Shown: positions 1-64,000 of the stretch, piece after piece | Numbering within the stretch: the first letter of the stretch is position 1 | Layout: the number at the start of each line of letters is the position of its first letter | NCBI RefSeq assembly: GCF_016806835.2 | Contig: NZ_CP086111.1 | Span: 3,837,471 to 3,901,470, forward strand | DNA: 64,000 nucleotides | From: Skermanella rosea | GTDB taxonomy: Bacteria > Pseudomonadota > Alphaproteobacteria > Azospirillales > Azospirillaceae | Direction: 5' to 3' | Notes under the pieces: generated by a model | Database searches by the model: none | The model's input: the letters and a program-made list of their open reading frames with translations, nothing else | Told to the model about the DNA's origin: nothing | Program-made: the position numbers and the translations under genes

Positions 1-2
1 CG

Positions 3-965
3 CCTGTTCCCGTGCTGGTGGATGAGGATTGGGAGGGATCACTCGCTGCCCTGGTGGCCGCACGACTCAGTCTCCTCCAGTGGGATCGCAGCCCGACGGA
101 AGCCATGGTCAAGACCCTTGGCGCCGCAGGCTGGCTCTGCCCAGTGGTTGACTCCCTGAGCGAAAGGGCCATGAAGGATGCTGTCGAGAGGATTGGCAGG
201 GCACTATCCGAACGCCATTTCCGTCATCTCATCGTTACCTCCCGAAAGCCACCGCCACAGGGCCACGTCTGGCAACGAGCCGATCGTCTGGAGACGCAAC
301 CCCTGGAACTCGAGAATGTTCCGGCTTTCATCACCGCCTATGTTCCGGAGGATAAATGCGCGGAGGTGGAGAAAAGAATCAGCGCTCTCGTGAATGCGCC
401 ATCAATCCCAAGCCCCTTGTTTCTGCGCTTTGCGATAGAGCAAGCCCTGCACAACCCCCTTGGTTCGACTGAAAAGCTTGATCTGGTGCTGCACTACGTG
501 GAAGCGCTGCGCGTGGACAAGGTAAACCTCGATCCCGACGATATGGCGCTGGCAGCGGCGATAGCCGCCGTTGAAGCCGTGCGGGAGCATTTGATTCCCC
601 GGGAGATCGAGCGATCCTACCTGCGCGGCATTCTAATGGCGGAAGCCGATAAATCAGCATTCATGGATGCCCAAAGCGAAGCGAAAGTGGAGCCTGTCGC
701 TGTCATCGAAATGCTCGTGTCTTCCGGCCTCCTCAAACAGAACCTCACCAATCGCCGTCTGCAATTCACCTACGACCCCGTCGCGGAATACCTCGCGGCT
801 TGGCGACTGAAAAACTCGAACGTCGAAACGGCAGTGGAAATGAGGAAACGGATTGCATCGAATCCTGAAAGCGCGATCGGGCGCGCTTTGAATGAAATGG
901 TGGCCGGTGCTTCGGGTGAAGACCGGAGCATATCCGGCATTCCCGACACTGCACCGGCCACATGA
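3..965 (+). CDS. C-terminal part of a NACHT/STAND-like NTPase (5' truncated by window edge)
   Basis: The reading frame is open from the first bases of the window, so the gene starts upstream. About 320 residues are visible. Near the start a hydrophobic stretch ending in VVDSLSE is placed like a degenerate Walker B, and HLIVTSRKP about 30 residues later resembles the sensor-1 'TSR' strand of NACHT NTPases. The rest is helical and ends with FTYDPVAEYLAAWRL, as in the winged-helix region after a NACHT core. The Walker A is not in view. GC is about 53-55%, against about 70% around it, which suggests recent transfer. Bacterial NACHT proteins often act in phage defence or signalling; that role here is inference. 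Another STAND family is possible. Confidence 0.6.
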   Translation, partial: PVPVLVDEDWEGSLAALVAARLSLLQWDRSPTEAMVKTLGAAGWLCPVVDSLSERAMKDAVERIGRALSERHFRHLIVTSRKPPPQGHVWQRADRLETQPLELENVPAFITAYVPEDKCAEVEKRISALVNAPSIPSPLFLRFAIEQALHNPLGSTEKLDLVLHYVEALRVDKVNLDPDDMALAAAIAAVEAVREHLIPREIERSYLRGILMAEADKSAFMDAQSEAKVEPVAVIEMLVSSGLLKQNLTNRRLQFTYDPVAEYLAAWRLKNSNVETAVEMRKRIASNPESAIGRALNEMVAGASGEDRSISGIPDTAPAT

Positions 966-1060
966 TCCAGAATGTCCGTTGATCCAACACCGCCTTTCAT
1001 ACGGCGCCAAGCCAAGGATTGTTTCAACTTTCGCCTTCAATCGCTCCGTCGCCCGTTAAG

Positions 1061-1094
1061 GCGTGAGGCGGCGCCATCCGGCGCCGCCTCACGC
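1061..1094 (-). terminator. Perfect 15-bp hairpin just after aapP
   Basis: The arms 1061-1075 and 1080-1094 are exact inverted repeats around a 4-nt loop, starting 1 nt beyond the aapP stop codon. No long T-run follows (only CTT), so it is a terminator or 3'-end stabiliser of the aap operon. It also lies 96 nt past the NTPase stop and could serve both convergent genes. Confidence 0.7.
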
Positions 1095-1095
1095 T

Positions 1096-1872
1096 TCAAT
1101 GCGCCAGGATCTGGCTGAGGAACAGCTTGGTCCGTTCCGACTGCGGGTTGTTGAAGAATTCCAGCGGCTCGTTCTGCTCGACGATCTCGCCGCGGTCCAT
1201 GAAGATCACCCGGTTCGCCACGGTGCGGGCGAAGCCCATCTCGTGGGTCACGCAGAGCATCGTCATGCCCTCCTGGGCGAGGCTGATCATGACGTCCAGG
1301 ACCTCCTTGATCATCTCGGGGTCGAGGGCGGAGGTCGGCTCGTCGAACAGCATGACCTTGGGGTTCATGCACAGCGAGCGGGCGATCGCCACGCGCTGCT
1401 GCTGGCCGCCGGAGAGCTGGCCCGGGTATTTCCGGGCCTGGTCGGGGATGCGCACCCGCTCCAGGTACTTCATCGCCATCGCCTCGGCCTGGTCCTTGGG
1501 CATCTTGCGGACCCAGATCGGCGCCAGGGTGCAGTTCTCCAGCACGGTCAGGTGGGGAAACAGGTTGAAGTGCTGGAACACCATGCCGACGTCGCGGCGA
1601 ACCTGGTCGATGTTCTTCAGGTTGTTGGTCAGCTCGATCCCGTCCACCACGATGCGGCCGCGCTGGTGCTCCTCCAGCCGGTTGATGCAGCGGATCAGCG
1701 TGGACTTGCCGGAGCCGGACGGGCCGCAGATCACGATCCGCTCGCCGCGCGCCACGGTCAGGTTGATGCCCTTCAGCACGTGGAACTCGCCGTACCACTT
1801 GTGCACGTCGCTGAGCTGGACCGCGATGTCGTTGCCAGCCTCGGGCGCCGCCGTTTGTCTCGCGTCGCTCAT
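1096..1872 (-). CDS. aapP: General L-amino acid ABC transporter, ATP-binding subunit AapP
   Basis: This 258-residue polar amino-acid type ABC ATPase energises uptake by AapQM on the cytoplasmic face. The Walker A reads GPSGSGKST (about residue 50), the signature [13 protein letters not shown], and the Walker [14 protein letters not shown], followed by the switch histidine in CVTHEMGFA. The length is typical of the GlnQ/AapP family. ATG is preceded by GGGAGA. It is the last gene of aapJQMP, 24 nt after aapM, and ends at a 15-bp hairpin. The four-gene order and the two large permeases make the Aap/Bra-like general amino-acid system the best call. A narrower amino-acid specificity cannot be excluded. 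Confidence 0.95.
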
Positions 1873-1896
1873 GTGTCGTCTCCCGGTAGAATGCGT

Positions 1897-3036
1897 TTAT
1901 CGCTTGTGGCCGCGGTGCAGTTCCTGTTCCAGCCACTGGCTGTACTTCGACATGAAGAAGCAGAAGACGAAGTAGATCAGCGCCACGAACAGGTACGACT
2001 CCTTGTAGAAGCCGCGCCACGCCGGATCGGTCAGCGCCGCCTTCGACGCGCTCATCAGGTCGAACAGGCCGATGATGATCACCAGCGAGGTGTCCTTGAA
2101 GAAGCCGATGAAGGTGTTGACCAGCGGCGGGATCGTGATCGACAGTGCCTGCGGCAGGATGATCATGCGGGTCTTCTGCCAATAGGTCAGGCCCAGGCTG
2201 TCCGCCGCCTCGTACTGGCCCTTGGGGATCGCCTGCAAGCCGCCGCGGATGACCTCCGCCAGATAGGCCGATGCGAACAGGATCAGGCCGATCTGGGCGC
2301 GCAGCAGCTTGTCGATGGTCACGCCGGTCGGCAGGAACAGCGGGAACATCACCGACGCCATGAACAGCACGGTGATCAGCGGCACGCCGCGGATCAGCTC
2401 GATATAGACCACGCAGATCGACTTGACGATCGGCAGGTCGGACCGCCGCCCCAGCGCCAGCAGGATCGACAGCGGGAACGCCACGACCAGCCCGACGACC
2501 GACAGGATCAGCGTCAGCGGCAGGCCGCCCCACAGGGTATTGCGGACGAACGGCAGGCCCAGCACGCCGCCCCACATCAGCACGGCCACGACCACCGCGG
2601 CGACCGCCCAGACCACGGCGAGCCATGGCCGCCAGAAGTTGCGGTTGCAGCTCAGCGCCAGCATCCCGACGATGATCAGGATGGACGCGATCGGCCGCCA
2701 CTGCTCCTCGTAGGGGTAAAGTCCGAACAGAATCAGCCGGTATTTCTCGTGGATGAAGGCCCAGCAGGCCCCGCCCGACGCCCGGCAGGTCTGGTTGGTC
2801 ACCCCTTCGCCCGGCAGGACGCTGTTGAAGAACAGCCAGTTGAGCAGCGGCGGGATCACCTGGTAGGCCAGCCACAGGATCAGGATCGTCAGGATCGAGT
2901 TGAACCAGCTGTTGAACAGGTTCGCCCTGACCCAGCCGAGCGGGCCGAGCGCCAGCGCCGGCGGCTTGACCACCTGCGAGCCGGCGGAGCCGGAGGACAC
3001 GGTGTCGGAACCCTGGAGGGAGATATGGTCTGCCAT
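1897..3036 (-). CDS. aapM: General L-amino acid ABC transporter permease AapM
   Basis: This 379-residue inner-membrane permease is much longer than GlnP/HisM permeases, as expected for AapM. A long N-terminal region holds several hydrophobic segments and a periplasmic stretch with two cysteines (CRASGGACW). The C-terminal half carries the amino-acid permease core, with the EAA loop near 'EAADSLGLTYWQKTRMI' and the IPPLVNTF motif that contacts the ATPase. It starts 1 nt after the aapQ stop, so translation is probably coupled. It forms a heterodimeric pore with AapQ. The paired EAA motifs in both permeases and the operon context support the call strongly. Confidence 0.94.
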   Translation of the reverse strand: MADHISLQGSDTVSSGSAGSQVVKPPALALGPLGWVRANLFNSWFNSILTILILWLAYQVIPPLLNWLFFNSVLPGEGVTNQTCRASGGACWAFIHEKYRLILFGLYPYEEQWRPIASILIIVGMLALSCNRNFWRPWLAVVWAVAAVVVAVLMWGGVLGLPFVRNTLWGGLPLTLILSVVGLVVAFPLSILLALGRRSDLPIVKSICVVYIELIRGVPLITVLFMASVMFPLFLPTGVTIDKLLRAQIGLILFASAYLAEVIRGGLQAIPKGQYEAADSLGLTYWQKTRMIILPQALSITIPPLVNTFIGFFKDTSLVIIIGLFDLMSASKAALTDPAWRGFYKESYLFVALIYFVFCFFMSKYSQWLEQELHRGHKR

Positions 3037-3037
3037 G

Positions 3038-4237
3038 TCAGCGCTCCACCAGGGCGATGCGGGTGTTGTACCAGTTCATGAACAGCGAGATGCCGAGGCT
3101 GATGGTCAGGTAGACCGCCATCATGATCGACACCGCCTCGATCGCCTGCCCCGTCTGGTTCAGGGTGGTGTTGGCGACGCTGACCAGGTCGGGATAGCCG
3201 ATCGCGACCGCGAGCGAGCTGTTCTTGGTCAGGTTCAGGTACTGGCTGGTGGTCGGCGGAACGATGATCCGCAGTGCCTGGGGCAGCACGACCAAGCGAA
3301 GCACCTCGCCCCGGTGCAGTCCCAGGGCGGAGGCCGCCTCGGTCTGGCCCCAGTTGACCGCCCGGATGCCGCTGCGGACGATCTCGGCGATGAAGCCGGC
3401 GGTGTAGATCACCAGGCCCATCAGCAGGGCCGCGAATTCGGGACTGATGTTGATGCCGCCGCGGAAGTTGAAGCCCTGGAGCTCCGGAACGTCCAGCGCG
3501 GTCGGAGCGCCCCCGGCCAACCAGGTCAGCAGCGGCAGCGCCACCAGCACGCCGATGGAGCCGAGCACCACCGGGAACTGCTGCCCGGTCGCCTCCTGGC
3601 GCTTGCGTGCCCAGCGCGCCAGCAGCCAGACGCCGACGATCGCGGCCAGCAGGGCGATGCCGACCCAGGTCCAGATCGGGTCGTCCGCCAAGCCCGGGAA
3701 CTTCATGCCGCGGTTGCTCAGGAACACGCCCGGTATCGGGTTCAGCGCCTGGCGCGGCTGCGGCAGGCTCTCGCTGATCACGGCGTACCAGAAGAAGAGC
3801 TGCAGCAGGACGGGGACGTTGCGGATCACCTCGACATAGATCGAGGCCAGCTTCGCCACCAGGAAGTTGCTCGACAGCCGGGCGATGCCGACGATGGTCC
3901 CCAGGACGGTCGCCAGGATGATGCCCAGCACCGCCACCTTGATGGTGTTCAGGAAGCCCACGAGAAGCGCCTGGCTGTAGCTGCTCGCCGGCGAATAGGG
4001 AATCATCGTCTCGCCGATGGCGAAGCTCGCCTCGCGGTCCAGGAAGGAGAAGCCCGTCGCGATGTTCTGCCGCGCCAGGTTCTCCAGCACGTTGGACACC
4101 AGGTACCAGCCGAGCAGCACGACGCCGCCCAGCACCAGGATCTGGAAGAAGATCGCCCGGACGTTGGGATCGTTGATCAGGGAGCGGCGCGGCGCCTGGG
4201 GAGCCAGGTTCCCGGGGCCTCTGGTCGATATTGCCAA
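3038..4237 (-). CDS. aapQ: General L-amino acid ABC transporter permease AapQ
   Basis: This is a 399-residue inner-membrane permease. I place the start at TTG 4237, giving MAISTRGPGN, because AAGGAGAG lies 6 nt upstream. A start 66 nt further up would give a poor, Arg/Pro-rich extension. The protein has an Aap-type long N-terminal half, then the permease core with its EAA loop (TEAASALGLHRGEVLRLVVL) and IVPPTTSQYLNLTKNSSLA. It partners AapM. A 156-nt gap containing a strong hairpin separates it from aapJ, which probably makes the binding protein more abundant than the membrane parts. Confidence 0.94.
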   Translation of the reverse strand: MAISTRGPGNLAPQAPRRSLINDPNVRAIFFQILVLGGVVLLGWYLVSNVLENLARQNIATGFSFLDREASFAIGETMIPYSPASSYSQALLVGFLNTIKVAVLGIILATVLGTIVGIARLSSNFLVAKLASIYVEVIRNVPVLLQLFFWYAVISESLPQPRQALNPIPGVFLSNRGMKFPGLADDPIWTWVGIALLAAIVGVWLLARWARKRQEATGQQFPVVLGSIGVLVALPLLTWLAGGAPTALDVPELQGFNFRGGINISPEFAALLMGLVIYTAGFIAEIVRSGIRAVNWGQTEAASALGLHRGEVLRLVVLPQALRIIVPPTTSQYLNLTKNSSLAVAIGYPDLVSVANTTLNQTGQAIEAVSIMMAVYLTISLGISLFMNWYNTRIALVER

Positions 4238-4351
4238 GGATCTCTCCTTTCCCGGTTGAAACGGGAGCCCGGCCCGGACCAATGGCCTATGGGTTGGCCT
4301 CAAGGAGAGCGGGCCGGGAAGACGGGCGGAAGTGAAGGCGAAAGGCCGGGT

Positions 4352-4386
4352 CGCCGCCGTCCCCCGTTCTCGCGGGGGCGGCGGCG
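4352..4386 (-). other. Intercistronic hairpin between aapJ and aapQ
   Basis: Positions 4352-4366 and 4373-4386 pair over 14 bp with one bulged base (4360), starting 8 nt after the aapJ stop. No T-run follows on the minus strand. Hairpins here are typical of binding-protein operons, where they cause partial termination or protect the upstream message from 3' exonucleases. That role is inferred. Confidence 0.65.
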
Positions 4387-4393
4387 CGCCGGA

Positions 4394-5419
4394 TCAGCGG
4401 ATCGGCGGAGCGTACATCAGGCCGCCGTTGGTCCACAGTCCGTTGGGGCCGCGTTCCAGCTTCAGCGGCGTCTTGACGCCCACGTTGCGCTCGAAGATCT
4501 CGCCGTAATTTCCGACGGTCTTGATCACGTTGTAGGCCCACTTCTCGTCCAGGCCGAGCGCCTGGCCCATGCCGGGGTTCGATCCCAGCAGCCGCTGGAT
4601 GGTCGGGTCCGGGCTCTTCAGCATCTCGTCCACGTTGCCCGAATTGATGCCCTTCTCCTCCGCTTCGAGGGTGGCGTAGACCGTCCACTTGACGATGTCG
4701 AAGAACTCGTCGTCGCCGTGGCGCACCGCCGGGCCGAGCGGTTCCTTCGAGATCAGCTCGGGCAGGATGATGTAGTCGTCGGGGTTGGGCGCCAGGGTCG
4801 AGCGGATCGACGCCATGCCCGACGCGTCGGTGGTGTAGACGTCGCAGCGGCCGGCGAAGAACGCGGCGTTGACCTCGTCGAAGGACTCGATCACGACGGG
4901 CTGGAACTGCATGCCCTTGGCGCGGAAATAGTCGGCCAGGTTCAGCTCGGTCGTGGTGCCGGGCTGCACGCAGACGGTGGCGCCGTTCAGCTCCGTGGCG
5001 CTGGACACGCCCAGCGCCTTCGGCACCATGAAGCCCTGGCCGTCATAGAAGGTGGTCGGCGCGAAGTTCAGGCCGAGCGAGGTGTCGCGGCTGAGCGTCC
5101 AGGTCGTGTTGCGCGACAGGATGTCGATCTCGCCCGACTGCAGGGCCGTGAAGCGCTGCTGCGCGGAGAGCGGCGTGAAGCGGACGGCCTTGGCATCGCC
5201 GAAGATGGCGGCGGCGACCGCGCGGCAGACGTCCACGTCCAGCCCGGTCCAGTTGCCCTGGCTGTCCGGGTTGGAGAAGCCCGGCAAACCGGTGTTGACG
5301 CCGCACTGAACGAAGCCCTTCTGCTTGACCGCGTTCAGCGTCGGCCCGGCGAATGCGGCCCCGCTGCCCAGAGCGATCGCCAGTGCTGTGCCCATCGCGG
5401 CAATGATTTTCGTTTTCAT
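4394..5419 (-). CDS. aapJ: General L-amino acid periplasmic binding protein AapJ
   Basis: This 341-residue type-II solute-binding protein delivers L-amino acids to AapQM. A Sec signal peptide (MKTKIIAAMGTALAIALGSG, cleavage near AFAG) precedes the mature start. Family-typical features are QCGVNTGLPGFS, GLDVDVCRAVAAAIFGD, SRNTTWTLSRD and TTDASGMASIRS. AapJ is larger than GlnH/HisJ (about 250 residues), and the length here fits. ATG is preceded by AGGGTAGG. It is the first gene of the operon and lies about 70 nt downstream of a sigma-54 type promoter, so NtrC/RpoN nitrogen control is likely. Confidence 0.95.
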   Translation of the reverse strand: MKTKIIAAMGTALAIALGSGAAFAGPTLNAVKQKGFVQCGVNTGLPGFSNPDSQGNWTGLDVDVCRAVAAAIFGDAKAVRFTPLSAQQRFTALQSGEIDILSRNTTWTLSRDTSLGLNFAPTTFYDGQGFMVPKALGVSSATELNGATVCVQPGTTTELNLADYFRAKGMQFQPVVIESFDEVNAAFFAGRCDVYTTDASGMASIRSTLAPNPDDYIILPELISKEPLGPAVRHGDDEFFDIVKWTVYATLEAEEKGINSGNVDEMLKSPDPTIQRLLGSNPGMGQALGLDEKWAYNVIKTVGNYGEIFERNVGVKTPLKLERGPNGLWTNGGLMYAPPIR

Positions 5420-5465
5420 TGGACCTACCCTGTTTTCTTCGAACCTGCACGAACCTGCATTGGGT

Positions 5466-5487
5466 GCGGCCGGAACAATCCGGCCGC
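5466..5487 (-). repeat. Perfect 9-bp inverted repeat in the aapJ leader
   Basis: Arms 5466-5474 and 5479-5487 are exact complements around a 4-nt loop. The predicted sigma-54 start site falls near 5489-5491, so this stem-loop would form the extreme 5' end of the aap transcript. It could protect the mRNA from 5'-end decay or act as an operator. Confidence 0.5.
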
Positions 5488-5500
5488 CCGATCAAGTTCT

Positions 5501-5516
5501 AGCAATGTTTGAGCCA
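5501..5516 (-). promoter_or_regulatory. Sigma-54 (RpoN) -24/-12 promoter for aapJQMP
   Basis: On the minus strand the sequence is TGGCTC-N5-TTGCT, one mismatch from the consensus TGGCAC-N5-TTGCW, with the invariant GG-N10-GC spacing intact. It lies 82 nt upstream of the aapJ ATG. RpoN promoters need an activator such as NtrC, which fits an amino-acid uptake operon. I did not find a convincing NtrC site. The rest of the 335-nt aapJ-metC gap holds one further hairpin (5696-5724, 8-bp outer stem) in front of metC, and nothing else I can name. Confidence 0.75.
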
Positions 5517-5754
5517 TATGGAATAGCTTTTGATTGAGGCTGCCCCTACAAAAGTGCATGACCACGGTCGCGTCATCGCGCCTGAGCCGGTTCGATCGAT
5601 AGCGCAGCCGCGTCCCGTGGCGCCCCGGGGCGGCGGAGCCTCGAACGGGGTTGGCCGCAGCCCGCGGGAATGACAGACTGCGCTTTCGTCCAGCGCCCCG
5701 GCGTCCGCCTGCGGCGCGCCGGGGACGATACCGCCCATCTTCTCAGCAGAAGCC

Positions 5755-6930
5755 ATGAAAAACGCCAGTCCAGACACCATCCTGACCCATGCAGGCAACG
5801 ACCCGCACGCCAATTTCGGCATCGTGAACCCGCCGGTCTACCATGCCTCGACCGTGCTGTTCCCCACCGTCGCGGCGCTGGAGGAGGCCGGCCACTCGTT
5901 CGACGGCGTCCGCTACGGCCGCATCGGCACGCCGACCTCCCAGGCGTTCGAGGCGACGGTGGCCCGGCTGGAGGGCGGCTTCAAGGCCGTGACCGCGCCG
6001 TCGGGGCTGGCGGCGATCACGACGGCGCTGCTGGCATTCGTGTCGGCCGGCGACCACGTCCTGGTCACCGACAGCGTCTACGGGCCGACCCGGCTGTTCT
6101 GCTCGGACATGCTGAAGCGGCTCGGCGTCGAGGCGGAGTTCTACGACCCCCTGGTCGGGGCCGGCATCGAGCGGCTGATCCGGCCCAACACGCGGGTGGT
6201 GTTCCTGGAATCGCCCGGCTCCCTGACCTTCGAGGTGCAGGACGTGCCGGCCATCGCCGCCGCGGCCAAAAAGGCCGGGGCCGTCGTGATGATCGACAAC
6301 ACCTGGGGGACGCCGCTGTTCTTCAAGCCGTTCGACCACGGCGTCGACCTGTCTATCCACGCCGCGACGAAATACATGGTCGGCCATTCCGACGCGATGC
6401 TGGGCGTGATCACCGCCGGCACGGAGGAGGTCTGGAACCGCCTGAAGCGCAACTCCGTGCAGCTCGGCACCTGCGCCGGGCCGGACGACATCTATCTGGG
6501 CCTGCGCGGACTGCGGACCATGGGCGCCCGCCTCCGCCAGCACCAGGACACCGCCCTCAACCTGGCCCGCTGGCTCCAGGCGCGGCCGGAGGTGGCCCGG
6601 GTGCTCCACCCGGCCCTGCCCGACGATCCCGGCCACGCGCTCTGGCGGCGCGACTTCACCGGCGCCTGCGGCCTGTTCGCGATCGAGCTGAAGCCCTGCT
6701 CCGCGGCGGCGGTCGCCGCCTTCCTCGACGGGATGGAGCTGTTCGGGATGGGCTACAGCTGGGGCGGCTACGAGAGCCTGATCCTGCCGATCCACCCGGA
6801 GAAGCTGCGCACCGCGACCCGCTGGCGCACCGACGGCCCCATGATCCGGCTGCACGCCGGCCTGGAGGACCCGGACGACCTGATCGCCGACCTCGACCGC
6901 GGGCTCGCCCGACTGGCGGCCGCGGCATGA
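5755..6930 (+). CDS. metC: Cystathionine beta-lyase, PLP-dependent
   Basis: This 391-residue cytosolic Cys/Met metabolism PLP enzyme should cleave cystathionine to homocysteine, pyruvate and ammonia in methionine synthesis. The PLP lysine is in HAATKYMVGHSDAMLG. Other hallmarks are RYGRIGTPTSQAFE near the N terminus, VMIDNTWGTPLFFKP (PLP-ring aspartate), and the SWGGYESLILP loop that favours MetC over the gamma-lyase/synthase relatives. Length is normal. No strong ribosome site precedes the ATG. It overlaps hisI by 4 nt (ATGA). A broader beta-lyase or cysteine-desulfhydrase activity is possible. Confidence 0.9.
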   Translation: MKNASPDTILTHAGNDPHANFGIVNPPVYHASTVLFPTVAALEEAGHSFDGVRYGRIGTPTSQAFEATVARLEGGFKAVTAPSGLAAITTALLAFVSAGDHVLVTDSVYGPTRLFCSDMLKRLGVEAEFYDPLVGAGIERLIRPNTRVVFLESPGSLTFEVQDVPAIAAAAKKAGAVVMIDNTWGTPLFFKPFDHGVDLSIHAATKYMVGHSDAMLGVITAGTEEVWNRLKRNSVQLGTCAGPDDIYLGLRGLRTMGARLRQHQDTALNLARWLQARPEVARVLHPALPDDPGHALWRRDFTGACGLFAIELKPCSAAAVAAFLDGMELFGMGYSWGGYESLILPIHPEKLRTATRWRTDGPMIRLHAGLEDPDDLIADLDRGLARLAAAA

Positions 6931-7334
6931 CCATGAACGCCGGCAACCGCGAGCTGCTCGACCTCGTCAGCTTCGACGCCAACGGGCTGGTCGCCGCCGT
7001 CGCCCAGCAGCACGACACCGGCGAGGTGCTGATGCTGGCCTGGATGAACCGCGCCGCCCTGGAGGAGACGCTGGCCACCGGCCGCGTATGCTACTTCTCC
7101 CGCTCGCGCGGCAAGCTGTGGCGCAAGGGCGAGACGTCCGGCCAAGTGCAGCACCTGAAGGAGCTTCGGGTCGACTGCGACGGCGACGCCGTGCTCGTCC
7201 TGGTCGACCAGACCGGGGTCGCCTGCCACACCGGTCGCCGAAGCTGCTTCTACCGGGCCGCCCGGCCGGGAGGCGTCGAGACCGTCCTGGAGGTCGAGAC
7301 GGATCCGGAGAAGCTGTACGGATCGAAGGGCTAG
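6927..7334 (+). CDS. hisI: Phosphoribosyl-AMP cyclohydrolase
   Basis: This 135-residue cytosolic enzyme opens the adenine ring of PR-AMP in the third step of histidine synthesis. The conserved core VLMLAWMNRAAL, the CYFSRSRGKLWRKGETSG segment and the metal-binding DCDGD plus paired cysteines (CHTGRRSCFYR) are all present. There is no HisE (PR-ATP pyrophosphatase) extension, so the protein is monofunctional. The start ATG overlaps the metC stop, implying coupled translation. Pairing of hisI with metC is not a pathway link I can explain. Confidence 0.95.
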   Translation: MTMNAGNRELLDLVSFDANGLVAAVAQQHDTGEVLMLAWMNRAALEETLATGRVCYFSRSRGKLWRKGETSGQVQHLKELRVDCDGDAVLVLVDQTGVACHTGRRSCFYRAARPGGVETVLEVETDPEKLYGSKG

Positions 7335-7448
7335 GGGTCCCGAAAGAGTGCGGAGGAATGCCGCGAGGCATGAATTAAGACTTCCGAAAGCATGGCAACA
7401 GCCAGATCGGCGGACTTTTTTCGAAAACCTTCAATAAGGTTCCCGACT

Positions 7449-7464
7449 GTTGATCTAGATCAAC
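7449..7464 (+). promoter_or_regulatory. Perfect FNR/FixK box (anaerobox) with -10 at class II spacing
   Basis: GTTGATCTAGATCAAC is a complete 16-nt palindrome containing TTGAT-N4-ATCAA, the FNR/FnrN/FixK consensus without mismatch. A -10-like TATAGA, preceded by TG, lies at 7484-7489, predicting a start near 7496-7498. The box centre (7456.5) is therefore about 40-41 nt upstream, exactly the class II activator position. No gene follows on the plus strand before a terminator, so the product should be an RNA. Confidence 0.8.
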
Positions 7465-7496
7465 GAGGCGATCCGAGCCCTGGTATAGAAACACTC

Positions 7497-7564
7497 TTGT
7501 CTCTAACCCTCCCTGTAATCGCCTTTCAGCCAGAGGTTCTCCCAAGGACCTCTGGCTTTTTTCT
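7497..7564 (+). ncRNA. Predicted FNR/FixK-activated small RNA, about 68 nt
   Basis: The interval runs from the predicted start site of the FNR-box promoter to the end of a Rho-independent terminator. It contains no credible reading frame. The single-stranded 5' half carries CCCTCCCT (7507-7514), complementary to a strong Shine-Dalgarno sequence, and the terminator loop carries TCTCCC. Exposed C-rich anti-Shine-Dalgarno segments are a hallmark of trans-acting sRNAs in Alphaproteobacteria. Function by analogy: repression of target mRNAs when oxygen falls, as with FnrS in enterics. Both the transcript and its targets are inferred. Confidence 0.6.
7528..7563 (+). terminator. Strong Rho-independent terminator of the predicted sRNA
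   Basis: A perfect 10-bp stem (7528-7537 with 7548-7557) has a 10-nt loop and is followed by a run of six T (7557-7562), then CTTTT. This is the best intrinsic terminator in the window. Its position 190 nt past hisI, directly behind the FNR-box promoter, suggests that it ends the short RNA, though read-through from metC-hisI would also stop here. Confidence 0.9.
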
Positions 7565-7631
7565 TTTCCGGCGCGGGAAAATCCACACCAAGAATAGGGC
7601 GATAGCTTGCCTTCTCCTATGGGAGCGGCAC

Positions 7632-7659
7632 AAAAAAGAGGTGACAGCAAGCTGTCACC
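7632..7659 (-). terminator. Minus-strand Rho-independent terminator
   Basis: An 8-bp perfect stem (7640-7647 with 7652-7659, 4-nt loop) is followed on the minus strand by TCTTTTTT (plus-strand A-run 7632-7637). It would end transcripts coming from the small membrane-protein gene at 7855-8088. I see no gene between 7660 and 7854. Confidence 0.8.
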
Positions 7660-7854
7660 CGAGGCGAATGCGCGATGAGTAGAGGATGCGAACGGACCTT
7701 GTCCTGCCATGGGCTCTCATTGCAGGTCGGGTCATGTTCCGGTCGCAGGATTAAATTAACCATAACCGGCCACCCCGCACACTGCGCACCCGGGGCATCA
7801 CAGGTTTGTCACAATACGCACGAATTAGCCATGTTTCACCCCCGCCGCCCCCGC

Positions 7855-8088
7855 TCACCGCCGCCCGAGATAGCGTAGCAGGGCGGCGATCAGCGCCAGG
7901 GGAACGACCACGACCGCCCCCACCAGGACGTAGGGGAGCGCCCACTCCGCGACCCCCGTGAACAGGCCGAAGACCGCCAGGACGGTGTCCCAGGTGTCGT
8001 AGAGAATGCCCATCGGTTCGATGTCGAGGAAGGACAAGGCCAGCCCGACGATCAGGGAGAGCACGATTATTCTGACGATCCAACTCAT
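7855..8088 (-). CDS. Small two-helix membrane protein
   Basis: I place the start at ATG 8088, giving 77 residues (MSWIVRIIVLSLIVGLALSF...). Longer upstream frames have non-membrane, Arg-rich composition. Two hydrophobic segments (about residues 4-20 and 50-70) flank an acidic/aromatic linker (DIEPMGILYDTWDTV), and the C terminus is Arg-rich (RYLGRR), suggesting it faces the cytoplasm. It resembles small uncharacterised membrane proteins of Rhodospirillales (possibly DUF6460). Function is unknown. The transcript probably ends at the terminator near 7640. Confidence 0.7.
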   Translation of the reverse strand: MSWIVRIIVLSLIVGLALSFLDIEPMGILYDTWDTVLAVFGLFTGVAEWALPYVLVGAVVVVPLALIAALLRYLGRR

Positions 8089-8267
8089 CGGGGTGGAACA
8101 GCTCCGTCGATTAGCGTGGTTGCGATCCGCCGACAGGCCGATCGCGCGAGGCATACGCGAAAAAACCTGACCGGTGGGCGGAATAATGGAGTGCCTTCTG
8201 CTGTTAAAAAGGGGTATCGGGCGGGACTTGTTCCGTCCGGCCACGAGGTGACGCAACGGGGGAACGC

Positions 8268-8459
8268 ATGGTCGTGGAGCATGAACACTGGGCGGTGGCC
8301 AACCTCCTGATCGGCCGGTACGGCCGTCTGGCCGCCCGGCAGGCCGAAGCGCGGATCGAGGATGCCGACGCCCGCGGGGATCGGGAAGGCCGGGAGATCT
8401 GGCGCAGCGTCCTGGGAGCGCTGGACAGCCAGGGCCGCTGCCTCGGGCAGTTCCGGTAA
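8268..8459 (+). CDS. Small conserved cytosolic protein (DUF6961-like)
   Basis: A 63-residue soluble protein beginning MVVEHEHWAVANLLIGRYG, with an all-helical, charged sequence and a conserved-looking GDREGREIWRSVLGAL segment. The pattern of an N-terminal HEHWAVA, a central 'GD..G...W' and length near 65 matches a family of small alphaproteobacterial proteins that I recall as DUF6961. No function is known. A ribosome site (ACGGGGGAAC) precedes the ATG. It stands alone on the plus strand. Confidence 0.65.
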   Translation: MVVEHEHWAVANLLIGRYGRLAARQAEARIEDADARGDREGREIWRSVLGALDSQGRCLGQFR

Positions 8460-9014
8460 CCTTCGAGCGCCGATGCTGGACGCGAGGTGCCCGCCATCGA
8501 TCGTTGCCCTGATATATAAAATGTTCTTATTATTTTCCGCTATTGATTCGCACATCCATCGCAAACCCAAGAATCCAGCGCTCGGCCGGACGCCGATGCG
8601 TGCCGATCGATGTCGATAAGGGCCACCCCCGGACCGAAATAGAACTGCGATCATCAGCTCCATTTGGCATAGTCCTAAAGCCATAGCTGGATGGGCTGCA
8701 TTCCAGCCCTCAAACCTCGAACCGGACCCGGATTTTTCATCCCCAAATTCTGGGGATAACTCTGTGGATCGAGAGGGCTCTCCCCAACGGAATCCTGCCA
8801 CTTGACCCTGATGCCTATTTTTTAGGCACCCGTTTGATTTCGGCGTGTCAAGCAGAAGTTTGGGGTTTCACTTGGAACCGCTTTAATGAAGAATCAGTAT
8901 TCATGTGCCGTCCTTACAACACCCCCAGAACATCTCCGCCCCGCGAAGAATACAGTTGACAGCCGGCGCGCGCGCCTGTGGACGGCCGCCTCTCCGCCCC
9001 GGCTGTCGCCCCCG
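8460..9014. other. 555-nt intergenic region, no gene seen
   Basis: Frames crossing this stretch have no plausible start, ribosome site or protein-like composition. It is AT-rich around 8500-8560. It holds two small hairpins: CCCCA-N5-TGGGG (8741-8755) and TGCCTA-N5-TAGGCA (8812-8828). Neither is followed by a T-run. No promoter could be assigned with confidence. Confidence 0.6.
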
Positions 9015-11285
9015 TCACCGCCGCCGCGGTCCGAAGCGCTTGCGCGGCGCCCCGCGGAAACCGGCCTTGGGCTTCCCGGCCTTTCCCGGCGACCCGACGG
9101 ACTGCTTGGGCTCCCGCTCGCGACGGGCACGGGAGGCGAGCAGGTCCCCCAGCCGACTGCCGATCAGGGCGCGGCGCTCCCGCACCCCGTCGCGGTCCGG
9201 GAACAGGGTCCGGAACCGCCGCGCCGCCCAGTAGTACAGGTCGCAGGCGCGCGACAGGTCTTCCAGCGCCTGGTCGTCCAGCCCGTCGATCCGGCCCGGC
9301 ACCACATGGCCGACCGGCATCGGCTCCGCGGTCTCGACGGCCTGGAGGATCGCCCGGAACAGCCGCATCTCGGCCTCCTTCTCCAGGTCGGCCGGTATGA
9401 AAAGCAGGCTCAGCTTGTCCGGGAAGGCCAGCGACCGCTCGTCGAGCAGCTGCGCCAAGCGGCGGAGCGCCCCCAGGTCGCCGATGCGGTACAGCGACCC
9501 CGCCGTCCTGGCGGCGGCGAACCAGTCGATCAGCAGCGCCATCTCGGTCGTGCCGCTGTATTCCGCCAGACGGGCCAGCATGGCGCGGGTCGGCCGAACG
9601 GCCAGCGAGGCCTGCGGCCCCAGCCGGGCGTCGGCCCGCTCCATCAGCGTCTTGAGGGCTTGGGGCGTGTTGCGGGCGACCACGCCGAACTCGCCGGCCT
9701 CGAACTGGCCGAAGCGCCCCGCCCGCCCGGCGATCTGCCGGATCTCCACCGGCGACAGCGGACGGACTGCGGTGCCGTCGAACTTCTCCAGGGCGGTGAA
9801 CAGCACGCGGCGCACAGGCAGGTTCAGCCCCATGCCGATGGCGTCGGTCGCGACGACCACGTCGGCCAGCCCGGACAGGAAGCGCTCGGCCTCCAGCCGC
9901 CGGACGTCGGGCGCCAGCGCCCCGTAGAGGACGGCGGCCGTCAGCCCCTGGGCGTGCACCGCGTCGCGGATCAGGTGGACGTCCCGGCGCGAGAAGGCGA
10001 TCAGGGCGTCGCCGGCCTCCACGTCGGTCCACTCCAGGCGCCGCGGGATCATCGACAGCGGCGCCTTGCGCTCCAGTTCCACCACTTCCAGCGGTTCGTC
10101 GAGATGCGCGGCCACCCGCTCGACCAGCGGGCGTGCCTCGGGCGCCCCCAGCAGATAGACGGTATCGGCGGGAGCGCCCATCAGCGCGGCGGTCCAGGCC
10201 CAGCCCCGGTCGGGATCGGCGAGCATCTGGACCTCGTCGATCACCGCCACGTCGACCGGCCGTTCCGGATCCATCATCTCGATCGTCGAGGCGACGTGCC
10301 GGGCGTCGGGCGTCCTGATCTCCTCTTCGCCGGTCAGCAGGGTCGTCGGCGTGCCGTCGCGGTTCAGCCGGTCCATGACCTCCAGCGCCAGCAGCCGCAG
10401 CGGAGCCAGATAGACACCTGAGGAGGCCCCCCGCAGGGCCTTCAGCGCGCGGTGGGTCTTGCCCGAGTTGGTCGGCCCCACCACAAGGACCAGCCGCCGC
10501 CCCATGCCGCGCGCGACCGGGAAGAGAAGCTCGTAGCGGGAGAAGTCGAAATGGCGGTCGATGAAGGCCCGGCCGCGCGCCTCGGCCCTGTCGCGCCGCC
10601 AGGCGTCGAACTCCCGGTCCCACCGGCGCAGGATCTCGTCGGCGTCCTGGTGGTTGCGGCTCGTCCGGCCGAGCCGGTCGCACAGCGAGCCGAACGTCCA
10701 GCCGTCGTCGCCGCTGCCCGCCTCGTCCGCGTAGCGCCAGAGCCGTTCGGCCAGCCGCGCCGCATCCGCGTGCAGCCGCTCGGCCAGGACCCCGTCGGCG
10801 ATCAGGCGGTCGCGCAATACCGCATGGTCCGGCCCGGCCTCGTCCAGTCCGGCGAACTCGTCCACGTCGATCTGGCGGGAGGCCGCGAAGCGGATCGGCT
10901 CCGCCATGCCGGTCCAGGGCAGCGCGTCGGTCATGACCAGCCGGACCCGGTCGCGCCCGTCGCCGGGATGGAGCGAGACATGCCCGGCCGGATCGAGGGC
11001 GCGGCGGGACGCGGCCAGAAGTTCGTTGCGCCGTTTGGCCCGGTCCAGATGCCCTTGGATCTCCCGCACGACGGCGTCGCGCCGCTCGATCGGGACCAGC
11101 AGGTCGCGCTTGCCCTTGGGCAGCGGCAGCCCCAAGGACGCCAGCCCGGACGCGGCGGCCATCTCCATCCGCGCGACCCCCGCCTCGGCGAGGGTCAGGC
11201 AGTCCGGATGCCGGCGGGCGATCTCGTGGACCAGATGCGGGTCGACGCCTTCCGGGTGGTCCTGGGCGTCCGAATCTTCAACCAT
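9015..11285 (-). CDS. Suv3-like DExH RNA helicase
   Basis: This 756-residue superfamily-2 helicase is a homologue of the mitochondrial degradosome helicase Suv3. Motif I is GPTNSGKTH (about residue 268), the form typical of Suv3 rather than DEAD-box proteins. Motif II is DEVQML (about 350), motif V/VI includes TDAIGMGLNL and QIAGRAGRFG (about 518). A roughly 250-residue N-terminal region precedes the core, and the C terminus is a Lys/Arg-rich basic tail (KRFGPRRR) suited to RNA binding. In Alphaproteobacteria such proteins are widespread but little studied; a role in RNA turnover is inferred from mitochondria. It is a single gene without operon partners. Confidence 0.85.
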   Translation of the reverse strand: MVEDSDAQDHPEGVDPHLVHEIARRHPDCLTLAEAGVARMEMAAASGLASLGLPLPKGKRDLLVPIERRDAVVREIQGHLDRAKRRNELLAASRRALDPAGHVSLHPGDGRDRVRLVMTDALPWTGMAEPIRFAASRQIDVDEFAGLDEAGPDHAVLRDRLIADGVLAERLHADAARLAERLWRYADEAGSGDDGWTFGSLCDRLGRTSRNHQDADEILRRWDREFDAWRRDRAEARGRAFIDRHFDFSRYELLFPVARGMGRRLVLVVGPTNSGKTHRALKALRGASSGVYLAPLRLLALEVMDRLNRDGTPTTLLTGEEEIRTPDARHVASTIEMMDPERPVDVAVIDEVQMLADPDRGWAWTAALMGAPADTVYLLGAPEARPLVERVAAHLDEPLEVVELERKAPLSMIPRRLEWTDVEAGDALIAFSRRDVHLIRDAVHAQGLTAAVLYGALAPDVRRLEAERFLSGLADVVVATDAIGMGLNLPVRRVLFTALEKFDGTAVRPLSPVEIRQIAGRAGRFGQFEAGEFGVVARNTPQALKTLMERADARLGPQASLAVRPTRAMLARLAEYSGTTEMALLIDWFAAARTAGSLYRIGDLGALRRLAQLLDERSLAFPDKLSLLFIPADLEKEAEMRLFRAILQAVETAEPMPVGHVVPGRIDGLDDQALEDLSRACDLYYWAARRFRTLFPDRDGVRERRALIGSRLGDLLASRARREREPKQSVGSPGKAGKPKAGFRGAPRKRFGPRRR

Positions 11286-11766
11286 GGCGTCGCGTTCCCG
11301 CTTTCAGTCTCTGCCTTCGGGCCCGCCGGTCGCTCCGCCGGGCCGGGAGGGCGGAAGATGCTCGCTGCGGGCCGGCCGGGTCAACCCGCGGCACGGCGGC
11401 AGGCCGCAAGCAGCTCCGCTTCGCCGGAGCACCGCATGACCAGTTTCGAACATTTCCGCCCTATTGTTACCATCCGTTAATCTGCATGACTCCTCCGTTA
11501 GTAAAGATCATCCTCTCCTCCACCGGACGGCAGTATGGCGGACAGCAAGCCCCAGATTACCCCATGGACCTTATTGCCATTCGCGTACCGGGTAACTTGT
11601 TCTTATTCTTGGGACCGAAAATATCAAAGCAACCACCTAGGCATTTTTCTATAACTCGACTATGACCAAAGACGGATCGAAATTGCCGCTCATTACGCGC
11701 ATTATCCCCACGATACTTAGGGGTTAGTTCATTCTGGTAATGAACATTTCGGAACGGGGAATCGAG
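11286..11766. other. 480-nt intergenic region with an inverted repeat before the chemoreceptor
   Basis: I see no gene here. GC drops markedly between about 11560 and 11740, as in a promoter region. A perfect 7-bp inverted repeat, GTTCATT-N5-AATGAAC (11727-11745), sits 20 nt upstream of the chosen chemoreceptor start and 10 nt before its ribosome site. It could be an operator or a translation-modulating hairpin. I could not recognise a flagellar sigma-28 promoter. Confidence 0.5.
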
Positions 11767-13122
11767 ATGGATGCCGGCGGCAAGCGCGATGAAGTCCAAC
11801 GCCTGGACTTCCTGCAGATCGATCAGAAGACGCGGGATACCTTGAAGGAATTCGCTCCGGAGCTGGAGGAACTGCTGCCCCCGGCTCTGGACCAGTTCTA
11901 TCGGCACGTCCAGAACTATCCCGAGCTGAAGGCGATGTTTTCCAGCGAGGACCGCATCCAGCACGCCCGCTCGGCCCAGTTGAAGCACTGGCTCAACCTG
12001 TTCTCAGGCAGGTTCGACAGCGAGTATTTCGCCTCGGTCAGGCGCATCGGACTGACCCACAGCCGGATCGGCCTGGAACCCCGCTGGTACATCGGCGGCT
12101 ACGCCTTCACCGTCAACCACCTCTACGATGCCGCCACCCGCAAGTTCAGCAACCGGTGGCGGCCGGAAGTGGCCCGGGCGAAGCTGTCCGACCTTCTCGC
12201 CGCGCTGAACAAGGCGGTGATGCTCGACATGGACCTCGCCATCTCCATCTACATCGAGGAGAACAAGGCGGTCTACGACCGGCAGCTCGACCAGCTCGCC
12301 GAGAGCTTCCGCGGCACCGTCGTCGGCATCGTGGAGGCGGTCGGCGGCGAGGCCGGCCATCTGGACGCCACCGCCGAGGCGATGTCCGCCGCGGCCGAGG
12401 AAACCAGCCGGCAGGCGATCGCCGTGGCCGCCGCCGCCGAGCAGGCCAGCCAGAACGTCGAGACCGTCGCCGCCGCCGCGGAGGAGCTGTCCAAGTCGAT
12501 CCAGGAGATCACGCGGCAGGTGACCCGCTCGTCCGACACCTCGCGCCGCGCCGTCGCCGACGGGGAGCGGACCGGAGGACTGCTGCAGACCCTGTCGAGC
12601 GCCGCCGAAAGCATCGGCGCGGTGGTCAGCCTGATCAACGACATCGCCAACCAGACCAACCTGCTGGCGCTCAACGCCACGATCGAGGCCGCGCGTGCGG
12701 GCGAAGCCGGCAAGGGCTTCGCCGTGGTCGCCAACGAGGTCAAGCAGCTCGCCACCCAGACGGCGCGCGCCACCGGCGACATCAAGGGTCAGGTCGACGA
12801 GATCCAGGAGGCGACCCAGGGCGCGGTGGCCGCCATCCGCAACATCCTGGGCACCGTCACGGACATGGACCAGATCTGCTCCCTGATCGCCGCCGCGGTG
12901 GAGGAACAGGCCGCCGCGACCCAAGAGATCGCCCGCAACGTCGAGCAGGCGGCGGTCGGCACCCAGGAGGTGGCGGTCAACATCGCGGGCGTCACGTCGG
13001 CCTCGTCCGAGACCACCCGGTCGGTGTCCACCGTACGGAGCACCGCCGGCCAGCTCAGCGGCCAGTCGGCGGCGCTCCAGCGGGAAGTCGGCAACTTCCT
13101 GCGCTCGATCAAGGCGGCCTAG
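11767..13122 (+). CDS. Globin-coupled methyl-accepting chemotaxis protein (HemAT-like)
   Basis: This soluble oxygen chemoreceptor should bind O2 on a heme and signal to CheA. Start ATG 11767 is chosen because CGGGGA lies 7 nt upstream; an in-frame ATG 27 nt earlier lacks a ribosome site. Residues 1-180 form a sensor globin: the proximal heme histidine is His98 in [17 protein letters not shown], the usual globin-sensor pattern. The remainder is an MCP signalling domain with the hairpin tip [20 protein letters not shown] (about 294-313). No transmembrane segment is present, so it is cytoplasmic. It lacks a C-terminal CheR-docking pentapeptide. Confidence 0.9.
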
Positions 13123-13127
13123 CGGGC

Positions 13128-14285
13128 TTATCCCTCCGCGGGGTAGACCCGCAGGATCTCGCCGCTCGAGCTGTCGGTCAGGAGGTACAGCGCGCCGTCG
13201 GGCCCCTGCTCGACGGCGCGTATCCTTTGGTTCAGGTCCTCGAACAGGCGCTCCTCGTGGATCACGCGGCTGCCGTCCAGTTCGAGCCGGGCGACGTCCT
13301 TGGTCGCCAGGCCGCCGTTGAAGACGCTGCCCTGCCAGGCCGGGAACGCCGACCCGGTATAGAAGGCCATGCCGGACGCCCCGATCACCGGGGTCCAGTG
13401 GTACACCGGCTCCTCCATGCCCTCGGCCTGCTGCTTGCCCGTGCCGACCGGGCTGCCGTCGTAGTTGACGCCGTAGGACACCACCGGCCAGCCGTAGTTC
13501 TTGCCCGCCTCCGGGATATTGATCTCGTCGCCGCCCTTCGGCCCGTGCTCGTTGACCCACAGCACGCCGGTTTCCGGATGAAGCGCCGCGCCCTGGATGT
13601 TGCGGTGGCCGTAGGACCAGATCTCCGGCAAGGCGCCCTGGCGGTTGACGAACGGGTTGTCCTCGGGCACCGACCCGTCGGGGCGGATGCGGATCACCTT
13701 GCCCAGGTGGGAGTTGAGGTCCTGCGCCTGGGTGCGGAACCGTTCCTCCGACCGTTCGCCCAGCCCGATGAACAGGTATCCCTGATTGTCGAACACCAGC
13801 CGCGAGCCGAAATGCTTGGTGCTGGGCAGCTTCGGCTTCTGCGAGAAGATGACTTGCACCTCGGACAGGCTGCGGGCATCGGGGCTCAGCACGCCGCGCG
13901 CAACCGCGGTCGAATTGCCGCCGTCACCCGGTTCCGAGAAGCTGAAATAGACCAGCCGGTTCTGCGCGAACTGCGGGTCGAGCGCCACGTCCAGCAACCC
14001 GCCCTGCCCTCGACTGTCCACCTGCGGAATGCCGCGGATCGGGTCCGACACGGTGCCGTCGGCCGAGACATGCCGCAGGTTCCCACGCTTCTCGGTTACC
14101 AGCATGCCGCCGTCGGGCAGGAATGCCAGCCCCCACGGGTTGGCCAAGCCGTCGGCGAAGGTGGTGACCTGCACGCGGCCCTTCTCGGTCTCGAAAGTCT
14201 CGTCGACGGCCAGTGCCGGGTTCAGGCCGGCCAGCGCCGTGGTCGCAAAAAAGGCGGCCGCGATGGCGGGGGAAACGTTTCGCAT
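13128..14285 (-). CDS. PQQ-dependent soluble aldose/sorbosone dehydrogenase family protein
   Basis: This 385-residue secreted beta-propeller belongs to the GSDH family (Yli/soluble glucose dehydrogenase type). A Sec signal peptide (cleavage near NPALAVD) precedes ADGLANPWGLAFLPDGGMLVTEK, the propeller's first blade. Other typical blocks are GLLDVALDPQF, IRPDGSVPEDNPF and VNEHGPKGGDEIN. It should oxidise sugars in the periplasm using PQQ and calcium. Substrate is unknown. It is divergent from the galactonate-type genes iclR-dgoK-dgoA, so a role in producing aldonates that feed that pathway is plausible but unproven. Confidence 0.87.
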   Translation of the reverse strand: MRNVSPAIAAAFFATTALAGLNPALAVDETFETEKGRVQVTTFADGLANPWGLAFLPDGGMLVTEKRGNLRHVSADGTVSDPIRGIPQVDSRGQGGLLDVALDPQFAQNRLVYFSFSEPGDGGNSTAVARGVLSPDARSLSEVQVIFSQKPKLPSTKHFGSRLVFDNQGYLFIGLGERSEERFRTQAQDLNSHLGKVIRIRPDGSVPEDNPFVNRQGALPEIWSYGHRNIQGAALHPETGVLWVNEHGPKGGDEINIPEAGKNYGWPVVSYGVNYDGSPVGTGKQQAEGMEEPVYHWTPVIGASGMAFYTGSAFPAWQGSVFNGGLATKDVARLELDGSRVIHEERLFEDLNQRIRAVEQGPDGALYLLTDSSSGEILRVYPAEG

Positions 14286-14347
14286 GGGAGTCTCTCCTCG
14301 TCTCGTCGATTTGCAGACCTAGATAAGAGCGAAGCCGGGTTGAACAA

Positions 14348-14364
14348 TTGCAACGATCCTGCAA
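14348..14364. promoter_or_regulatory. Inverted repeat in iclR promoter region, candidate operator 1
   Basis: TTGCA-N7-TGCAA is a perfect 5-bp inverted repeat lying between the divergent sugar dehydrogenase and iclR genes. It and the repeat at 14379-14393 are the only symmetric elements in the 185-nt gap, and are candidate sites for the adjacent IclR-family regulator. Confidence 0.4.
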
Positions 14365-14378
14365 CCGATGCCGATATA

Positions 14379-14393
14379 TCCCACTATTTGGGA
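14379..14393. promoter_or_regulatory. Inverted repeat upstream of the iclR -35, candidate operator 2
   Basis: TCCCA-N5-TGGGA is a perfect 5-bp inverted repeat ending 14 nt before the -35 hexamer. The position suits an autoregulatory IclR-family site. Binding is inferred. Confidence 0.45.
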
Positions 14394-14407
14394 CAGACCT
14401 AATCTAT

Positions 14408-14437
14408 TTGACATACGCCGGCATGGCTTCCTAACAT
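14408..14437 (+). promoter_or_regulatory. Sigma-70 type promoter for iclR-dgoK-dgoA
   Basis: The -35 TTGACA (14408-14413) matches consensus exactly. An 18-nt spacer leads to TAACAT (14432-14437, 4 of 6 matches). The iclR ATG is 33 nt downstream of the -10, giving a short leader with a GGGAGCG ribosome site. Confidence 0.55.
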
Positions 14438-14470
14438 CATTCCCGGCCAACGCGGGAGCGGATCACCACC

Positions 14471-15313
14471 ATGAAGGGCCACCACGCAGCCGTCCTGGAA
14501 CAGCCCCAGGGGACGGACCGGACAGGGGAGCGGGCACCGGAGAAGCGCCAGGGGAGCGGCACCCAGACCCTGCTAAGGGGGCTCGCCCTGCTGGAATGCG
14601 TCGCGGAGGGCATCGGGGACGTGAAGGGGATCGCGGCACGGCTCGGCACGCCGCGCAGCACCACGCACCGCATGCTCAACAGCCTGGTCGCCGAACGCTA
14701 CCTGCACCATGTGCCGTACAAGGGCTACCTGCTCGGGCCGAAGCTGATCCAGCTCGGCATGCGGGCGCTGGAGCATCGGCCCCTGGCGGCGATGGCCCGT
14801 CCCCATATCGAGACTTTGGCGCGGCTGACCGGCGACACGGTCCATCTCGGCGTCCTGGAGGATGGGGAAGTCTTCTACCTGGACAAGGTTCCCGGCACCC
14901 GCGGGCTGGAGATGCGCTCGCGCGTCGGCATGGCCATGCCGGTGGCCTCGACCGGGCTGGGCAAGAGCCTGATGCTGGGATTGCCGCCGGACCGGTGGCC
15001 GGACCTGTACGAGCGCGCCCGCGCCTTCGCCTCGACCGTCCCCGGCCGGCCGCCGCTCGCCCCCTGGCCGGAGTTCCGGCGGCAACTCGCGGATTATGCC
15101 GGCCAGGGCTGGTCGTACGACATGGAAGAGAACGAGATCGGCATCCGCTGCGTGGGCGCCCCCGTGCACGACGTCCGCAACCAGGTGACCGCTGCCGTCA
15201 GCGTGGCGAGCGCCGTTCCCTTCATGCCGGAGCAGAGGATGCGGGAGCTCGGGCCGGCGGTCCGCGACTGCGCGGACGCGATCTCCAAGGAGTTGGGATG
15301 GAAACCCCAGTGA
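14471..15313 (+). CDS. IclR-family transcriptional regulator of the KDPGal pathway
   Basis: This is a 280-residue DNA-binding regulator. After a polar tail of about 25 residues comes the winged helix-turn-helix (GLALLECVA...GIAARLGTPRSTTHRMLNSL) and then the IclR effector domain, recognisable by VHLGVLEDGEVFYLDKV, the ASTGLGKSL loop and the C-terminal block NQVTAAVSVASAVPFMP. It heads an operon with dgoK (16-nt overlap) and dgoA, so a 2-keto-3-deoxygalactonate or related sugar-acid ligand is likely. Two inverted repeats in its promoter are candidate self-binding sites. KdgR/DgoR-type behaviour is inferred from context. Confidence 0.85.
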   Translation: MKGHHAAVLEQPQGTDRTGERAPEKRQGSGTQTLLRGLALLECVAEGIGDVKGIAARLGTPRSTTHRMLNSLVAERYLHHVPYKGYLLGPKLIQLGMRALEHRPLAAMARPHIETLARLTGDTVHLGVLEDGEVFYLDKVPGTRGLEMRSRVGMAMPVASTGLGKSLMLGLPPDRWPDLYERARAFASTVPGRPPLAPWPEFRRQLADYAGQGWSYDMEENEIGIRCVGAPVHDVRNQVTAAVSVASAVPFMPEQRMRELGPAVRDCADAISKELGWKPQ

Positions 15314-16326
15314 TTGAACAACCGGATGCCCCCGCCCTGATCGCGCTGGACTGGGGCACCTCCAGCCTGCGCGGGTACCTGATGGACGCGGGCGGCAGGG
15401 TGCTGGACCGGCGCGCCAGCGCCCACGGCATCCAGAACCTGCCGGTCCCCGGCATTCCCGGCTTCGAGCAGGCCTTTGCCGATCTCTGCGGCGCGTGGCT
15501 GGAAGCCCACGGCAAGCTTCCCGCCGTGGCCGGCGGCATGGTCGGCAGCGCCCAGGGCTGGGCGGAAGCGCCCTATGTCCCCTGCCCCGCCGACACCGGC
15601 AGCCTCGCCGGCAAGGCCGTCGCGGTGGAGAGCGCGTCGGGCGTGCGCGTACTGATCGCCCCCGGCGTCATCTTCGACCCGCCGGACGCCGACCCCGACG
15701 TGATGCGCGGGGAGGAGATCCAGATCTCCGGCGCGCTGGCCGACCATCCCCACCTCGCCGGCCGGGCCTGCGTCGCTTTGCCGGGCACCCATTCCAAATG
15801 GGTCCAGGTGACCGACGGGCGTATCGCCCGGTTCGCCACATACATGACCGGCGAGCTGTTCGCCGTGCTGTCGCGCCACTCGATCCTCGGCCGGCTGATG
15901 CCGGACGATCCCGCGGCCTCTCCCGCCGACCGGTCCGCCGCCGACGCCGCCTTCGCGGCCGGGGTGCGGACCGCCCGCGACGGGCTGCCGGGCGACCTCT
16001 CCCACCAGATCTTCGCCGCCCGCACCCTCGGCCTCACCCGCCGGCTGCCGCCCGAGGTGCTGAAGGACTACCTGTCGGGCCTGCTGATCGGGAACGAGCT
16101 GGTCTCCGGCCTCGCCCGTATGCGCGACACGCTGGCCGGCGACACGCCGCTGCTGCTGATCGGCGACGCCGCCCTGTGCCGGCGCTATGTCCGCGCCCTC
16201 GACCTGCTGGGCACGGTCCCGGCGGCCCTGCTCGACAACACCGCCCCCCGCGGGCTCTTCCAGTTCGCCGTCGAGGCCGGACTGGTCACCTCCCCCGTTT
16301 CCTCCGACAGGAGCGACATGCCATGA
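15298..16326 (+). CDS. dgoK: 2-dehydro-3-deoxygalactonokinase
   Basis: This 342-residue ASKHA-fold sugar-acid kinase phosphorylates 2-keto-3-deoxygalactonate in the DeLey-Doudoroff branch. The start of the nucleotide-binding fold is ALDWGTSSLRGYLMD; VAGGMVGSAQGWAEAPYVPCP and LPGTHSKWVQV are DgoK hallmarks. Start ATG 15298 has AAGGAG 5 nt upstream and lies inside the end of iclR, so the two are coupled. It overlaps dgoA by 4 nt. No galactonate dehydratase or transporter gene is adjacent, so earlier steps must be encoded elsewhere. Confidence 0.93.
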   Translation: METPVIEQPDAPALIALDWGTSSLRGYLMDAGGRVLDRRASAHGIQNLPVPGIPGFEQAFADLCGAWLEAHGKLPAVAGGMVGSAQGWAEAPYVPCPADTGSLAGKAVAVESASGVRVLIAPGVIFDPPDADPDVMRGEEIQISGALADHPHLAGRACVALPGTHSKWVQVTDGRIARFATYMTGELFAVLSRHSILGRLMPDDPAASPADRSAADAAFAAGVRTARDGLPGDLSHQIFAARTLGLTRRLPPEVLKDYLSGLLIGNELVSGLARMRDTLAGDTPLLLIGDAALCRRYVRALDLLGTVPAALLDNTAPRGLFQFAVEAGLVTSPVSSDRSDMP

Positions 16327-17000
16327 ACACGACGCCGGCCCTGAACACCCCGGCCACAGCCGCCTCCGACCTCCGGACGCGCCTGGACGGCGCCTTCGCC
16401 GCGCTGCCGCTGGTCGCCATCCTGCGCGGCCTGACCCCGCGGGAAGCGGAGCCCGCGGCCCAGGCCCTGTACGACCGCGGCTTCCGGCTGATCGAGGTGC
16501 CGTTGAACTCACCGGAGCCGTTCGACAGCATCGGCGCGATCCGCAGGCTGCTGCCCCCGGACGCGATCGTCGGCGCCGGAACCGTGATGACTCCCGACCA
16601 GGTGAAGACCCTCGCGGGCCTCGGGGCCGACATCGTGGTCATGCCCCACGGCGACACGGAGCTGATCCGCGCCGCCAAGTCCGCCGGCCTCGCCTGCCTT
16701 CCGGGCGTGACCACCCCGACCGAGGCCTTCGCCGCCCTGAAGGCCGGCGCCGACGCACTGAAGCTGTTCCCGGCCGAACTGATCAGCCCCCGCATCGTCA
16801 AGGCCATGCGCGCCGTGATGCCGCCCGACGTCCGCCTGCTGCCGGTCGGGGGCATCGCCCCTGAAACCATGCGCGACTACCGCGACGCCGGCGTCGCCGG
16901 CTTCGGGTTGGGCTCGGCTCTCTACACCCCCGGCATGGCCGTCCCGGAATTGGCCCGGCGCGCGGAACGCTTCGTCGCGGCGTGGCGGGAGATCGCGTGA
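16323..17000 (+). CDS. dgoA: 2-dehydro-3-deoxy-6-phosphogalactonate aldolase
   Basis: This 225-residue class I aldolase splits KDPGal to pyruvate and glyceraldehyde 3-phosphate. The TIM-barrel family features are IEVPLNSPEPFDSI (catalytic glutamate), VGAGTVMTPDQV, the CLPGVTTPTEAFAAL block and the Schiff-base lysine in ADALKLFPAE. The 'VPLNSP' form fits DgoA better than KDPG aldolase Eda, which usually has 'T(L)RT'. Start overlaps the dgoK stop (ATGA). It is last in the operon, ending before a long hairpin. Confidence 0.92.
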   Translation: MNTTPALNTPATAASDLRTRLDGAFAALPLVAILRGLTPREAEPAAQALYDRGFRLIEVPLNSPEPFDSIGAIRRLLPPDAIVGAGTVMTPDQVKTLAGLGADIVVMPHGDTELIRAAKSAGLACLPGVTTPTEAFAALKAGADALKLFPAELISPRIVKAMRAVMPPDVRLLPVGGIAPETMRDYRDAGVAGFGLGSALYTPGMAVPELARRAERFVAAWREIA

Positions 17001-17032
17001 CGCAGATACGGAGGCCGACGTTCCGGAATGCT

Positions 17033-17063
17033 GTCGGCGTCGGCCCTGCGGGCCGGTGCCGAC
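17033..17063. terminator. 14-bp hairpin between convergent dgoA and nuclease genes
   Basis: Arms 17033-17046 and 17050-17063 pair across all 14 positions, including two G-T wobbles, around a 3-nt loop. It sits 33 nt after the dgoA stop and 23 nt after the stop of the converging nuclease gene. No T-run, so it may be a shared 3'-end stabiliser rather than a classic intrinsic terminator. Confidence 0.55.
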
Positions 17064-17085
17064 CTACGAGGACATTGCCGTCAGC

Positions 17086-20000
17086 TCAGGCGAAAAGCTG
17101 GCCGTAGTCGTCCACTCCCGTGACTCCCACCAGCGACACCGTGGCGCCGTTGAACTGCAGCACCGTCGTGTCGGCACCCCCGGTACCGTCGCCGTCCACC
17201 TCGGTCACGCCGCGAAGACGCAGGCCCCCGTCCATCTCCAGCCGGTCCCCTTCCGCCGCATCGAAGTCGAGCAGGGTATCCTTGCCGCCGCCCCGGGACA
17301 CGACGAAGATATCGGCGCCTGCGCCCCCGTCGAGCCGGTCGTCGCCCGTGCCGCCATCGAGGCGGTCGTTGCCCGAACCGCCGAACAGGGCGTCCTTGCC
17401 GCTGCCGCCGAGAAGCGTGTCGGCACCGTCCAAGCCGCGGACCTCGTCGTCGCCGTTCCCGGCCCGGTAGGTGGTGGCGAAGCCGCCCGCGTCCTGGAAG
17501 CTGTCGGCCTTGTTGGTGCCGGCCACCATCCGGGCCGGGTTGCCCAGGTCGAGGCCCGCCAGCAGGGGATCATGGTCGGACACCCGGGCCGCGACCGAGC
17601 CGTCGAAATAGTCGGGGTCGCGCCCGAAATCCAGGTTGTAGTCGAGCGCGTCGGCCTCGTCGGCATTGATGTGCCACTCGGTGATGCCGGTCACCTGGTC
17701 CGCGAGGGTCCCGTTCGCCAGGATGTAGTCGAGCGAACCGATCTGCCCGTCGAACACGTAGGAGTACGGGTCGTCGATCCGCTCCTGAAGGTTCTCGTAG
17801 CCGGCAGCCTTCAGGGTATCGATCGGATCCTCCCGGAAATAGGAGTTGAGGTCGCCGAGGATCATCCTGTCGCCATCGTCGGTACCCGTGGGGTTGGTGC
17901 CCAGCCACTCGGTCAGGGCTTCGGCGGCCAGTTCGCGCTGGTTGTTCCAGCTTCCGGCGCCGTCTCCCCGATCGGCGTCCTCGCCCTGCCCCGATCCGCC
18001 CTTGGACTTGAAGTGGTTGGCGACCGCGGTGAACTGCTCGCCCGTCCCGGTCTCCTCGAAGGTCACGGCCAGGGCGGCGCGGCTGGTGTTCTCGCCGTTG
18101 AAGATGCCGCCGACGGTGCTCTCGGCCAGCAGTTCCGGCCTGACGTCCGAATCGTCCAGGACCGCCACGCCGGTGTCCCCGGCGACCCGGACCTCGTCCG
18201 GCTTGTAGATCATGCCGACGGCGATCGCGTCCCCGCCGACGAAGTCCTGCCCGGGGCGCACCCAGTCGTACAGCGTCTTCCCGGCCGCCGCGTTCAGCTC
18301 GCCGACCAGGTATTCGACCGCATTGCCGGACGAGCCCTCGATGAAATCGTTCTCCAACTCGACGAGGCCGAGCACGTCGGCGTCGAGTCCCAGGATCGCC
18401 GTCACCAGCTTGTCGGACTGGCGCTCGAACTCCGCCGGGCTGTTGGCCCCGCGCGGCTCGAACCCGTTCTCCGTCCTGTTGCCGCCGGCATCCAGCGTGG
18501 TGAAGTAATTCAGGACGTTGAAGCTGGCGACCTGCAGCGTGCCGCCGACCGGGTCGGGCTCGGCCGGGCGCTCGTTGGCGGAGACGAAGGTATTGTCGCC
18601 GTCCTCGACCGAACGGACCCGGTAGGCTCCCGCCGGGCCGAAGCCGAGCACGCCCGTCAGCCCGGTGACCGTGTCGCCCATGCGCGGCGCCGTCGCGGTG
18701 CCGTAGCCGGGCTCATCCGGGTTCGCGGCGGTGGGACCCGCGCCGTCGTCGTCGGGATCGAAGCCGTCCAGCAGGTCGATCGGCTGGTTCTGGCTGTTCA
18801 GGCCGTCGTCATAGGTGATCGAGCGGGATGCCAGCTGCCGGAGGTGGTCGGCGTAGCCCGCCGCATCCGGTTCGTTCGTCTGGGTGAACTGGTACGGACG
18901 ATCGTCCGCGGACTCGTCGATGCGGCCCGCCAAGCGGTCGCCCTCGCCGGCATAGAGTTCGATCTCGTTGAAGCGGTCGAGGTTGAACTGCTCGGTCACC
19001 GCCAGGGTCTGCGGGACGGTGACCAGCATGCCTTCATAGGCTTCCAGGTCGGGCTGGAAGCCGTTCGATGCGGAACCGGTGGTGCCGGCGGCCGGCAGGT
19101 CCATCTCCACCGCGAGCGCGTCGGCATCGGCCACCGCGCCGGGGGTCACGACCCGGATGTCGGCGGCCCCGGCGACGGTGAGCTGGGTCTCGCCATTGAA
19201 CTCCGTCACCGTCCCGGTCACCCGGACGAGATCGCCCTCGTCCACGTCGGCGCGGAGGGGGCCGGCCCCTTCATAGACGAAGATGCCTTCGGATGTGAGG
19301 CTGTCGGCGTCCCGGTCGGCCGCTTCCTCCATCAGGTAGAAGCCGCCGATCTCCCGCCCCGCGTCGCCGTCGCCGTTCTGGAAATCGCCGACCACGACGG
19401 CCTCGACGGTGACCCTGCCGCCGACGAGCGGGCTCGCCGTACCGCCGCCCTGGACCTCGGCGATCCGGGATATGCCGACATCGTCGTTGATGATGGTCGC
19501 CGTGGCGGAACCGTCGGCGATCCGTGCCTCACCGGCCGTCGCGGCAAGGTTGGACAGCGAAAGCGTGAAGGTCTCGTCAGGCTCGGGCACGGAGTCGTCC
19601 GCGATCTCCACGGTCACCTGCCGCGAGAGTTCCCCACCATCCTCAAAGGTCAGCGTGCCCTCGGCGGCGGTGTAGTCGCCGCCGGCGGTGGCGCTGCCGT
19701 CCTGCGTCGCGTAATCGACCGTGAAGGCCGCCGCGGCATCGGTGCGCGAGACGGTGAAGACCGCCGTTCCGTCCGCCTCGTTCACCGTGACGTCGCCGAC
19801 CGACACCTGCGTCGCTCCGTCGCCGGGCAGATCGGTGCTGGTGACGCGGATGTCGTCGATGCCGACCCACTCGTCGTTGCCGACGGCGTTGGTCGTGATG
19901 ACCCTCACCTGGAGTTGCGGCTGGTCGCCGGCCTCCGCCGGGAGCGCCACCGACACGGGGATCGACCCGCCGCCCAGGGCCGGGCCCCGGGTCGCGTCGG

Positions 20001-20460
20001 CCAGGTAGCCACCCTCGACAGTCGTCCAGTTTCCCGTCTCGCCGAGGCGGTACTGCACCGCGACCTGCTGGATGGCGTCATCGGGGCCGGTTTCCAGGTC
20101 GCGCGCATTGAAGGCCAGCTCGACGTTTTCCTGCCCGGTGGAGTCGAGATGGATCACGACATAGGGCGCATCGGCGGTTCCAGACCCGCTGAGCGCCACC
20201 GTCGGATCGTCGATCGCGAATTCCGTCACGCCGCCGGTGGCGAAGCCGTTGGGAGTGGTCTGGTTGGCATTCACGTCCATCTCATCGGACGTTCCGACCA
20301 CCGTGCGGGGGTCGGCCCCGGTCGCCGACGTCAGCCCGTCGCCGCGGTACCCCACGATCGACGGAACTCCGGACCAGTCGTCATTCGTCGCGATCAGGCC
20401 GGGCTCGCTCCAATCCTGCGCGAACGCGCCTTGGGAAAGCCGGTGATATTGGCTGGTCAT
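17086..20460 (-). CDS. Large secreted nuclease: Calx-beta, EEP nuclease and RTX repeats
   Basis: This 1,124-residue protein resembles ExeM/NucH-type extracellular nucleases. Residues 1-215 are an N-terminal extracellular-type region. Residues 217-325 form a Calx-beta domain (VNEADGTAVFTVSRTD; VPEPDETFTLSLSN), followed by an OB-like region (about 330-470). The endonuclease/exonuclease/phosphatase core spans about 640-967, with QVASFNVLNYF, VELEN, NHFKSKGG, LGDLNSY and the C-terminal VSDHDPLL catalytic pair. RTX calcium repeats (GGSGNDRLDGG type) lie at about 1000-1057. There is no Sec signal peptide, and the C-terminal RTX tail suggests type I secretion. No T1SS genes are adjacent. Roles in DNA scavenging or biofilm matrix are inferred. 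Confidence 0.88.
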   Translation of the reverse strand: MTSQYHRLSQGAFAQDWSEPGLIATNDDWSGVPSIVGYRGDGLTSATGADPRTVVGTSDEMDVNANQTTPNGFATGGVTEFAIDDPTVALSGSGTADAPYVVIHLDSTGQENVELAFNARDLETGPDDAIQQVAVQYRLGETGNWTTVEGGYLADATRGPALGGGSIPVSVALPAEAGDQPQLQVRVITTNAVGNDEWVGIDDIRVTSTDLPGDGATQVSVGDVTVNEADGTAVFTVSRTDAAAAFTVDYATQDGSATAGGDYTAAEGTLTFEDGGELSRQVTVEIADDSVPEPDETFTLSLSNLAATAGEARIADGSATATIINDDVGISRIAEVQGGGTASPLVGGRVTVEAVVVGDFQNGDGDAGREIGGFYLMEEAADRDADSLTSEGIFVYEGAGPLRADVDEGDLVRVTGTVTEFNGETQLTVAGAADIRVVTPGAVADADALAVEMDLPAAGTTGSASNGFQPDLEAYEGMLVTVPQTLAVTEQFNLDRFNEIELYAGEGDRLAGRIDESADDRPYQFTQTNEPDAAGYADHLRQLASRSITYDDGLNSQNQPIDLLDGFDPDDDGAGPTAANPDEPGYGTATAPRMGDTVTGLTGVLGFGPAGAYRVRSVEDGDNTFVSANERPAEPDPVGGTLQVASFNVLNYFTTLDAGGNRTENGFEPRGANSPAEFERQSDKLVTAILGLDADVLGLVELENDFIEGSSGNAVEYLVGELNAAAGKTLYDWVRPGQDFVGGDAIAVGMIYKPDEVRVAGDTGVAVLDDSDVRPELLAESTVGGIFNGENTSRAALAVTFEETGTGEQFTAVANHFKSKGGSGQGEDADRGDGAGSWNNQRELAAEALTEWLGTNPTGTDDGDRMILGDLNSYFREDPIDTLKAAGYENLQERIDDPYSYVFDGQIGSLDYILANGTLADQVTGITEWHINADEADALDYNLDFGRDPDYFDGSVAARVSDHDPLLAGLDLGNPARMVAGTNKADSFQDAGGFATTYRAGNGDDEVRGLDGADTLLGGSGKDALFGGSGNDRLDGGTGDDRLDGGAGADIFVVSRGGGKDTLLDFDAAEGDRLEMDGGLRLRGVTEVDGDGTGGADTTVLQFNGATVSLVGVTGVDDYGQLFA

Positions 20461-20650
20461 CTTTCCTCAACCCTGTTTCTCGGACACCCGCGAGGGGCGC
20501 CTGCGGCCGCGTCGCGGCGGCCTGGATGGCTTTTGCGGGACGGCATCCCTGGCGGGGCATGCCGGCGGGCCGTTCCAGCCGGAGCATTCCCCATGATCCA
20601 AAACCCTGTGCTATCCTGTCCGGCATTCATCGCTGCGGATCAAAAGGACG

Positions 20651-21211
20651 ATGATGACGGCGCAGTTCTCTCACCGGCTGATGACTGTCGAGGAATTCCT
20701 GGACTGGGATGACGGCCGTTACGAACTGGTCGACGGCACTCCCAGGCTGATGGCGCCGCACTCAGATGCCCATGGCACGATACAGGGCAACCTGACGGCC
20801 CTGATCCGAAACCATCTGGCGGCACGCGGCGGTCCCTGCCGTCCCGTCATCGAGGGCGGCGTGAAGCCGAGGATCCAGGCGAAGTTCAACTATCGCAAGC
20901 CGGACATCGCCGTAACCTGCAGCCCCCATGTTCCCGGCGATGTCATGATCCCCGATCCCGTTCTCATCATAGAGATCCTGTCCACCAACGAGACCGAAAC
21001 GCGCGAGAACATCACGCGCTACATCTCGCTGCCTTCCATCCGGGAGGTCGCCTTGTTCCACTCGGAGATAAAACTCGCCGAGCGGTGGAGACGCGGTGCG
21101 GACGGGTGGTCCGACGACCCCGATCTCTTCACCGGCTCCATGAGGCTCGAGACGATCGACCTGAGCCTGGATTTCGACGAAGTCTATCGCTGGGTGAACT
21201 TCCGGGGCTGA
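20651..21211 (+). CDS. Uma2-family restriction-endonuclease-fold protein
   Basis: A 186-residue protein of the Uma2/DUF820 family, a PD-(D/E)XK nuclease fold. Family marks are TVEEFLDWDD, RYELVDGTPRLMAP, the YRKPDIAVTC metal-site aspartate and LIIEILSTNETETRE, which supplies the glutamate and is followed by the usual basic/acidic pattern. ATG at 20651 or 20654 (AAGGA upstream favours the second). It stands alone. GC is about 58-60%, lower than its neighbours, suggesting transfer. Biological function of Uma2 proteins is unresolved; they are common as multicopy families in cyanobacteria and some Alphaproteobacteria. Confidence 0.85.
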   Translation: MMTAQFSHRLMTVEEFLDWDDGRYELVDGTPRLMAPHSDAHGTIQGNLTALIRNHLAARGGPCRPVIEGGVKPRIQAKFNYRKPDIAVTCSPHVPGDVMIPDPVLIIEILSTNETETRENITRYISLPSIREVALFHSEIKLAERWRRGADGWSDDPDLFTGSMRLETIDLSLDFDEVYRWVNFRG

Positions 21212-21353
21212 ACTGGATTTGACGATCGAAGTCTCCGAGGAACGATCTCCTTAACTCCACTTGCCCAGGTCGAGCCGGCCGGCAGGCAGTGGCGGTCGTG
21301 CGGAGAGGGCCACCGTCCGCGACGCGGGACGCAGCCCCTCCCCGCCGAAGTCG

Positions 21354-22958
21354 TCACGCCGCCGGCAGGAGTTCCTTCGTGTAGAGGCTCTGCCCGTCCA
21401 GGTCCTTCAGGGTCACCAGCATCACGCCCTCCTCGCTGATGTCCACCTGGCCGAAGAACTGCATCCCGGCCGATGGGGCCAGATTGGACTGCCCGTCCGG
21501 CGGGGCCTTCACGTACATCAGCTGCGGGCCGAAGGTGTCGTCCAGTTCGTTCGGGCCGAAGGTGCCGGCGTTCAGCGGACCGGAGACGAATTCCCAGAAC
21601 GGCTCGAAGTCCTGGAACTTGGCCTTGTTCGGATCATAGAAATGGGCCGCGGTGTAGTGGACGTCGGCGGTCAGCCAGACCGTGTTGCGGATGCCGTTGC
21701 GCCGGATGAAGCTCAGCAGGTCGGCGATCTCCAGCTCGCGGCCGCGAGCCGGGCCGTTGCCCTGGGCGATGGCTTCCGATCCGGTCTTGTCCTTGCCGTT
21801 GTCGTACACGATCACGCCGATCGGCATGTCGGACGCGATCACCTTCCAGGTCGCGTTCGAGGCCAGCAGGGCCTGCTTCAGCCAGCGGATCTGCTCGGAA
21901 CCCAGGATGGGGGTCTCCGATCCCATCTCCTCCTGGAGATTGGCGGTGTTGGGTCCGCGGTAGCTGCGCATGTCGATGCGGAACACGTCGAGGTGCGGAC
22001 CGTAGGAGAACTTGTTGTAGATCCGGTCGCGGTTCTCCGGGTCGTGCCGGATCGGCATGTATTCCAGGAAGGCCCGCATGCCGTTGGCGGCCAGCACGGC
22101 GGCGCTCTTCTCCTTGTAGCGCTGGTCGGAGTCCATGCGCTTTTCCCAGTACCAGTTGTTGGTCGCCTCGTGGTCGTCCCACTGGGCGAACATCGGCACC
22201 TCGGCGTTGAAGCGGCGCAGGTTCTCGTCCATCAGGTTATAGGCATGGGCGCCGCGGAAATCGCCCAGCGTCTCGGCCACCTTGGACTTCGCCTCGGTCG
22301 TGACGTTCTTCCAGACTCCGCCGCCCGGCAGTTCCTTGGTCTCCGGGATCGGACCGTCGGCATAGATCGTGTCGCCGGAATGGATGAAGAAGTGCGGCTC
22401 TGTCCGGCGCATCGCCTCGTAGATGCGCATGCCGCCGAAATCGGGGTTGATGCCGTATCCCTGCCCGGCCGTGTCGCCGGACCACACGAAGCGGACCCGG
22501 CCGTTGCCCGGGGCGGTGCGGAACTGGCCGGTCACCGGCTCGCTGAAGCTCTTCAGGTCGGACAGGTCCTGGAAGCTGACGCGGTAGAACACGCGCTGGT
22601 CGGCCGGCAGCCCGGACAGGTCGATCCGGGCGGTATAGTCGCTGTCGGTGACGGCGACCGGGCCATCGAAGCGCCTGGCGTTCCTGAAGCTCTCGGTCGT
22701 TGCGACCTCCACGACCATGCGGGCCGGCCGGTCGGCCCGGCTCCAGACGATCGCCCGCCCGCCGGACAGGTCGCCGGACTGGACACCGTAGGGCATGGCG
22801 ATGCGGCGGCTGTCGGCGGTGATGATCGCCGGAGCCGCCTGGGCCAGCGCCCGCCCGGCGGTCGAGGCCGCGACCAGCAGACCGCCGCTTGCCAGCGCCG
22901 AATTGTACAGGAACGAGCGGCGGGTGACCCACCGCCGGGACTCAGGGCTATTGGACAT
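21354..22958 (-). CDS. phoD: PhoD-type alkaline phosphatase/phosphodiesterase, Tat-exported
   Basis: This 534-residue metallophosphoesterase carries a twin-arginine signal (RRSFLYNSALASGGLLVAAS) and should act in the periplasm or outside the cell on phosphate mono/diesters. After the N-terminal beta domain (PYGVQSGDLSGGRAIVWSRA) the catalytic core shows FVWSGDTAGQGYGINPDFGG, FFIHSGDTIYADGP, QWDDHEATNNWYW and WLTADVHYTAAHFYDP, all PhoD landmarks for the Fe/Ca centre. Length matches the family. No Pho box was recognised upstream. It is monocistronic. Confidence 0.92.
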   Translation of the reverse strand: MSNSPESRRWVTRRSFLYNSALASGGLLVAASTAGRALAQAAPAIITADSRRIAMPYGVQSGDLSGGRAIVWSRADRPARMVVEVATTESFRNARRFDGPVAVTDSDYTARIDLSGLPADQRVFYRVSFQDLSDLKSFSEPVTGQFRTAPGNGRVRFVWSGDTAGQGYGINPDFGGMRIYEAMRRTEPHFFIHSGDTIYADGPIPETKELPGGGVWKNVTTEAKSKVAETLGDFRGAHAYNLMDENLRRFNAEVPMFAQWDDHEATNNWYWEKRMDSDQRYKEKSAAVLAANGMRAFLEYMPIRHDPENRDRIYNKFSYGPHLDVFRIDMRSYRGPNTANLQEEMGSETPILGSEQIRWLKQALLASNATWKVIASDMPIGVIVYDNGKDKTGSEAIAQGNGPARGRELEIADLLSFIRRNGIRNTVWLTADVHYTAAHFYDPNKAKFQDFEPFWEFVSGPLNAGTFGPNELDDTFGPQLMYVKAPPDGQSNLAPSAGMQFFGQVDISEEGVMLVTLKDLDGQSLYTKELLPAA

Positions 22959-23100
22959 ATCGCGGATTCTCCCGTTCCGGTTTATTCGTCCGCGGAAGCT
23001 ATCCGGTGCCCATGACAGTTTTTCATGCGGAAGCGACGCAAACGGGGAACCCCTTACGGCTAGCCCATGCCTGCGGGGACCGTTGCCGCGCCCTCCCCCC

Positions 23101-24297
23101 TCAATCCCCGTGCAGGGGCATCGTCACGGTCACCCGCGTGCCGCCGTCGCCGTTCGCGCCCTCGATCTCCAGCACGCCTTCGACCCGCGTCGCCAGGGCG
23201 CGTATCAGGTTCATGCCGAGGCTGTCGGTCGCCTCCTCCGGCATGCCCTTGCCGTTGTCGGTGACTTCGAGCCTGAGGCGCTCGCCCGGCAGGACGGTCA
23301 GGGAAACCCGGATCTCGCCCCGGGCACCGTCCGGGAAGGCGTGCTTGAAGGCATTTGTCACGATCTCGTTGATCAGCAGGCCGAGCTGGATCGCCATGTC
23401 CAGGCCCAGCGCCACGTTGTCCGTCTCGACCATCAGCTCCGGCCCGTCGCCCCGCGCGGTGAAGGAGGTCCGCAGATGGGCGCACAGGTCCCGGACATAG
23501 CCGGAGAGATCGACGCGGGCGAGATCGTCGGACTGGTAGAGCTTCTCGTGGACGATGCTCAGCGAGTGGATGCGGCTGCGCACGTCGTCCAGTTCCTGCC
23601 GGACCAGCGGGTTGGTGGACTTGCGCGCCTTCAGGCTGACCAGGCTGGAGATGATCTGGAGGTTGTTCTTGACCCGGTGGTAGACCTCCTTCAGCAGCAC
23701 TTCCTTCTCGACGACGCTGGCGCGGAGCGCCGCGTTCGCCTCCAGAAGCTCCTCCTCCCGCTGGCGCAGGTCGTTCAGGCTGCTCAGCAGCTCCTGGTTC
23801 TGGCGCTGGACCTCCTCGACCGGGTCGAGCGGCTGCTGGCGGGCCAGCTCGTCCATCAGCTTGTTGATGAATTCCGGGATCGCCATGCCCAGCGGCTTGG
23901 ACAGGATCCGGGTCAGCCGGACCGTCGTCCCGTCCCCGGATGTCTCGATATCCAGCTTGTCCATCAGGCGCCGGGCGCCGAGCAGGCCCAGCCCCATGCC
24001 GGTGCGCGAGCGGTAGCGGCCGGCCAGGATGTCGTCCAGTTCGGAGATGCCCGGCCCCCGGTCGCCGACCTCGATCACCAGGGCCACCTTCCCGGCGACC
24101 TCCTGGATCCGGAACTCGGCCTTTCCGCCGGTGGCGTAGGCGTAGGCATTGCGGCAGACCTCCGACACCGCCGTGGCGATGCGGGTCTGGTCCTGGACCT
24201 CGAAGCCCATCCGGTCGGCGACCAGCCGCGCCCGCTGCCGGGCGTGGACGATGTCCCGGTCGTGGCGCACATGGACCGTGAAGAGCGGCCAGGTCAG
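23101..24297 (-). CDS. HisKA_2 histidine kinase with an N-terminal RsbT-like ATPase domain
   Basis: This soluble kinase of about 398 residues carries two GHKL ATPase folds. Residues 1-115 resemble RsbW/RsbT (AVSEVCRNAYAYATGG; DRGPGISELDD; GMGLGLLGARRLMD). A coiled coil follows, then a HisKA_2 phosphoacceptor helix (EVYHRVKNNLQIISSLVSLK, His near 207) and a second HATPase (LLINEIVTNAFKHAFPDG; VTDNGKGMPEEATDS). HisKA_2/HWE kinases are the usual phosphodonors of PhyR, and a PhyR-like gene heads this operon. Start is uncertain: CTG 24297 overlaps the previous stop (CTGA) and no ATG/GTG fits well until inside the ATPase domain. It has no sensor or membrane domain, so input may come through the stressosome-like proteins. 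Confidence 0.8.
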   Translation of the reverse strand: MTWPLFTVHVRHDRDIVHARQRARLVADRMGFEVQDQTRIATAVSEVCRNAYAYATGGKAEFRIQEVAGKVALVIEVGDRGPGISELDDILAGRYRSRTGMGLGLLGARRLMDKLDIETSGDGTTVRLTRILSKPLGMAIPEFINKLMDELARQQPLDPVEEVQRQNQELLSSLNDLRQREEELLEANAALRASVVEKEVLLKEVYHRVKNNLQIISSLVSLKARKSTNPLVRQELDDVRSRIHSLSIVHEKLYQSDDLARVDLSGYVRDLCAHLRTSFTARGDGPELMVETDNVALGLDMAIQLGLLINEIVTNAFKHAFPDGARGEIRVSLTVLPGERLRLEVTDNGKGMPEEATDSLGMNLIRALATRVEGVLEIEGANGDGGTRVTVTMPLHGD

Positions 24298-25313
24298 GGG
24301 TCTCTGGTCTTCAGTACGACGATCAGGTTGTCGTCCCGGACCCGCTTGAAATCGCGGTACAGCACGGCCGCGATCATCGTCGGGTGTCTTGTTGCCAGCC
24401 CCGGGTAGCTGTCGATATCCCATTTAGTGCTCAAGCCGTCCGAATGGAAAACCGCCAGCAGATCGCCACCGTAACCATACTCGTATTCCTTCACTTTCGA
24501 CATATTATGCCCGACGACGCCGTTTTGCGACACCGTTCGGGCCTGCCCTTCCCGCGACCGGAAGTACCCCGCGATATTGCCCACCCCGGCGAACAGGATG
24601 CGGCGTTCGACCGGCTCGATCCGCACCACGGCGACCGCGGCGCCGCGCGTTCCCCGCAATGCCCGGTGCAGATCCTCGACCAGGGGTTCGGGCATCCGCT
24701 CCTTCGACTGCCTGAACCCCGCCCGGGCGGCGTCCGCCGCGTCGGCGGCGCCGAGACCGTGACCGAGGCCGTCACACAGCAACAACAGCGTGGCGCCGCG
24801 ATCGGTCACCCGGACTGACCAGGTATCGCCGCTCACCGCCTCCCCGATGCGCGGAAGGCACACCGCCCCGACTTCCAGCCCGGGAAGGTCGGGCGCAGAC
24901 CGGCCACCGCCGGCCCGAACGCCGCAGACGATCGCGGTGCCGTTGCCTGGCTTGGAATAGACGTCGAAATGGTCGGACTGGCGCTGGATCGCGCCCAGCC
25001 CGGTGCCGGGACTGTCGCCGCTGGTGACGCCGTCCCGCAGGCAGTCCTGCACGTTGGCCATGCCCGGGCCGCTGTCCAGGGCGATCACGGTGACCTCGCC
25101 GCTGGTGCCCGACGACCGGGCGTCCAGCAGGATTTCCCCGCCGCCGCCGTGGCGCAGGATGTTGGTGGCTGCCTCGGTCACGACCAGTGCCAGACGGGCG
25201 CATTCCTGTTCTCCGAGACCGGCCGGGGACGCCAGCTGCACCGCCTTGCGGCGTGCCTCGGCGACCTGGGTCTGTTCCCGGACTGGGACCGAAACTACGG
25301 CCGTTCCGTCCAT
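24294..25313 (-). CDS. RsbX-like SpoIIE phosphatase with N-terminal RsbT-like ATPase domain
   Basis: A 339-residue cytosolic fusion. Residues 1-140 form an anti-sigma-factor type HATPase (VVTEAATNILRHGGGGEI; DSGPGMANVQDCL; GTGLGAIQRQSDHFD). Residues 150-335 are a PP2C/SpoIIE phosphatase with the metal motif LCDGLGHGLGAADAA, the HSDGLS block and the C-terminal DDNLIVVL. In stressosomes RsbX removes phosphate from RsbR/RsbS to reset signalling. Here the fused ATPase could also bind STAS proteins. It overlaps rsbT-like by 19 nt and the kinase by 4 nt, consistent with coupled synthesis. Confidence 0.85.
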   Translation of the reverse strand: MDGTAVVSVPVREQTQVAEARRKAVQLASPAGLGEQECARLALVVTEAATNILRHGGGGEILLDARSSGTSGEVTVIALDSGPGMANVQDCLRDGVTSGDSPGTGLGAIQRQSDHFDVYSKPGNGTAIVCGVRAGGGRSAPDLPGLEVGAVCLPRIGEAVSGDTWSVRVTDRGATLLLLCDGLGHGLGAADAADAARAGFRQSKERMPEPLVEDLHRALRGTRGAAVAVVRIEPVERRILFAGVGNIAGYFRSREGQARTVSQNGVVGHNMSKVKEYEYGYGGDLLAVFHSDGLSTKWDIDSYPGLATRHPTMIAAVLYRDFKRVRDDNLIVVLKTRDP

Positions 25314-25732
25314 GATGCGACTTTCACTATGGTTCCCTCGCCCGGCGCGGACCGGATCTCGAACTCCTTGCAGAGGCGCTTGGCGCCGCTCAGTCCAAGC
25401 CCGAGACCGCCGCCCGTGCTATAGCCGTCCTTCAACGCCAGGGCGATGTCGGCAATTCCAGGCCCCCGGTCGCTGAAGATCATTTCGACCTTGCGCCTCG
25501 ACATCCGGCCGACGATGGCGATCCGCATCTCGCCTCCGCCGCCATAGTCCAGCGTGTTGCGTGCCAGCTCGCTGGCCGCCGTGACCATGCGGGTGGTCTC
25601 GATCTTCGAGGCTCCGATGGTCGCCATGGCGGCCGCTGCCACCCGCCGGACCCGGCTGACGTCGGCTCCGGTCTGGATCGGGATCACCTCGCCGTCGGCG
25701 GCTCCTCCCTCTTGCCCCGGCTCAAGCCTCAT
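25295..25732 (-). CDS. RsbT-like anti-sigma/serine kinase
   Basis: This 145-residue protein is a single GHKL ATPase (SELARNTLDYGGGGEMRI; SDRGPGIADIALALKDGYS; GLGLGLSGAKRLCKEFEI), the signature arrangement of RsbT. It should bind and phosphorylate the RsbR/RsbS STAS proteins encoded just upstream and be released to activate a partner. Overlaps both neighbours (11 nt and 19 nt). The ATG has a poor ribosome site, and a GTG 45 nt downstream has AGGAG about 14 nt before it, so start is uncertain. In Bacillus the freed RsbT activates RsbU; no RsbU gene is present here. Confidence 0.85.
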   Translation of the reverse strand: MRLEPGQEGGAADGEVIPIQTGADVSRVRRVAAAAMATIGASKIETTRMVTAASELARNTLDYGGGGEMRIAIVGRMSRRKVEMIFSDRGPGIADIALALKDGYSTGGGLGLGLSGAKRLCKEFEIRSAPGEGTIVKVASWTERP

Positions 25733-26123
25733 GGAGGCGCGCGGCCTCCTCGTCGGCGCCCCGACGGATCAGCTCCATGCCGCGGTCCACGTCCAGGGCG
25801 GTGCGGACGCCCTGCAACGACATGCCCAGTTCGACCAGCGTGATGGCGACCGCCGGCCGCATGCCGACGATCACCGTGGACGCGTCCAGGATGCGGGCGA
25901 TCGCCGAGATGTTGGCGAGCATGCGCCCGATGAAGCTGTCCACCACGTCCAGGGCGGAGATGTCGATCAGGACGCCCTTGGCGTGTGTCTTGGCGATCCG
26001 CTCGGCCAGATCGTCCTTCAGCGTCATGATCATCCTGTCCTCCAGATCGACCTGGATCGTCAGGAGCAGGCAGTCGCCGATCTGGAAAATCGGAATGCGG
26101 TTCGGCTCGAGGAAATGGGTCAT
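25722..26123 (-). CDS. RsbS-like single STAS-domain antagonist
   Basis: A 133-residue protein starting MTHFLEPNRIPIFQIGDCLL, with AGGA 6 nt before the ATG. It is a lone STAS domain. The phosphorylatable serine of RsbS corresponds to Ser in DVVDSFIGRML, and the following hydrophobic strand (STVIVGMRPAVAITLVELGM) is typical. RsbS scaffolds stressosomes with RsbR and holds RsbT until phosphorylated. It is 17 nt downstream of rsbR-like and overlaps rsbT-like by 11 nt. Confidence 0.87.
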   Translation of the reverse strand: MTHFLEPNRIPIFQIGDCLLLTIQVDLEDRMIMTLKDDLAERIAKTHAKGVLIDISALDVVDSFIGRMLANISAIARILDASTVIVGMRPAVAITLVELGMSLQGVRTALDVDRGMELIRRGADEEAARLHEA

Positions 26124-26140
26124 GTCGATCCTGCCGCCGT

Positions 26141-26998
26141 TCAGTGGCCCGTGAAGGTGACGCCGGTGCGTCTCAGCGCATGGGCGAAGGCGCTCTGAAG
26201 GTCGGCCTTGGTGGCGACCTGCGGCAGTTCCACGCCGAGATGAACGATGGTCTGGGCGATCTGCGGCCGGATGCCGCTGATGATGCATTCCGCCCCCATC
26301 AGCTTGGCCGCAGCAGCGGTCTTCAGCAGGTGCTGGGCGACCAGGGTGTCGACCGTGGGAACGCCGGTGATGTCGATGATCACGATCTCGGCCTTGCTCT
26401 CGACCACGGCTTCGAGCAGGTTTTCCATCACGATCTGCGCGCGCGAGCTGTCGAGCGTGCCGATCAGGGGAAGCGCCACGATGCGATCCCAAAGCTGCAC
26501 CACCGGTGTGGACAGTTCCAGCATCTCCTGCTGCTGGCGCTGGATGATCTCCTCCCGGCCGCGCAGATAGATGTCGTTCGTATAGAGGCCCAGCTTGTCG
26601 AGCAGCACGGTCGCCGACCAGGCCTCCTCGACCAGGGTCTGCGGGTCGTTCTTGTACTGGTCGCGCAGGCATTCGAAGATCGGCTGCTTGAGCGCCAGGA
26701 TGAACGTCGCGGTCTCGGTCGGGGTGAAGCCGTGATCGACCCGGTAGTTTGTGACCTCGGTCAGCATGTCCCGGACATCCTGCCACTGCTCGCTTTCGAT
26801 ATCGAAATTGACCCCGTTCTGGGTCGCGGCGGTCAGATGCGACAGGAAGCTGCGCGACTGGCGGCGGATCTCCGCCTCGCGCATCAGATCGGCGCGAAGC
26901 ACACCGACATCGGATTGGGCTGCGATCCAGTCGGTCAGGATACGATCCTGGTACCGGCTCAGGAGAGCCGGCAGCTTGCTGCCGGAAGAGTCGGGCAT
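26141..26998 (-). CDS. RsbR-like stressosome sensor with C-terminal STAS domain
   Basis: This 285-residue soluble protein has a helical N-terminal sensory half (1-155) that resembles RsbR N-termini (LSRYQDRILTDWIAAQSDV...FILALKQPIFECL) and a C-terminal STAS domain (165-280). IIDITGVPTVDTLVAQHLLK carries the phosphoacceptor threonines, and GAECIISGIRPQIAQTIVHLG is the RsbR-type second half. The N-terminal half has no obvious heme-globin histidine pattern, so the input signal is unknown. Start ATG follows AGAAGAAAAG. It is the second gene of the operon, 15 nt after the PhyR-like gene. Confidence 0.88.
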   Translation of the reverse strand: MPDSSGSKLPALLSRYQDRILTDWIAAQSDVGVLRADLMREAEIRRQSRSFLSHLTAATQNGVNFDIESEQWQDVRDMLTEVTNYRVDHGFTPTETATFILALKQPIFECLRDQYKNDPQTLVEEAWSATVLLDKLGLYTNDIYLRGREEIIQRQQQEMLELSTPVVQLWDRIVALPLIGTLDSSRAQIVMENLLEAVVESKAEIVIIDITGVPTVDTLVAQHLLKTAAAAKLMGAECIISGIRPQIAQTIVHLGVELPQVATKADLQSAFAHALRRTGVTFTGH

Positions 26999-27013
26999 CT
27001 TTTCTTCTTCTCG

Positions 27014-27817
27014 TCAGTTCATCTTCTGGGGCGGATGGACCGCCAGCGCCTGACCGATCGCGGTCCGGAGAACCTCCGGCTGGAACGGCTTGGCGATCAG
27101 GAAGGCCGGCTCCAGCTGTTCGCCGGTCAGCAGGCGTTCCGGAAAACCGGTTATGAAGATCACCGGGAGGTTGGTCGACCGCAGGATCTTCTGGACGGCC
27201 TTGATGCCGCTGTCGCCGCCCTTGAGCTGGATGTCTGCCAGGATGAGTTCCGGAGCGGTTTCCTGGGCGAGGCGCAGGGCCTCCTCCTCGCGGGCGGCGG
27301 AACCGCATACCTGGTGGCCCATGTCGGTCACCAGGCCGGCGATGTCCTCGGCGATCAGGGGCTCGTCCTCGATGATCAGGACGCGGACGGAAGTCTGCTT
27401 GGCCAGTTCGGCCCGGGCCGCCTCCAACTCGTCGCGGATCTCGTCCGTGGTGGCGCTGAGGATGCGGCCCGCCTCGTCGAACGAGAAGCCCTCGAGCGAG
27501 ATCAGCAGCAGCACCTGGCGCTGGCGCGGCGGCAGCCGGCCGACGCCCTGGATCACCTTGGCATCAGGGTTGCCGTCGGCGATGTCGGGCACGGCTTCGG
27601 GAAACGTCTCGTCCACCAGGGACCAGACCTCGTGGAACAGGGCGAACAGTTCGAGCCGGATGTTGCCGGCGGGATCGATGCGGTCGGGCTCGGCAAGATA
27701 GGCTTCGAGGCACACCCGGACATATTGGTCGCCGCGATCCTGGGAACCCAGGAGAGCGCGGGCATAGCGCCTCAAATAGGGAAGAAATTTCACAATCTCT
27801 GCGGAGGATTCCGGCAT
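27014..27817 (-). CDS. PhyR-like response regulator (sigma-like output domain plus receiver)
   Basis: A 267-residue regulator. Residues 1-135 resemble an ECF sigma factor (FLPYLRRYARALLGSQDRGD; LPPRQRQVLLLISLEGFSFDEA), and residues 143-260 are a receiver with acidic pocket IIEDEP, phosphoacceptor Asp195 (LILADIQLKGGD) and VIFITGFPERLL, the FATGUY-type variant seen in PhyR. In Alphaproteobacteria phosphorylated PhyR sequesters NepR and frees sigma EcfG, launching the general stress response. No nepR or ecfG lies in the window. It heads the stressosome-like operon and so may read the output of that module. No convincing EcfG promoter was found in the 270-nt upstream gap. Confidence 0.85.
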   Translation of the reverse strand: MPESSAEIVKFLPYLRRYARALLGSQDRGDQYVRVCLEAYLAEPDRIDPAGNIRLELFALFHEVWSLVDETFPEAVPDIADGNPDAKVIQGVGRLPPRQRQVLLLISLEGFSFDEAGRILSATTDEIRDELEAARAELAKQTSVRVLIIEDEPLIAEDIAGLVTDMGHQVCGSAAREEEALRLAQETAPELILADIQLKGGDSGIKAVQKILRSTNLPVIFITGFPERLLTGEQLEPAFLIAKPFQPEVLRTAIGQALAVHPPQKMN

Positions 27818-28087
27818 TCTGATCTCAACGGTCCATCATGAGGCTGATCTGTCCGCCTTGTTTCCGGCGGGGTTCGATTCCGAAAGTTCCAAATATCATA
27901 GTCGCGTATCCGACGGATGGGGGTATTCGGCCTAAACCCTTTCGCGGCGGATGAAGATCGCGGTCCGACCGGCAACGCCTCAAGTCATGAAAGGTTGCAG
28001 GCACGCGTGAATTGACACGGCCCGCGGCGGGGAGCAAAGGTCTGGACGATCGTCCCAGCCTGCCCCGCAGCCAGCGAGAAAGCCGCC

Positions 28088-28813
28088 TTGCCCATCAGTT
28101 CCGAGGTCGAACTCTACGATCCGGTGAAAGCCTTCCTCGAAGTCCAGGGATACGACGTCAAGGGGGAGGTGCGGAGCTGCGACCTGGTCGCCGTCCGCGC
28201 CGGCGAACCCCCTGTCCTGGTAGAACTGAAGCTGCGGTTTTCCCTGTCGCTGGTCCTCCAGGGCATCGACCGGCTGGCCCTGTCGGACCGCGTCTACCTC
28301 GCGGTCCCCCGGCCGACCGGCCGGCGGGCATCGGGACCCAACGCGAACGACGGCAATGTCCGCAAGCTGTGCCGGATGCTGGGGCTGGGGCTGCTGACGG
28401 TCGATCCGGCGGCCCGCGCCGGCCGGCAGGTGGATCTGGTGATCGAGCCGGCTCCCTACCGACCGCGGGTGAACGCCAAGCGCGCCCGGCTGCTGCTGAA
28501 GGAGCACGGCCGGCGGCTCGGCGACCCCAACCGCGGCGGATCGAGCAAGGTCAAGATCGTCACCGCCTACCGCCAGGAAGCCCTGCGCTGCGCGGCCCTT
28601 CTGAAGGCGAACGGCCCGATGGCCGTGGCGGCGCTGCGGCGGGACGGCGACGCCCCCAACGCCGCCGGCATCCTCCAGCGGAACGTCTACGGCTGGTTCG
28701 AGCGTGTCAGCCGCGGCACCTACCGCCTGACCGGGGAGGGGCTGCGCGGGCTGGAACAGTTCGCGCCGGAAATTCCGGCGGAGGAGTTGGCCGAACAATC
28801 CGCCCCGCGGTGA
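28088..28813 (+). CDS. DUF2161-like PD-(D/E)XK-fold protein
   Basis: A 241-residue cytosolic protein. The N-terminal half carries a PD-(D/E)XK pattern: VEL near residue 7, CDLVAVRAGEPPVLVELKLR supplying the D...ExK triad, then RLALSDRVYLAVPRP. The C-terminal half looks like a winged helix (AYRQEALRCAALLKANG...VYGWFERVSRGTYRL). That two-part layout is what I recall for DUF2161, annotated as putative phosphodiesterase. The start is TTG, since no ATG or GTG precedes the conserved block. Function is unknown. It lies 42 nt before the PCMT fusion gene, possibly in the same transcript. Confidence 0.75.
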   Translation: MPISSEVELYDPVKAFLEVQGYDVKGEVRSCDLVAVRAGEPPVLVELKLRFSLSLVLQGIDRLALSDRVYLAVPRPTGRRASGPNANDGNVRKLCRMLGLGLLTVDPAARAGRQVDLVIEPAPYRPRVNAKRARLLLKEHGRRLGDPNRGGSSKVKIVTAYRQEALRCAALLKANGPMAVAALRRDGDAPNAAGILQRNVYGWFERVSRGTYRLTGEGLRGLEQFAPEIPAEELAEQSAPR

Positions 28814-28855
28814 TGTTGAGTTGACGGGAGGAGTGCATCACCGGGAGGCTGGACG

Positions 28856-30874
28856 ATGGGCAGCACGGATTTCGCCGAGAAGCGCCGGATCATGGTGGAA
28901 CGCGACATCGCGCCCCGGGGGATCGACGACGCCGGCGTTATCGCCGCCCTGGGCCGGGTCCCGCGGGAGCTCTTCGTCCCCGAGTACCTGGCCGAACTCG
29001 CCTACGACGATTCGCCGCTGCCGATCGAGCAGGGCCAGACGATCTCGCAGCCTTTCGTCGTCGCCCTGATGATGCAGGCGGCCGAACTGGTTCCCGGCGC
29101 CAGGGTGCTGGAGATCGGCACGGGGTCCGGCTATTCGGCCGCGGCGCTGGCGGCGATGGGATGCGAGGTCTATTCGATCGACCGGCACGCCTCCCTGGTG
29201 GAGGCCGCCAGGACCCGGCTCGAGCGGGCGGGCTGCGCGGGCGTCCATCTCCGGGCCGGCGACGGGACCCTCGGCTGGCCGGAGGCGGCGCCGTTCGATG
29301 CCGTCATCGTGACGGCCGGCGGACCGAGCCTGCCCGAGCCCCTGTCCCGTCAGCTCAAGGTCGGCGGGCGGATGATCATGCCGGCCGGCGCGGAGGCCGG
29401 CGGCCAGCGGCTGGTCCGCCAGCGGCGGACCGGAGAGGACGCCTTCATCGAGGAGGATCTCGGCCGCGTCGCCTTCGTGCCGCTGATCGGCGCCCATGGC
29501 TGGCCGGAGACGACCCGCACCGAGGCGAGGCGCCGGTCCCCCGCCCTGCCGCCCGACGCGGCGGAGCGGATCCGCGATGCCGCCGAGCCGCTGCCCGAGG
29601 TGGACGACGAGCGGTTCGGCGTGCCGTTCGATCGGATCGCCGACGCCAGGGTCGTGCTGCTGGGCGAGGCCACGCACGGCACCTCCGAATTCCACCGCGC
29701 CCGCGCGCGGATCACCGAGCGGCTGATCGCCCGGCACGGCTTCTCGATCGTGGCGGTCGAAGCCGACTGGCCCGACGCCGAGCGGATCGACCGGTATGTC
29801 CGCGACCGGCCGCCGGCCGGGTCCGACGAGACGGCCTTCGCGCGCTTTCCCGACTGGATGTGGCGGAACGAGGAGGTGGCCGGCTTCGTCGATCGGCTGC
29901 GGCGCCATAACGACGCGATCGAAGATCCGGGTCGGCGGGTCGGGTTCCACGGCCTGGACCTTTATGGCCTCGACGGGTCGATCGCCGCCGTTCTGGATTA
30001 TCTGGACAGGGTCGACCCGGAGGCGGCGGCAGTCGCGCGGGAGCGGTACGGCTGCTTGGCGCCATGGCGGCACGCGCCGGAAACCTATGGCCGCGCGGCG
30101 CTGACAGGCGGGTTCGCCAGCTGCGAGAAGGCGGCGGTGGACATGCTCCGCGACTTGCTCGACCGGCGGCTCTCCCGGCTGGTTGCCGCCGGCGACGAAG
30201 GCTGGCTGGACGGGGAGCAGAACGCCCGGCTGATCGCGTCGGCCGAAGAATATTACCGCACGCTGTATATGGGGGCGACCAACAGCTGGAACCTGCGCGA
30301 CCGCCACATGTTCGAGACCCTCCGGTCGGTCATGGCGGCCCGCGGACCGGGGGCGAAGGCGGTGGTGTGGGCCCACAATACCCATGCCGGGAATTCGGCT
30401 GCCACCGAGATGGGACGCCAGGGACAGGTCAACCTGGGGATGCTGTGCCGGGAGGCGTTCGGAACCGAGGCGGCGCTCGTCGGGTTCGGGACCGACCGCG
30501 GGACGGTCGCCGCGGCGTCGCGGTGGGGCGGCCCGATGGAGGTGATGGAGGTGCCGCCGTCGCATCCCGACAGCTACGAGCACCTGTGCGCCCGCTCCGG
30601 CAAGCCGCGCTTCCTGCTGGACCTGCGGCCCGGACGGAACGGGCCGCTGGCCGAGGATCTGAAGCGGTTCCGGCCGGAGCGGGCGATCGGCGCGGTCTAC
30701 CGCCCCGGGGCCGAGCGGGAGAACCACTATTTCCAGGCCTCCCTGCCCGGCCAGTTCGACCTTTACGTCTGGTTCGACCGGACCGCCGCGGTCCGGCCGC
30801 TGGCGCCTACTGCACCGCTGCCTGACCGAACAGGAAGTTCGGCAGGAACAGGGAAATCCACGGCACATAGGTGA
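28856..30874 (+). CDS. Fusion of L-isoaspartate O-methyltransferase and erythromycin-esterase-like domain
   Basis: This 672-residue protein joins two enzymes. Residues 10-205 are a PCMT repair methyltransferase, with QTISQPFVVALMMQ, SAM-binding VLEIGTGSGYSAAALAAMG (from residue 84) and DAVIVTAGGPSLPEPL. Residues 260-645 are an EreA/B-like esterase: LLGEATHGTSEFHRAR (catalytic His), AVEADWPD, the ARFPDWMWRN region and VVWAHNTHAGNS. The order and the linker are intact, with no frameshift. PCMT methylates damaged aspartyl residues; the esterase domain's substrate is unknown and need not be a macrolide. The last 22 residues are low-complexity and overlap the converging dctM gene by 68 nt. Confidence 0.88.
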   Translation: MGSTDFAEKRRIMVERDIAPRGIDDAGVIAALGRVPRELFVPEYLAELAYDDSPLPIEQGQTISQPFVVALMMQAAELVPGARVLEIGTGSGYSAAALAAMGCEVYSIDRHASLVEAARTRLERAGCAGVHLRAGDGTLGWPEAAPFDAVIVTAGGPSLPEPLSRQLKVGGRMIMPAGAEAGGQRLVRQRRTGEDAFIEEDLGRVAFVPLIGAHGWPETTRTEARRRSPALPPDAAERIRDAAEPLPEVDDERFGVPFDRIADARVVLLGEATHGTSEFHRARARITERLIARHGFSIVAVEADWPDAERIDRYVRDRPPAGSDETAFARFPDWMWRNEEVAGFVDRLRRHNDAIEDPGRRVGFHGLDLYGLDGSIAAVLDYLDRVDPEAAAVARERYGCLAPWRHAPETYGRAALTGGFASCEKAAVDMLRDLLDRRLSRLVAAGDEGWLDGEQNARLIASAEEYYRTLYMGATNSWNLRDRHMFETLRSVMAARGPGAKAVVWAHNTHAGNSAATEMGRQGQVNLGMLCREAFGTEAALVGFGTDRGTVAAASRWGGPMEVMEVPPSHPDSYEHLCARSGKPRFLLDLRPGRNGPLAEDLKRFRPERAIGAVYRPGAERENHYFQASLPGQFDLYVWFDRTAAVRPLAPTAPLPDRTGSSAGTGKSTAHR

Positions 30875-32102
30875 CGATGATCAGGAAGATGAACAGGATG
30901 CCGAGCCAGGGCAGCGCCGCCCGGACCACCTGCATGATGCTCATGTCCGTGATGCCGGCCGTGACGAACAGGTTCAGGCCGACCGGCGGGGTCACCATGC
31001 CGATCTCCATGTTCACCACCATGATGATGCCGAGATGGATCGGATCGATGCCGAGCTGGGTCGCGATCGGGAACAGGATCGGCGCCAGGATCAGGATGAT
31101 GGCCGACGGCTCCATGAAGTTGCCGGCGACCAGGAGGATGACGTTGACGACGATCAGGAACTGCCAGGGTTCCAGCCCCGCGTCGGAGATGCTGCGCGCG
31201 ATGTTCTGGGGGATCTGCTCGGTCGTCAGGACATGGGCGAACAGAAAGGCGTTGGCGATGATGAACAGCAGCATGATGGTCACGCGGCCGCTGTCCACCA
31301 GGACCTTGGGGACGTCCTTGAAGCCCATGTCGCGGTAGATGAACAGGGCGGCGACGAAACCGTAGACCGCGGCCACCGCGGCCGCCTCCGTCGGCGTGAA
31401 CACGCCGCCATAGATGCCACCCAGGATGATGACGATCAGCAGCAGGCCCCACACCGCCTCCTTGCCGGCCTGCCCCAACTCGGCCAGGGAGGCGCGCGGC
31501 TGGCGCGGCAGGTTCTTGTAGCGGGCGACGATATAGATGGCGCCCATCAGCATCAGGCCGAGCAGCAGCCCGGGGATCACGCCGGCCATGAACAGGCGCC
31601 CGATCGAGCTCTCGGTCGCCGCGGCGTAGACGACCATCACGATGGACGGCGGGATCAGGATGCCCAGCGTGCCGGAGTTGCAGATGACGCCGGCCGCGAA
31701 CTCCTTGGTGTAGCCGGTCCGCACCATGCCGGCGATCACGATCGAGCCGACCGCGACCACGGTCGCCGGGCTGGAGCCCGACACGGCGGCGAACAGCATG
31801 CAGGCCAGCACCGAGGCGATCGCGAGGCCGCCATGCAGGTGGCCGACCGCCGCGATGGCGAAATTGATCATGCGCCGGGCGACGCCGCCCGTGGTCATGA
31901 AGGAGCCGGCCAGGATGAAGAACGGGATCGCCAGCAGCGTGTACTGCTCGAAGGTCTGGAAGAACTTCAGCGACAGCGAGGCCATGCTGTCGTTGGCGAA
32001 CAGCAGGATGGTCAGCAGCGACGACAGTCCGAGCGAGATCGCGATCGGCATGCCCAGCAGCATGAAGACGAACAGCGTGACGAAGAGGAATACCGTGGTC
32101 AT
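30807..32102 (-). CDS. dctM: TRAP transporter large permease DctM
   Basis: This 431-residue inner-membrane protein with about 12 hydrophobic segments is the ion-coupled transport subunit. Typical DctM blocks are LLAIPFFILAGSFMTTGGVA, AAVSGSSPATVVAVGSIV, NSGTLGILIPPSIVMVVY, GVFTPTEAAAVAAVYGF and MEIGMVTPPVGLNLFV. It overlaps dctQ by 4 nt (ATGA). The C terminus overlaps the end of the PCMT-esterase gene on the other strand. C4-dicarboxylates are the likely cargo for DctP-type receptors, though the exact substrate cannot be read from sequence. Confidence 0.93.
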   Translation of the reverse strand: MTTVFLFVTLFVFMLLGMPIAISLGLSSLLTILLFANDSMASLSLKFFQTFEQYTLLAIPFFILAGSFMTTGGVARRMINFAIAAVGHLHGGLAIASVLACMLFAAVSGSSPATVVAVGSIVIAGMVRTGYTKEFAAGVICNSGTLGILIPPSIVMVVYAAATESSIGRLFMAGVIPGLLLGLMLMGAIYIVARYKNLPRQPRASLAELGQAGKEAVWGLLLIVIILGGIYGGVFTPTEAAAVAAVYGFVAALFIYRDMGFKDVPKVLVDSGRVTIMLLFIIANAFLFAHVLTTEQIPQNIARSISDAGLEPWQFLIVVNVILLVAGNFMEPSAIILILAPILFPIATQLGIDPIHLGIIMVVNMEIGMVTPPVGLNLFVTAGITDMSIMQVVRAALPWLGILFIFLIIVTYVPWISLFLPNFLFGQAAVQ

Positions 32103-32653
32103 CGCGACGTCCTGTCCAGTCCCGGGTTGCCGGCGGTGAGGCCCTGTTCCTTCAGCACGTCGGCAGCCTCGTCGGCGAGCTCGAAGCCCGAGCGCCGACC
32201 GGTCAGGATCGCGTAGGCCTCCTGGGCGAGCCTGAGGCCGAGCAGCCCGAAGCCGATCGGCAGGATGACCGTGAGCATCCAGCGCTCAACCGGAATGTCC
32301 TCCGCTTCGATGCCGAGGCGCATCAGGCGGCTGATATAGCCGTAGGAGCCCCAGGCCATGATGCCCGCGTAGAGCAGGCAGAAGCCGATCGCGGCGAGGC
32401 CGGCCAAGCGGCGCAGGCCGGCGGGCAGGCTCTTGACCAGCAGGTCGATGCCGATATGGGCATGGACGCGGACGCCGTAGGAGATGCCGAACAGCACCAT
32501 CCAGGCGAACATGTAGTTGGTCGCCTCGACGCCCCAGATGATGCCGGAATTGAATCCATAGCGCAGGACGACCTGCGCGAAGGTCAGGATCGTCATGCCG
32601 GCCAGGAGAAGGGCTATGAAGCCCTCCTCCAGATGATTGATCAGTCGGGTCAC
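32099..32653 (-). CDS. dctQ: TRAP transporter small permease DctQ
   Basis: A 184-residue four-helix membrane protein that bridges receptor and large permease. Family features include FIALLLAGMTILTFAQVVLRYGFNS in the first helix, WGVEATNYMFAWMVLFG, and GVRVHAHIGIDLLV. GTG start with AGAGGGATC upstream. A 61-nt gap separates it from dctP. The C-terminal tail of about 40 residues is hydrophilic and slightly longer than usual. Confidence 0.9.
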   Translation of the reverse strand: MTRLINHLEEGFIALLLAGMTILTFAQVVLRYGFNSGIIWGVEATNYMFAWMVLFGISYGVRVHAHIGIDLLVKSLPAGLRRLAGLAAIGFCLLYAGIMAWGSYGYISRLMRLGIEAEDIPVERWMLTVILPIGFGLLGLRLAQEAYAILTGRRSGFELADEAADVLKEQGLTAGNPGLDRTSR

Positions 32654-32714
32654 GATCCCTCTTCCCGTATGGGCTGTGTCCGCGGGACCCCGTCGCCGGA
32701 GCCCCGGAGGATCG

Positions 32715-35190
<2,476 letters not shown>

Positions 35191-35252
35191 GGCGGGACGC
35201 TACCCGTGTTCAGGGCCTGCCCCCGGGGCAGGCCCTATCCGGGGCGGGGAAG

Positions 35253-35558
35253 TCAGGCGGCCATGCGACGGTACTGGTTCTCGATCGTCTCGATGCCGGC
35301 GCGGAATTGGGCAAGCGATGCCTCCGCATGCACCTTGACCAAATACCAGGCATCCTCGGAGGCGCGGCGCGCGTCCTCCAGCCGTGCCTCGCAACGGTTG
35401 CGCAGACCACGCAACTCGTCGAGCGAGCGTTCCAGAAGGAATTTCTGATCACCCGGCACCCGCTCGGCAACGGCGCGCAGATTGTCCAGTCGTTCGGTCA
35501 AGGCCTTCATTTCAAGCGACGAAGCCGATTCGAACCGATCCCTGCTCCGATGTTTCAT
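35253..35558 (-). CDS. Small coiled-coil hypothetical protein
   Basis: A 101-residue, highly charged, all-helical protein (LTERLDNLRAVAERVPGDQKF...ARLEDARRASEDAW) with heptad-like spacing. GGGAGGG lies 5 nt before the ATG, and codon use matches neighbouring genes, supporting a real gene. No family recognised. No transmembrane segment or signal peptide. It converges on the isomerase gene across a 62-nt gap. Confidence 0.65.
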   Translation of the reverse strand: MKHRSRDRFESASSLEMKALTERLDNLRAVAERVPGDQKFLLERSLDELRGLRNRCEARLEDARRASEDAWYLVKVHAEASLAQFRAGIETIENQYRRMAA

Positions 35559-35939
35559 GAGACCCTCCCAACTACACTCCTCATGGTTCCATCACCTGCA
35601 TTATCCGGGCCATCCCTCTCGCCGCGCCGCGGCCCCTGATCGCCGCGTTGGTTGCGCTTGGTATTAACCGTCCCGGCCATCCTCTATTCCACGCCATGTC
35701 CACCCACCTTCGGACACAGGGACGGACCGGATCCGGCGTTGGTCGCAACATTGTTTCGCGGGCCAACCATTACAAGTCCCTTTAAGGCGGAGCAGAGTTC
35801 ACAACAATAACTTAACTGCTTTTTTTCCCGCACGGCCAGAACTCGTTGCCGAAGGCCAATAACGGATCAATACTAAAGTAATGATCAGGCTTCAAGCCCA
35901 CCTCCAAAGATTGCTGCACCGCACAAGACGAGGTTGAGT
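35559..35939. other. 381-nt intergenic region with a weak terminator-like element
   Basis: No protein-coding gene is evident. AT content rises towards 35760-35900, as in a promoter for the dehydrogenase gene. A weak plus-strand stem (35792-35799 with 35814-35819, 2-nt bulge) precedes seven T (35820-35826) and could end a short transcript or be chance. Confidence 0.4.
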
Positions 35940-36992
35940 ATGGCCGTATTTTCAATGCAGGACTTCGACGGACATGAGCAGGTTGTTTTCGCCTCCGATC
36001 CGGAGTCGGGACTGAAGGCGATCATCGCCGTCCATAACACCGCCCGCGGCCCCGCCCTGGGCGGTTGCCGCATGTGGAACTACGCGGGCGAGGGTTTGGC
36101 CGTCCGCGACGTGCTGCGCCTGTCCCGCGGCATGACCTACAAGAACGCCCTGGCCGACCTCCCCTTCGGCGGCGGCAAGTCGGTGATCATCGGCGACTCC
36201 CGCACGGACAAGACACCCGAGTTGATGGCCGCCATGGGCAAGGCGGTCGAACGTCTGGCCGGCCGCTACATCATCGCCGAGGATGTCGGGACCTCGGTCG
36301 AGGACATGGCGACGGTCCGGGGCGTCACCCGGCACGTGGCCGGGCTGCGCGACGGCAGCGGCGATCCCTCCCCCGCCACGGCGCGCGGGGTCTTCATGGG
36401 CATCCGGGCCGCGGCGGACTACCGGCTGAGGCGCAACAGCCTGGACGGGCTCCGGGTCAACGTGCAGGGCCTGGGCCATGTCGGCTGGGACCTGTGCCGC
36501 CAGCTCGCCGAGGAAGGCGCCCGGCTGGCCGTCAGCGACATCCGCCGCGACGCCGTCGAACGGGCCGTCGAGACCTTCGGAGCCACACCGGTGGACGCGG
36601 AGCAGATCTTCGACGTGGAGGCCGACGTCTTCGCCCCGTGCGCGCTGGGCGCGGTGATCGACGACGACACCCTACCCCGCCTGAAAGTCGCGGTGGTGGC
36701 CGGGTCGGCCAACAACCAGCTCGCCGAGAGCCGCCACGGAACCGAGCTGGCCCGGCGCGGTATCCTCTACGCGCCCGACTTCGTCATCAATGCCGGCGGC
36801 GTCATCAATATCAGTTACGAGTTCGGCCGGAACGGCAAGGGCTATGACCGCGCGGCGGCATTCGCCCATGTGGACCGGATCCACGATACGTTGTTGACGA
36901 TCTTCCAGAGGGCCGATGCGGAGGGGATTCCGACAAACATCGCCGCCGACCGGATCGCGGAGGAACGTTTCCGCCCGTCAAGGGTTGCATAG
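35940..36992 (+). CDS. Leucine/phenylalanine dehydrogenase family protein
   Basis: This 350-residue NAD-dependent amino-acid dehydrogenase oxidatively deaminates a branched-chain or aromatic amino acid to its keto acid. Catalytic residues sit in [20 protein letters not shown] (two lysines), and [14 protein letters not shown] and the Rossmann motif [12 protein letters not shown] follow. GSANNQLAE completes the active site. ATG 35940 is preferred over TTG 35934 because GAGG lies 6 nt upstream. Leucine and phenylalanine dehydrogenases cannot be separated by eye. It stands alone, but fits with the amino-acid uptake genes of the window. Confidence 0.87.
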
Positions 36993-37061
36993 GCTCGCGA
37001 GCCGCACCATGGCGAGGCCGTGGTGCGGCTTGGACCGGCGGCAGATCCAGCGGGGGAGGAG

Positions 37062-37289
37062 TTACTCGGCCGCGATGGCGGCTTCTTCGGGAACGGGAGC
37101 GGAGCAGGTGTTCGCGCAGGTCAGCGTGTTGCGATGGTCCGTCACCATCTGGCGCACATAGGGGACGCATTTGCCGCATTGCGGCTTGCATCCCATGCAG
37201 GTGAAGAACCCCGCGGCAGAGCAAACGCCGTCGGCGAGAGCCTGCTTGACCTTCTTCTCGGTAAATCCGTGGCAGATGCAGACATACAT
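37062..37289 (-). CDS. bfd: Bacterioferritin-associated ferredoxin
   Basis: This 75-residue [2Fe-2S] protein has the Bfd cysteine set: VCICHGF at the N terminus and CMGCKPQCGKC in the middle, within the BFD-like helix-turn-helix. Bfd reduces ferric iron inside bacterioferritin so that it can be released when iron is short. ATG 37289 gives the standard N terminus; longer frames add unrelated residues. A near-consensus Fur box lies 45 nt upstream. No bacterioferritin gene is adjacent. The C-terminal tail (SAPVPEEAAIAAE) is variable. Confidence 0.92.
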   Translation of the reverse strand: MYVCICHGFTEKKVKQALADGVCSAAGFFTCMGCKPQCGKCVPYVRQMVTDHRNTLTCANTCSAPVPEEAAIAAE

Positions 37290-37333
37290 GATCGTTTGAA
37301 CCCAGCCGATGTTGCTCCAATGGTTAGAGCAGT

Positions 37334-37348
37334 TGAGAATGAGTGTCA
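37334..37348 (-). promoter_or_regulatory. Fur box upstream of bfd
   Basis: TGAGAATGAGTGTCA matches the 7-1-7 Fur consensus TGATAAT-N-ATTATCA at 11 of 14 positions, with both outer TGA/TCA triplets intact. It lies 45-59 nt before the bfd ATG, a promoter-overlapping position. The same string fits the rhizobial TGA-N9-TCA iron-responsive operator of RirA. A Fur/Mur gene is present at 44944-45405. Confidence 0.6.
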
Positions 37349-37503
37349 ATCGCTTAGTTGATCGTAATCCGCCGTGGTCGAGATCGCCGCACTTGCCCAA
37401 ATCATAAGCGTGTCTTGAATGAACAGATCGCTAACGCGAAGCGTGAAAAAGGTCGGCGAATAAGGCCTAAAGCAAAAGTGACATAAGGGAGGTCCGACGA
37501 GCC

Positions 37504-38790
37504 ATGAGGAAAATTGTCGCGGCGGCGGCCCTGTCGTCTGCCCTCGTTTTCTCCGGCGCCGCCCATGCGCAGGACGATCCCGGAAAAGTCGCCATCTCGA
37601 TTTCCTGCGGCTCGGTCGGCATCGAATTCCAGGTCTGCAGCACCGGCGTCGAAGCCTGGGCCAAGGCCACCGGCCATCGGGTCCAGCTCGTCTCGACCCC
37701 GAACGACAGCAACGAGCGCCTGGCCCTGTACCAGCAACTGCTGGCCGCGAAATCCGGCGACATCGACGTCTTCCAGATCGACGTGGTGTGGCCCGGCATC
37801 CTCGCCAACCACCTGATCGACCTGCGCGAGCACATCGACCCCAAGGTGCTGGACCAGCATTTCGAGGCGATCGTGAAGAACGACATCGTCGACGACCGGC
37901 TGGTCGCCATGCCCTGGTTCACCGATGCCGGGCTGTTCTATTACCGCAAGGACCTGCTGGAGAAATACGGCCGGCCGCTGCCGGCCACCTGGCAGGAGAT
38001 GACGGAGACCGCCCGGATCATCCAGGAGGGCGAGCGGGCCGCCGGCAACGACCGGATGTGGGGATTCGTCTTCCAGGGCCGCGCGTTCGAGGGACTGACG
38101 GTCAACGCGCTGGAATGGCTGGACAGCTTCAACGCCGGCACTGTTGTCAACGAGCAGGGCGAGATCACGGTGAACAATCCGCGCGCCGCCGACGCGCTGA
38201 CGCTGGCGGCCTCCTGGGTCAACGACATAGCCCCGCAGGGCGTGATCAACTACAGCGAGGAGGAGGGCCGCGGCGTCTTCCAGTCCGGCAACGCCGTCTT
38301 CATGCGCAACTGGCCCTATGCCTGGCCGCTGCTGAACGCGGAGGACAGCCCCGTGCGCGGCAAGGTGGCGGTGGCCCAGCTTCCGAAGGGCGGGCCGGAC
38401 GGCAAGCACACCGCCACGCTGGGGGGCTGGCAGTTGGCCGTCTCCAAGTATTCGCAGCATCCGGAGGTCGCGGCCGACCTGGTCCGCTACCTGACCAGCC
38501 TGGAGGAGCAGAAGCGCCGGGCCGTGGTCGGCGGTTTCAACCCGACCATCGACGCCCTGTACAAGGACCAGGAGGTGCTGGCCGCCAACCCGTTCTTCGG
38601 CGACCTGTACGAGGTCTTCGTCAACGCGGTGGCGCGCCCGTCGCGGGTGACCGGCGTGCGCTACAACCAGGTCTCGGCGGAATTCTGGAACGCGGTCCAC
38701 GCGACGCTGTCCGGCCAGACCGACGCGAAGACAAGCCTGGCGGACCTGGAGCAAACGCTCGACCGGGTCAGCCGCGGCGGCCGGTGGTAG
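37504..38790 (+). CDS. thuE: Trehalose/alpha-glucoside ABC transporter binding protein
   Basis: This 428-residue type-I sugar-binding protein (MalE/ThuE-like) has a Sec signal peptide ending AAHAQDD. Recognisable parts are LYQQLLAAKSGDIDVFQIDVV, VAMPWFTDAGLFYYRKDLLEKYG, MWGFVFQGRAFEGLTVNALEW and MRNWPYAWPL. These resemble ThuE of rhizobia, which binds trehalose, maltose and sucrose. GGGAGG precedes the ATG by about 11 nt. It begins a five-gene operon with two permeases, an alpha-glucosidase and an ATPase. I see no LacI-type operator upstream. Confidence 0.88.
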   Translation: MRKIVAAAALSSALVFSGAAHAQDDPGKVAISISCGSVGIEFQVCSTGVEAWAKATGHRVQLVSTPNDSNERLALYQQLLAAKSGDIDVFQIDVVWPGILANHLIDLREHIDPKVLDQHFEAIVKNDIVDDRLVAMPWFTDAGLFYYRKDLLEKYGRPLPATWQEMTETARIIQEGERAAGNDRMWGFVFQGRAFEGLTVNALEWLDSFNAGTVVNEQGEITVNNPRAADALTLAASWVNDIAPQGVINYSEEEGRGVFQSGNAVFMRNWPYAWPLLNAEDSPVRGKVAVAQLPKGGPDGKHTATLGGWQLAVSKYSQHPEVAADLVRYLTSLEEQKRRAVVGGFNPTIDALYKDQEVLAANPFFGDLYEVFVNAVARPSRVTGVRYNQVSAEFWNAVHATLSGQTDAKTSLADLEQTLDRVSRGGRW

Positions 38791-38799
38791 GAGGCAAGG

Positions 38800-39759
38800 A
38801 TGACGACCGTATACGACGCGGGACGGGCCACGGCGCCGGCGGCGCGCGGCGGAGCCGCTTCCTCCCGGGGCTCCCTGCTGACCCGCCGGCGCCGCCGGGC
38901 GGCCTGGCTGTTCCTGGCGCCGATGATCCTGGTCCTGGCGCTGGTCGCGGGATGGCCGCTGTTGCGGACGATCTATTTCTCCTTCACCGACGCGACGCTG
39001 TACGACCTCGAATACCACGAGTTCATCGGCCTGCTGAACTTCTACTACCTGGCGATCGACCCGCACTGGTGGCGTGCGGTCTGGAACACGGTGTTCTTCG
39101 CGGTGGTGTCGGTCAGCATCGAGACGGTGCTGGGCATGGTCATCGCGCTGACGCTCAACGCGCACATGCCGGGCCGGGGCCTGCTGCGGGCGGCGATGCT
39201 GATCCCCTGGGCGATCCCAACGGTGGTCTCGGCCCAGATGTGGGGCTGGATGTACCACGACCTCTACGGCGTGATTAACGAGATCTTCCTGTTCGTCGGG
39301 CTGATCGACCAGCCGCGCGCCTGGATCGCCGACCCGGACCTGTCCATGTATGCCGTCATCGCGGTCGATGTCTGGAAGACCACGCCCTTCATGACCCTGC
39401 TGATCCTGGCGGCGCTCCAGCTGCTGCCCGGCGAGGTCTACGAGGCCGCCCGGGTGGACGGGATCAACCCGGTGAAGGTCTTCTTCAAGGTGACCCTGCC
39501 GCTGATCAAGCCGGCGCTGATGGTGGCGATCATCTTCCGCACGCTGGACGCGCTGCGCATCTTCGACCTGATGTATGTCCTGACCGGCAACAGTCGGGCG
39601 ACCGCGTCCATGTCGGTCTATGCGCGCCAGCAGCTGGTGGATTTCCAGGACGTCGGCTACGGCTCCGCCGCCTCCACCTTCCTGTTCCTGATCATCGCGG
39701 CCTTCACCGTGATCTATATCACCGTCGGCAAGGTGAACTTCGACCAGGGAGGCAAGTGA
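38800..39759 (+). CDS. thuF: Sugar ABC transporter permease, ThuF-like
   Basis: A 319-residue MalF-type inner-membrane permease with six main hydrophobic segments. The EAA motif is YEAARVDGINPVKVFFKVTLPLIKP (shown here only as its location near residue 220), followed by ALRIFDLMYVLTGN. A 35-residue Arg-rich N-terminal tail faces the cytoplasm. GGAGG is 6 nt before the ATG, 9 nt after thuE. It pairs with the next gene to form the pore. Confidence 0.9.
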   Translation: MTTVYDAGRATAPAARGGAASSRGSLLTRRRRRAAWLFLAPMILVLALVAGWPLLRTIYFSFTDATLYDLEYHEFIGLLNFYYLAIDPHWWRAVWNTVFFAVVSVSIETVLGMVIALTLNAHMPGRGLLRAAMLIPWAIPTVVSAQMWGWMYHDLYGVINEIFLFVGLIDQPRAWIADPDLSMYAVIAVDVWKTTPFMTLLILAALQLLPGEVYEAARVDGINPVKVFFKVTLPLIKPALMVAIIFRTLDALRIFDLMYVLTGNSRATASMSVYARQQLVDFQDVGYGSAASTFLFLIIAAFTVIYITVGKVNFDQGGK

Positions 39760-39762
39760 GCC

Positions 39763-40596
<834 letters not shown>

Positions 40597-40623
40597 CGGG
40601 GCGATGTGGGGAGGGAACCGACC

Positions 40624-42264
40624 ATGACGGAATGGTGGCGCGGCGGGGTGATCTACCAGATCTATCCGCGCAGCTTCAGGGACAGCGACGGCGACGGGAT
40701 CGGCGACCTGCGCGGCATCGCCGAGAAGCTGGACCATGTCGCCGGCCTGGGGGTGGACGGGATCTGGCTGTGCCCCTTCTTCAAGTCGCCGATGAAGGAT
40801 TTCGGCTACGACGTGGAGGACTACCGCGCCGTCGATCCCATGTTCGGCACGCTGGAGGATTTCGACCAACTGCTGGCCCGCGCCCACGATCTGGGCCTGC
40901 GCGTCATCATCGACATGGTGCTCAGCCACACCTCCGACCTGCACCCCTGGTTCCTGGAAAGCCGGGAGTCGCGCGACAATCCGCGGGCGGACTGGTACGT
41001 CTGGGCCGACGCCCGGCCGGACGGCACCCCGCCGAACAACTGGCTGTCGGTGTTCGGCGGGTCCGCCTGGGCGTGGGAGCCCCGGCGCAACCAGTATTAC
41101 CTGCACAATTTCCTGACCAGCCAGCCCGACCTGAACCTGCACGACGGGCAGGTCCAGGACGCCGTGCTGGATGCCTGCCGGTTCTGGCTGGACCGGGGCG
41201 TCGACGGCTTCCGGCTGGATACCGCCAACTTCTACATGCACGACCCCGAGCTGCGCGACAACCCGCCCCGGCCGAGCGGGTCCGGCGCGCTGGAAGGCGT
41301 CGCCTCGGTCAATCCCTACGGCATGCAGCGGCATGTCTACGACAAGTCGCGGCCGGAGAATCTGGAGTTCCTGCGCCGGCTGCGCGCCCTGATGGACCGC
41401 TATCCCGGCACCATGACCGTCGCCGAGGTGCATGACGACGACAGCACGATGCGGAGCGCCGAGTATGTCGGCTCCCCCGACCTGCTGCACACGGCCTACG
41501 GCTTCACGCTGCTGACCGAGCGGTTCGGCGCCGGGGTGATCCGGGGGGCGCTGGAGTCCTTCGAGCGGCAGCCGGGCCGGGGCTGGCCGGCCTGGGCGTT
41601 CGGCAACCACGACGTGATCCGGCCGGTCACCCGCTGGGGCCGGGGCGACGGGGGCGATGCTTTCGCCAAGCTGCTGGTCGCCCTGCTCTGCTCGGTCCGG
41701 GGCACCGCCTTCCTTTACGAGGGGGAGGAGCTGGGCCTGCCGGAGGCAGACGTGCCCTATGAGAGGATCCGGGACCCCTACGGCCTGCCGTTCTATCCCC
41801 GCTACAAGGGGCGCGACGGCTGCCGAACGCCGATGCCCTGGCGGCACGACCATCCGGCCGGCGGGTTCACCGACGGCACGGCCGAGCCCTGGCTTCCGGT
41901 GCCGGAGGAGCATCTGCGCCGCGCGGTGTCGGTCCAGGACGGCGATCCCGGCAGCGTGCTGAACTTCACCCGCGGCTTCCTGCGCTGGCGGCGGGAGCAT
42001 CCGGCGCTGGTGACCGGCGATATCCGCTTCATCGACGCGCCGGAGCCGGTGATCGCCTTCGTCCGGAGCGGCGGCGGCGAGGAGGTGCTGGCGGCCTTCA
42101 ACCTGGGCGGGGAACCGGCGGCGCTGGAGGCGCCGGGCGGGGTGGAGGCTCTGTCCGGCCATGGGCCTACCGGCACCCTGGACGGAGGGAGAATCCGGCT
42201 GCCGGGGTACGGCGCCTTCCTGGGGCGCCTATCGGGGACCGATAATAAAACGACGGGAGGGTAA
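40624..42264 (+). CDS. aglA: GH13 alpha-glucosidase
   Basis: This 546-residue glycoside hydrolase family 13 enzyme should hydrolyse imported trehalose, maltose or sucrose-type alpha-glucosides in the cytoplasm. The four GH13 regions are DMVLSHTS (region I), DGFRLDTANFY with the nucleophile Asp near 198, VAEVHDDD with the acid Glu near 269, and FGNHDVIRP (region IV). There is no signal peptide. ATG 40624 has GGGAGGG 8 nt upstream. It shares the transporter operon. An exact choice among alpha-glucosidase, oligo-1,6-glucosidase and trehalose-active enzymes cannot be made by eye. Confidence 0.9.
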   Translation: MTEWWRGGVIYQIYPRSFRDSDGDGIGDLRGIAEKLDHVAGLGVDGIWLCPFFKSPMKDFGYDVEDYRAVDPMFGTLEDFDQLLARAHDLGLRVIIDMVLSHTSDLHPWFLESRESRDNPRADWYVWADARPDGTPPNNWLSVFGGSAWAWEPRRNQYYLHNFLTSQPDLNLHDGQVQDAVLDACRFWLDRGVDGFRLDTANFYMHDPELRDNPPRPSGSGALEGVASVNPYGMQRHVYDKSRPENLEFLRRLRALMDRYPGTMTVAEVHDDDSTMRSAEYVGSPDLLHTAYGFTLLTERFGAGVIRGALESFERQPGRGWPAWAFGNHDVIRPVTRWGRGDGGDAFAKLLVALLCSVRGTAFLYEGEELGLPEADVPYERIRDPYGLPFYPRYKGRDGCRTPMPWRHDHPAGGFTDGTAEPWLPVPEEHLRRAVSVQDGDPGSVLNFTRGFLRWRREHPALVTGDIRFIDAPEPVIAFVRSGGGEEVLAAFNLGGEPAALEAPGGVEALSGHGPTGTLDGGRIRLPGYGAFLGRLSGTDNKTTGG

Positions 42265-42271
42265 TCCGCCA

Positions 42272-43420
42272 ATGGCCGACGTCACGCTGCGCGACGTGCG
42301 CAAATCCTTCGGTGGCCTTGAAATCATCCATGGCGTCGATCTCGACATCAAGGACAACGAGTTCACCGTGTTCGTCGGCCCCTCGGGCTGCGGCAAGTCC
42401 ACCCTGCTGCGCTTGATCGCGGGGCTGGAGGACATCACCAGCGGCGAGATGACCATCGACGGCGTCCGGGTCAACGACCTGCCGCCCAAGGAGCGCGGCA
42501 TCTCCATGGTGTTCCAGAGCTATGCGCTCTACCCGCACATGACCGTGTACGACAACATGGCGTTCGGCCTGAAGCTGGCCAATTCCGGCAAGGAGGCGAT
42601 CGACGCCAAGGTGCGGGAGGCGGCCCGCATCCTCCAGATCGAGAACCTGCTGACCCGCAAGCCGCGCGAGCTGTCCGGCGGCCAGCGCCAGCGGGTCGCG
42701 ATCGGCCGGGCGATCGTGCGGGAGCCCAAGGTCTTCCTGTTCGACGAGCCGCTGTCCAACCTGGACGCGGCGCTGCGGGTGCAGATGCGGATCGAGCTGG
42801 CGAAGCTGAAGGAGGACCTGAACGCCACGATGGTCTATGTCACCCACGACCAGGTCGAGGCCATGACGCTGGCCAACAAGATCGTCGTGCTCCGGGCCGG
42901 GCACGTGGAGCAGGTCGGCTCCCCGCTGGAGCTGTACCACCACCCGCGCAACCTGTTCGTCGCGGGCTTCATCGGCAGCCCGAAGATGAACTTCATCGAG
43001 ACGACGGCGAGCGGGATCGACCGCGACAGCGCCACGGTCCAGATCCCCGGCGGCGGCGCCCTGACGGTCCCCGCCCAGTCGGCCGGCCTGGCGCCCGGCG
43101 CCCCGGTGACGCTGGGCGTCCGCCCGGAGCATCTGGTCGCGGGGGACTCCCAAGGTGGCGGGGGCGACGCCGTGATGGACGGCAAGGTCTTCGTGGTCGA
43201 GCGTCTGGGCGGCGAGACCTATTGCCATGTCAGGACCGCGGACGGCCAGTCGATCGTGCTGCGCACCGGCGGAGAGGACACCGTCCGCCCCGGCGAGCAG
43301 ATCCGCATCGGCATCCCCGCCGGCGCCTGCCGCCTGTTCGACCGCGACGGCATGGCCCTGGACCGGCTGGAACGCCACCCCATGGCCGACCAGGAGATGC
43401 CCCGGCACGCGCATGCGTGA
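42272..43420 (+). CDS. thuK: Sugar ABC transporter ATPase (MsmK/UgpC/ThuK-like)
   Basis: This 382-residue ATPase powers the ThuFG pore. Walker A GPSGCGKST (about 38), signature LSGGQRQRVAIGRA (about 133), Walker B FLFDEPLSNLDAAL and the switch THDQVEAMTL are all intact. The C-terminal third is the MalK-like regulatory domain with TOBE segments (GVRPEHL). It starts 7 nt after aglA and completes the operon. The protein ends with a His-rich tail (RHAHA). Confidence 0.92.
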   Translation: MADVTLRDVRKSFGGLEIIHGVDLDIKDNEFTVFVGPSGCGKSTLLRLIAGLEDITSGEMTIDGVRVNDLPPKERGISMVFQSYALYPHMTVYDNMAFGLKLANSGKEAIDAKVREAARILQIENLLTRKPRELSGGQRQRVAIGRAIVREPKVFLFDEPLSNLDAALRVQMRIELAKLKEDLNATMVYVTHDQVEAMTLANKIVVLRAGHVEQVGSPLELYHHPRNLFVAGFIGSPKMNFIETTASGIDRDSATVQIPGGGALTVPAQSAGLAPGAPVTLGVRPEHLVAGDSQGGGGDAVMDGKVFVVERLGGETYCHVRTADGQSIVLRTGGEDTVRPGEQIRIGIPAGACRLFDRDGMALDRLERHPMADQEMPRHAHA

Positions 43421-43498
43421 GGGGGGGCCGGAGGTTATCGTCGCCGCAACGGCCTTGGAAGGCGAGGTGTAGGTGCTGGCATGAGCTCCTTCATCATC

Positions 43499-43580
43499 AT
43501 GACCGGACTTGATCCGGTCATCCACGCGCGGACTTCCTCCCGCCGGTTTGCGCGTGGATGCGCGGGTCAAGCCCGCGCAT
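43499..43580. repeat. REP-like element: three adjacent hairpins
   Basis: Three perfect inverted repeats abut. ATGACCGGA-N5-TCCGGTCAT lies at 43499-43521, CCACGCGC-N20-GCGCGTGG at 43522-43557 and ATGCGCGGG-N5-CCCGCGCAT at 43558-43580. The outer two have the same architecture (9-bp stem, loops CTTGA and TCAAG, which are complements of each other). This is the look of a dispersed palindromic (REP/BIME-type) element. It sits 78 nt after the thu operon, so it may also stabilise or end that transcript. The rest of 43421-43692 shows no gene. Confidence 0.75.
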
Positions 43581-43692
43581 GAAGGGAAAAAGGGGTTCGC
43601 AGAAGGAGAACAATTCCCAGCGCCGCGATCATGGTGCCCAGCAGCCGTGGAACAGTCCTTCGGAACGATTGATCGCGGCGGGCGGCTGGGCT

Positions 43693-44694
43693 ATGCGGGT
43701 TGACCGTCTGTCAGGAGCCTGGAGCACCGTGGAAGACCCATCACCGCAGCCCGATCCACTGACCGGTCCATCGGCCGAAACCCCGGGCGAGCCGCTGGGC
43801 ATGACCGGGTATCTGGCGCCCGAGGGGTTCGTGGACGACCTGATCGCCGAGTTGGGGGACGTCGCCGAGGTGCATGACCGGCTGGTCTTCGCGCCCGGTC
43901 CGGCGCGGCCGGTGAGCTGGGTTGAGAATGTCTGGTACGACCCGGTGCGCCTGCCGGTCGCGTCGATCAAGTCGGCGGCGCGGGAGCTGCGGGGCATCCA
44001 GCGGAACTGGGCGCTGTGGCCCGGGCCGCACAACGGGCGGGCCAAGCTGATCCAGGACCAGCTTCCCCATGTCTCGGCAAAGCCGCTGGTCTTCCCCTCC
44101 CCGGCCCCGACGGCGCCGCTGGGATCGTGGATGATGGAGAGCGCGACGTCGCTGATCGCGTCGGCGCGCTGCTCCAGCCCGTTCCGGCACGGCGCGGTCG
44201 AGTTCGAGGAGAACAGGACCGTGCCGCCGACCCGGGCCTACCTGAAGCTCTGGGAGGCGCTGACCCTGGCCGGCCGCATGCCAGGTCCCGGGTCGCTGGC
44301 GATGGACCTGGGCTCCTGCCCCGGCGGCTGGACCTGGGTGCTGCACGAGCTGGGTGCCCGGGTCATCAGCGTGGACAAGGCGCCGCTGGCGCCGCACATC
44401 GCGGCGCTGCCGCGGGTCGATTACCGCCAGCAGAGCGCCTTCGCCCTGACCCCGTCGGAGATCGGGCCGGTGGACTGGCTGTGCTCGGACGTGATCTGCT
44501 ATCCGGAGCGCCTGCTGCGGCTGGTCCGCGAGTGGGTGGACAGCGGCCTGTGCCGCAACTTCATCTGCACCATCAAGTTCCAGGGTCCGACCGACCATGC
44601 GGCGACCCGCGAGTTCGCGTCGATCCCCGGCAGCCGCGTCGTCCACCTGCACCACAACAAGCACGAGCTGACCTGGATGCTGGTCAGTGCATGA
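43693..44694 (+). CDS. FtsJ-fold SAM-dependent rRNA methyltransferase, RlmM-like
   Basis: A 333-residue protein. The N-terminal half resembles the substrate-binding region of RlmM, and the C-terminal half is a Rossmann methyltransferase with motif I MDLGSCPGGWTWVLHELGA, VISVDKAPL, DWLCSDVICYPERLL and the catalytic-lysine strand FICTIKFQG. The layout fits COG2933-type 23S rRNA 2'-O-ribose methyltransferases. The start is uncertain; ATG 43693 is the first plausible one, and ATG 43801 is an alternative. The end overlaps a small convergent gene by 11 nt. Confidence 0.78.
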   Translation: MRVDRLSGAWSTVEDPSPQPDPLTGPSAETPGEPLGMTGYLAPEGFVDDLIAELGDVAEVHDRLVFAPGPARPVSWVENVWYDPVRLPVASIKSAARELRGIQRNWALWPGPHNGRAKLIQDQLPHVSAKPLVFPSPAPTAPLGSWMMESATSLIASARCSSPFRHGAVEFEENRTVPPTRAYLKLWEALTLAGRMPGPGSLAMDLGSCPGGWTWVLHELGARVISVDKAPLAPHIAALPRVDYRQQSAFALTPSEIGPVDWLCSDVICYPERLLRLVREWVDSGLCRNFICTIKFQGPTDHAATREFASIPGSRVVHLHHNKHELTWMLVSA

Positions 44695-44908
44695 CGCCGT
44701 CCCACACCCATTCCGCCACGGTCAGCTCGGCCTGCCGGGGCATGGTGCCGGGATGATGGTAGCGGTAGACCGCCAGCGCCGCCTCGAAGGCGTAGCGTTC
44801 CGGCTGGCCGCAACGGCGCAGCTCGCTGTAGGCGCGCTGGACCGCGGGGCGGCAGCAGGACGATTCCTCGCCGCAGACCGACATCTTCTTGGAGGGGTTC
44901 TCGCTCAT
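44684..44908 (-). CDS. Small conserved protein, cysteine-bearing
   Basis: A 74-residue soluble protein with three cysteines near the N terminus (VCGEESSCCRPAVQRAY) and a fourth in LRRCGQPERYAFEAALAVYRYHHPG. The latter block and the C-terminal VAEWVWDGVMH look conserved. GGAGCGAG precedes the ATG. It lies 35 nt downstream of fur on the same strand, so it may be co-transcribed and iron- or metal-linked. The function is not recognised. Confidence 0.65.
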   Translation of the reverse strand: MSENPSKKMSVCGEESSCCRPAVQRAYSELRRCGQPERYAFEAALAVYRYHHPGTMPRQAELTVAEWVWDGVMH

Positions 44909-44943
44909 CGCTCGCTCCGCCGGAATGGGATACTGGGCCTCGG

Positions 44944-45405
44944 TTACTTGGCGCCGTGCCGCGCGGAGCCTTCCAGCGGCACGCCGTAGAGTTCAAGCCG
45001 GTGGCCGAGGAGCTTGTAGCCCAGTTCCCCGGCGATACGCTGCTTGATCGCTTCCAGCTCGTCGCAATTGAACTCGACCACCTCGCCCGACTGGACGTCG
45101 ATCAGGTGATGGTGGTGCTCGTCGCGCGCTTCCTCGAAACGGGCGCGGCCGTCGCCGAAATCGAGCCGCTCGATGACGCCGGCATCCTCCAGCAGCCGCA
45201 CGGTCCTGTAGACCGTCGCGATGCTGATCCGGCCGTCGATGTCCGCCGCCCGCTTGAAGACCTGCTCGACGTCGGGATGGTCCGTCGCGACCGACAGCAC
45301 GCGCGAGATGACGCGCCGCTGCTCGGTCATCTTCAGTCCCTTCTCGACGCAGAGCTGCTCCAGGCGCGACAGCATGCAGGCTTCGTTCTTCGGCGCTCTC
45401 GTCAT
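44944..45405 (-). CDS. fur: Fur-family metalloregulator (Fur/Mur type)
   Basis: This 153-residue winged-helix repressor controls iron or manganese genes. The DNA-binding helix region (ISIATVYRTVRLLEDAGVIERL) and metal-binding block DEHHHHLIDVQSGEVVEF are typical of alphaproteobacterial Fur/Mur. C-terminal CxxC zinc cysteines are absent, as in that subgroup. It lacks the N-terminal heme motif expected of Irr. A Fur-type box upstream of bfd in this window is a likely target. Whether it senses Fe or Mn cannot be read from sequence. Confidence 0.9.
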   Translation of the reverse strand: MTRAPKNEACMLSRLEQLCVEKGLKMTEQRRVISRVLSVATDHPDVEQVFKRAADIDGRISIATVYRTVRLLEDAGVIERLDFGDGRARFEEARDEHHHHLIDVQSGEVVEFNCDELEAIKQRIAGELGYKLLGHRLELYGVPLEGSARHGAK

Positions 45406-45565
45406 GATCCATCCATGCCGTCACACGGCCCGGTCACCGGGAAGTGATAGACCGGGGCATGGCTTAAATCATAGGCCCAGAACGCGGCGGCGCGCCAGTC
45501 CGTGTACCCGTGGTTGCCCGTGCGACCGATTCCCGCACTGCACCGGAGGCTGCGCCCCCTTCCGG

Positions 45566-46435
45566 TCAGCCGAACAGGGCGTCGATCGCGGACTGGTTCA
45601 ACGGATGGGGCGGCTCCTCCTCCCCCTCGGGCTCGGCGGCCGCGGCGGGCGGGCTTTTCCGGGCCGGAGCAGGGGAAGCGTCGGGACTCCCGCCCAGGGC
45701 GGCGGCGACCGCGGGGGGAGCGGTCGCCAGCCCGGCCATCAGGTCGTCCACCTCGTTCTGGCGGATGCCGTCCAGGGAGGGTCCGTGGAGCAGATGCGCG
45801 TCGGGCCGGGTGTCCACCGGCTCGCGCGGCACGTCCTCAGCCCTGATGTTGTCCACGCCCCAGATGGAGATCATGGAGCCGATGCGCTGCTCTATGTAGC
45901 GCAGGACGTTGATGACCTTGGTCGTCCGCTGCCCGGTCAGGTCCTGGAACGAGCAGGCGGTGAAGATCTCCATCACCTCGCCCTCGATCCGGGAATAGAG
46001 CTCCGCCGTGTCGGCGCCTTCCCGCAGCTTGCCGATCATGTCGAGGATGCGCTCGGCCGAGGTCAGGATGTCCGAGGAGGCGCGCTCGGTCGAGACGATG
46101 ATCGCGTCCAGCTCGTTGGTGGCGGTGGAGAAGCGGTCGTTGCCGTCCTCGGTCGGGCGCAGGGCCGCGATCTCCCGCCGGGCATGGGAGATGGTGGCGC
46201 TCATGTCCTGAAGCTCGTGGCGCAGGACCTGGACGCGGTTGACCATGTTGTTGGCGTCGGCCTGCTGCTTCCAGAGATCGCGCAGCTCGGCGACCAGCGA
46301 CCGGACCTCCTCCGCGACGCCGGTCTGGGCGCGCCGGGTGTGCTCGCGCAGGAAGAGGCGCCCCCGCGGCGTCCGCGAAATGAACTCCTCGATCTGCTGG
46401 AAATCGCCCTCGGGCAGATGCCCACCTTCAGTCAT
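45566..46435 (-). CDS. cheZ: CheY-P phosphatase CheZ
   Basis: A 289-residue helical CheZ-family protein. The active region carries FTACSFQDLTGQRTTKVINVL, with the catalytic Gln in SFQDLTGQR. N-terminal helices show heptads (VRSLVAELRDLWKQQADANN). ATG 46435 is preferred because GGAGG lies 7 nt upstream. The C terminus has a Pro/Ala-rich linker and ends LNQSAIDALFG, resembling CheY-binding peptides; an earlier NEVDDLMAGL is similar. It should dephosphorylate CheY-P to reset flagellar rotation, and it matches the globin chemoreceptor elsewhere in the window. Confidence 0.88.
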   Translation of the reverse strand: MTEGGHLPEGDFQQIEEFISRTPRGRLFLREHTRRAQTGVAEEVRSLVAELRDLWKQQADANNMVNRVQVLRHELQDMSATISHARREIAALRPTEDGNDRFSTATNELDAIIVSTERASSDILTSAERILDMIGKLREGADTAELYSRIEGEVMEIFTACSFQDLTGQRTTKVINVLRYIEQRIGSMISIWGVDNIRAEDVPREPVDTRPDAHLLHGPSLDGIRQNEVDDLMAGLATAPPAVAAALGGSPDASPAPARKSPPAAAAEPEGEEEPPHPLNQSAIDALFG

Positions 46436-46707
46436 GACCATCCTCCAGGCCCATCGACCGCATCCGCAGCCGGTCGAACAGGTCAGTTCATAAAGCTCCC
46501 ACCCGAAGAGGTAATCAATATTCTCCAGGGCGTCGCAAGTGGAAATCTTCTTGGACCGCGTGTGAAGACGGTCTTTCAGCATAGGCATCGGCCACAGGTC
46601 CGGCGGCAGCACCGGCCGGTCCGCGCGCGTTTCGGTCACAGTTTCAGCGTTTTTTAATCGAGCTCCATTAGGTTGCAGAATCGTACGCTGCATGCGGGGT
46701 TCGACGG

Positions 46708-48996
46708 GTGCTGGAACTGGATCTGAGGGTGGAGCGCCAGAGCGCGGCTCTGGGGGCGCTGGCACGGCACGACTGTTTCGTCCGTGCCGACCTAGCCGTC
46801 TGCCTGCGCCGGATCAACTGCGTCGCGGCCGAGACGCTGGACGTCGCCCGGTCGAGCATATGGCTGCTGAACGAAGACGGCACGTCCCTGGTCTGCGCCG
46901 ACCATTACGACGTGTCGAGCAGCGTGGACGGAACCGGGCAGATCCTGGAGCGGGCCGACTTCCCCCATTACTTCCAGGCGATCCTGGAAGACCGCGTGAT
47001 CGCGGCATCCGACGCCCAAAGCGATCCCCGGACCTGCGAGTTCACGGAGAACTACCTGATCCCGCTCGGCATCGCCTCCATGCTGGACGTGCCGATCCTG
47101 TTCGGCGGGCGCACCGTGGGCGTGCTGTGCGTCGAGCATGTCGGCCTGCCGCGCGGCTGGCCGCGCGACGAACAGGTCTTCACCGCCTCGCTCGGGGACT
47201 TCGTGGCGATGGCGCTGGCCGCCGAGGAGCGGACCCGTGCCGAGTCGGCCCTGCGCCGGGCCGAGGAGCGCTACCGCGGCATCTTCGAGAATGCGATCGA
47301 AGGGCTGTTCCAGATGTGCCCGGACGGACGCTTCACCGACGTCAACCCGGCGATGGCCCGCATGCTGGGATTCGCCGACGCCGCCGGCTTCCTGGCGGCG
47401 CGCGGGCCGGTCGGAGCGCCGCTCTTCGTCGATCCCAGCCGCCGCGCGGAGCTGATGCGGCTGGTCGATGCCCAGGACCGGGTGGTCGGCTTCGAGGCGG
47501 AACTGTACCGCCGCGACGGCCCGGTGATCTGGGGCGGCTTCAGCATCCGGACGGTGCGCGGCGCCGACGGCCGGATCCTGCGCCTGGAAGGATCGCTGGA
47601 GGACGTGACGCTGCGCCGCCGGGCCGAGGACCAGCTGGCCCACGTGGCCCTCCATGACGGGCTGACCAACCTGCCCAACCGCGCGCTGTTCATGGACCGG
47701 CTGGCCCAGAGCCTTGCCCGCGCCCGGCTGTCGCGGGTCGGAACGGCGGCGGTCGTGCTGCTGGACATCGACCGGTTCAGCCTGATCAACGACAGCCTGG
47801 GCCATGCGGCCGGCGACCGGCTGCTGATCGACCTGGCGTGCCGGCTGTCCGCGCGCCTGCGCCCGGGGGATACCCTGGCCCGGCTGGCCGGGGACGAGTT
47901 CGCCGTGCTGGCGGAGGGGCTGGAGGACCGGGACGCGGCGCTGGAACTGGCGGAAGCCATGAGGTCGTGCGTCGCCGGGCCGTTCGTCGACGCGACCGAC
48001 CAGGAGCTGTTCGCCTCGGCCAGCGCCGGCGTCTGCTTCGATGTCGGCGGAAACCAAGGTCCGGACGACATGGTGAGGCATGCGGGCACCGCGCTGCACC
48101 AGGCCAAGGCCCAGGGACGCGCCCGCTGCCTCGCCTTCACCGACGGCATGCGGACCGAGCCGCTGCTGACGCTGAAGCTCCAGAGCGACATGCGGCGCGC
48201 GATCGAGCGGGACGAGTTCCTGCTCTATTACCAGCCGATCCTGTCGCTGCCGGACCGCCGGCTGACCGGGTTCGAGGCGCTGATCCGCTGGAACCACGCC
48301 CAGCGGGGGCTGATCCCGCCGGCGACCTTCATCCCCATCGCGGAGGAGAACGGCCTGATGACCGACCTGGGCGACTGGGTCACCAACGCGGCCTGCCGGC
48401 AGATGCGGACTTGGCAGGACCGCGTCGGCGCCCCGGTGCCGCTGTCGCTCAGCATCAACATGGCGCCGACGCAGCTGATCCACCCGGAAGCCTTCTCCCT
48501 GCTGGACCGCGCCGTCGCGGCGAGCGGCGTCGACATCGGCAGGATCAAGCTGGAAGTCACCGAGACGGCGCTGGCCGGCGACGCGGAATTGCTCCCGCAG
48601 CGGTTGCGGGCGCTGAGGGAGCGCGGGTTCCGGATCCTGATCGACGATTTCGGGACCGGCTATTCGTCGCTCAGCCGCCTCCACCGGTTCCCGATCGACG
48701 GCCTCAAGATCGACCAGAGTTTCGTCAAGCCGATGCTCTACGACCCCGACAGCGCGGCCATCGTCCGGACCATCGTGGCGCTGGGCAAGGCGCTGGACCT
48801 GGACCTGTTCGCCGAAGGCGTCGAGGACGAGGGAACGGCGGCGGAACTGGGCCGCATGCAGTGCGACTTCGCCCAGGGCTACCTGTTCGCCCGGCCGCTG
48901 CCGGTGGATGCCGCCGACGCCCTGGTGGAGGAACTGATGGAGGAACTGGTGGAAAGACCCGCGGACAGCCCGGTCCGGACGCTCAACCCAGCCTGA
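46708..48996 (+). CDS. GAF-PAS-GGDEF-EAL cyclic-di-GMP enzyme
   Basis: A 762-residue cytosolic protein. Domains: GAF (about 20-170), PAS (185-300, [16 protein letters not shown]), GGDEF (305-465) and EAL (480-735). The cyclase signature is AGDEF (about 392), with Ala replacing the first Gly, which often but not always lowers cyclase activity. The phosphodiesterase is intact: [19 protein letters not shown] and the EGVED loop. Net c-di-GMP hydrolysis tuned by GAF/PAS ligands is the likely output. GTG start with GCGGGG upstream. The end overlaps ybjQ-like by 14 nt on the other strand. No transmembrane segment. Confidence 0.9.
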
Positions 48997-49303
48997 CCGC
49001 CGTGCCGTTGATGCTGACCATCAGCATGCCGTTCTCCTTGCCGAGCACCTCGTAGTCGAGATCCACCGCGACCACCGCATCGGCGCCCAGGCGCCGGGCG
49101 GCATCCTGGAGGTCGGCCATGGCATGCTCGCGCGCGTCCTTGAGGGCGTTCTGATAGCCGCCCGACCGGCCGCCGACGATGTCGCGGATGCCCGCGAAGA
49201 AATCCCGGAAGACGTTGACGCCGATGATCGCCTCGCCCGTGACGACGCCCAGGTATTCGACGACGCGACGGCCCTCGACCTGATCGGTAGTGGTAATGAT
49301 CAT
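48983..49303 (-). CDS. YbjQ/UPF0145 family protein
   Basis: This 106-residue protein belongs to the YbjQ family (putative heavy-metal-binding domain, pentameric fold). Hallmarks are [60 protein letters not shown] and the final [19 protein letters not shown] lies before the ATG. Metal binding in this family is a name rather than a demonstrated function. It overlaps the converging GGDEF-EAL gene by 14 nt. Confidence 0.9.
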
Positions 49304-49645
49304 CGTGAGTTCCTCCGCAGTTTCATGTGAATGGCCCCCGGCAGTCCGTCCGACCGAAAGGATCGGGGGCACTCATCGGAACACCCGGGTGCCGAGTAAA
49401 GATCCGGGAGCCCCAATTGGGCGAGACATTTTGACGCTGCGTCATCGCCCCGGCTACCCCGATTGCAGCAACACGGTACTAATCTCAATATCCCTAGAAA
49501 AGTTGTGGTTTGGCGCCGCATCTCGGCTGGGGACGTCGAGGATAACGGTACCCGCCCTGCCAAGGGGTCCCAGGGTCCCGGGCACTGCCGCGGACAGCGG
49601 CCGTCGCCTCGCCGCAGATGTGCCCAACGGAGGAGACCCACTCTC
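49304..49645. other. 342-nt divergent intergenic region with a 13-nt palindrome
   Basis: No gene is seen. TGACGC-T-GCGTCA (49432-49444) is a perfect palindrome that overlaps a TTGACG hexamer at 49431. It lies between ybjQ-like and the TetR gene, about 200 nt before the latter, and could be a TetR operator. No convincing -10 was assigned. Confidence 0.45.
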
Positions 49646-50260
49646 ATGAACCAAAAGCAGCAGGGGCCAAAGCCGGGAGACAGGCTTCTGACGACTGCCA
49701 CCCGCCTGTTCTGCCGTCACGGCATCAACGCGACCGGCATCGACAGGATCCTGGCGGAAGCCGGTGTCGCCAAGATGACGCTGTACAACCAGTTCGGCTC
49801 GAAGGAAGGGCTCGTCTTCGCCGTCCTCGAGCGCGAGGGCGAAGCCTGGCGCCAGTGGTTCCAGAAGGCCGTCGATGAGCTTCCCGGCTCTCCCGCGGAC
49901 AAGCTGGTGGGAATCTTCGGCGTGCTGGAGAACTGGTTCAGGCGGGACGGCTTCTACGGTTGCGCCTTCATCAACGCGGTGGCCGAACACAACAAGGAGG
50001 ACCCCCGCATCCGTGCGCTGGCCCAGGCGCACAAGAAGAAGGTCCTGACGGTGATCCGCGGGCTCGCCGACCAGGCCGGCGTGCTGGACCCGGAATCCCT
50101 GACCGACGCGATCGGCATGCTGGTCGACGGCGCGATCATCGCCGCCGTCATCACCGGCACCTCCGAGCATGCGCGGCGCGGGGCCGACGCGACCCGCATG
50201 CTGCTGGCGTCGCAGCTGTTGGGCAACCAGGCGCCGGCGAGCCACGCCCACGCGGCGTAG
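49646..50260 (+). CDS. TetR-family transcriptional regulator
   Basis: This 204-residue regulator has the TetR N-terminal helix-turn-helix (TTATRLFCRHGINATGIDRILAEAGVAKMTLYNQFGSKEGL) at residues 14-55, seen here as blocks around INATGIDRI and KMTLYNQFG. The C-terminal ligand domain has YGCAFINAVAEH, typical of the subgroup that controls nearby efflux or reductase genes, but no such gene is adjacent. GGAGGAG lies 9 nt before the ATG. Inducer and targets unknown; the palindrome at 49432-49444 is a candidate site. Confidence 0.88.
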   Translation: MNQKQQGPKPGDRLLTTATRLFCRHGINATGIDRILAEAGVAKMTLYNQFGSKEGLVFAVLEREGEAWRQWFQKAVDELPGSPADKLVGIFGVLENWFRRDGFYGCAFINAVAEHNKEDPRIRALAQAHKKKVLTVIRGLADQAGVLDPESLTDAIGMLVDGAIIAAVITGTSEHARRGADATRMLLASQLLGNQAPASHAHAA

Positions 50261-50311
50261 ACGCCTGCCAGTACATCCTGGGCGGCGAGACGCCGCCGCT
50301 TCCGGAAGCGG

Positions 50312-51829
50312 CTACTGGCCGGCGGCGGTTGACGCGTCGCCGAGCCAAGCCTCGGCGGCGGGATGGAGCGGGATCGACAGGCCGCTCTCCGCCCGGCCGC
50401 GGGAGATCAGCGCCCCCGCGGCGCTACCCGCCGCCAGGAAGTCGATATCCTTGAACACGGTGTCCAGCAGCGTGGTCACCTCGACGTCCGGCATGTCCCG
50501 GCGCGACACCAGCAGGGCGGTCACCGCGACGGTCGGGACCGGCTCGGTCTGCCGGGGATAGGTTCCGGCCGGCAGGGTCAGCGGCACCAGGTTGCCGTCG
50601 GAGCCGTCCAGCTCCTGAATGGCGTTCCGGTCGAGGGGCAGGAACCGGATCCCGCGTTCGGCGGAAAGCCGCTGGAACAGCCGGGCCGGCGCGTTGATGA
50701 CGCTGACCACGGCGTCGATTTTCCCGGCCACCAGCGCCTCCACCGCCCGGCTCGGCCCCATGTCGGTCACCTCCGCGAAGTCGTCCGGGGCGAGCCCATG
50801 GGCCGCCAGGACGGACCGGGCGGTCAGCAGCGACCCGGAGCGCGGGAGCCCCAGGTCGATCCGCTTGCCGCGCAGGTCGGCGACCGTCCCGATCTCCCCG
50901 TCGGCCCGGACGACGATGTGGACCGGTTCGGGGAACAGGCTGGCCAGCGCCCGAAGCTCGGGGTTCGGCCCGGCCCGCTCGAACAGGGCGTCTCCCCGGA
51001 CGGCCATGGCGGCGATGTCGTTCTGGGCCAGCGCCACGTCGGCCGACCCGTCCTGGATCAGGCGCAGGTTCTCGACGCTGCCGTCGGTCGCGACTCCTGC
51101 CGCGCGCACGCCGTCGGCCGAGATCGACGCGGCGATGGTCCGGGCGATCAGGTTGTATTCGCCCCCTTCGGGCCCGCCGACGACGATGAAGGCGCGCTGG
51201 AGCCGGTCGAGCCGCAGCGTGATCTGGCGGTACGCCTCGTCCAGCTCCTCGGTGATGATCTCCCGGGCCTGCCGGGCATCCTCGGTCGGCGGGCCTTCGA
51301 ACAGGGCCATGATCTGGTCCACCAGCCCGCGGGCGATGGCCGGCGGCCCCGTATTGTCCAGGGGCGGCGGCTGGCCGACCGGCGTCTGGGCGACCACGAC
51401 CGCCCGCCAGTCGCCGTTCGTCCGCTCGAACCCGACGGAACCGCTGACCTCCACCGTGTCGCCGGCCTGGTTGCCGTCGCGCCGGATGCCCTTCAGCCCG
51501 TGCTCGGTGGCGCCGAGCAGGTTGGCCAGCGCCGACACGTTCAGCGCTTCCCAGTCGCTGAACGAATAGTCGCGGAGCACCCGCAGGTCCGCGTTGTAGT
51601 AGACGATCTTCCGCTCGGCGCCGCCGGCGTCGGCCGGCAGGGGGCTGCTGCCGACCCGGTTGAAATCGGTGATCTCGAACACCGGATCGGGGAAGGTTGT
51701 TTCGAGCGCGGACTGGAGCGCGCCGCGGACCGCCGCCTCGTCCGGCACCTTCTCGCAGGCGGCCAGGAATCCCAGCGCCGCGACGAGCACCAGCACCCGC
51801 GCCGGCATGCGGAACAGCCTGTCGATCAT
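50312..51829 (-). CDS. TAXI-family membrane-anchored solute receptor (lipoprotein)
   Basis: A 505-residue protein with a lipobox (GFLAAC, Cys25), so it is lipid-anchored facing the periplasm. Residues 30-205 are an extra N-terminal domain not found in standard TAXI receptors (about 320 residues). Residues 210-480 form the TAXI binding domain: FIVVGGPEGGEYNLIARTIA, ADVALAQNDIAAMAV and RSGSLLTARSVLAAHGL. No TRAP permease is nearby. Instead gltS lies 13 nt upstream in the same operon, so it may feed glutamate or another acid to GltS. GGAGGA precedes the ATG. Confidence 0.82.
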   Translation of the reverse strand: MIDRLFRMPARVLVLVAALGFLAACEKVPDEAAVRGALQSALETTFPDPVFEITDFNRVGSSPLPADAGGAERKIVYYNADLRVLRDYSFSDWEALNVSALANLLGATEHGLKGIRRDGNQAGDTVEVSGSVGFERTNGDWRAVVVAQTPVGQPPPLDNTGPPAIARGLVDQIMALFEGPPTEDARQAREIITEELDEAYRQITLRLDRLQRAFIVVGGPEGGEYNLIARTIAASISADGVRAAGVATDGSVENLRLIQDGSADVALAQNDIAAMAVRGDALFERAGPNPELRALASLFPEPVHIVVRADGEIGTVADLRGKRIDLGLPRSGSLLTARSVLAAHGLAPDDFAEVTDMGPSRAVEALVAGKIDAVVSVINAPARLFQRLSAERGIRFLPLDRNAIQELDGSDGNLVPLTLPAGTYPRQTEPVPTVAVTALLVSRRDMPDVEVTTLLDTVFKDIDFLAAGSAAGALISRGRAESGLSIPLHPAAEAWLGDASTAAGQ

Positions 51830-51842
51830 GGCGCGTCCTCCT

Positions 51843-53051
51843 TCAAAGGCCCAGTTGGGGCAGGCTCATGAAGCCCTGGATCACCAGCGCGTTGGCGAGG
51901 TCGATCAGGAAGGCCCCGACGATCGGGATGATCAGGAACGCCTGGGGCGAGTGGCCGTAGCGGCCGGCGACCGCCTGCATGTTGGCGATCGCGGTCGGCG
52001 TGGCCCCCATGCCGAATCCGCAGTGGCCCGCCGACATGACCGCGGCGTCGTAGTTCGACCCCATGACCCGGAACGTCACGAAATACACGTAGGCCGCGAT
52101 GGCGACGGTCTGGGCCGCCAGGATGGCCAGGATCGGCAAGGCCAGCGACACCAGTTCCCAGAGCCGAAGCGCGATCAGCGCCATGGCCAGGAACAGCGAC
52201 AGCGACACCGTGCCGAGCAGGTCGATGGTGGCGCCGTCGACCTGGCGCAGCCCGGACAGGCCGAGGCCGTTGCGGATGAGGACGCCGGTGAACAGGGTCC
52301 AGACGAAGGCCGGCAGCGTCAGGTAGTCGTTCTTCAGGATTTGGCCCAGGTAAGAGCCGATCATGACGCAGATCACGATCAGGAACAGCGTTTCCAGGAA
52401 GCTTTCCGGACTGAGGCTGCGCACCTCGTCGCCGCCCAGTTCGCCCGGAGCGCCTTCGAGCTCGACGCCGGTCCCGGCCTTCAGGTTGTTGCTCGAAATC
52501 AGCCGCTGGGCGATCGGGCCGCCGATCAGCCCGCCCAGCACCAGGCCGAAGGTGGCGCAGGCCATCGCGACTTCCATGGCGCCCTGGAGATTGTAATCCT
52601 CCCCGAAGCGGGTCGCGTAGGCGGCGCCGGTCCCGTGCCCGCCGGACATGGTGATCGAGCCGGCGAGCAGGCCGGTCAGCGGATGCATGTCCAGGCTGAC
52701 CGCCGCCGCGACGCCAACCGCGTTCTGGATCACCAGCATGACCACGACGACGGCGAAGAACACCAGGACGGCGCGGCCGCCCTGCATCAGGGTCTTGACG
52801 TCGGCGCTCAGCCCGATCGTGGCGAAGAATGCCAGCATCAGCGGCGTCTGGAGCGACATGTCGAAGCTGATTTCCATGCCGGCGCCGACCCGCAGGCCGG
52901 TGATCACCAGCGCCGCGAGCAATCCGCCGACTACAGGTTCGGGAATATTGTACCGCTGAAGGAAGCCGACCTTCGAGATGACCACGCGGCCGATCAGAAG
53001 GACCACGATGGCCGCGACCAGCGTGGATACGACGTCGATTTCCATTTCCAT
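51843..53051 (-). CDS. gltS: Sodium/glutamate symporter GltS
   Basis: A 402-residue inner-membrane Na+/glutamate symporter with about ten hydrophobic segments arranged as two repeats. Conserved family parts are RYNIPEPVVGGLLAAL, LAGSITMSGGHGTGAAYA in the first re-entrant loop, and MSAGHCGFGMGATPTAIANM in the second. GGAGG lies 4 nt before the first ATG (53051); an ATG 6 nt later is also possible. It is followed after 13 nt by the TAXI lipoprotein. Glutamate is the family substrate. Confidence 0.92.
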   Translation of the reverse strand: MEMEIDVVSTLVAAIVVLLIGRVVISKVGFLQRYNIPEPVVGGLLAALVITGLRVGAGMEISFDMSLQTPLMLAFFATIGLSADVKTLMQGGRAVLVFFAVVVVMLVIQNAVGVAAAVSLDMHPLTGLLAGSITMSGGHGTGAAYATRFGEDYNLQGAMEVAMACATFGLVLGGLIGGPIAQRLISSNNLKAGTGVELEGAPGELGGDEVRSLSPESFLETLFLIVICVMIGSYLGQILKNDYLTLPAFVWTLFTGVLIRNGLGLSGLRQVDGATIDLLGTVSLSLFLAMALIALRLWELVSLALPILAILAAQTVAIAAYVYFVTFRVMGSNYDAAVMSAGHCGFGMGATPTAIANMQAVAGRYGHSPQAFLIIPIVGAFLIDLANALVIQGFMSLPQLGL

Positions 53052-53211
53052 CCCGCCTCCCTTGCCCCGTCCCCTTGGCCCAAGGCCTTTCGGCCCAGTG
53101 CCTTTCGGCCTACGCCGTCCCGGGGATCGCCTGATCACCAGCTAACCCATGGACCAGGGGGGAAGTGGCAGCGGCGCCGCGGAAGCGACTTACTTTCCGC
53201 CTGAAATAGCC

Positions 53212-54565
53212 TTATTTTCCGCCTGCCCCTTTCGTTTCAGGGTTGCCGGAAGGATGCGGCAGCTCAACGCCGCGGCAATCCGTGAGATCGGCGCCGTGGA
53301 ACCTCGTCCGGTCCAGCGTCGCCCCCGTCAGGATCGCATGGCGCAGGTCCGCGTCGGCGAAGTCGGCGCCGCTCAGGTCGGCCCGGGTCAGCTCCGCGCC
53401 GGTCAGCCGGGCCCGTCGGAGGGAGGCGTCGCGCAGGCAGGCGTTCCACAGCCGGGCGCGCTCCAGGTTCGCCGACAGCAGGCGGTTGCCGGCGCGCTCG
53501 TTCAGGCGGACGGAATCCAGCACGGCGCCGGTCAGGTCGGCATCGGCAAGGAAGGTCCGGCGCAGGGTCGCCGCCCGCAGGTCGCAGTTCCGCAGGTTGG
53601 CCTCGCGCAGGTCCGACATGGTCAGGTCCACTACGGTCAGCACCGCGCCGTCCAGGTTCGCCCGTTCCATGGCGCAGTTGGTGAGGACCGCGCCGCCGAG
53701 ATCGACCCCCGGAAGCTCCAGCCCCGCCAGGTTGAACCCGGTCAGCTCCAGCCGCTTGCCCTGCTGGCCCTGGGTCCTGATCCACAATCCATGGGCCCGC
53801 AGGAGGTCCGAGATCGAGAAATCCCCCGCCGGACGGGGCAGGTTCTTCGCCCCGTCGGCGATCGAGAGGATCTGCGCATCGACCACCGCCCCCATCAGGT
53901 CGGCGCCCTGCATGCGGGAGTTCCGCCAGTTGGCGCCCTTCAGCACGGCGCCGTGAAGCGTGGCGCCCGACAGGTTCACCTCGCTCAGCTCGGCGCCTTC
54001 CAGCACCACGCCGGTCAGGTTGGCGTTGCGGAAATCGACGCGGGCGAGCTTGGCGCCGACCATGACGGCGTCCGTCATGTCCGCCTGCATCGCGAGGGTC
54101 CCGGCGATGCGCGCCCGCGTCAGGTCGGCGCCCTTGAAGGTGGCGCCGACCAGTTCGGCCGGCGACGCCTCGAACGAGATGCGGTTCTCCTGGTCGAGCT
54201 TGGCCAGCGAGCCCTCGCGGATGTTGGCGAGTTCCAGCACGGCGCCGGTCAGGTCCGCCCCGCGCAGGCAGCAGCCGCGCAGGTCGGTCCGGCTGAGGTC
54301 GGCCTTCTGAAGCTGGGCCAGCCGCAGGTCGGCGCCGTACAGCACGGCGTCGCCCAGGTTGATGCCGCGTCCGTCGATGCCCTTCAGCAGCGCGCCCGTC
54401 AGGTCCGCCCCCGACAGGTCGGCGCCGGCGAGGCTGAGGCCGGACAGATCGTGGAATGCCAGGTTGGCGCGGGCGCCGTTCGCGGTGCCGCGCCGGAACC
54501 GCGCGTGCCGGGCGATGGCGACGCCGAGCTGCGCCTGGTCCAGCCGGACCCAGGTTTCAGGCGTG

Positions 54566-54576
<11 letters not shown>
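53212..54576 (-). CDS. Pentapeptide-repeat protein
   Basis: A 454-residue protein built of pentapeptide repeats of the A(D/N)LxG type, in two blocks (about 45-240 and 290-440) joined by a linker with DLLRAHGLWIRTQGQQGKRLEL. It should form a right-handed beta-helix. There is no signal peptide or membrane segment. Such proteins can act as scaffolds or as DNA-gyrase-protecting mimics; here the link with the kinase is more telling, since its ATG lies 11 nt inside the end of the tandem histidine-kinase gene. Function unknown. Confidence 0.85.
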
Positions 54577-58921
<4,345 letters not shown>

Positions 58922-58991
58922 TCTCGTTCAGCGGGCGCCGTTAATCCACTATAAAGTGGTAGATAAGCTTTAGGATACCATTTGGTCGCGC

Positions 58992-61163
58992 TTACCGCGC
59001 GGCCAGTTCCTTGACCGCCAGCAGGCGCGCCGGACGCCAGGTTTCCGGCTGGCTGCGGAGCAGCAGGCTGAGCGCCATCGGCGGGACCGGCTGGGAGAAC
59101 AGGTAACCCTGCAGCAGGTCGCATCCCACGTCGGTCAGGAAATCCCGCTGGGCCGCCGTCTCCACCCCTTCCGCGACGACCGTCAGCCCGAGTCCGTGGG
59201 CCATGCCGACCACGGCGCGGACGAGTGCCGCATTCTTGAGGTTGTGCGGCACCCCGTCCACGAACATCCGGTCGATCTTCAGCTTGGTGATGGGCAGCTG
59301 CTGGACGTAGCTGAGCGAGGAATAGCCGGTCCCGAAATCGTCTATCGCGGTTTCAACGCTGATCGACGCCAGGGCGGAGATCGCCTGCACCGTCGCCTTC
59401 AGGTCGCGCACCGCGGCCTGCTCGGTGATCTCGATCCCGATCAGTCCCGCGAGGTAGGGCTTCTCCGTCATCAGTTCCGCCAGACGCGTGGTCAGCCGCC
59501 CGCGCAGGAACTGCTGGCCGGACACGTTCATGAAGACCCGGCCGCAGCCAAGCCCCTCGTCGTGCCATCGGGCGACCTGGTCGGCGACCGCCTCCAGCAC
59601 CCAGTCGGTGATCGAGACGATCAGGCCGCTGTCCTCGGCGATCGGGATGAACTCGGCCGGGGACACCGACCCCAGGCTGGTGTGCGACCAGCGAAGCAGC
59701 GCCTCCGCGCCGGCGACCTTGCCGGTCTTCGCCTCGATGATCGGCTGGTAGACCACCCTCAGCTCGTCGCGCTGGACGGCGTGGGCGAGATGCATGGTCA
59801 GGAAGGTGCGGCGGCTCGCCGCCTGGGCCATCTCCGGCGTGTAGAAGCAGACCGCGTTGCCGCCCTCGTGCTGGACGGTCTGGAGCGCCAGCTCCGCCTT
59901 GGTCAGCAGTTCCTCGATCCGCCTGATGCTCCTGTCATGGACCGCGGCGCCGATGCTCATGCGCACCAGGACCATCTGGCGATCCACGTAGATCGGGCTG
60001 AGCAGGCGGGCATGGACATGGTCGGCGACCTCTTCGGCCGCCTTCCGGTCCGCGAAACAGGCCAGCGCCGCGAACTCGTCCGCGCCGACGCGGCACAGGA
60101 TCGACCCCTTGGGCAGGATCTCGCCGAACCGGCCGACGATCGCCTTCAGGACGCCGTCGCCGATATGGTAGCCCAGGCCCTCGTTGATCTCCCGGAACTG
60201 GTCCACGTCGAAGCTGAAAATCACGTGGGTCAGGCCGGCCTGGGAGAGCCGCCCGGCCATCTGGCGGTCGCATTCCTCCAGGAAGGCCCGACGCGACAGC
60301 AGGCCGGTCAGCGGGTCGTGGTTGGTCAGGAAACGCGCCCGCTCCTCGGCAGCGTGGCGATCGGAGACGTCCCGGGCGATGCCGATGAAGGTGACCTCGT
60401 CGTTGAAGCGCATCTCGCCGACGCTGAGATGGACCGGGAAGACGGAGCCGTCCTTGCGCTTGGCCAGGACCTCGCGGCCGGTCCCGATGATCTTGGCGCG
60501 GCCCGACGCGAGATAGCTGTCGATGTACCCGGCATGGCGGTGCTCGTGCGGGGTCGGCATCAGCAGGGCGACGGGCGCGCCGACCAGCTCGGCCTCGTCG
60601 TAGCCGAACATGCGGCAGCAGGCATGGTTGACCGACTGGATGATCCCGCGGGCGTCGATCGTCATGATGCCGTCGACGGCCGCGTCGAGCAGCGACGTCG
60701 CGAACTGCTCCCGGCGGAGCAGGTTCTCGAGGGTGCGCTGCCGCTCGGTCACATTCTCCAGCAGCGCCAGGAAGCCCACGACGGTCCCGGCCCGGTCGCG
60801 GTGCGGGACGAGGCAGCCGCGCAGGTCGATGCGCCGGTCCGGCGCGGCGACCGCGACGAAGCCGAACAGCACCGTCTCGCCGGCCGACGCGCGGCGCGCC
60901 AGGTCGTCGGGGACGAATTCCGCGCCGTCCCGGGCAGCGGCCTCCAGGATGTCGGAGAACCGGGCGGAGGCCAGGACCTTTGCGTCGATGCCGAGCGTCG
61001 CGCGAAACAGGGCATTGACGAAGCGGCAGCATCCGTCCGCATCGAAGTAGCCGACGCACAACGGGACATCGTCCAGGACGCTGGATGCCAGGGAGGCCAG
61101 GAAGCCGTCTCCCGCTGCGGCGACGAAGGTTCCGAAGAGATCCACTGATTGACCTTCGGCCAT
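58992..61163 (-). CDS. PAS-PAS-GGDEF-EAL protein with a FixL-like PAS domain
   Basis: A 723-residue cytosolic protein. PAS1 (25-140), PAS2 (150-270), GGDEF (280-430), EAL (445-700). PAS2 resembles the heme PAS of FixL: MFGYDEAELVGAPVALLMP, then RHAGYIDSYLASG with His210 at the proximal-heme position, and IIGTGREVLAKRKDGSVFP. The cyclase motif is GADEF, degenerate; [19 protein letters not shown] and EGVE loops of the phosphodiesterase are intact. It probably hydrolyses c-di-GMP under PAS control. ATG 61163 has GGAGTGGAGTG upstream. It heads the operon with the tandem kinase. Confidence 0.88.
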   Translation of the reverse strand: MAEGQSVDLFGTFVAAAGDGFLASLASSVLDDVPLCVGYFDADGCCRFVNALFRATLGIDAKVLASARFSDILEAAARDGAEFVPDDLARRASAGETVLFGFVAVAAPDRRIDLRGCLVPHRDRAGTVVGFLALLENVTERQRTLENLLRREQFATSLLDAAVDGIMTIDARGIIQSVNHACCRMFGYDEAELVGAPVALLMPTPHEHRHAGYIDSYLASGRAKIIGTGREVLAKRKDGSVFPVHLSVGEMRFNDEVTFIGIARDVSDRHAAEERARFLTNHDPLTGLLSRRAFLEECDRQMAGRLSQAGLTHVIFSFDVDQFREINEGLGYHIGDGVLKAIVGRFGEILPKGSILCRVGADEFAALACFADRKAAEEVADHVHARLLSPIYVDRQMVLVRMSIGAAVHDRSIRRIEELLTKAELALQTVQHEGGNAVCFYTPEMAQAASRRTFLTMHLAHAVQRDELRVVYQPIIEAKTGKVAGAEALLRWSHTSLGSVSPAEFIPIAEDSGLIVSITDWVLEAVADQVARWHDEGLGCGRVFMNVSGQQFLRGRLTTRLAELMTEKPYLAGLIGIEITEQAAVRDLKATVQAISALASISVETAIDDFGTGYSSLSYVQQLPITKLKIDRMFVDGVPHNLKNAALVRAVVGMAHGLGLTVVAEGVETAAQRDFLTDVGCDLLQGYLFSQPVPPMALSLLLRSQPETWRPARLLAVKELAAR

Positions 61164-61468
61164 CACTCCACTCCGCAGGCGGCTTCGATCCGGGATTTTC
61201 GTTTACCGCGCTGCATGCGAAAATCCCGGGACATTTGGCATAGAATATTTAAGCATTTGTTACTAATGGGATAACGGCATCTGCGGTGCGTCCTATGACG
61301 CGAAGCGGATGCCTCGGCCCGTGGCGAGGCCATCGTTCCAAAGTACAACCGATGGCGCGTACCGCCGCGCGGGGAATGCCGCTATCCTCCGACAGCCGCC
61401 CCGCCAGGCGGCTCACGGCCGAACCCGGAAAATCGGCCGGCATCGAAAAAATCGGGAGGAACCGGTCC
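61164..61468. other. 305-nt intergenic region between divergent genes
   Basis: Divergent promoters for the PAS-PAS-GGDEF-EAL gene and the ABC binding protein should lie here. The AT-rich part is 61230-61275. I see no gene and could not name a promoter or operator with confidence. Confidence 0.5.
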
Positions 61469-62467
61469 ATGCGACACCTCGTCACCAGCCTCGTCGCGGT
61501 GGTGTGCCTGCTTTTCGGCGCCCAGTTCCAGGGACCGGGCCAAGCCGCGGCAGCCGAGACCCCGCCGGTCCGCGTGGGCGTGCTGAAATTCGGCACGGTG
61601 AGTTGGGAACTCGACACCATCAAGCATCACGGACTGGACGCGGCCGAAGGCATCGATCTCCAGGTCGTCGAACTGGCCAGCAACCAGGCGACGCAGGTGG
61701 CGCTCCAGGGCGGCGCGGTCGACGTGATCGTGTCGGACTGGCTGTGGGTTTCCCGGCAGCGGGCAGAAGGCGCCGACTTCACCTTCGCCCCCTACTCCAC
61801 GGCGGCCGGTTCGGTCATGGTCCCGGCCGACTCGCCGATCCGGTCGCTGGCCGACCTGAAGGGCCGGCGGGTCGGGGTGGCCGGCGGGCCGCTGGACAAG
61901 GGATGGCTGATGCTGCGCGCGTTGACCCTGCAGCAGCACGGCTTCGATCCGGACAAGGACAGCGAGAAGGTGTTCGGAGCGCCGCCGCTGCTCAACGAGC
62001 AGGTCCGCGGCGGCGGGGTCGAGGCCGTCCTCAACTATTGGAACTTCACGGCCCGGCTGAAGGCCGCGGGCCTGCGCCGGGTCGTCACGGTCGAGGAGAT
62101 CGCCCGCGACCTGGGGATCCGGACCGACGTGCCGATCATCGGCTACGTCTTCCACGACGCCTGGGCCGAGGCCGATCCCGAAGCGGTCCGGGGCTTCCTC
62201 CGCGCCTCCCTGAAGGCCAAGGCGATCATGCGCGAGAGCGATGCGGAGTGGCGCCGCCTGGCCCCCCTGACCAGGGCGGAGGACGACGCGACGCTGCTGG
62301 CGCTCCGCGACGGCTACCGCGACGGCATCCCGACCGCCTGGAGCGATGCCGAGCGGGAGGACGCGGCCCGCGTCTACGAGATCCTCGCGAAGCTCGGCGG
62401 CCGCGAACTGGTCGGCGATTCCCCGCGCCTCGCCCCCGGCACGTTCTGGACCGGATTCGATTTCTGA
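61469..62467 (+). CDS. ABC transporter substrate-binding protein, NrtA/SsuA/TauA-like
   Basis: A 332-residue periplasmic receptor with a Sec signal peptide ending AQ-AAAAE. The fold is of the NMT1/SsuA group: VGVLKFGTVSWELDTIKHH, GIDLQVVELASNQATQVALQGGAVDVIVSDWLW, LADLKGRRVGVAGGPLDKGW. Ligands in this group include nitrate, sulfonates, thiamin precursors and others; I cannot choose. GGGAGGA lies 9 nt before the ATG. It overlaps the permease start by 1 nt (TGATG). No ATPase gene is nearby. Confidence 0.83.
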   Translation: MRHLVTSLVAVVCLLFGAQFQGPGQAAAAETPPVRVGVLKFGTVSWELDTIKHHGLDAAEGIDLQVVELASNQATQVALQGGAVDVIVSDWLWVSRQRAEGADFTFAPYSTAAGSVMVPADSPIRSLADLKGRRVGVAGGPLDKGWLMLRALTLQQHGFDPDKDSEKVFGAPPLLNEQVRGGGVEAVLNYWNFTARLKAAGLRRVVTVEEIARDLGIRTDVPIIGYVFHDAWAEADPEAVRGFLRASLKAKAIMRESDAEWRRLAPLTRAEDDATLLALRDGYRDGIPTAWSDAEREDAARVYEILAKLGGRELVGDSPRLAPGTFWTGFDF

Positions 62468-63222
62468 TGACCTTGTCGAAGGTGGGCCGCCTGCCGGCCC
62501 ACATCCTGTCGCTCCTGGTCCTGGTGGCGCTGTGGCAGGCGGCATCGATCGCGGCGGCCAGCCGCTTGCTGCCCGGGCCGGCCGCCGTCGCCGCGCGCCT
62601 GGTGGACGAGGTCCTGCGGGGCGGGCTGCTTTTCGACCTCGCCGTGACGCTCGGGCGGGTCTGCGCGAGCTTCGTCATCGCGATGGCGATCGGGACGGCG
62701 TTGGGGATCGCAATGGGCCGGCTCCGCCTGCTCGACCGGTTGCTGGACGGCTGGCTGGTGCTTTTCCTGAATATCCCGGCGCTGGTGACGATCATCCTGG
62801 CCTATGTCTGGTTCGGCCTGACCGAGGCGGCGGCGATCTCGGCGGTCGCCGTCAACAAGATCCCCAACGTGGTCGTGACCCTGCGCGAGGGCGCCCGCGC
62901 CTTGGACCGCGACTACCTGGAAATGGCCGAGGCCTATCGGCTCGGTCCGGCCAAGACCCTGCGTCACATCGTCCTGCCGCAGCTCTATCCGTTCCTGCTG
63001 GCGGCGGCGCGTTCGGGCCTCGCCCTGATCTGGAAGATCGTCCTGGTCGTGGAGCTGCTGGGCCGCAGCAACGGCATGGGCTTCCAGCTGCAGGTGCTTT
63101 TCCAGCTGTTCGACGTCACCGGCATCCTCGCCTATACCGCGGCGTTCATCATCGTCGTGCAGTTCATCGAGTTCGCCGTGCTACAGCCCCTGGAAATCAG
63201 GGCGTCGCGCTGGCGGCGCTGA
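62467..63222 (+). CDS. ABC transporter permease, SsuC/TauC-like
   Basis: A 251-residue permease with about six hydrophobic segments. Family landmarks are LFDLAVTLGRVCASFVIAM, the EAA loop DYLEMAEAYRLGPAKTLRHIVLPQL and LIWKIVLVVELLGRSNGMG. The start ATG shares a base with the binding-protein stop. It belongs to the same nitrate/sulfonate/taurine-type group as its receptor. The matching ATPase is missing from both sides of the pair and must come from elsewhere in the genome. Confidence 0.87.
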   Translation: MTLSKVGRLPAHILSLLVLVALWQAASIAAASRLLPGPAAVAARLVDEVLRGGLLFDLAVTLGRVCASFVIAMAIGTALGIAMGRLRLLDRLLDGWLVLFLNIPALVTIILAYVWFGLTEAAAISAVAVNKIPNVVVTLREGARALDRDYLEMAEAYRLGPAKTLRHIVLPQLYPFLLAAARSGLALIWKIVLVVELLGRSNGMGFQLQVLFQLFDVTGILAYTAAFIIVVQFIEFAVLQPLEIRASRWRR

Positions 63223-63254
63223 CGCATTTATGTTGCCGACTCCCGCGGTTTTCT

Positions 63255-63272
63255 GGTTAAACGAATTTAACC
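63255..63272. promoter_or_regulatory. Perfect 7-bp inverted repeat, candidate operator
   Basis: GGTTAAA-CGAA-TTTAACC is an exact 18-nt palindrome 43-60 nt before the small secreted-protein start. It contains two TTAA words but at N6 spacing, not the N7 of CtrA sites. An operator is the simplest reading. Confidence 0.45.
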
Positions 63273-63286
63273 ACAAAATATTTTTT

Positions 63287-63312
63287 GGAACCAGAACGCG
63301 GGGTCAGACGTT
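63287..63312 (+). promoter_or_regulatory. Candidate EcfG general-stress promoter
   Basis: GGAAC (63287-63291), 17 nt, CGTT (63309-63312) matches the alphaproteobacterial EcfG consensus GGAAC-N16/17-CGTT exactly. The predicted start (about 63318) lies just inside the small protein's ATG at 63315, so it would serve the gene at 63607 or a leaderless shorter product. It is the only match of this quality I found in intergenic DNA here. Confidence 0.5.
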
Positions 63313-63314
63313 AC

Positions 63315-63539
63315 ATGCCTTATGTCCTCCTGGTCGTCGCCTGTCTGACGGGCAATCCGGCGGAGTGCCGCCGACAAGAGCTTCCCCTGCCCCAGATCAC
63401 CAACGCTACCGCCTGCCATCTGGGCGGCGCCGTCCGGCTGCGCGACTGGATCGCCGAGAACAGCGGATGGAGGCTGACCGATGTCCGGTGCCTGCCCCCA
63501 CCCCATACCAATGCGCGGATCGCTTCGGCAGGAAATTAA
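63315..63539 (+). CDS. Small cysteine-containing protein, probably secreted
   Basis: A 74-residue protein starting MPYVLLVVACLTGNPAECRR. The hydrophobic N terminus and four cysteines (ACLTG, AECRR, TACHL, VRCLP) suggest a periplasmic, disulfide-bonded product. The pattern 'CxxxxxxEL ... C ... W...H/N.GW ... C' recurs, from memory, in small unnamed proteobacterial proteins. Function unknown. There is no clear ribosome site, and an EcfG-type promoter overlaps the start region, so start placement is tentative. Confidence 0.6.
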   Translation: MPYVLLVVACLTGNPAECRRQELPLPQITNATACHLGGAVRLRDWIAENSGWRLTDVRCLPPPHTNARIASAGN

Positions 63540-63606
63540 CAGTTTGGTTACAGAGGATAGTTAACGTCAGGCCTTGAACAGTATTACTCCCCAGAGGGTC
63601 AGCCCC

Positions 63607-63939
63607 ATGGTGCAGCAAGACGACGTGATCGAACGGACTTCGATCGTGACCTATGCCCTGCTCGAGGAATTGCACACGGTTCTCGCCGATTCCGCCAAGC
63701 CTGACGAAACCAGCCTTGGCGTCATCATGGGACTGGCGATGTTCCTGGACGAGAAGATCGGCCCGATGCGGTCCCAGAAGCTGATGTCGCAGGCGCCCGG
63801 CATCATCCTGAAGACCGACGCCCACGTGACGGACGAGTTGATGCAGCGCTTCGCTCCCGTCCTGCGCGCCTTCGGCACCCATCTGGCGGACTTCGCCACC
63901 GCGGCGGCACCGGCCCGGCCGCTCACGAAGGTCATCTGA
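63607..63939 (+). CDS. Small hypothetical cytosolic protein
   Basis: A 110-residue, mostly helical protein (MVQQDDVIERTSIVTYALLEELHTVL...GVIMGLAMFLDEKIGPMRSQKL). ATG 63607 has AGAGGG 8 nt upstream; a TTG 33 nt earlier lacks one. No signal peptide, membrane segment or motif recognised. Codon use fits the neighbourhood. It is followed by a long perfect palindrome. Confidence 0.65.
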   Translation: MVQQDDVIERTSIVTYALLEELHTVLADSAKPDETSLGVIMGLAMFLDEKIGPMRSQKLMSQAPGIILKTDAHVTDELMQRFAPVLRAFGTHLADFATAAAPARPLTKVI

Positions 63940-63948
63940 CGGCGGATC

Positions 63949-63982
63949 GCCGACCACCGCGGGCCGGCCCGCGGTGGTCGGC
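63949..63982. terminator. 34-nt perfect palindrome after the last gene
   Basis: Arms 63949-63965 and 63966-63982 are exact complements with no spacer, so it can fold as a 15-bp stem with a 4-nt loop. It starts 10 nt after the last stop codon. No T-run follows within the window, so it may be a stabiliser, a GC-rich terminator or a two-way terminator. Confidence 0.6.
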
Positions 63983-64000
63983 CGAAAGCGTCGCGGGACC

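Follow-up and report, generated by a model that had tools for sequence, protein, structure and literature searches.

One gene cluster of the soil bacterium Skermanella rosea unites a Bacillus-type stress-sensing complex with PhyR, the master switch that governs a quite different stress response in the organism's own class. The 64-kb window, the whole stretch of DNA analysed, carries on its minus strand at 27817-23101 the six-gene set PhyR-RsbR-RsbS-RsbT-RsbX-kinase. This order is kept in all five Skermanella genomes, and the linkage is therefore not due to chance. The Bacillus-type stressosome and the PhyR cascade, each the hub of a general stress response, evolved separately. We propose that through this operon a stressosome probably controls one input to the general stress response of alphaproteobacteria, acting by way of a kinase with an RsbT-like head on PhyR and thence on NepR/EcfG. 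A conserved operon joining both hubs would show that they are interchangeable parts, and the alphaproteobacterial response would gain a cytoplasmic multi-signal sensor.

A conserved six-gene operon

Pfam and NCBIfam domain matches upheld the gene families given for the six genes in an initial annotation of the window (Table 1). The spacing reported there was exact, with gaps of 15 nt between phyR and rsbR and 17 nt between rsbR and rsbS, followed by overlaps of 11, 19 and 4 nt. In the last overlap, between the rsbX stop and the kinase start, the start codon is CTG in the window and three relatives and TTG in one relative. Judged from the intergenic spacing, the six genes are probably co-transcribed. 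A promoter/terminator scan of 22950-28100 returned a single terminator-like site, below the number in shuffles, and nothing resembling a promoter. RsbU, which the annotation had called missing, is absent from the operon, as are RsbV, RsbW and SigB. Catalytic and predicted phospho-site residues are intact across the operon proteins.

Table 1. Genes of the six-gene operon and parts of its kinase
Feature	Position	Strand	Product or content
phyR	27014..27817	-	PhyR-type anti-anti-sigma response regulator, 267 aa
rsbR	26141..26998	-	RsbRD_N + STAS co-antagonist, 285 aa
rsbS	25722..26123	-	single STAS domain, 133 aa
rsbT	25295..25732	-	HATPase_c/HATPase_c_2 switch kinase, 145 aa
rsbX-like	24294..25313	-	N-terminal RsbT-like HATPase_c_2 + C-terminal SpoIIE/PP2C phosphatase, 339 aa
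kinase	about 23101..24297	-	HATPase_c_2 head, helical linker, HisKA_2, HATPase_c
kinase parts (residues)	head about 1-133; helical linker 140-153, 159-226; H207 in HisKA_2		then HATPase_c

Stressosome core and headed kinase

RsbR has an RsbRD_N domain and a C-terminal STAS domain by Pfam, and its predicted phospho-sites T218 and T250 align with threonines of the solved RsbR chain 9o3o and are invariant in 38 sequences. The best match of its predicted model by E-value was RsbR of the Listeria innocua stressosome, at a TM of only 0.48. RsbS, a STAS protein by Pfam, matches Bacillus subtilis RsbS (6jhk, E 2.6e-30); its predicted phospho-site S63 is invariant in nine sequences, with rsbS beside rsbR and rsbT. 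RsbT exceeds the Pfam cut-offs for both HATPase_c_2 and HATPase_c and clusters with the RsbTs of other modules in a 93-row domain tree; sequence search found no solved relative. The RsbX named in the initial annotation is a phosphatase of that family but not of the plain type: where a Bacillus-type RsbX has a single domain, Pfam finds the SpoIIE domain with a second RsbT-like domain (HATPase_c_2, about residues 13-126) fused N-terminally. In the domain tree this HATPase_c_2 domain clusters with its counterparts in the RsbX genes of other modules and is separate from both RsbT and the kinase heads.

The kinase contains HATPase_c_2, HisKA_2 (4.8e-25) and HATPase_c domains, and Pfam found no membrane domain in it, consistent with its earlier description as a soluble kinase with its own RsbT-like ATPase domain. 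HisKA_2 is the class of PhyK-like kinases. The closest of the NCBIfam models is PhyK (NF051872), at 148.5 bits against an equivalog cut-off of 750 and with a match confined to the C-terminal kinase part. H207 is invariant in 25 sequences. The structure model of the kinase has a pTM of 0.43, and only domain boundaries were therefore taken from it. The two halves of the kinase match the stressosome side and the PhyR side; the wiring itself is a prediction.

The stressosome-kinase module in other bacteria

In nine phyla RsbRST recurs as part of a set module, together with an RsbX and a kinase that each carry an RsbT-like head. Among the named loci of the best 80 of 553 relatives, RsbR, RsbS, RsbT, RsbX and the headed kinase occur together at 66 of 80; both rsbX and the kinase were seen at 68 loci, and the kinase lies after rsbX at 66 of them and before rsbR at the other two. 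The kinase heads share common descent, with all 31 in the domain tree forming one clade (98/95), and each head lies N-terminal to its kinase. Many forks of this tree are open, the two actinobacterial heads are the weakest members (31-32% identity), and the row L064_RsbT_8778, labelled RsbT, is a piece of the RsbX region of L064.

The kinase core behind the head varies. It is HisKA in 64 of 64 scanned non-Skermanella kinases from the best 80 of 553 relatives, and also in the kinases of L044 and L045; the Skermanella kinases have HisKA_2 instead, as do those of three further alphaproteobacterial genomes (G175, G284 and G409). In a tree with 36 other modules, the RsbRST proteins of the HisKA_2-core modules form a single clade (100/100), in which G409 is a long branch, and this suggests a single kinase-core swap. 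Among the 36 other rows, the scan for kinase class covered most, leaving out L186, L187 and L190, and no kinase was found for the row L189.

The window encodes the canonical PhyR

The window PhyR scored 308.9 bits against the PhyR family model NF006623 (cut-off 240) and shows the Pfam domains PhyR_sigma2, PhyR_sigma-like and Response_reg, the sigma-like part preceding the receiver. Among solved structures it matches 3n0r (E 5.7e-63) and 4qic, the latter named PhyR (E 1.9e-58). We take D195, by the usual receiver rules, to be the predicted phospho-acceptor, with T223 and K243 as its companion receiver residues. In a 51-row tree with several long end branches, the window PhyR and the canonical PhyRs of other families form a 14-row clade with support of 100/100, and two PhyR paralogs of the genome fall outside it; identity is 47-56% to the canonical group versus 36-38% otherwise. 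By these sequence comparisons, it is the only canonical PhyR of the genome and an ortholog of the PhyRs of other alphaproteobacterial families, and the tree ruled out its being a spare paralog. An orthologous PhyR (72% identity) occurs in genome G001, which has no RsbS match; this PhyR can thus exist without a stressosome.

Like PhyR-NepR-EcfG systems with PhyK/HWE kinases, Skermanella combines a canonical PhyR ortholog with a HisKA_2 core. Unlike them, it has phyR away from nepR and ecfG, which are usual rather than essential neighbours (a NepR-like gene adjoins five of eight canonical PhyRs of other families), and an RsbT-like head replaces the membrane sensor of the kinase.

PhyR linkage found in Skermanella alone

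The placement of phyR inside a stressosome operon was found only in Skermanella. Conserved co-occurrence, which the initial annotation had put forward as a check, was thus seen, but within this genus alone. In the order, 13 of 82 genomes were RsbS-positive and PhyR lay near RsbS in five of the 13, all Skermanella; the other eight, with nine stretches of which one (L050) starts at a contig end, had no PhyR sigma-like match. In the class, 13 of 385 genomes were RsbS-positive, and the two with PhyR near RsbS were again Skermanella. For each genome, that survey scored the best few candidates, at most 10 for RsbS and four for the kinase, and may miss members; contig ends truncate four of the 11 stretches it gave from other genera (L186, L190, L191 and L192). 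Among the 80 named loci, the best 80 of 553 relatives, PhyR was near RsbS in two, both Skermanella, with at least 2 kb before rsbS visible in 73 of the 80. A linkage wider than Skermanella was set aside after these three surveys.

The HisKA_2 stressosome kinases of G175, G284 and G409 are unlinked to PhyR, which sits elsewhere; this weighs against the proposed stressosome-to-PhyR route, as does the PhyR of the RsbS-free G001. A canonical PhyR is present in all four HisKA_2-core lineages (Skermanella and these three) versus four of the 11 other RsbS genomes compared. Since the hypergeometric chance of about 0.05 is not corrected for descent, the association of the HisKA_2 core with canonical PhyR is only suggestive.

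Proposed mechanism

By analogy with known families, each step of the proposed route would have a familiar chemistry. RsbR, through its sensor domain and STAS domain, would form the core with RsbS; RsbT would be the switch kinase of this core, and the RsbX-like phosphatase would reset it. The RsbT-like head would make the kinase a client of this core. Stress and RsbT would shift phosphorylation at RsbR T218/T250 and RsbS S63, which would alter the seating of the head on the core; the change would travel via the helical linker to HisKA_2, and H207 would become phosphorylated. Phosphate would then move to PhyR D195, and phosphorylated PhyR would bind NepR and free EcfG. The docking of the head on the STAS core, like the sign of the signal, is conjecture, and the stressosome-to-kinase step as a whole is one that we infer. 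The kinase-to-PhyR step is well motivated, since the core behind the conserved head is HisKA_2, unlike that of its relatives, and since the window PhyR is the canonical PhyR of the genome. Of the wiring originally suggested, the families, the missing RsbU, the kinase architecture and PhyR as likely target have stood; the stressosome-kinase part proved to be widespread rather than peculiar to this operon.

The messenger might instead be free RsbT, which would bind or phosphorylate the kinase, the head serving as its heterodimer partner or target. RsbT of B. subtilis binds and activates RsbU (PMC12143880). The same paper reports that no binding was detected between Vibrio RsbT and VvD1, a protein acting downstream, which may tell against such a route. 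Pfam reported no RsbU_N domain in the window kinase, and we regard this route as unlikely. Less probable still is a head that acts as a Ser/Thr kinase for RsbS/RsbR, making the protein a dual kinase that feeds back on the stressosome instead of receiving its signal. The head is 33% identical to RsbT and retains what we take to be the N-box, G1 and G2 residues of an ATP site, which vary little or not at all among 64 relatives; however, the modules already contain RsbT, and the heads lie in their own clade away from it. That PhyR is merely co-expressed, with other HisKA_2/HWE kinases driving it and the operon kinase serving another regulator, would fit the genus-restricted linkage, the separate PhyR of G175, G284 and G409 and an additional membrane MASE4-HisKA_2 kinase in Skermanella genome G080, but is very improbable given that the tight operon unites a HisKA_2 core with PhyR in five of five genomes, that it holds no other response regulator and that 16-kb stretches of four genus relatives have no receiver match beyond PhyR. 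Under the stressosome-to-PhyR route, the G080 kinase means that the operon need not be the only input of PhyR.

More tentatively, the RsbT-like head could be an adaptor that makes histidine kinases direct stressosome clients, replacing RsbU, in nine or more phyla. It would offer a testable answer to how RsbU-less stressosomes pass their signal on. If the adaptor reading is true, stressosomes would be general controllers of two-component signalling, and Skermanella would show that a kinase-core exchange suffices to connect a stressosome to a general stress response with which it is otherwise unrelated.

Relation to known stressosomes

The RsbRST-X system of Bacillus and Listeria, which acts upstream of RsbU-RsbV-RsbW-SigB, resembles that of Skermanella in its RsbR, RsbS and RsbT families, its Thr/Thr and Ser sites and its feedback phosphatase; in Skermanella, by contrast, RsbX is fused to an RsbT-like domain and the output is a histidine kinase with PhyR. 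The stressosome of Moorella thermoacetica controls a diguanylate cyclase. It likewise has a non-sigma output, but through RsbU_N-GGDEF, with neither histidine kinase nor PhyR. In Gram-negative bacteria, RSTX modules followed by two-component genes include VvD1-VvD2 of Vibrio vulnificus and HisKA/REC types in other Proteobacteria; as in Skermanella, the kinase closely follows rsbRSTX and SigB is lacking, whereas the modules described have an RsbR of globin type, and their outputs are PP2C, c-di-GMP or HisKA/REC (PMC9237108, section 10). That section makes no mention of PhyR or a HisKA_2 core; the legend of its figure names a 'Sigma' domain, which may mean B. subtilis SigB. Our literature searches found no published stressosome-PhyR link. 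In the portion considered, PMC3999984 mentions both, unlinked; the 'PhyR' matches seen in PMC6614362 and PMC4976288 are to the program Phyre.

Candidate NepR and EcfG

The sole NepR match of the window genome lies about 1.8 Mb from the operon with an ECF sigma gene beside it, and scores only marginally, with 26.8 bits when the genome was scanned and 25.6 as a protein, against a cut-off of 25.7. This distant pair of sigma and NepR-like genes is kept in all five genus genomes and in G001. The NepR-neighbour sigma is a candidate EcfG. Against it stand a different sigma factor, C1:796767, which is the nearest to four EcfGs linked to phyR in other families, and mixed counts of the general stress promoter pattern GGAAC-N16/17-CGTT. 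Occurrences of this pattern outnumber those of its reversed control in G000, G079, G080 and G001, but not in G078 and G081. The pattern is absent before the six-gene operon, which counts against the proposed stressosome-to-PhyR route, as do the distance of the nepR and ecfG candidates and the marginal NepR score. GGAAC-N16-CGTT can be read before the NepR-neighbour sigma gene in the window genome, and the GGAAC pattern recurs at a comparable distance before the sigma gene in G078 and, with N17, in G001.

Results

Organization and conservation of the operon

The genes phyR, rsbR, rsbS, rsbT, rsbX-like and a histidine kinase gene form a single run on the minus strand (table), with gaps of 15 and 17 nt followed by overlaps of 11, 19 and 4 nt. 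The coordinates and spacing agree with those of the initial annotation, and domain scans confirmed each gene name. The kinase start codon overlaps the rsbX stop; the window and three relatives use CTG here, the fourth relative TTG. Co-occurrence of PhyR with RsbRST is conserved within the genus, all six genes standing in the same order in 5/5 Skermanella genomes; the host genome comprises seven contigs (7.76 Mb). About 24 bp just before phyR are near-identical across the five genomes, much of the upstream region being variable, and possibly constitute a leader or regulatory element. Elsewhere in the window, a protein-L-isoaspartate methyltransferase domain is fused to an erythromycin-esterase-family domain, a family name that does not imply resistance. 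A large protein, perhaps a secreted nuclease, combines Calx-beta domains and RTX-type calcium-binding repeats with a weak match to an endonuclease/phosphatase family, slightly short of the cut-off.

Features and their positions (window coordinates unless a contig is named)
Feature	Position	Strand
phyR-rsbR-rsbS-rsbT-rsbX-kinase operon	27817-23101	minus
Conserved stretch before phyR	27818-27842	
Methyltransferase-esterase fusion	28856-30874	plus
Calx-beta/RTX protein	17086-20460	minus
PhyR-like paralogs	C1:3063925; C1:2020559	
NepR-like/ECF sigma locus (L038)	G000:C1:2059000-2070000	
MASE4-HisKA_2 kinase (L185)	G080:C1:2102538-2103185	

Stressosome proteins and RsbT-like domains

Judged by sequence, the stressosome part of the operon is genuine. 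RsbS matches Bacillus subtilis RsbS (6jhk) with an E-value of 2.6e-30, and residues 20-278 of RsbR match the solved RsbR chain 9o3o; the best fold match of the RsbR model by E-value was the Listeria innocua stressosome RsbR (TM-score 0.48). Ser-63 of RsbS (kept in 9/9 aligned sequences) and Thr-218 and Thr-250 of RsbR (38/38) are predicted phospho-sites, phosphorylation being carried over from known systems. The kinase contains HATPase_c_2, HisKA_2 and HATPase_c, which bears out the earlier proposal of its own RsbT-like ATPase domain. The name RsbX also stood, with the architecture refined to HATPase_c_2 plus SpoIIE. Because this protein and the kinase both carry HATPase_c_2, the operon encodes three RsbT-like domains, whose pairwise identities are 28-33%.

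The window PhyR is canonical

Three proteins of the genome contain both PhyR parts, scoring 308 bits (window PhyR), 268 bits (C1:3063925) and 235.5 bits (C1:2020559, below the family cut-off of 240). A tree of 51 rows places the window PhyR, its four genus relatives and the G001 protein together with eight PhyRs from other families of the Alphaproteobacteria (100/100), and both own-genome paralogs fall away from this clade. This grouping identifies the window protein as the canonical PhyR of its genome. A NepR-like gene, recognized by motif or BLAST, adjoins five of the eight canonical PhyRs of other families (L211, L212, L214, L215 and L216), four of these loci also having an adjacent ECF sigma gene; no NepR-like gene was found by either means beside PhyR in G175, G284 or the other copy of G261. 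Neither gene is adjacent to Skermanella phyR. At a separate locus, L038, an ECF sigma gene with 92-100% identity among the genus genomes and G001 adjoins the gene of a small NepR-like protein, whose match to a zinc-finger anti-sigma family falls slightly below cut-off. PhyR-like proteins occur in most of the 82 order genomes (Azospirillaceae, e.g. L143-L166); the order rows of the tree are canonical only in Skermanella and G001, and the rest form a divergent clade.

The RsbT-headed kinase belongs to a standing module

Among the best 80 of 553 RsbS relatives in named genomes, 76 loci contain RsbR, S, T and X together, and 66 also a kinase with an RsbT-like head. The kinase follows rsbX in 66 of the 68 loci showing both and precedes rsbR in two. 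RsbR-S-T-X(head)-kinase(head) is a standing module. When 93 RsbT-like domains from selected loci were placed in a tree, the 31 kinase heads, which represent nine phyla, formed a single clade (98/95), separate from RsbT and RsbX heads. The head is N-terminal in all 30 non-window kinases. The kinase head is old and common to many lineages.

The kinase core of Skermanella is HisKA_2. The 64 headed non-Skermanella kinases of at least 350 residues from the same best 80 loci, several of them truncated where a contig stops, contain HisKA (64/64), HATPase_c_2 (62/64) and receiver domains (50/64), and HisKA_2 is absent from their ten domain families. Two further kinases within the order (L044 and L045) are also HisKA. 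Among 385 alphaproteobacterial genomes, with four candidates scored per genome, full-length matches occurred only in G175 and, cut by a contig end, G284; a weaker match adjoins RsbS in G409. All three are HisKA_2. The six HisKA_2 modules lie on one side of a branch (100/100) in the concatenated RsbR, RsbS and RsbT tree (42 rows). The simplest history is a single swap of the kinase core, with the conserved head retained.

Discussion

In the most likely model, the stressosome would act on the kinase through its RsbT-like head, the kinase on PhyR, and PhyR would release EcfG as in the known pathway (PMC3999984). The kinase probably acts on PhyR, given the matching kinase class, the shared operon and the absence there of any other response regulator. 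Stressosome-to-kinase signaling would use the conserved head, which a kinase model of low overall confidence places directly ahead of the helical linker that leads to the phospho-acceptor domain. The stressosome-PhyR idea is better founded than was evident to the initial annotation, with its wiring predicted.

Stressosome outputs vary. In the RSTX modules described in PMC9237108, RsbR is of the globin type and the genes downstream encode PP2C, two-component or c-di-GMP proteins, whereas the Skermanella operon has a HisKA_2 kinase and PhyR; the paper also suggests that RsbT might phosphorylate the downstream kinase. The kinases considered in PMC12143880 carry RsbU_N domains. Open-access searches, which also covered RsbRST with a histidine kinase in Alphaproteobacteria, PhyR with a STAS domain and the stressosome in Skermanella, returned no paper recognizably on a stressosome-PhyR link. 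A membrane MASE4-HisKA_2 kinase in another genome (L185), whose core is 42% identical to that of the window kinase, is a possible second input to PhyR.
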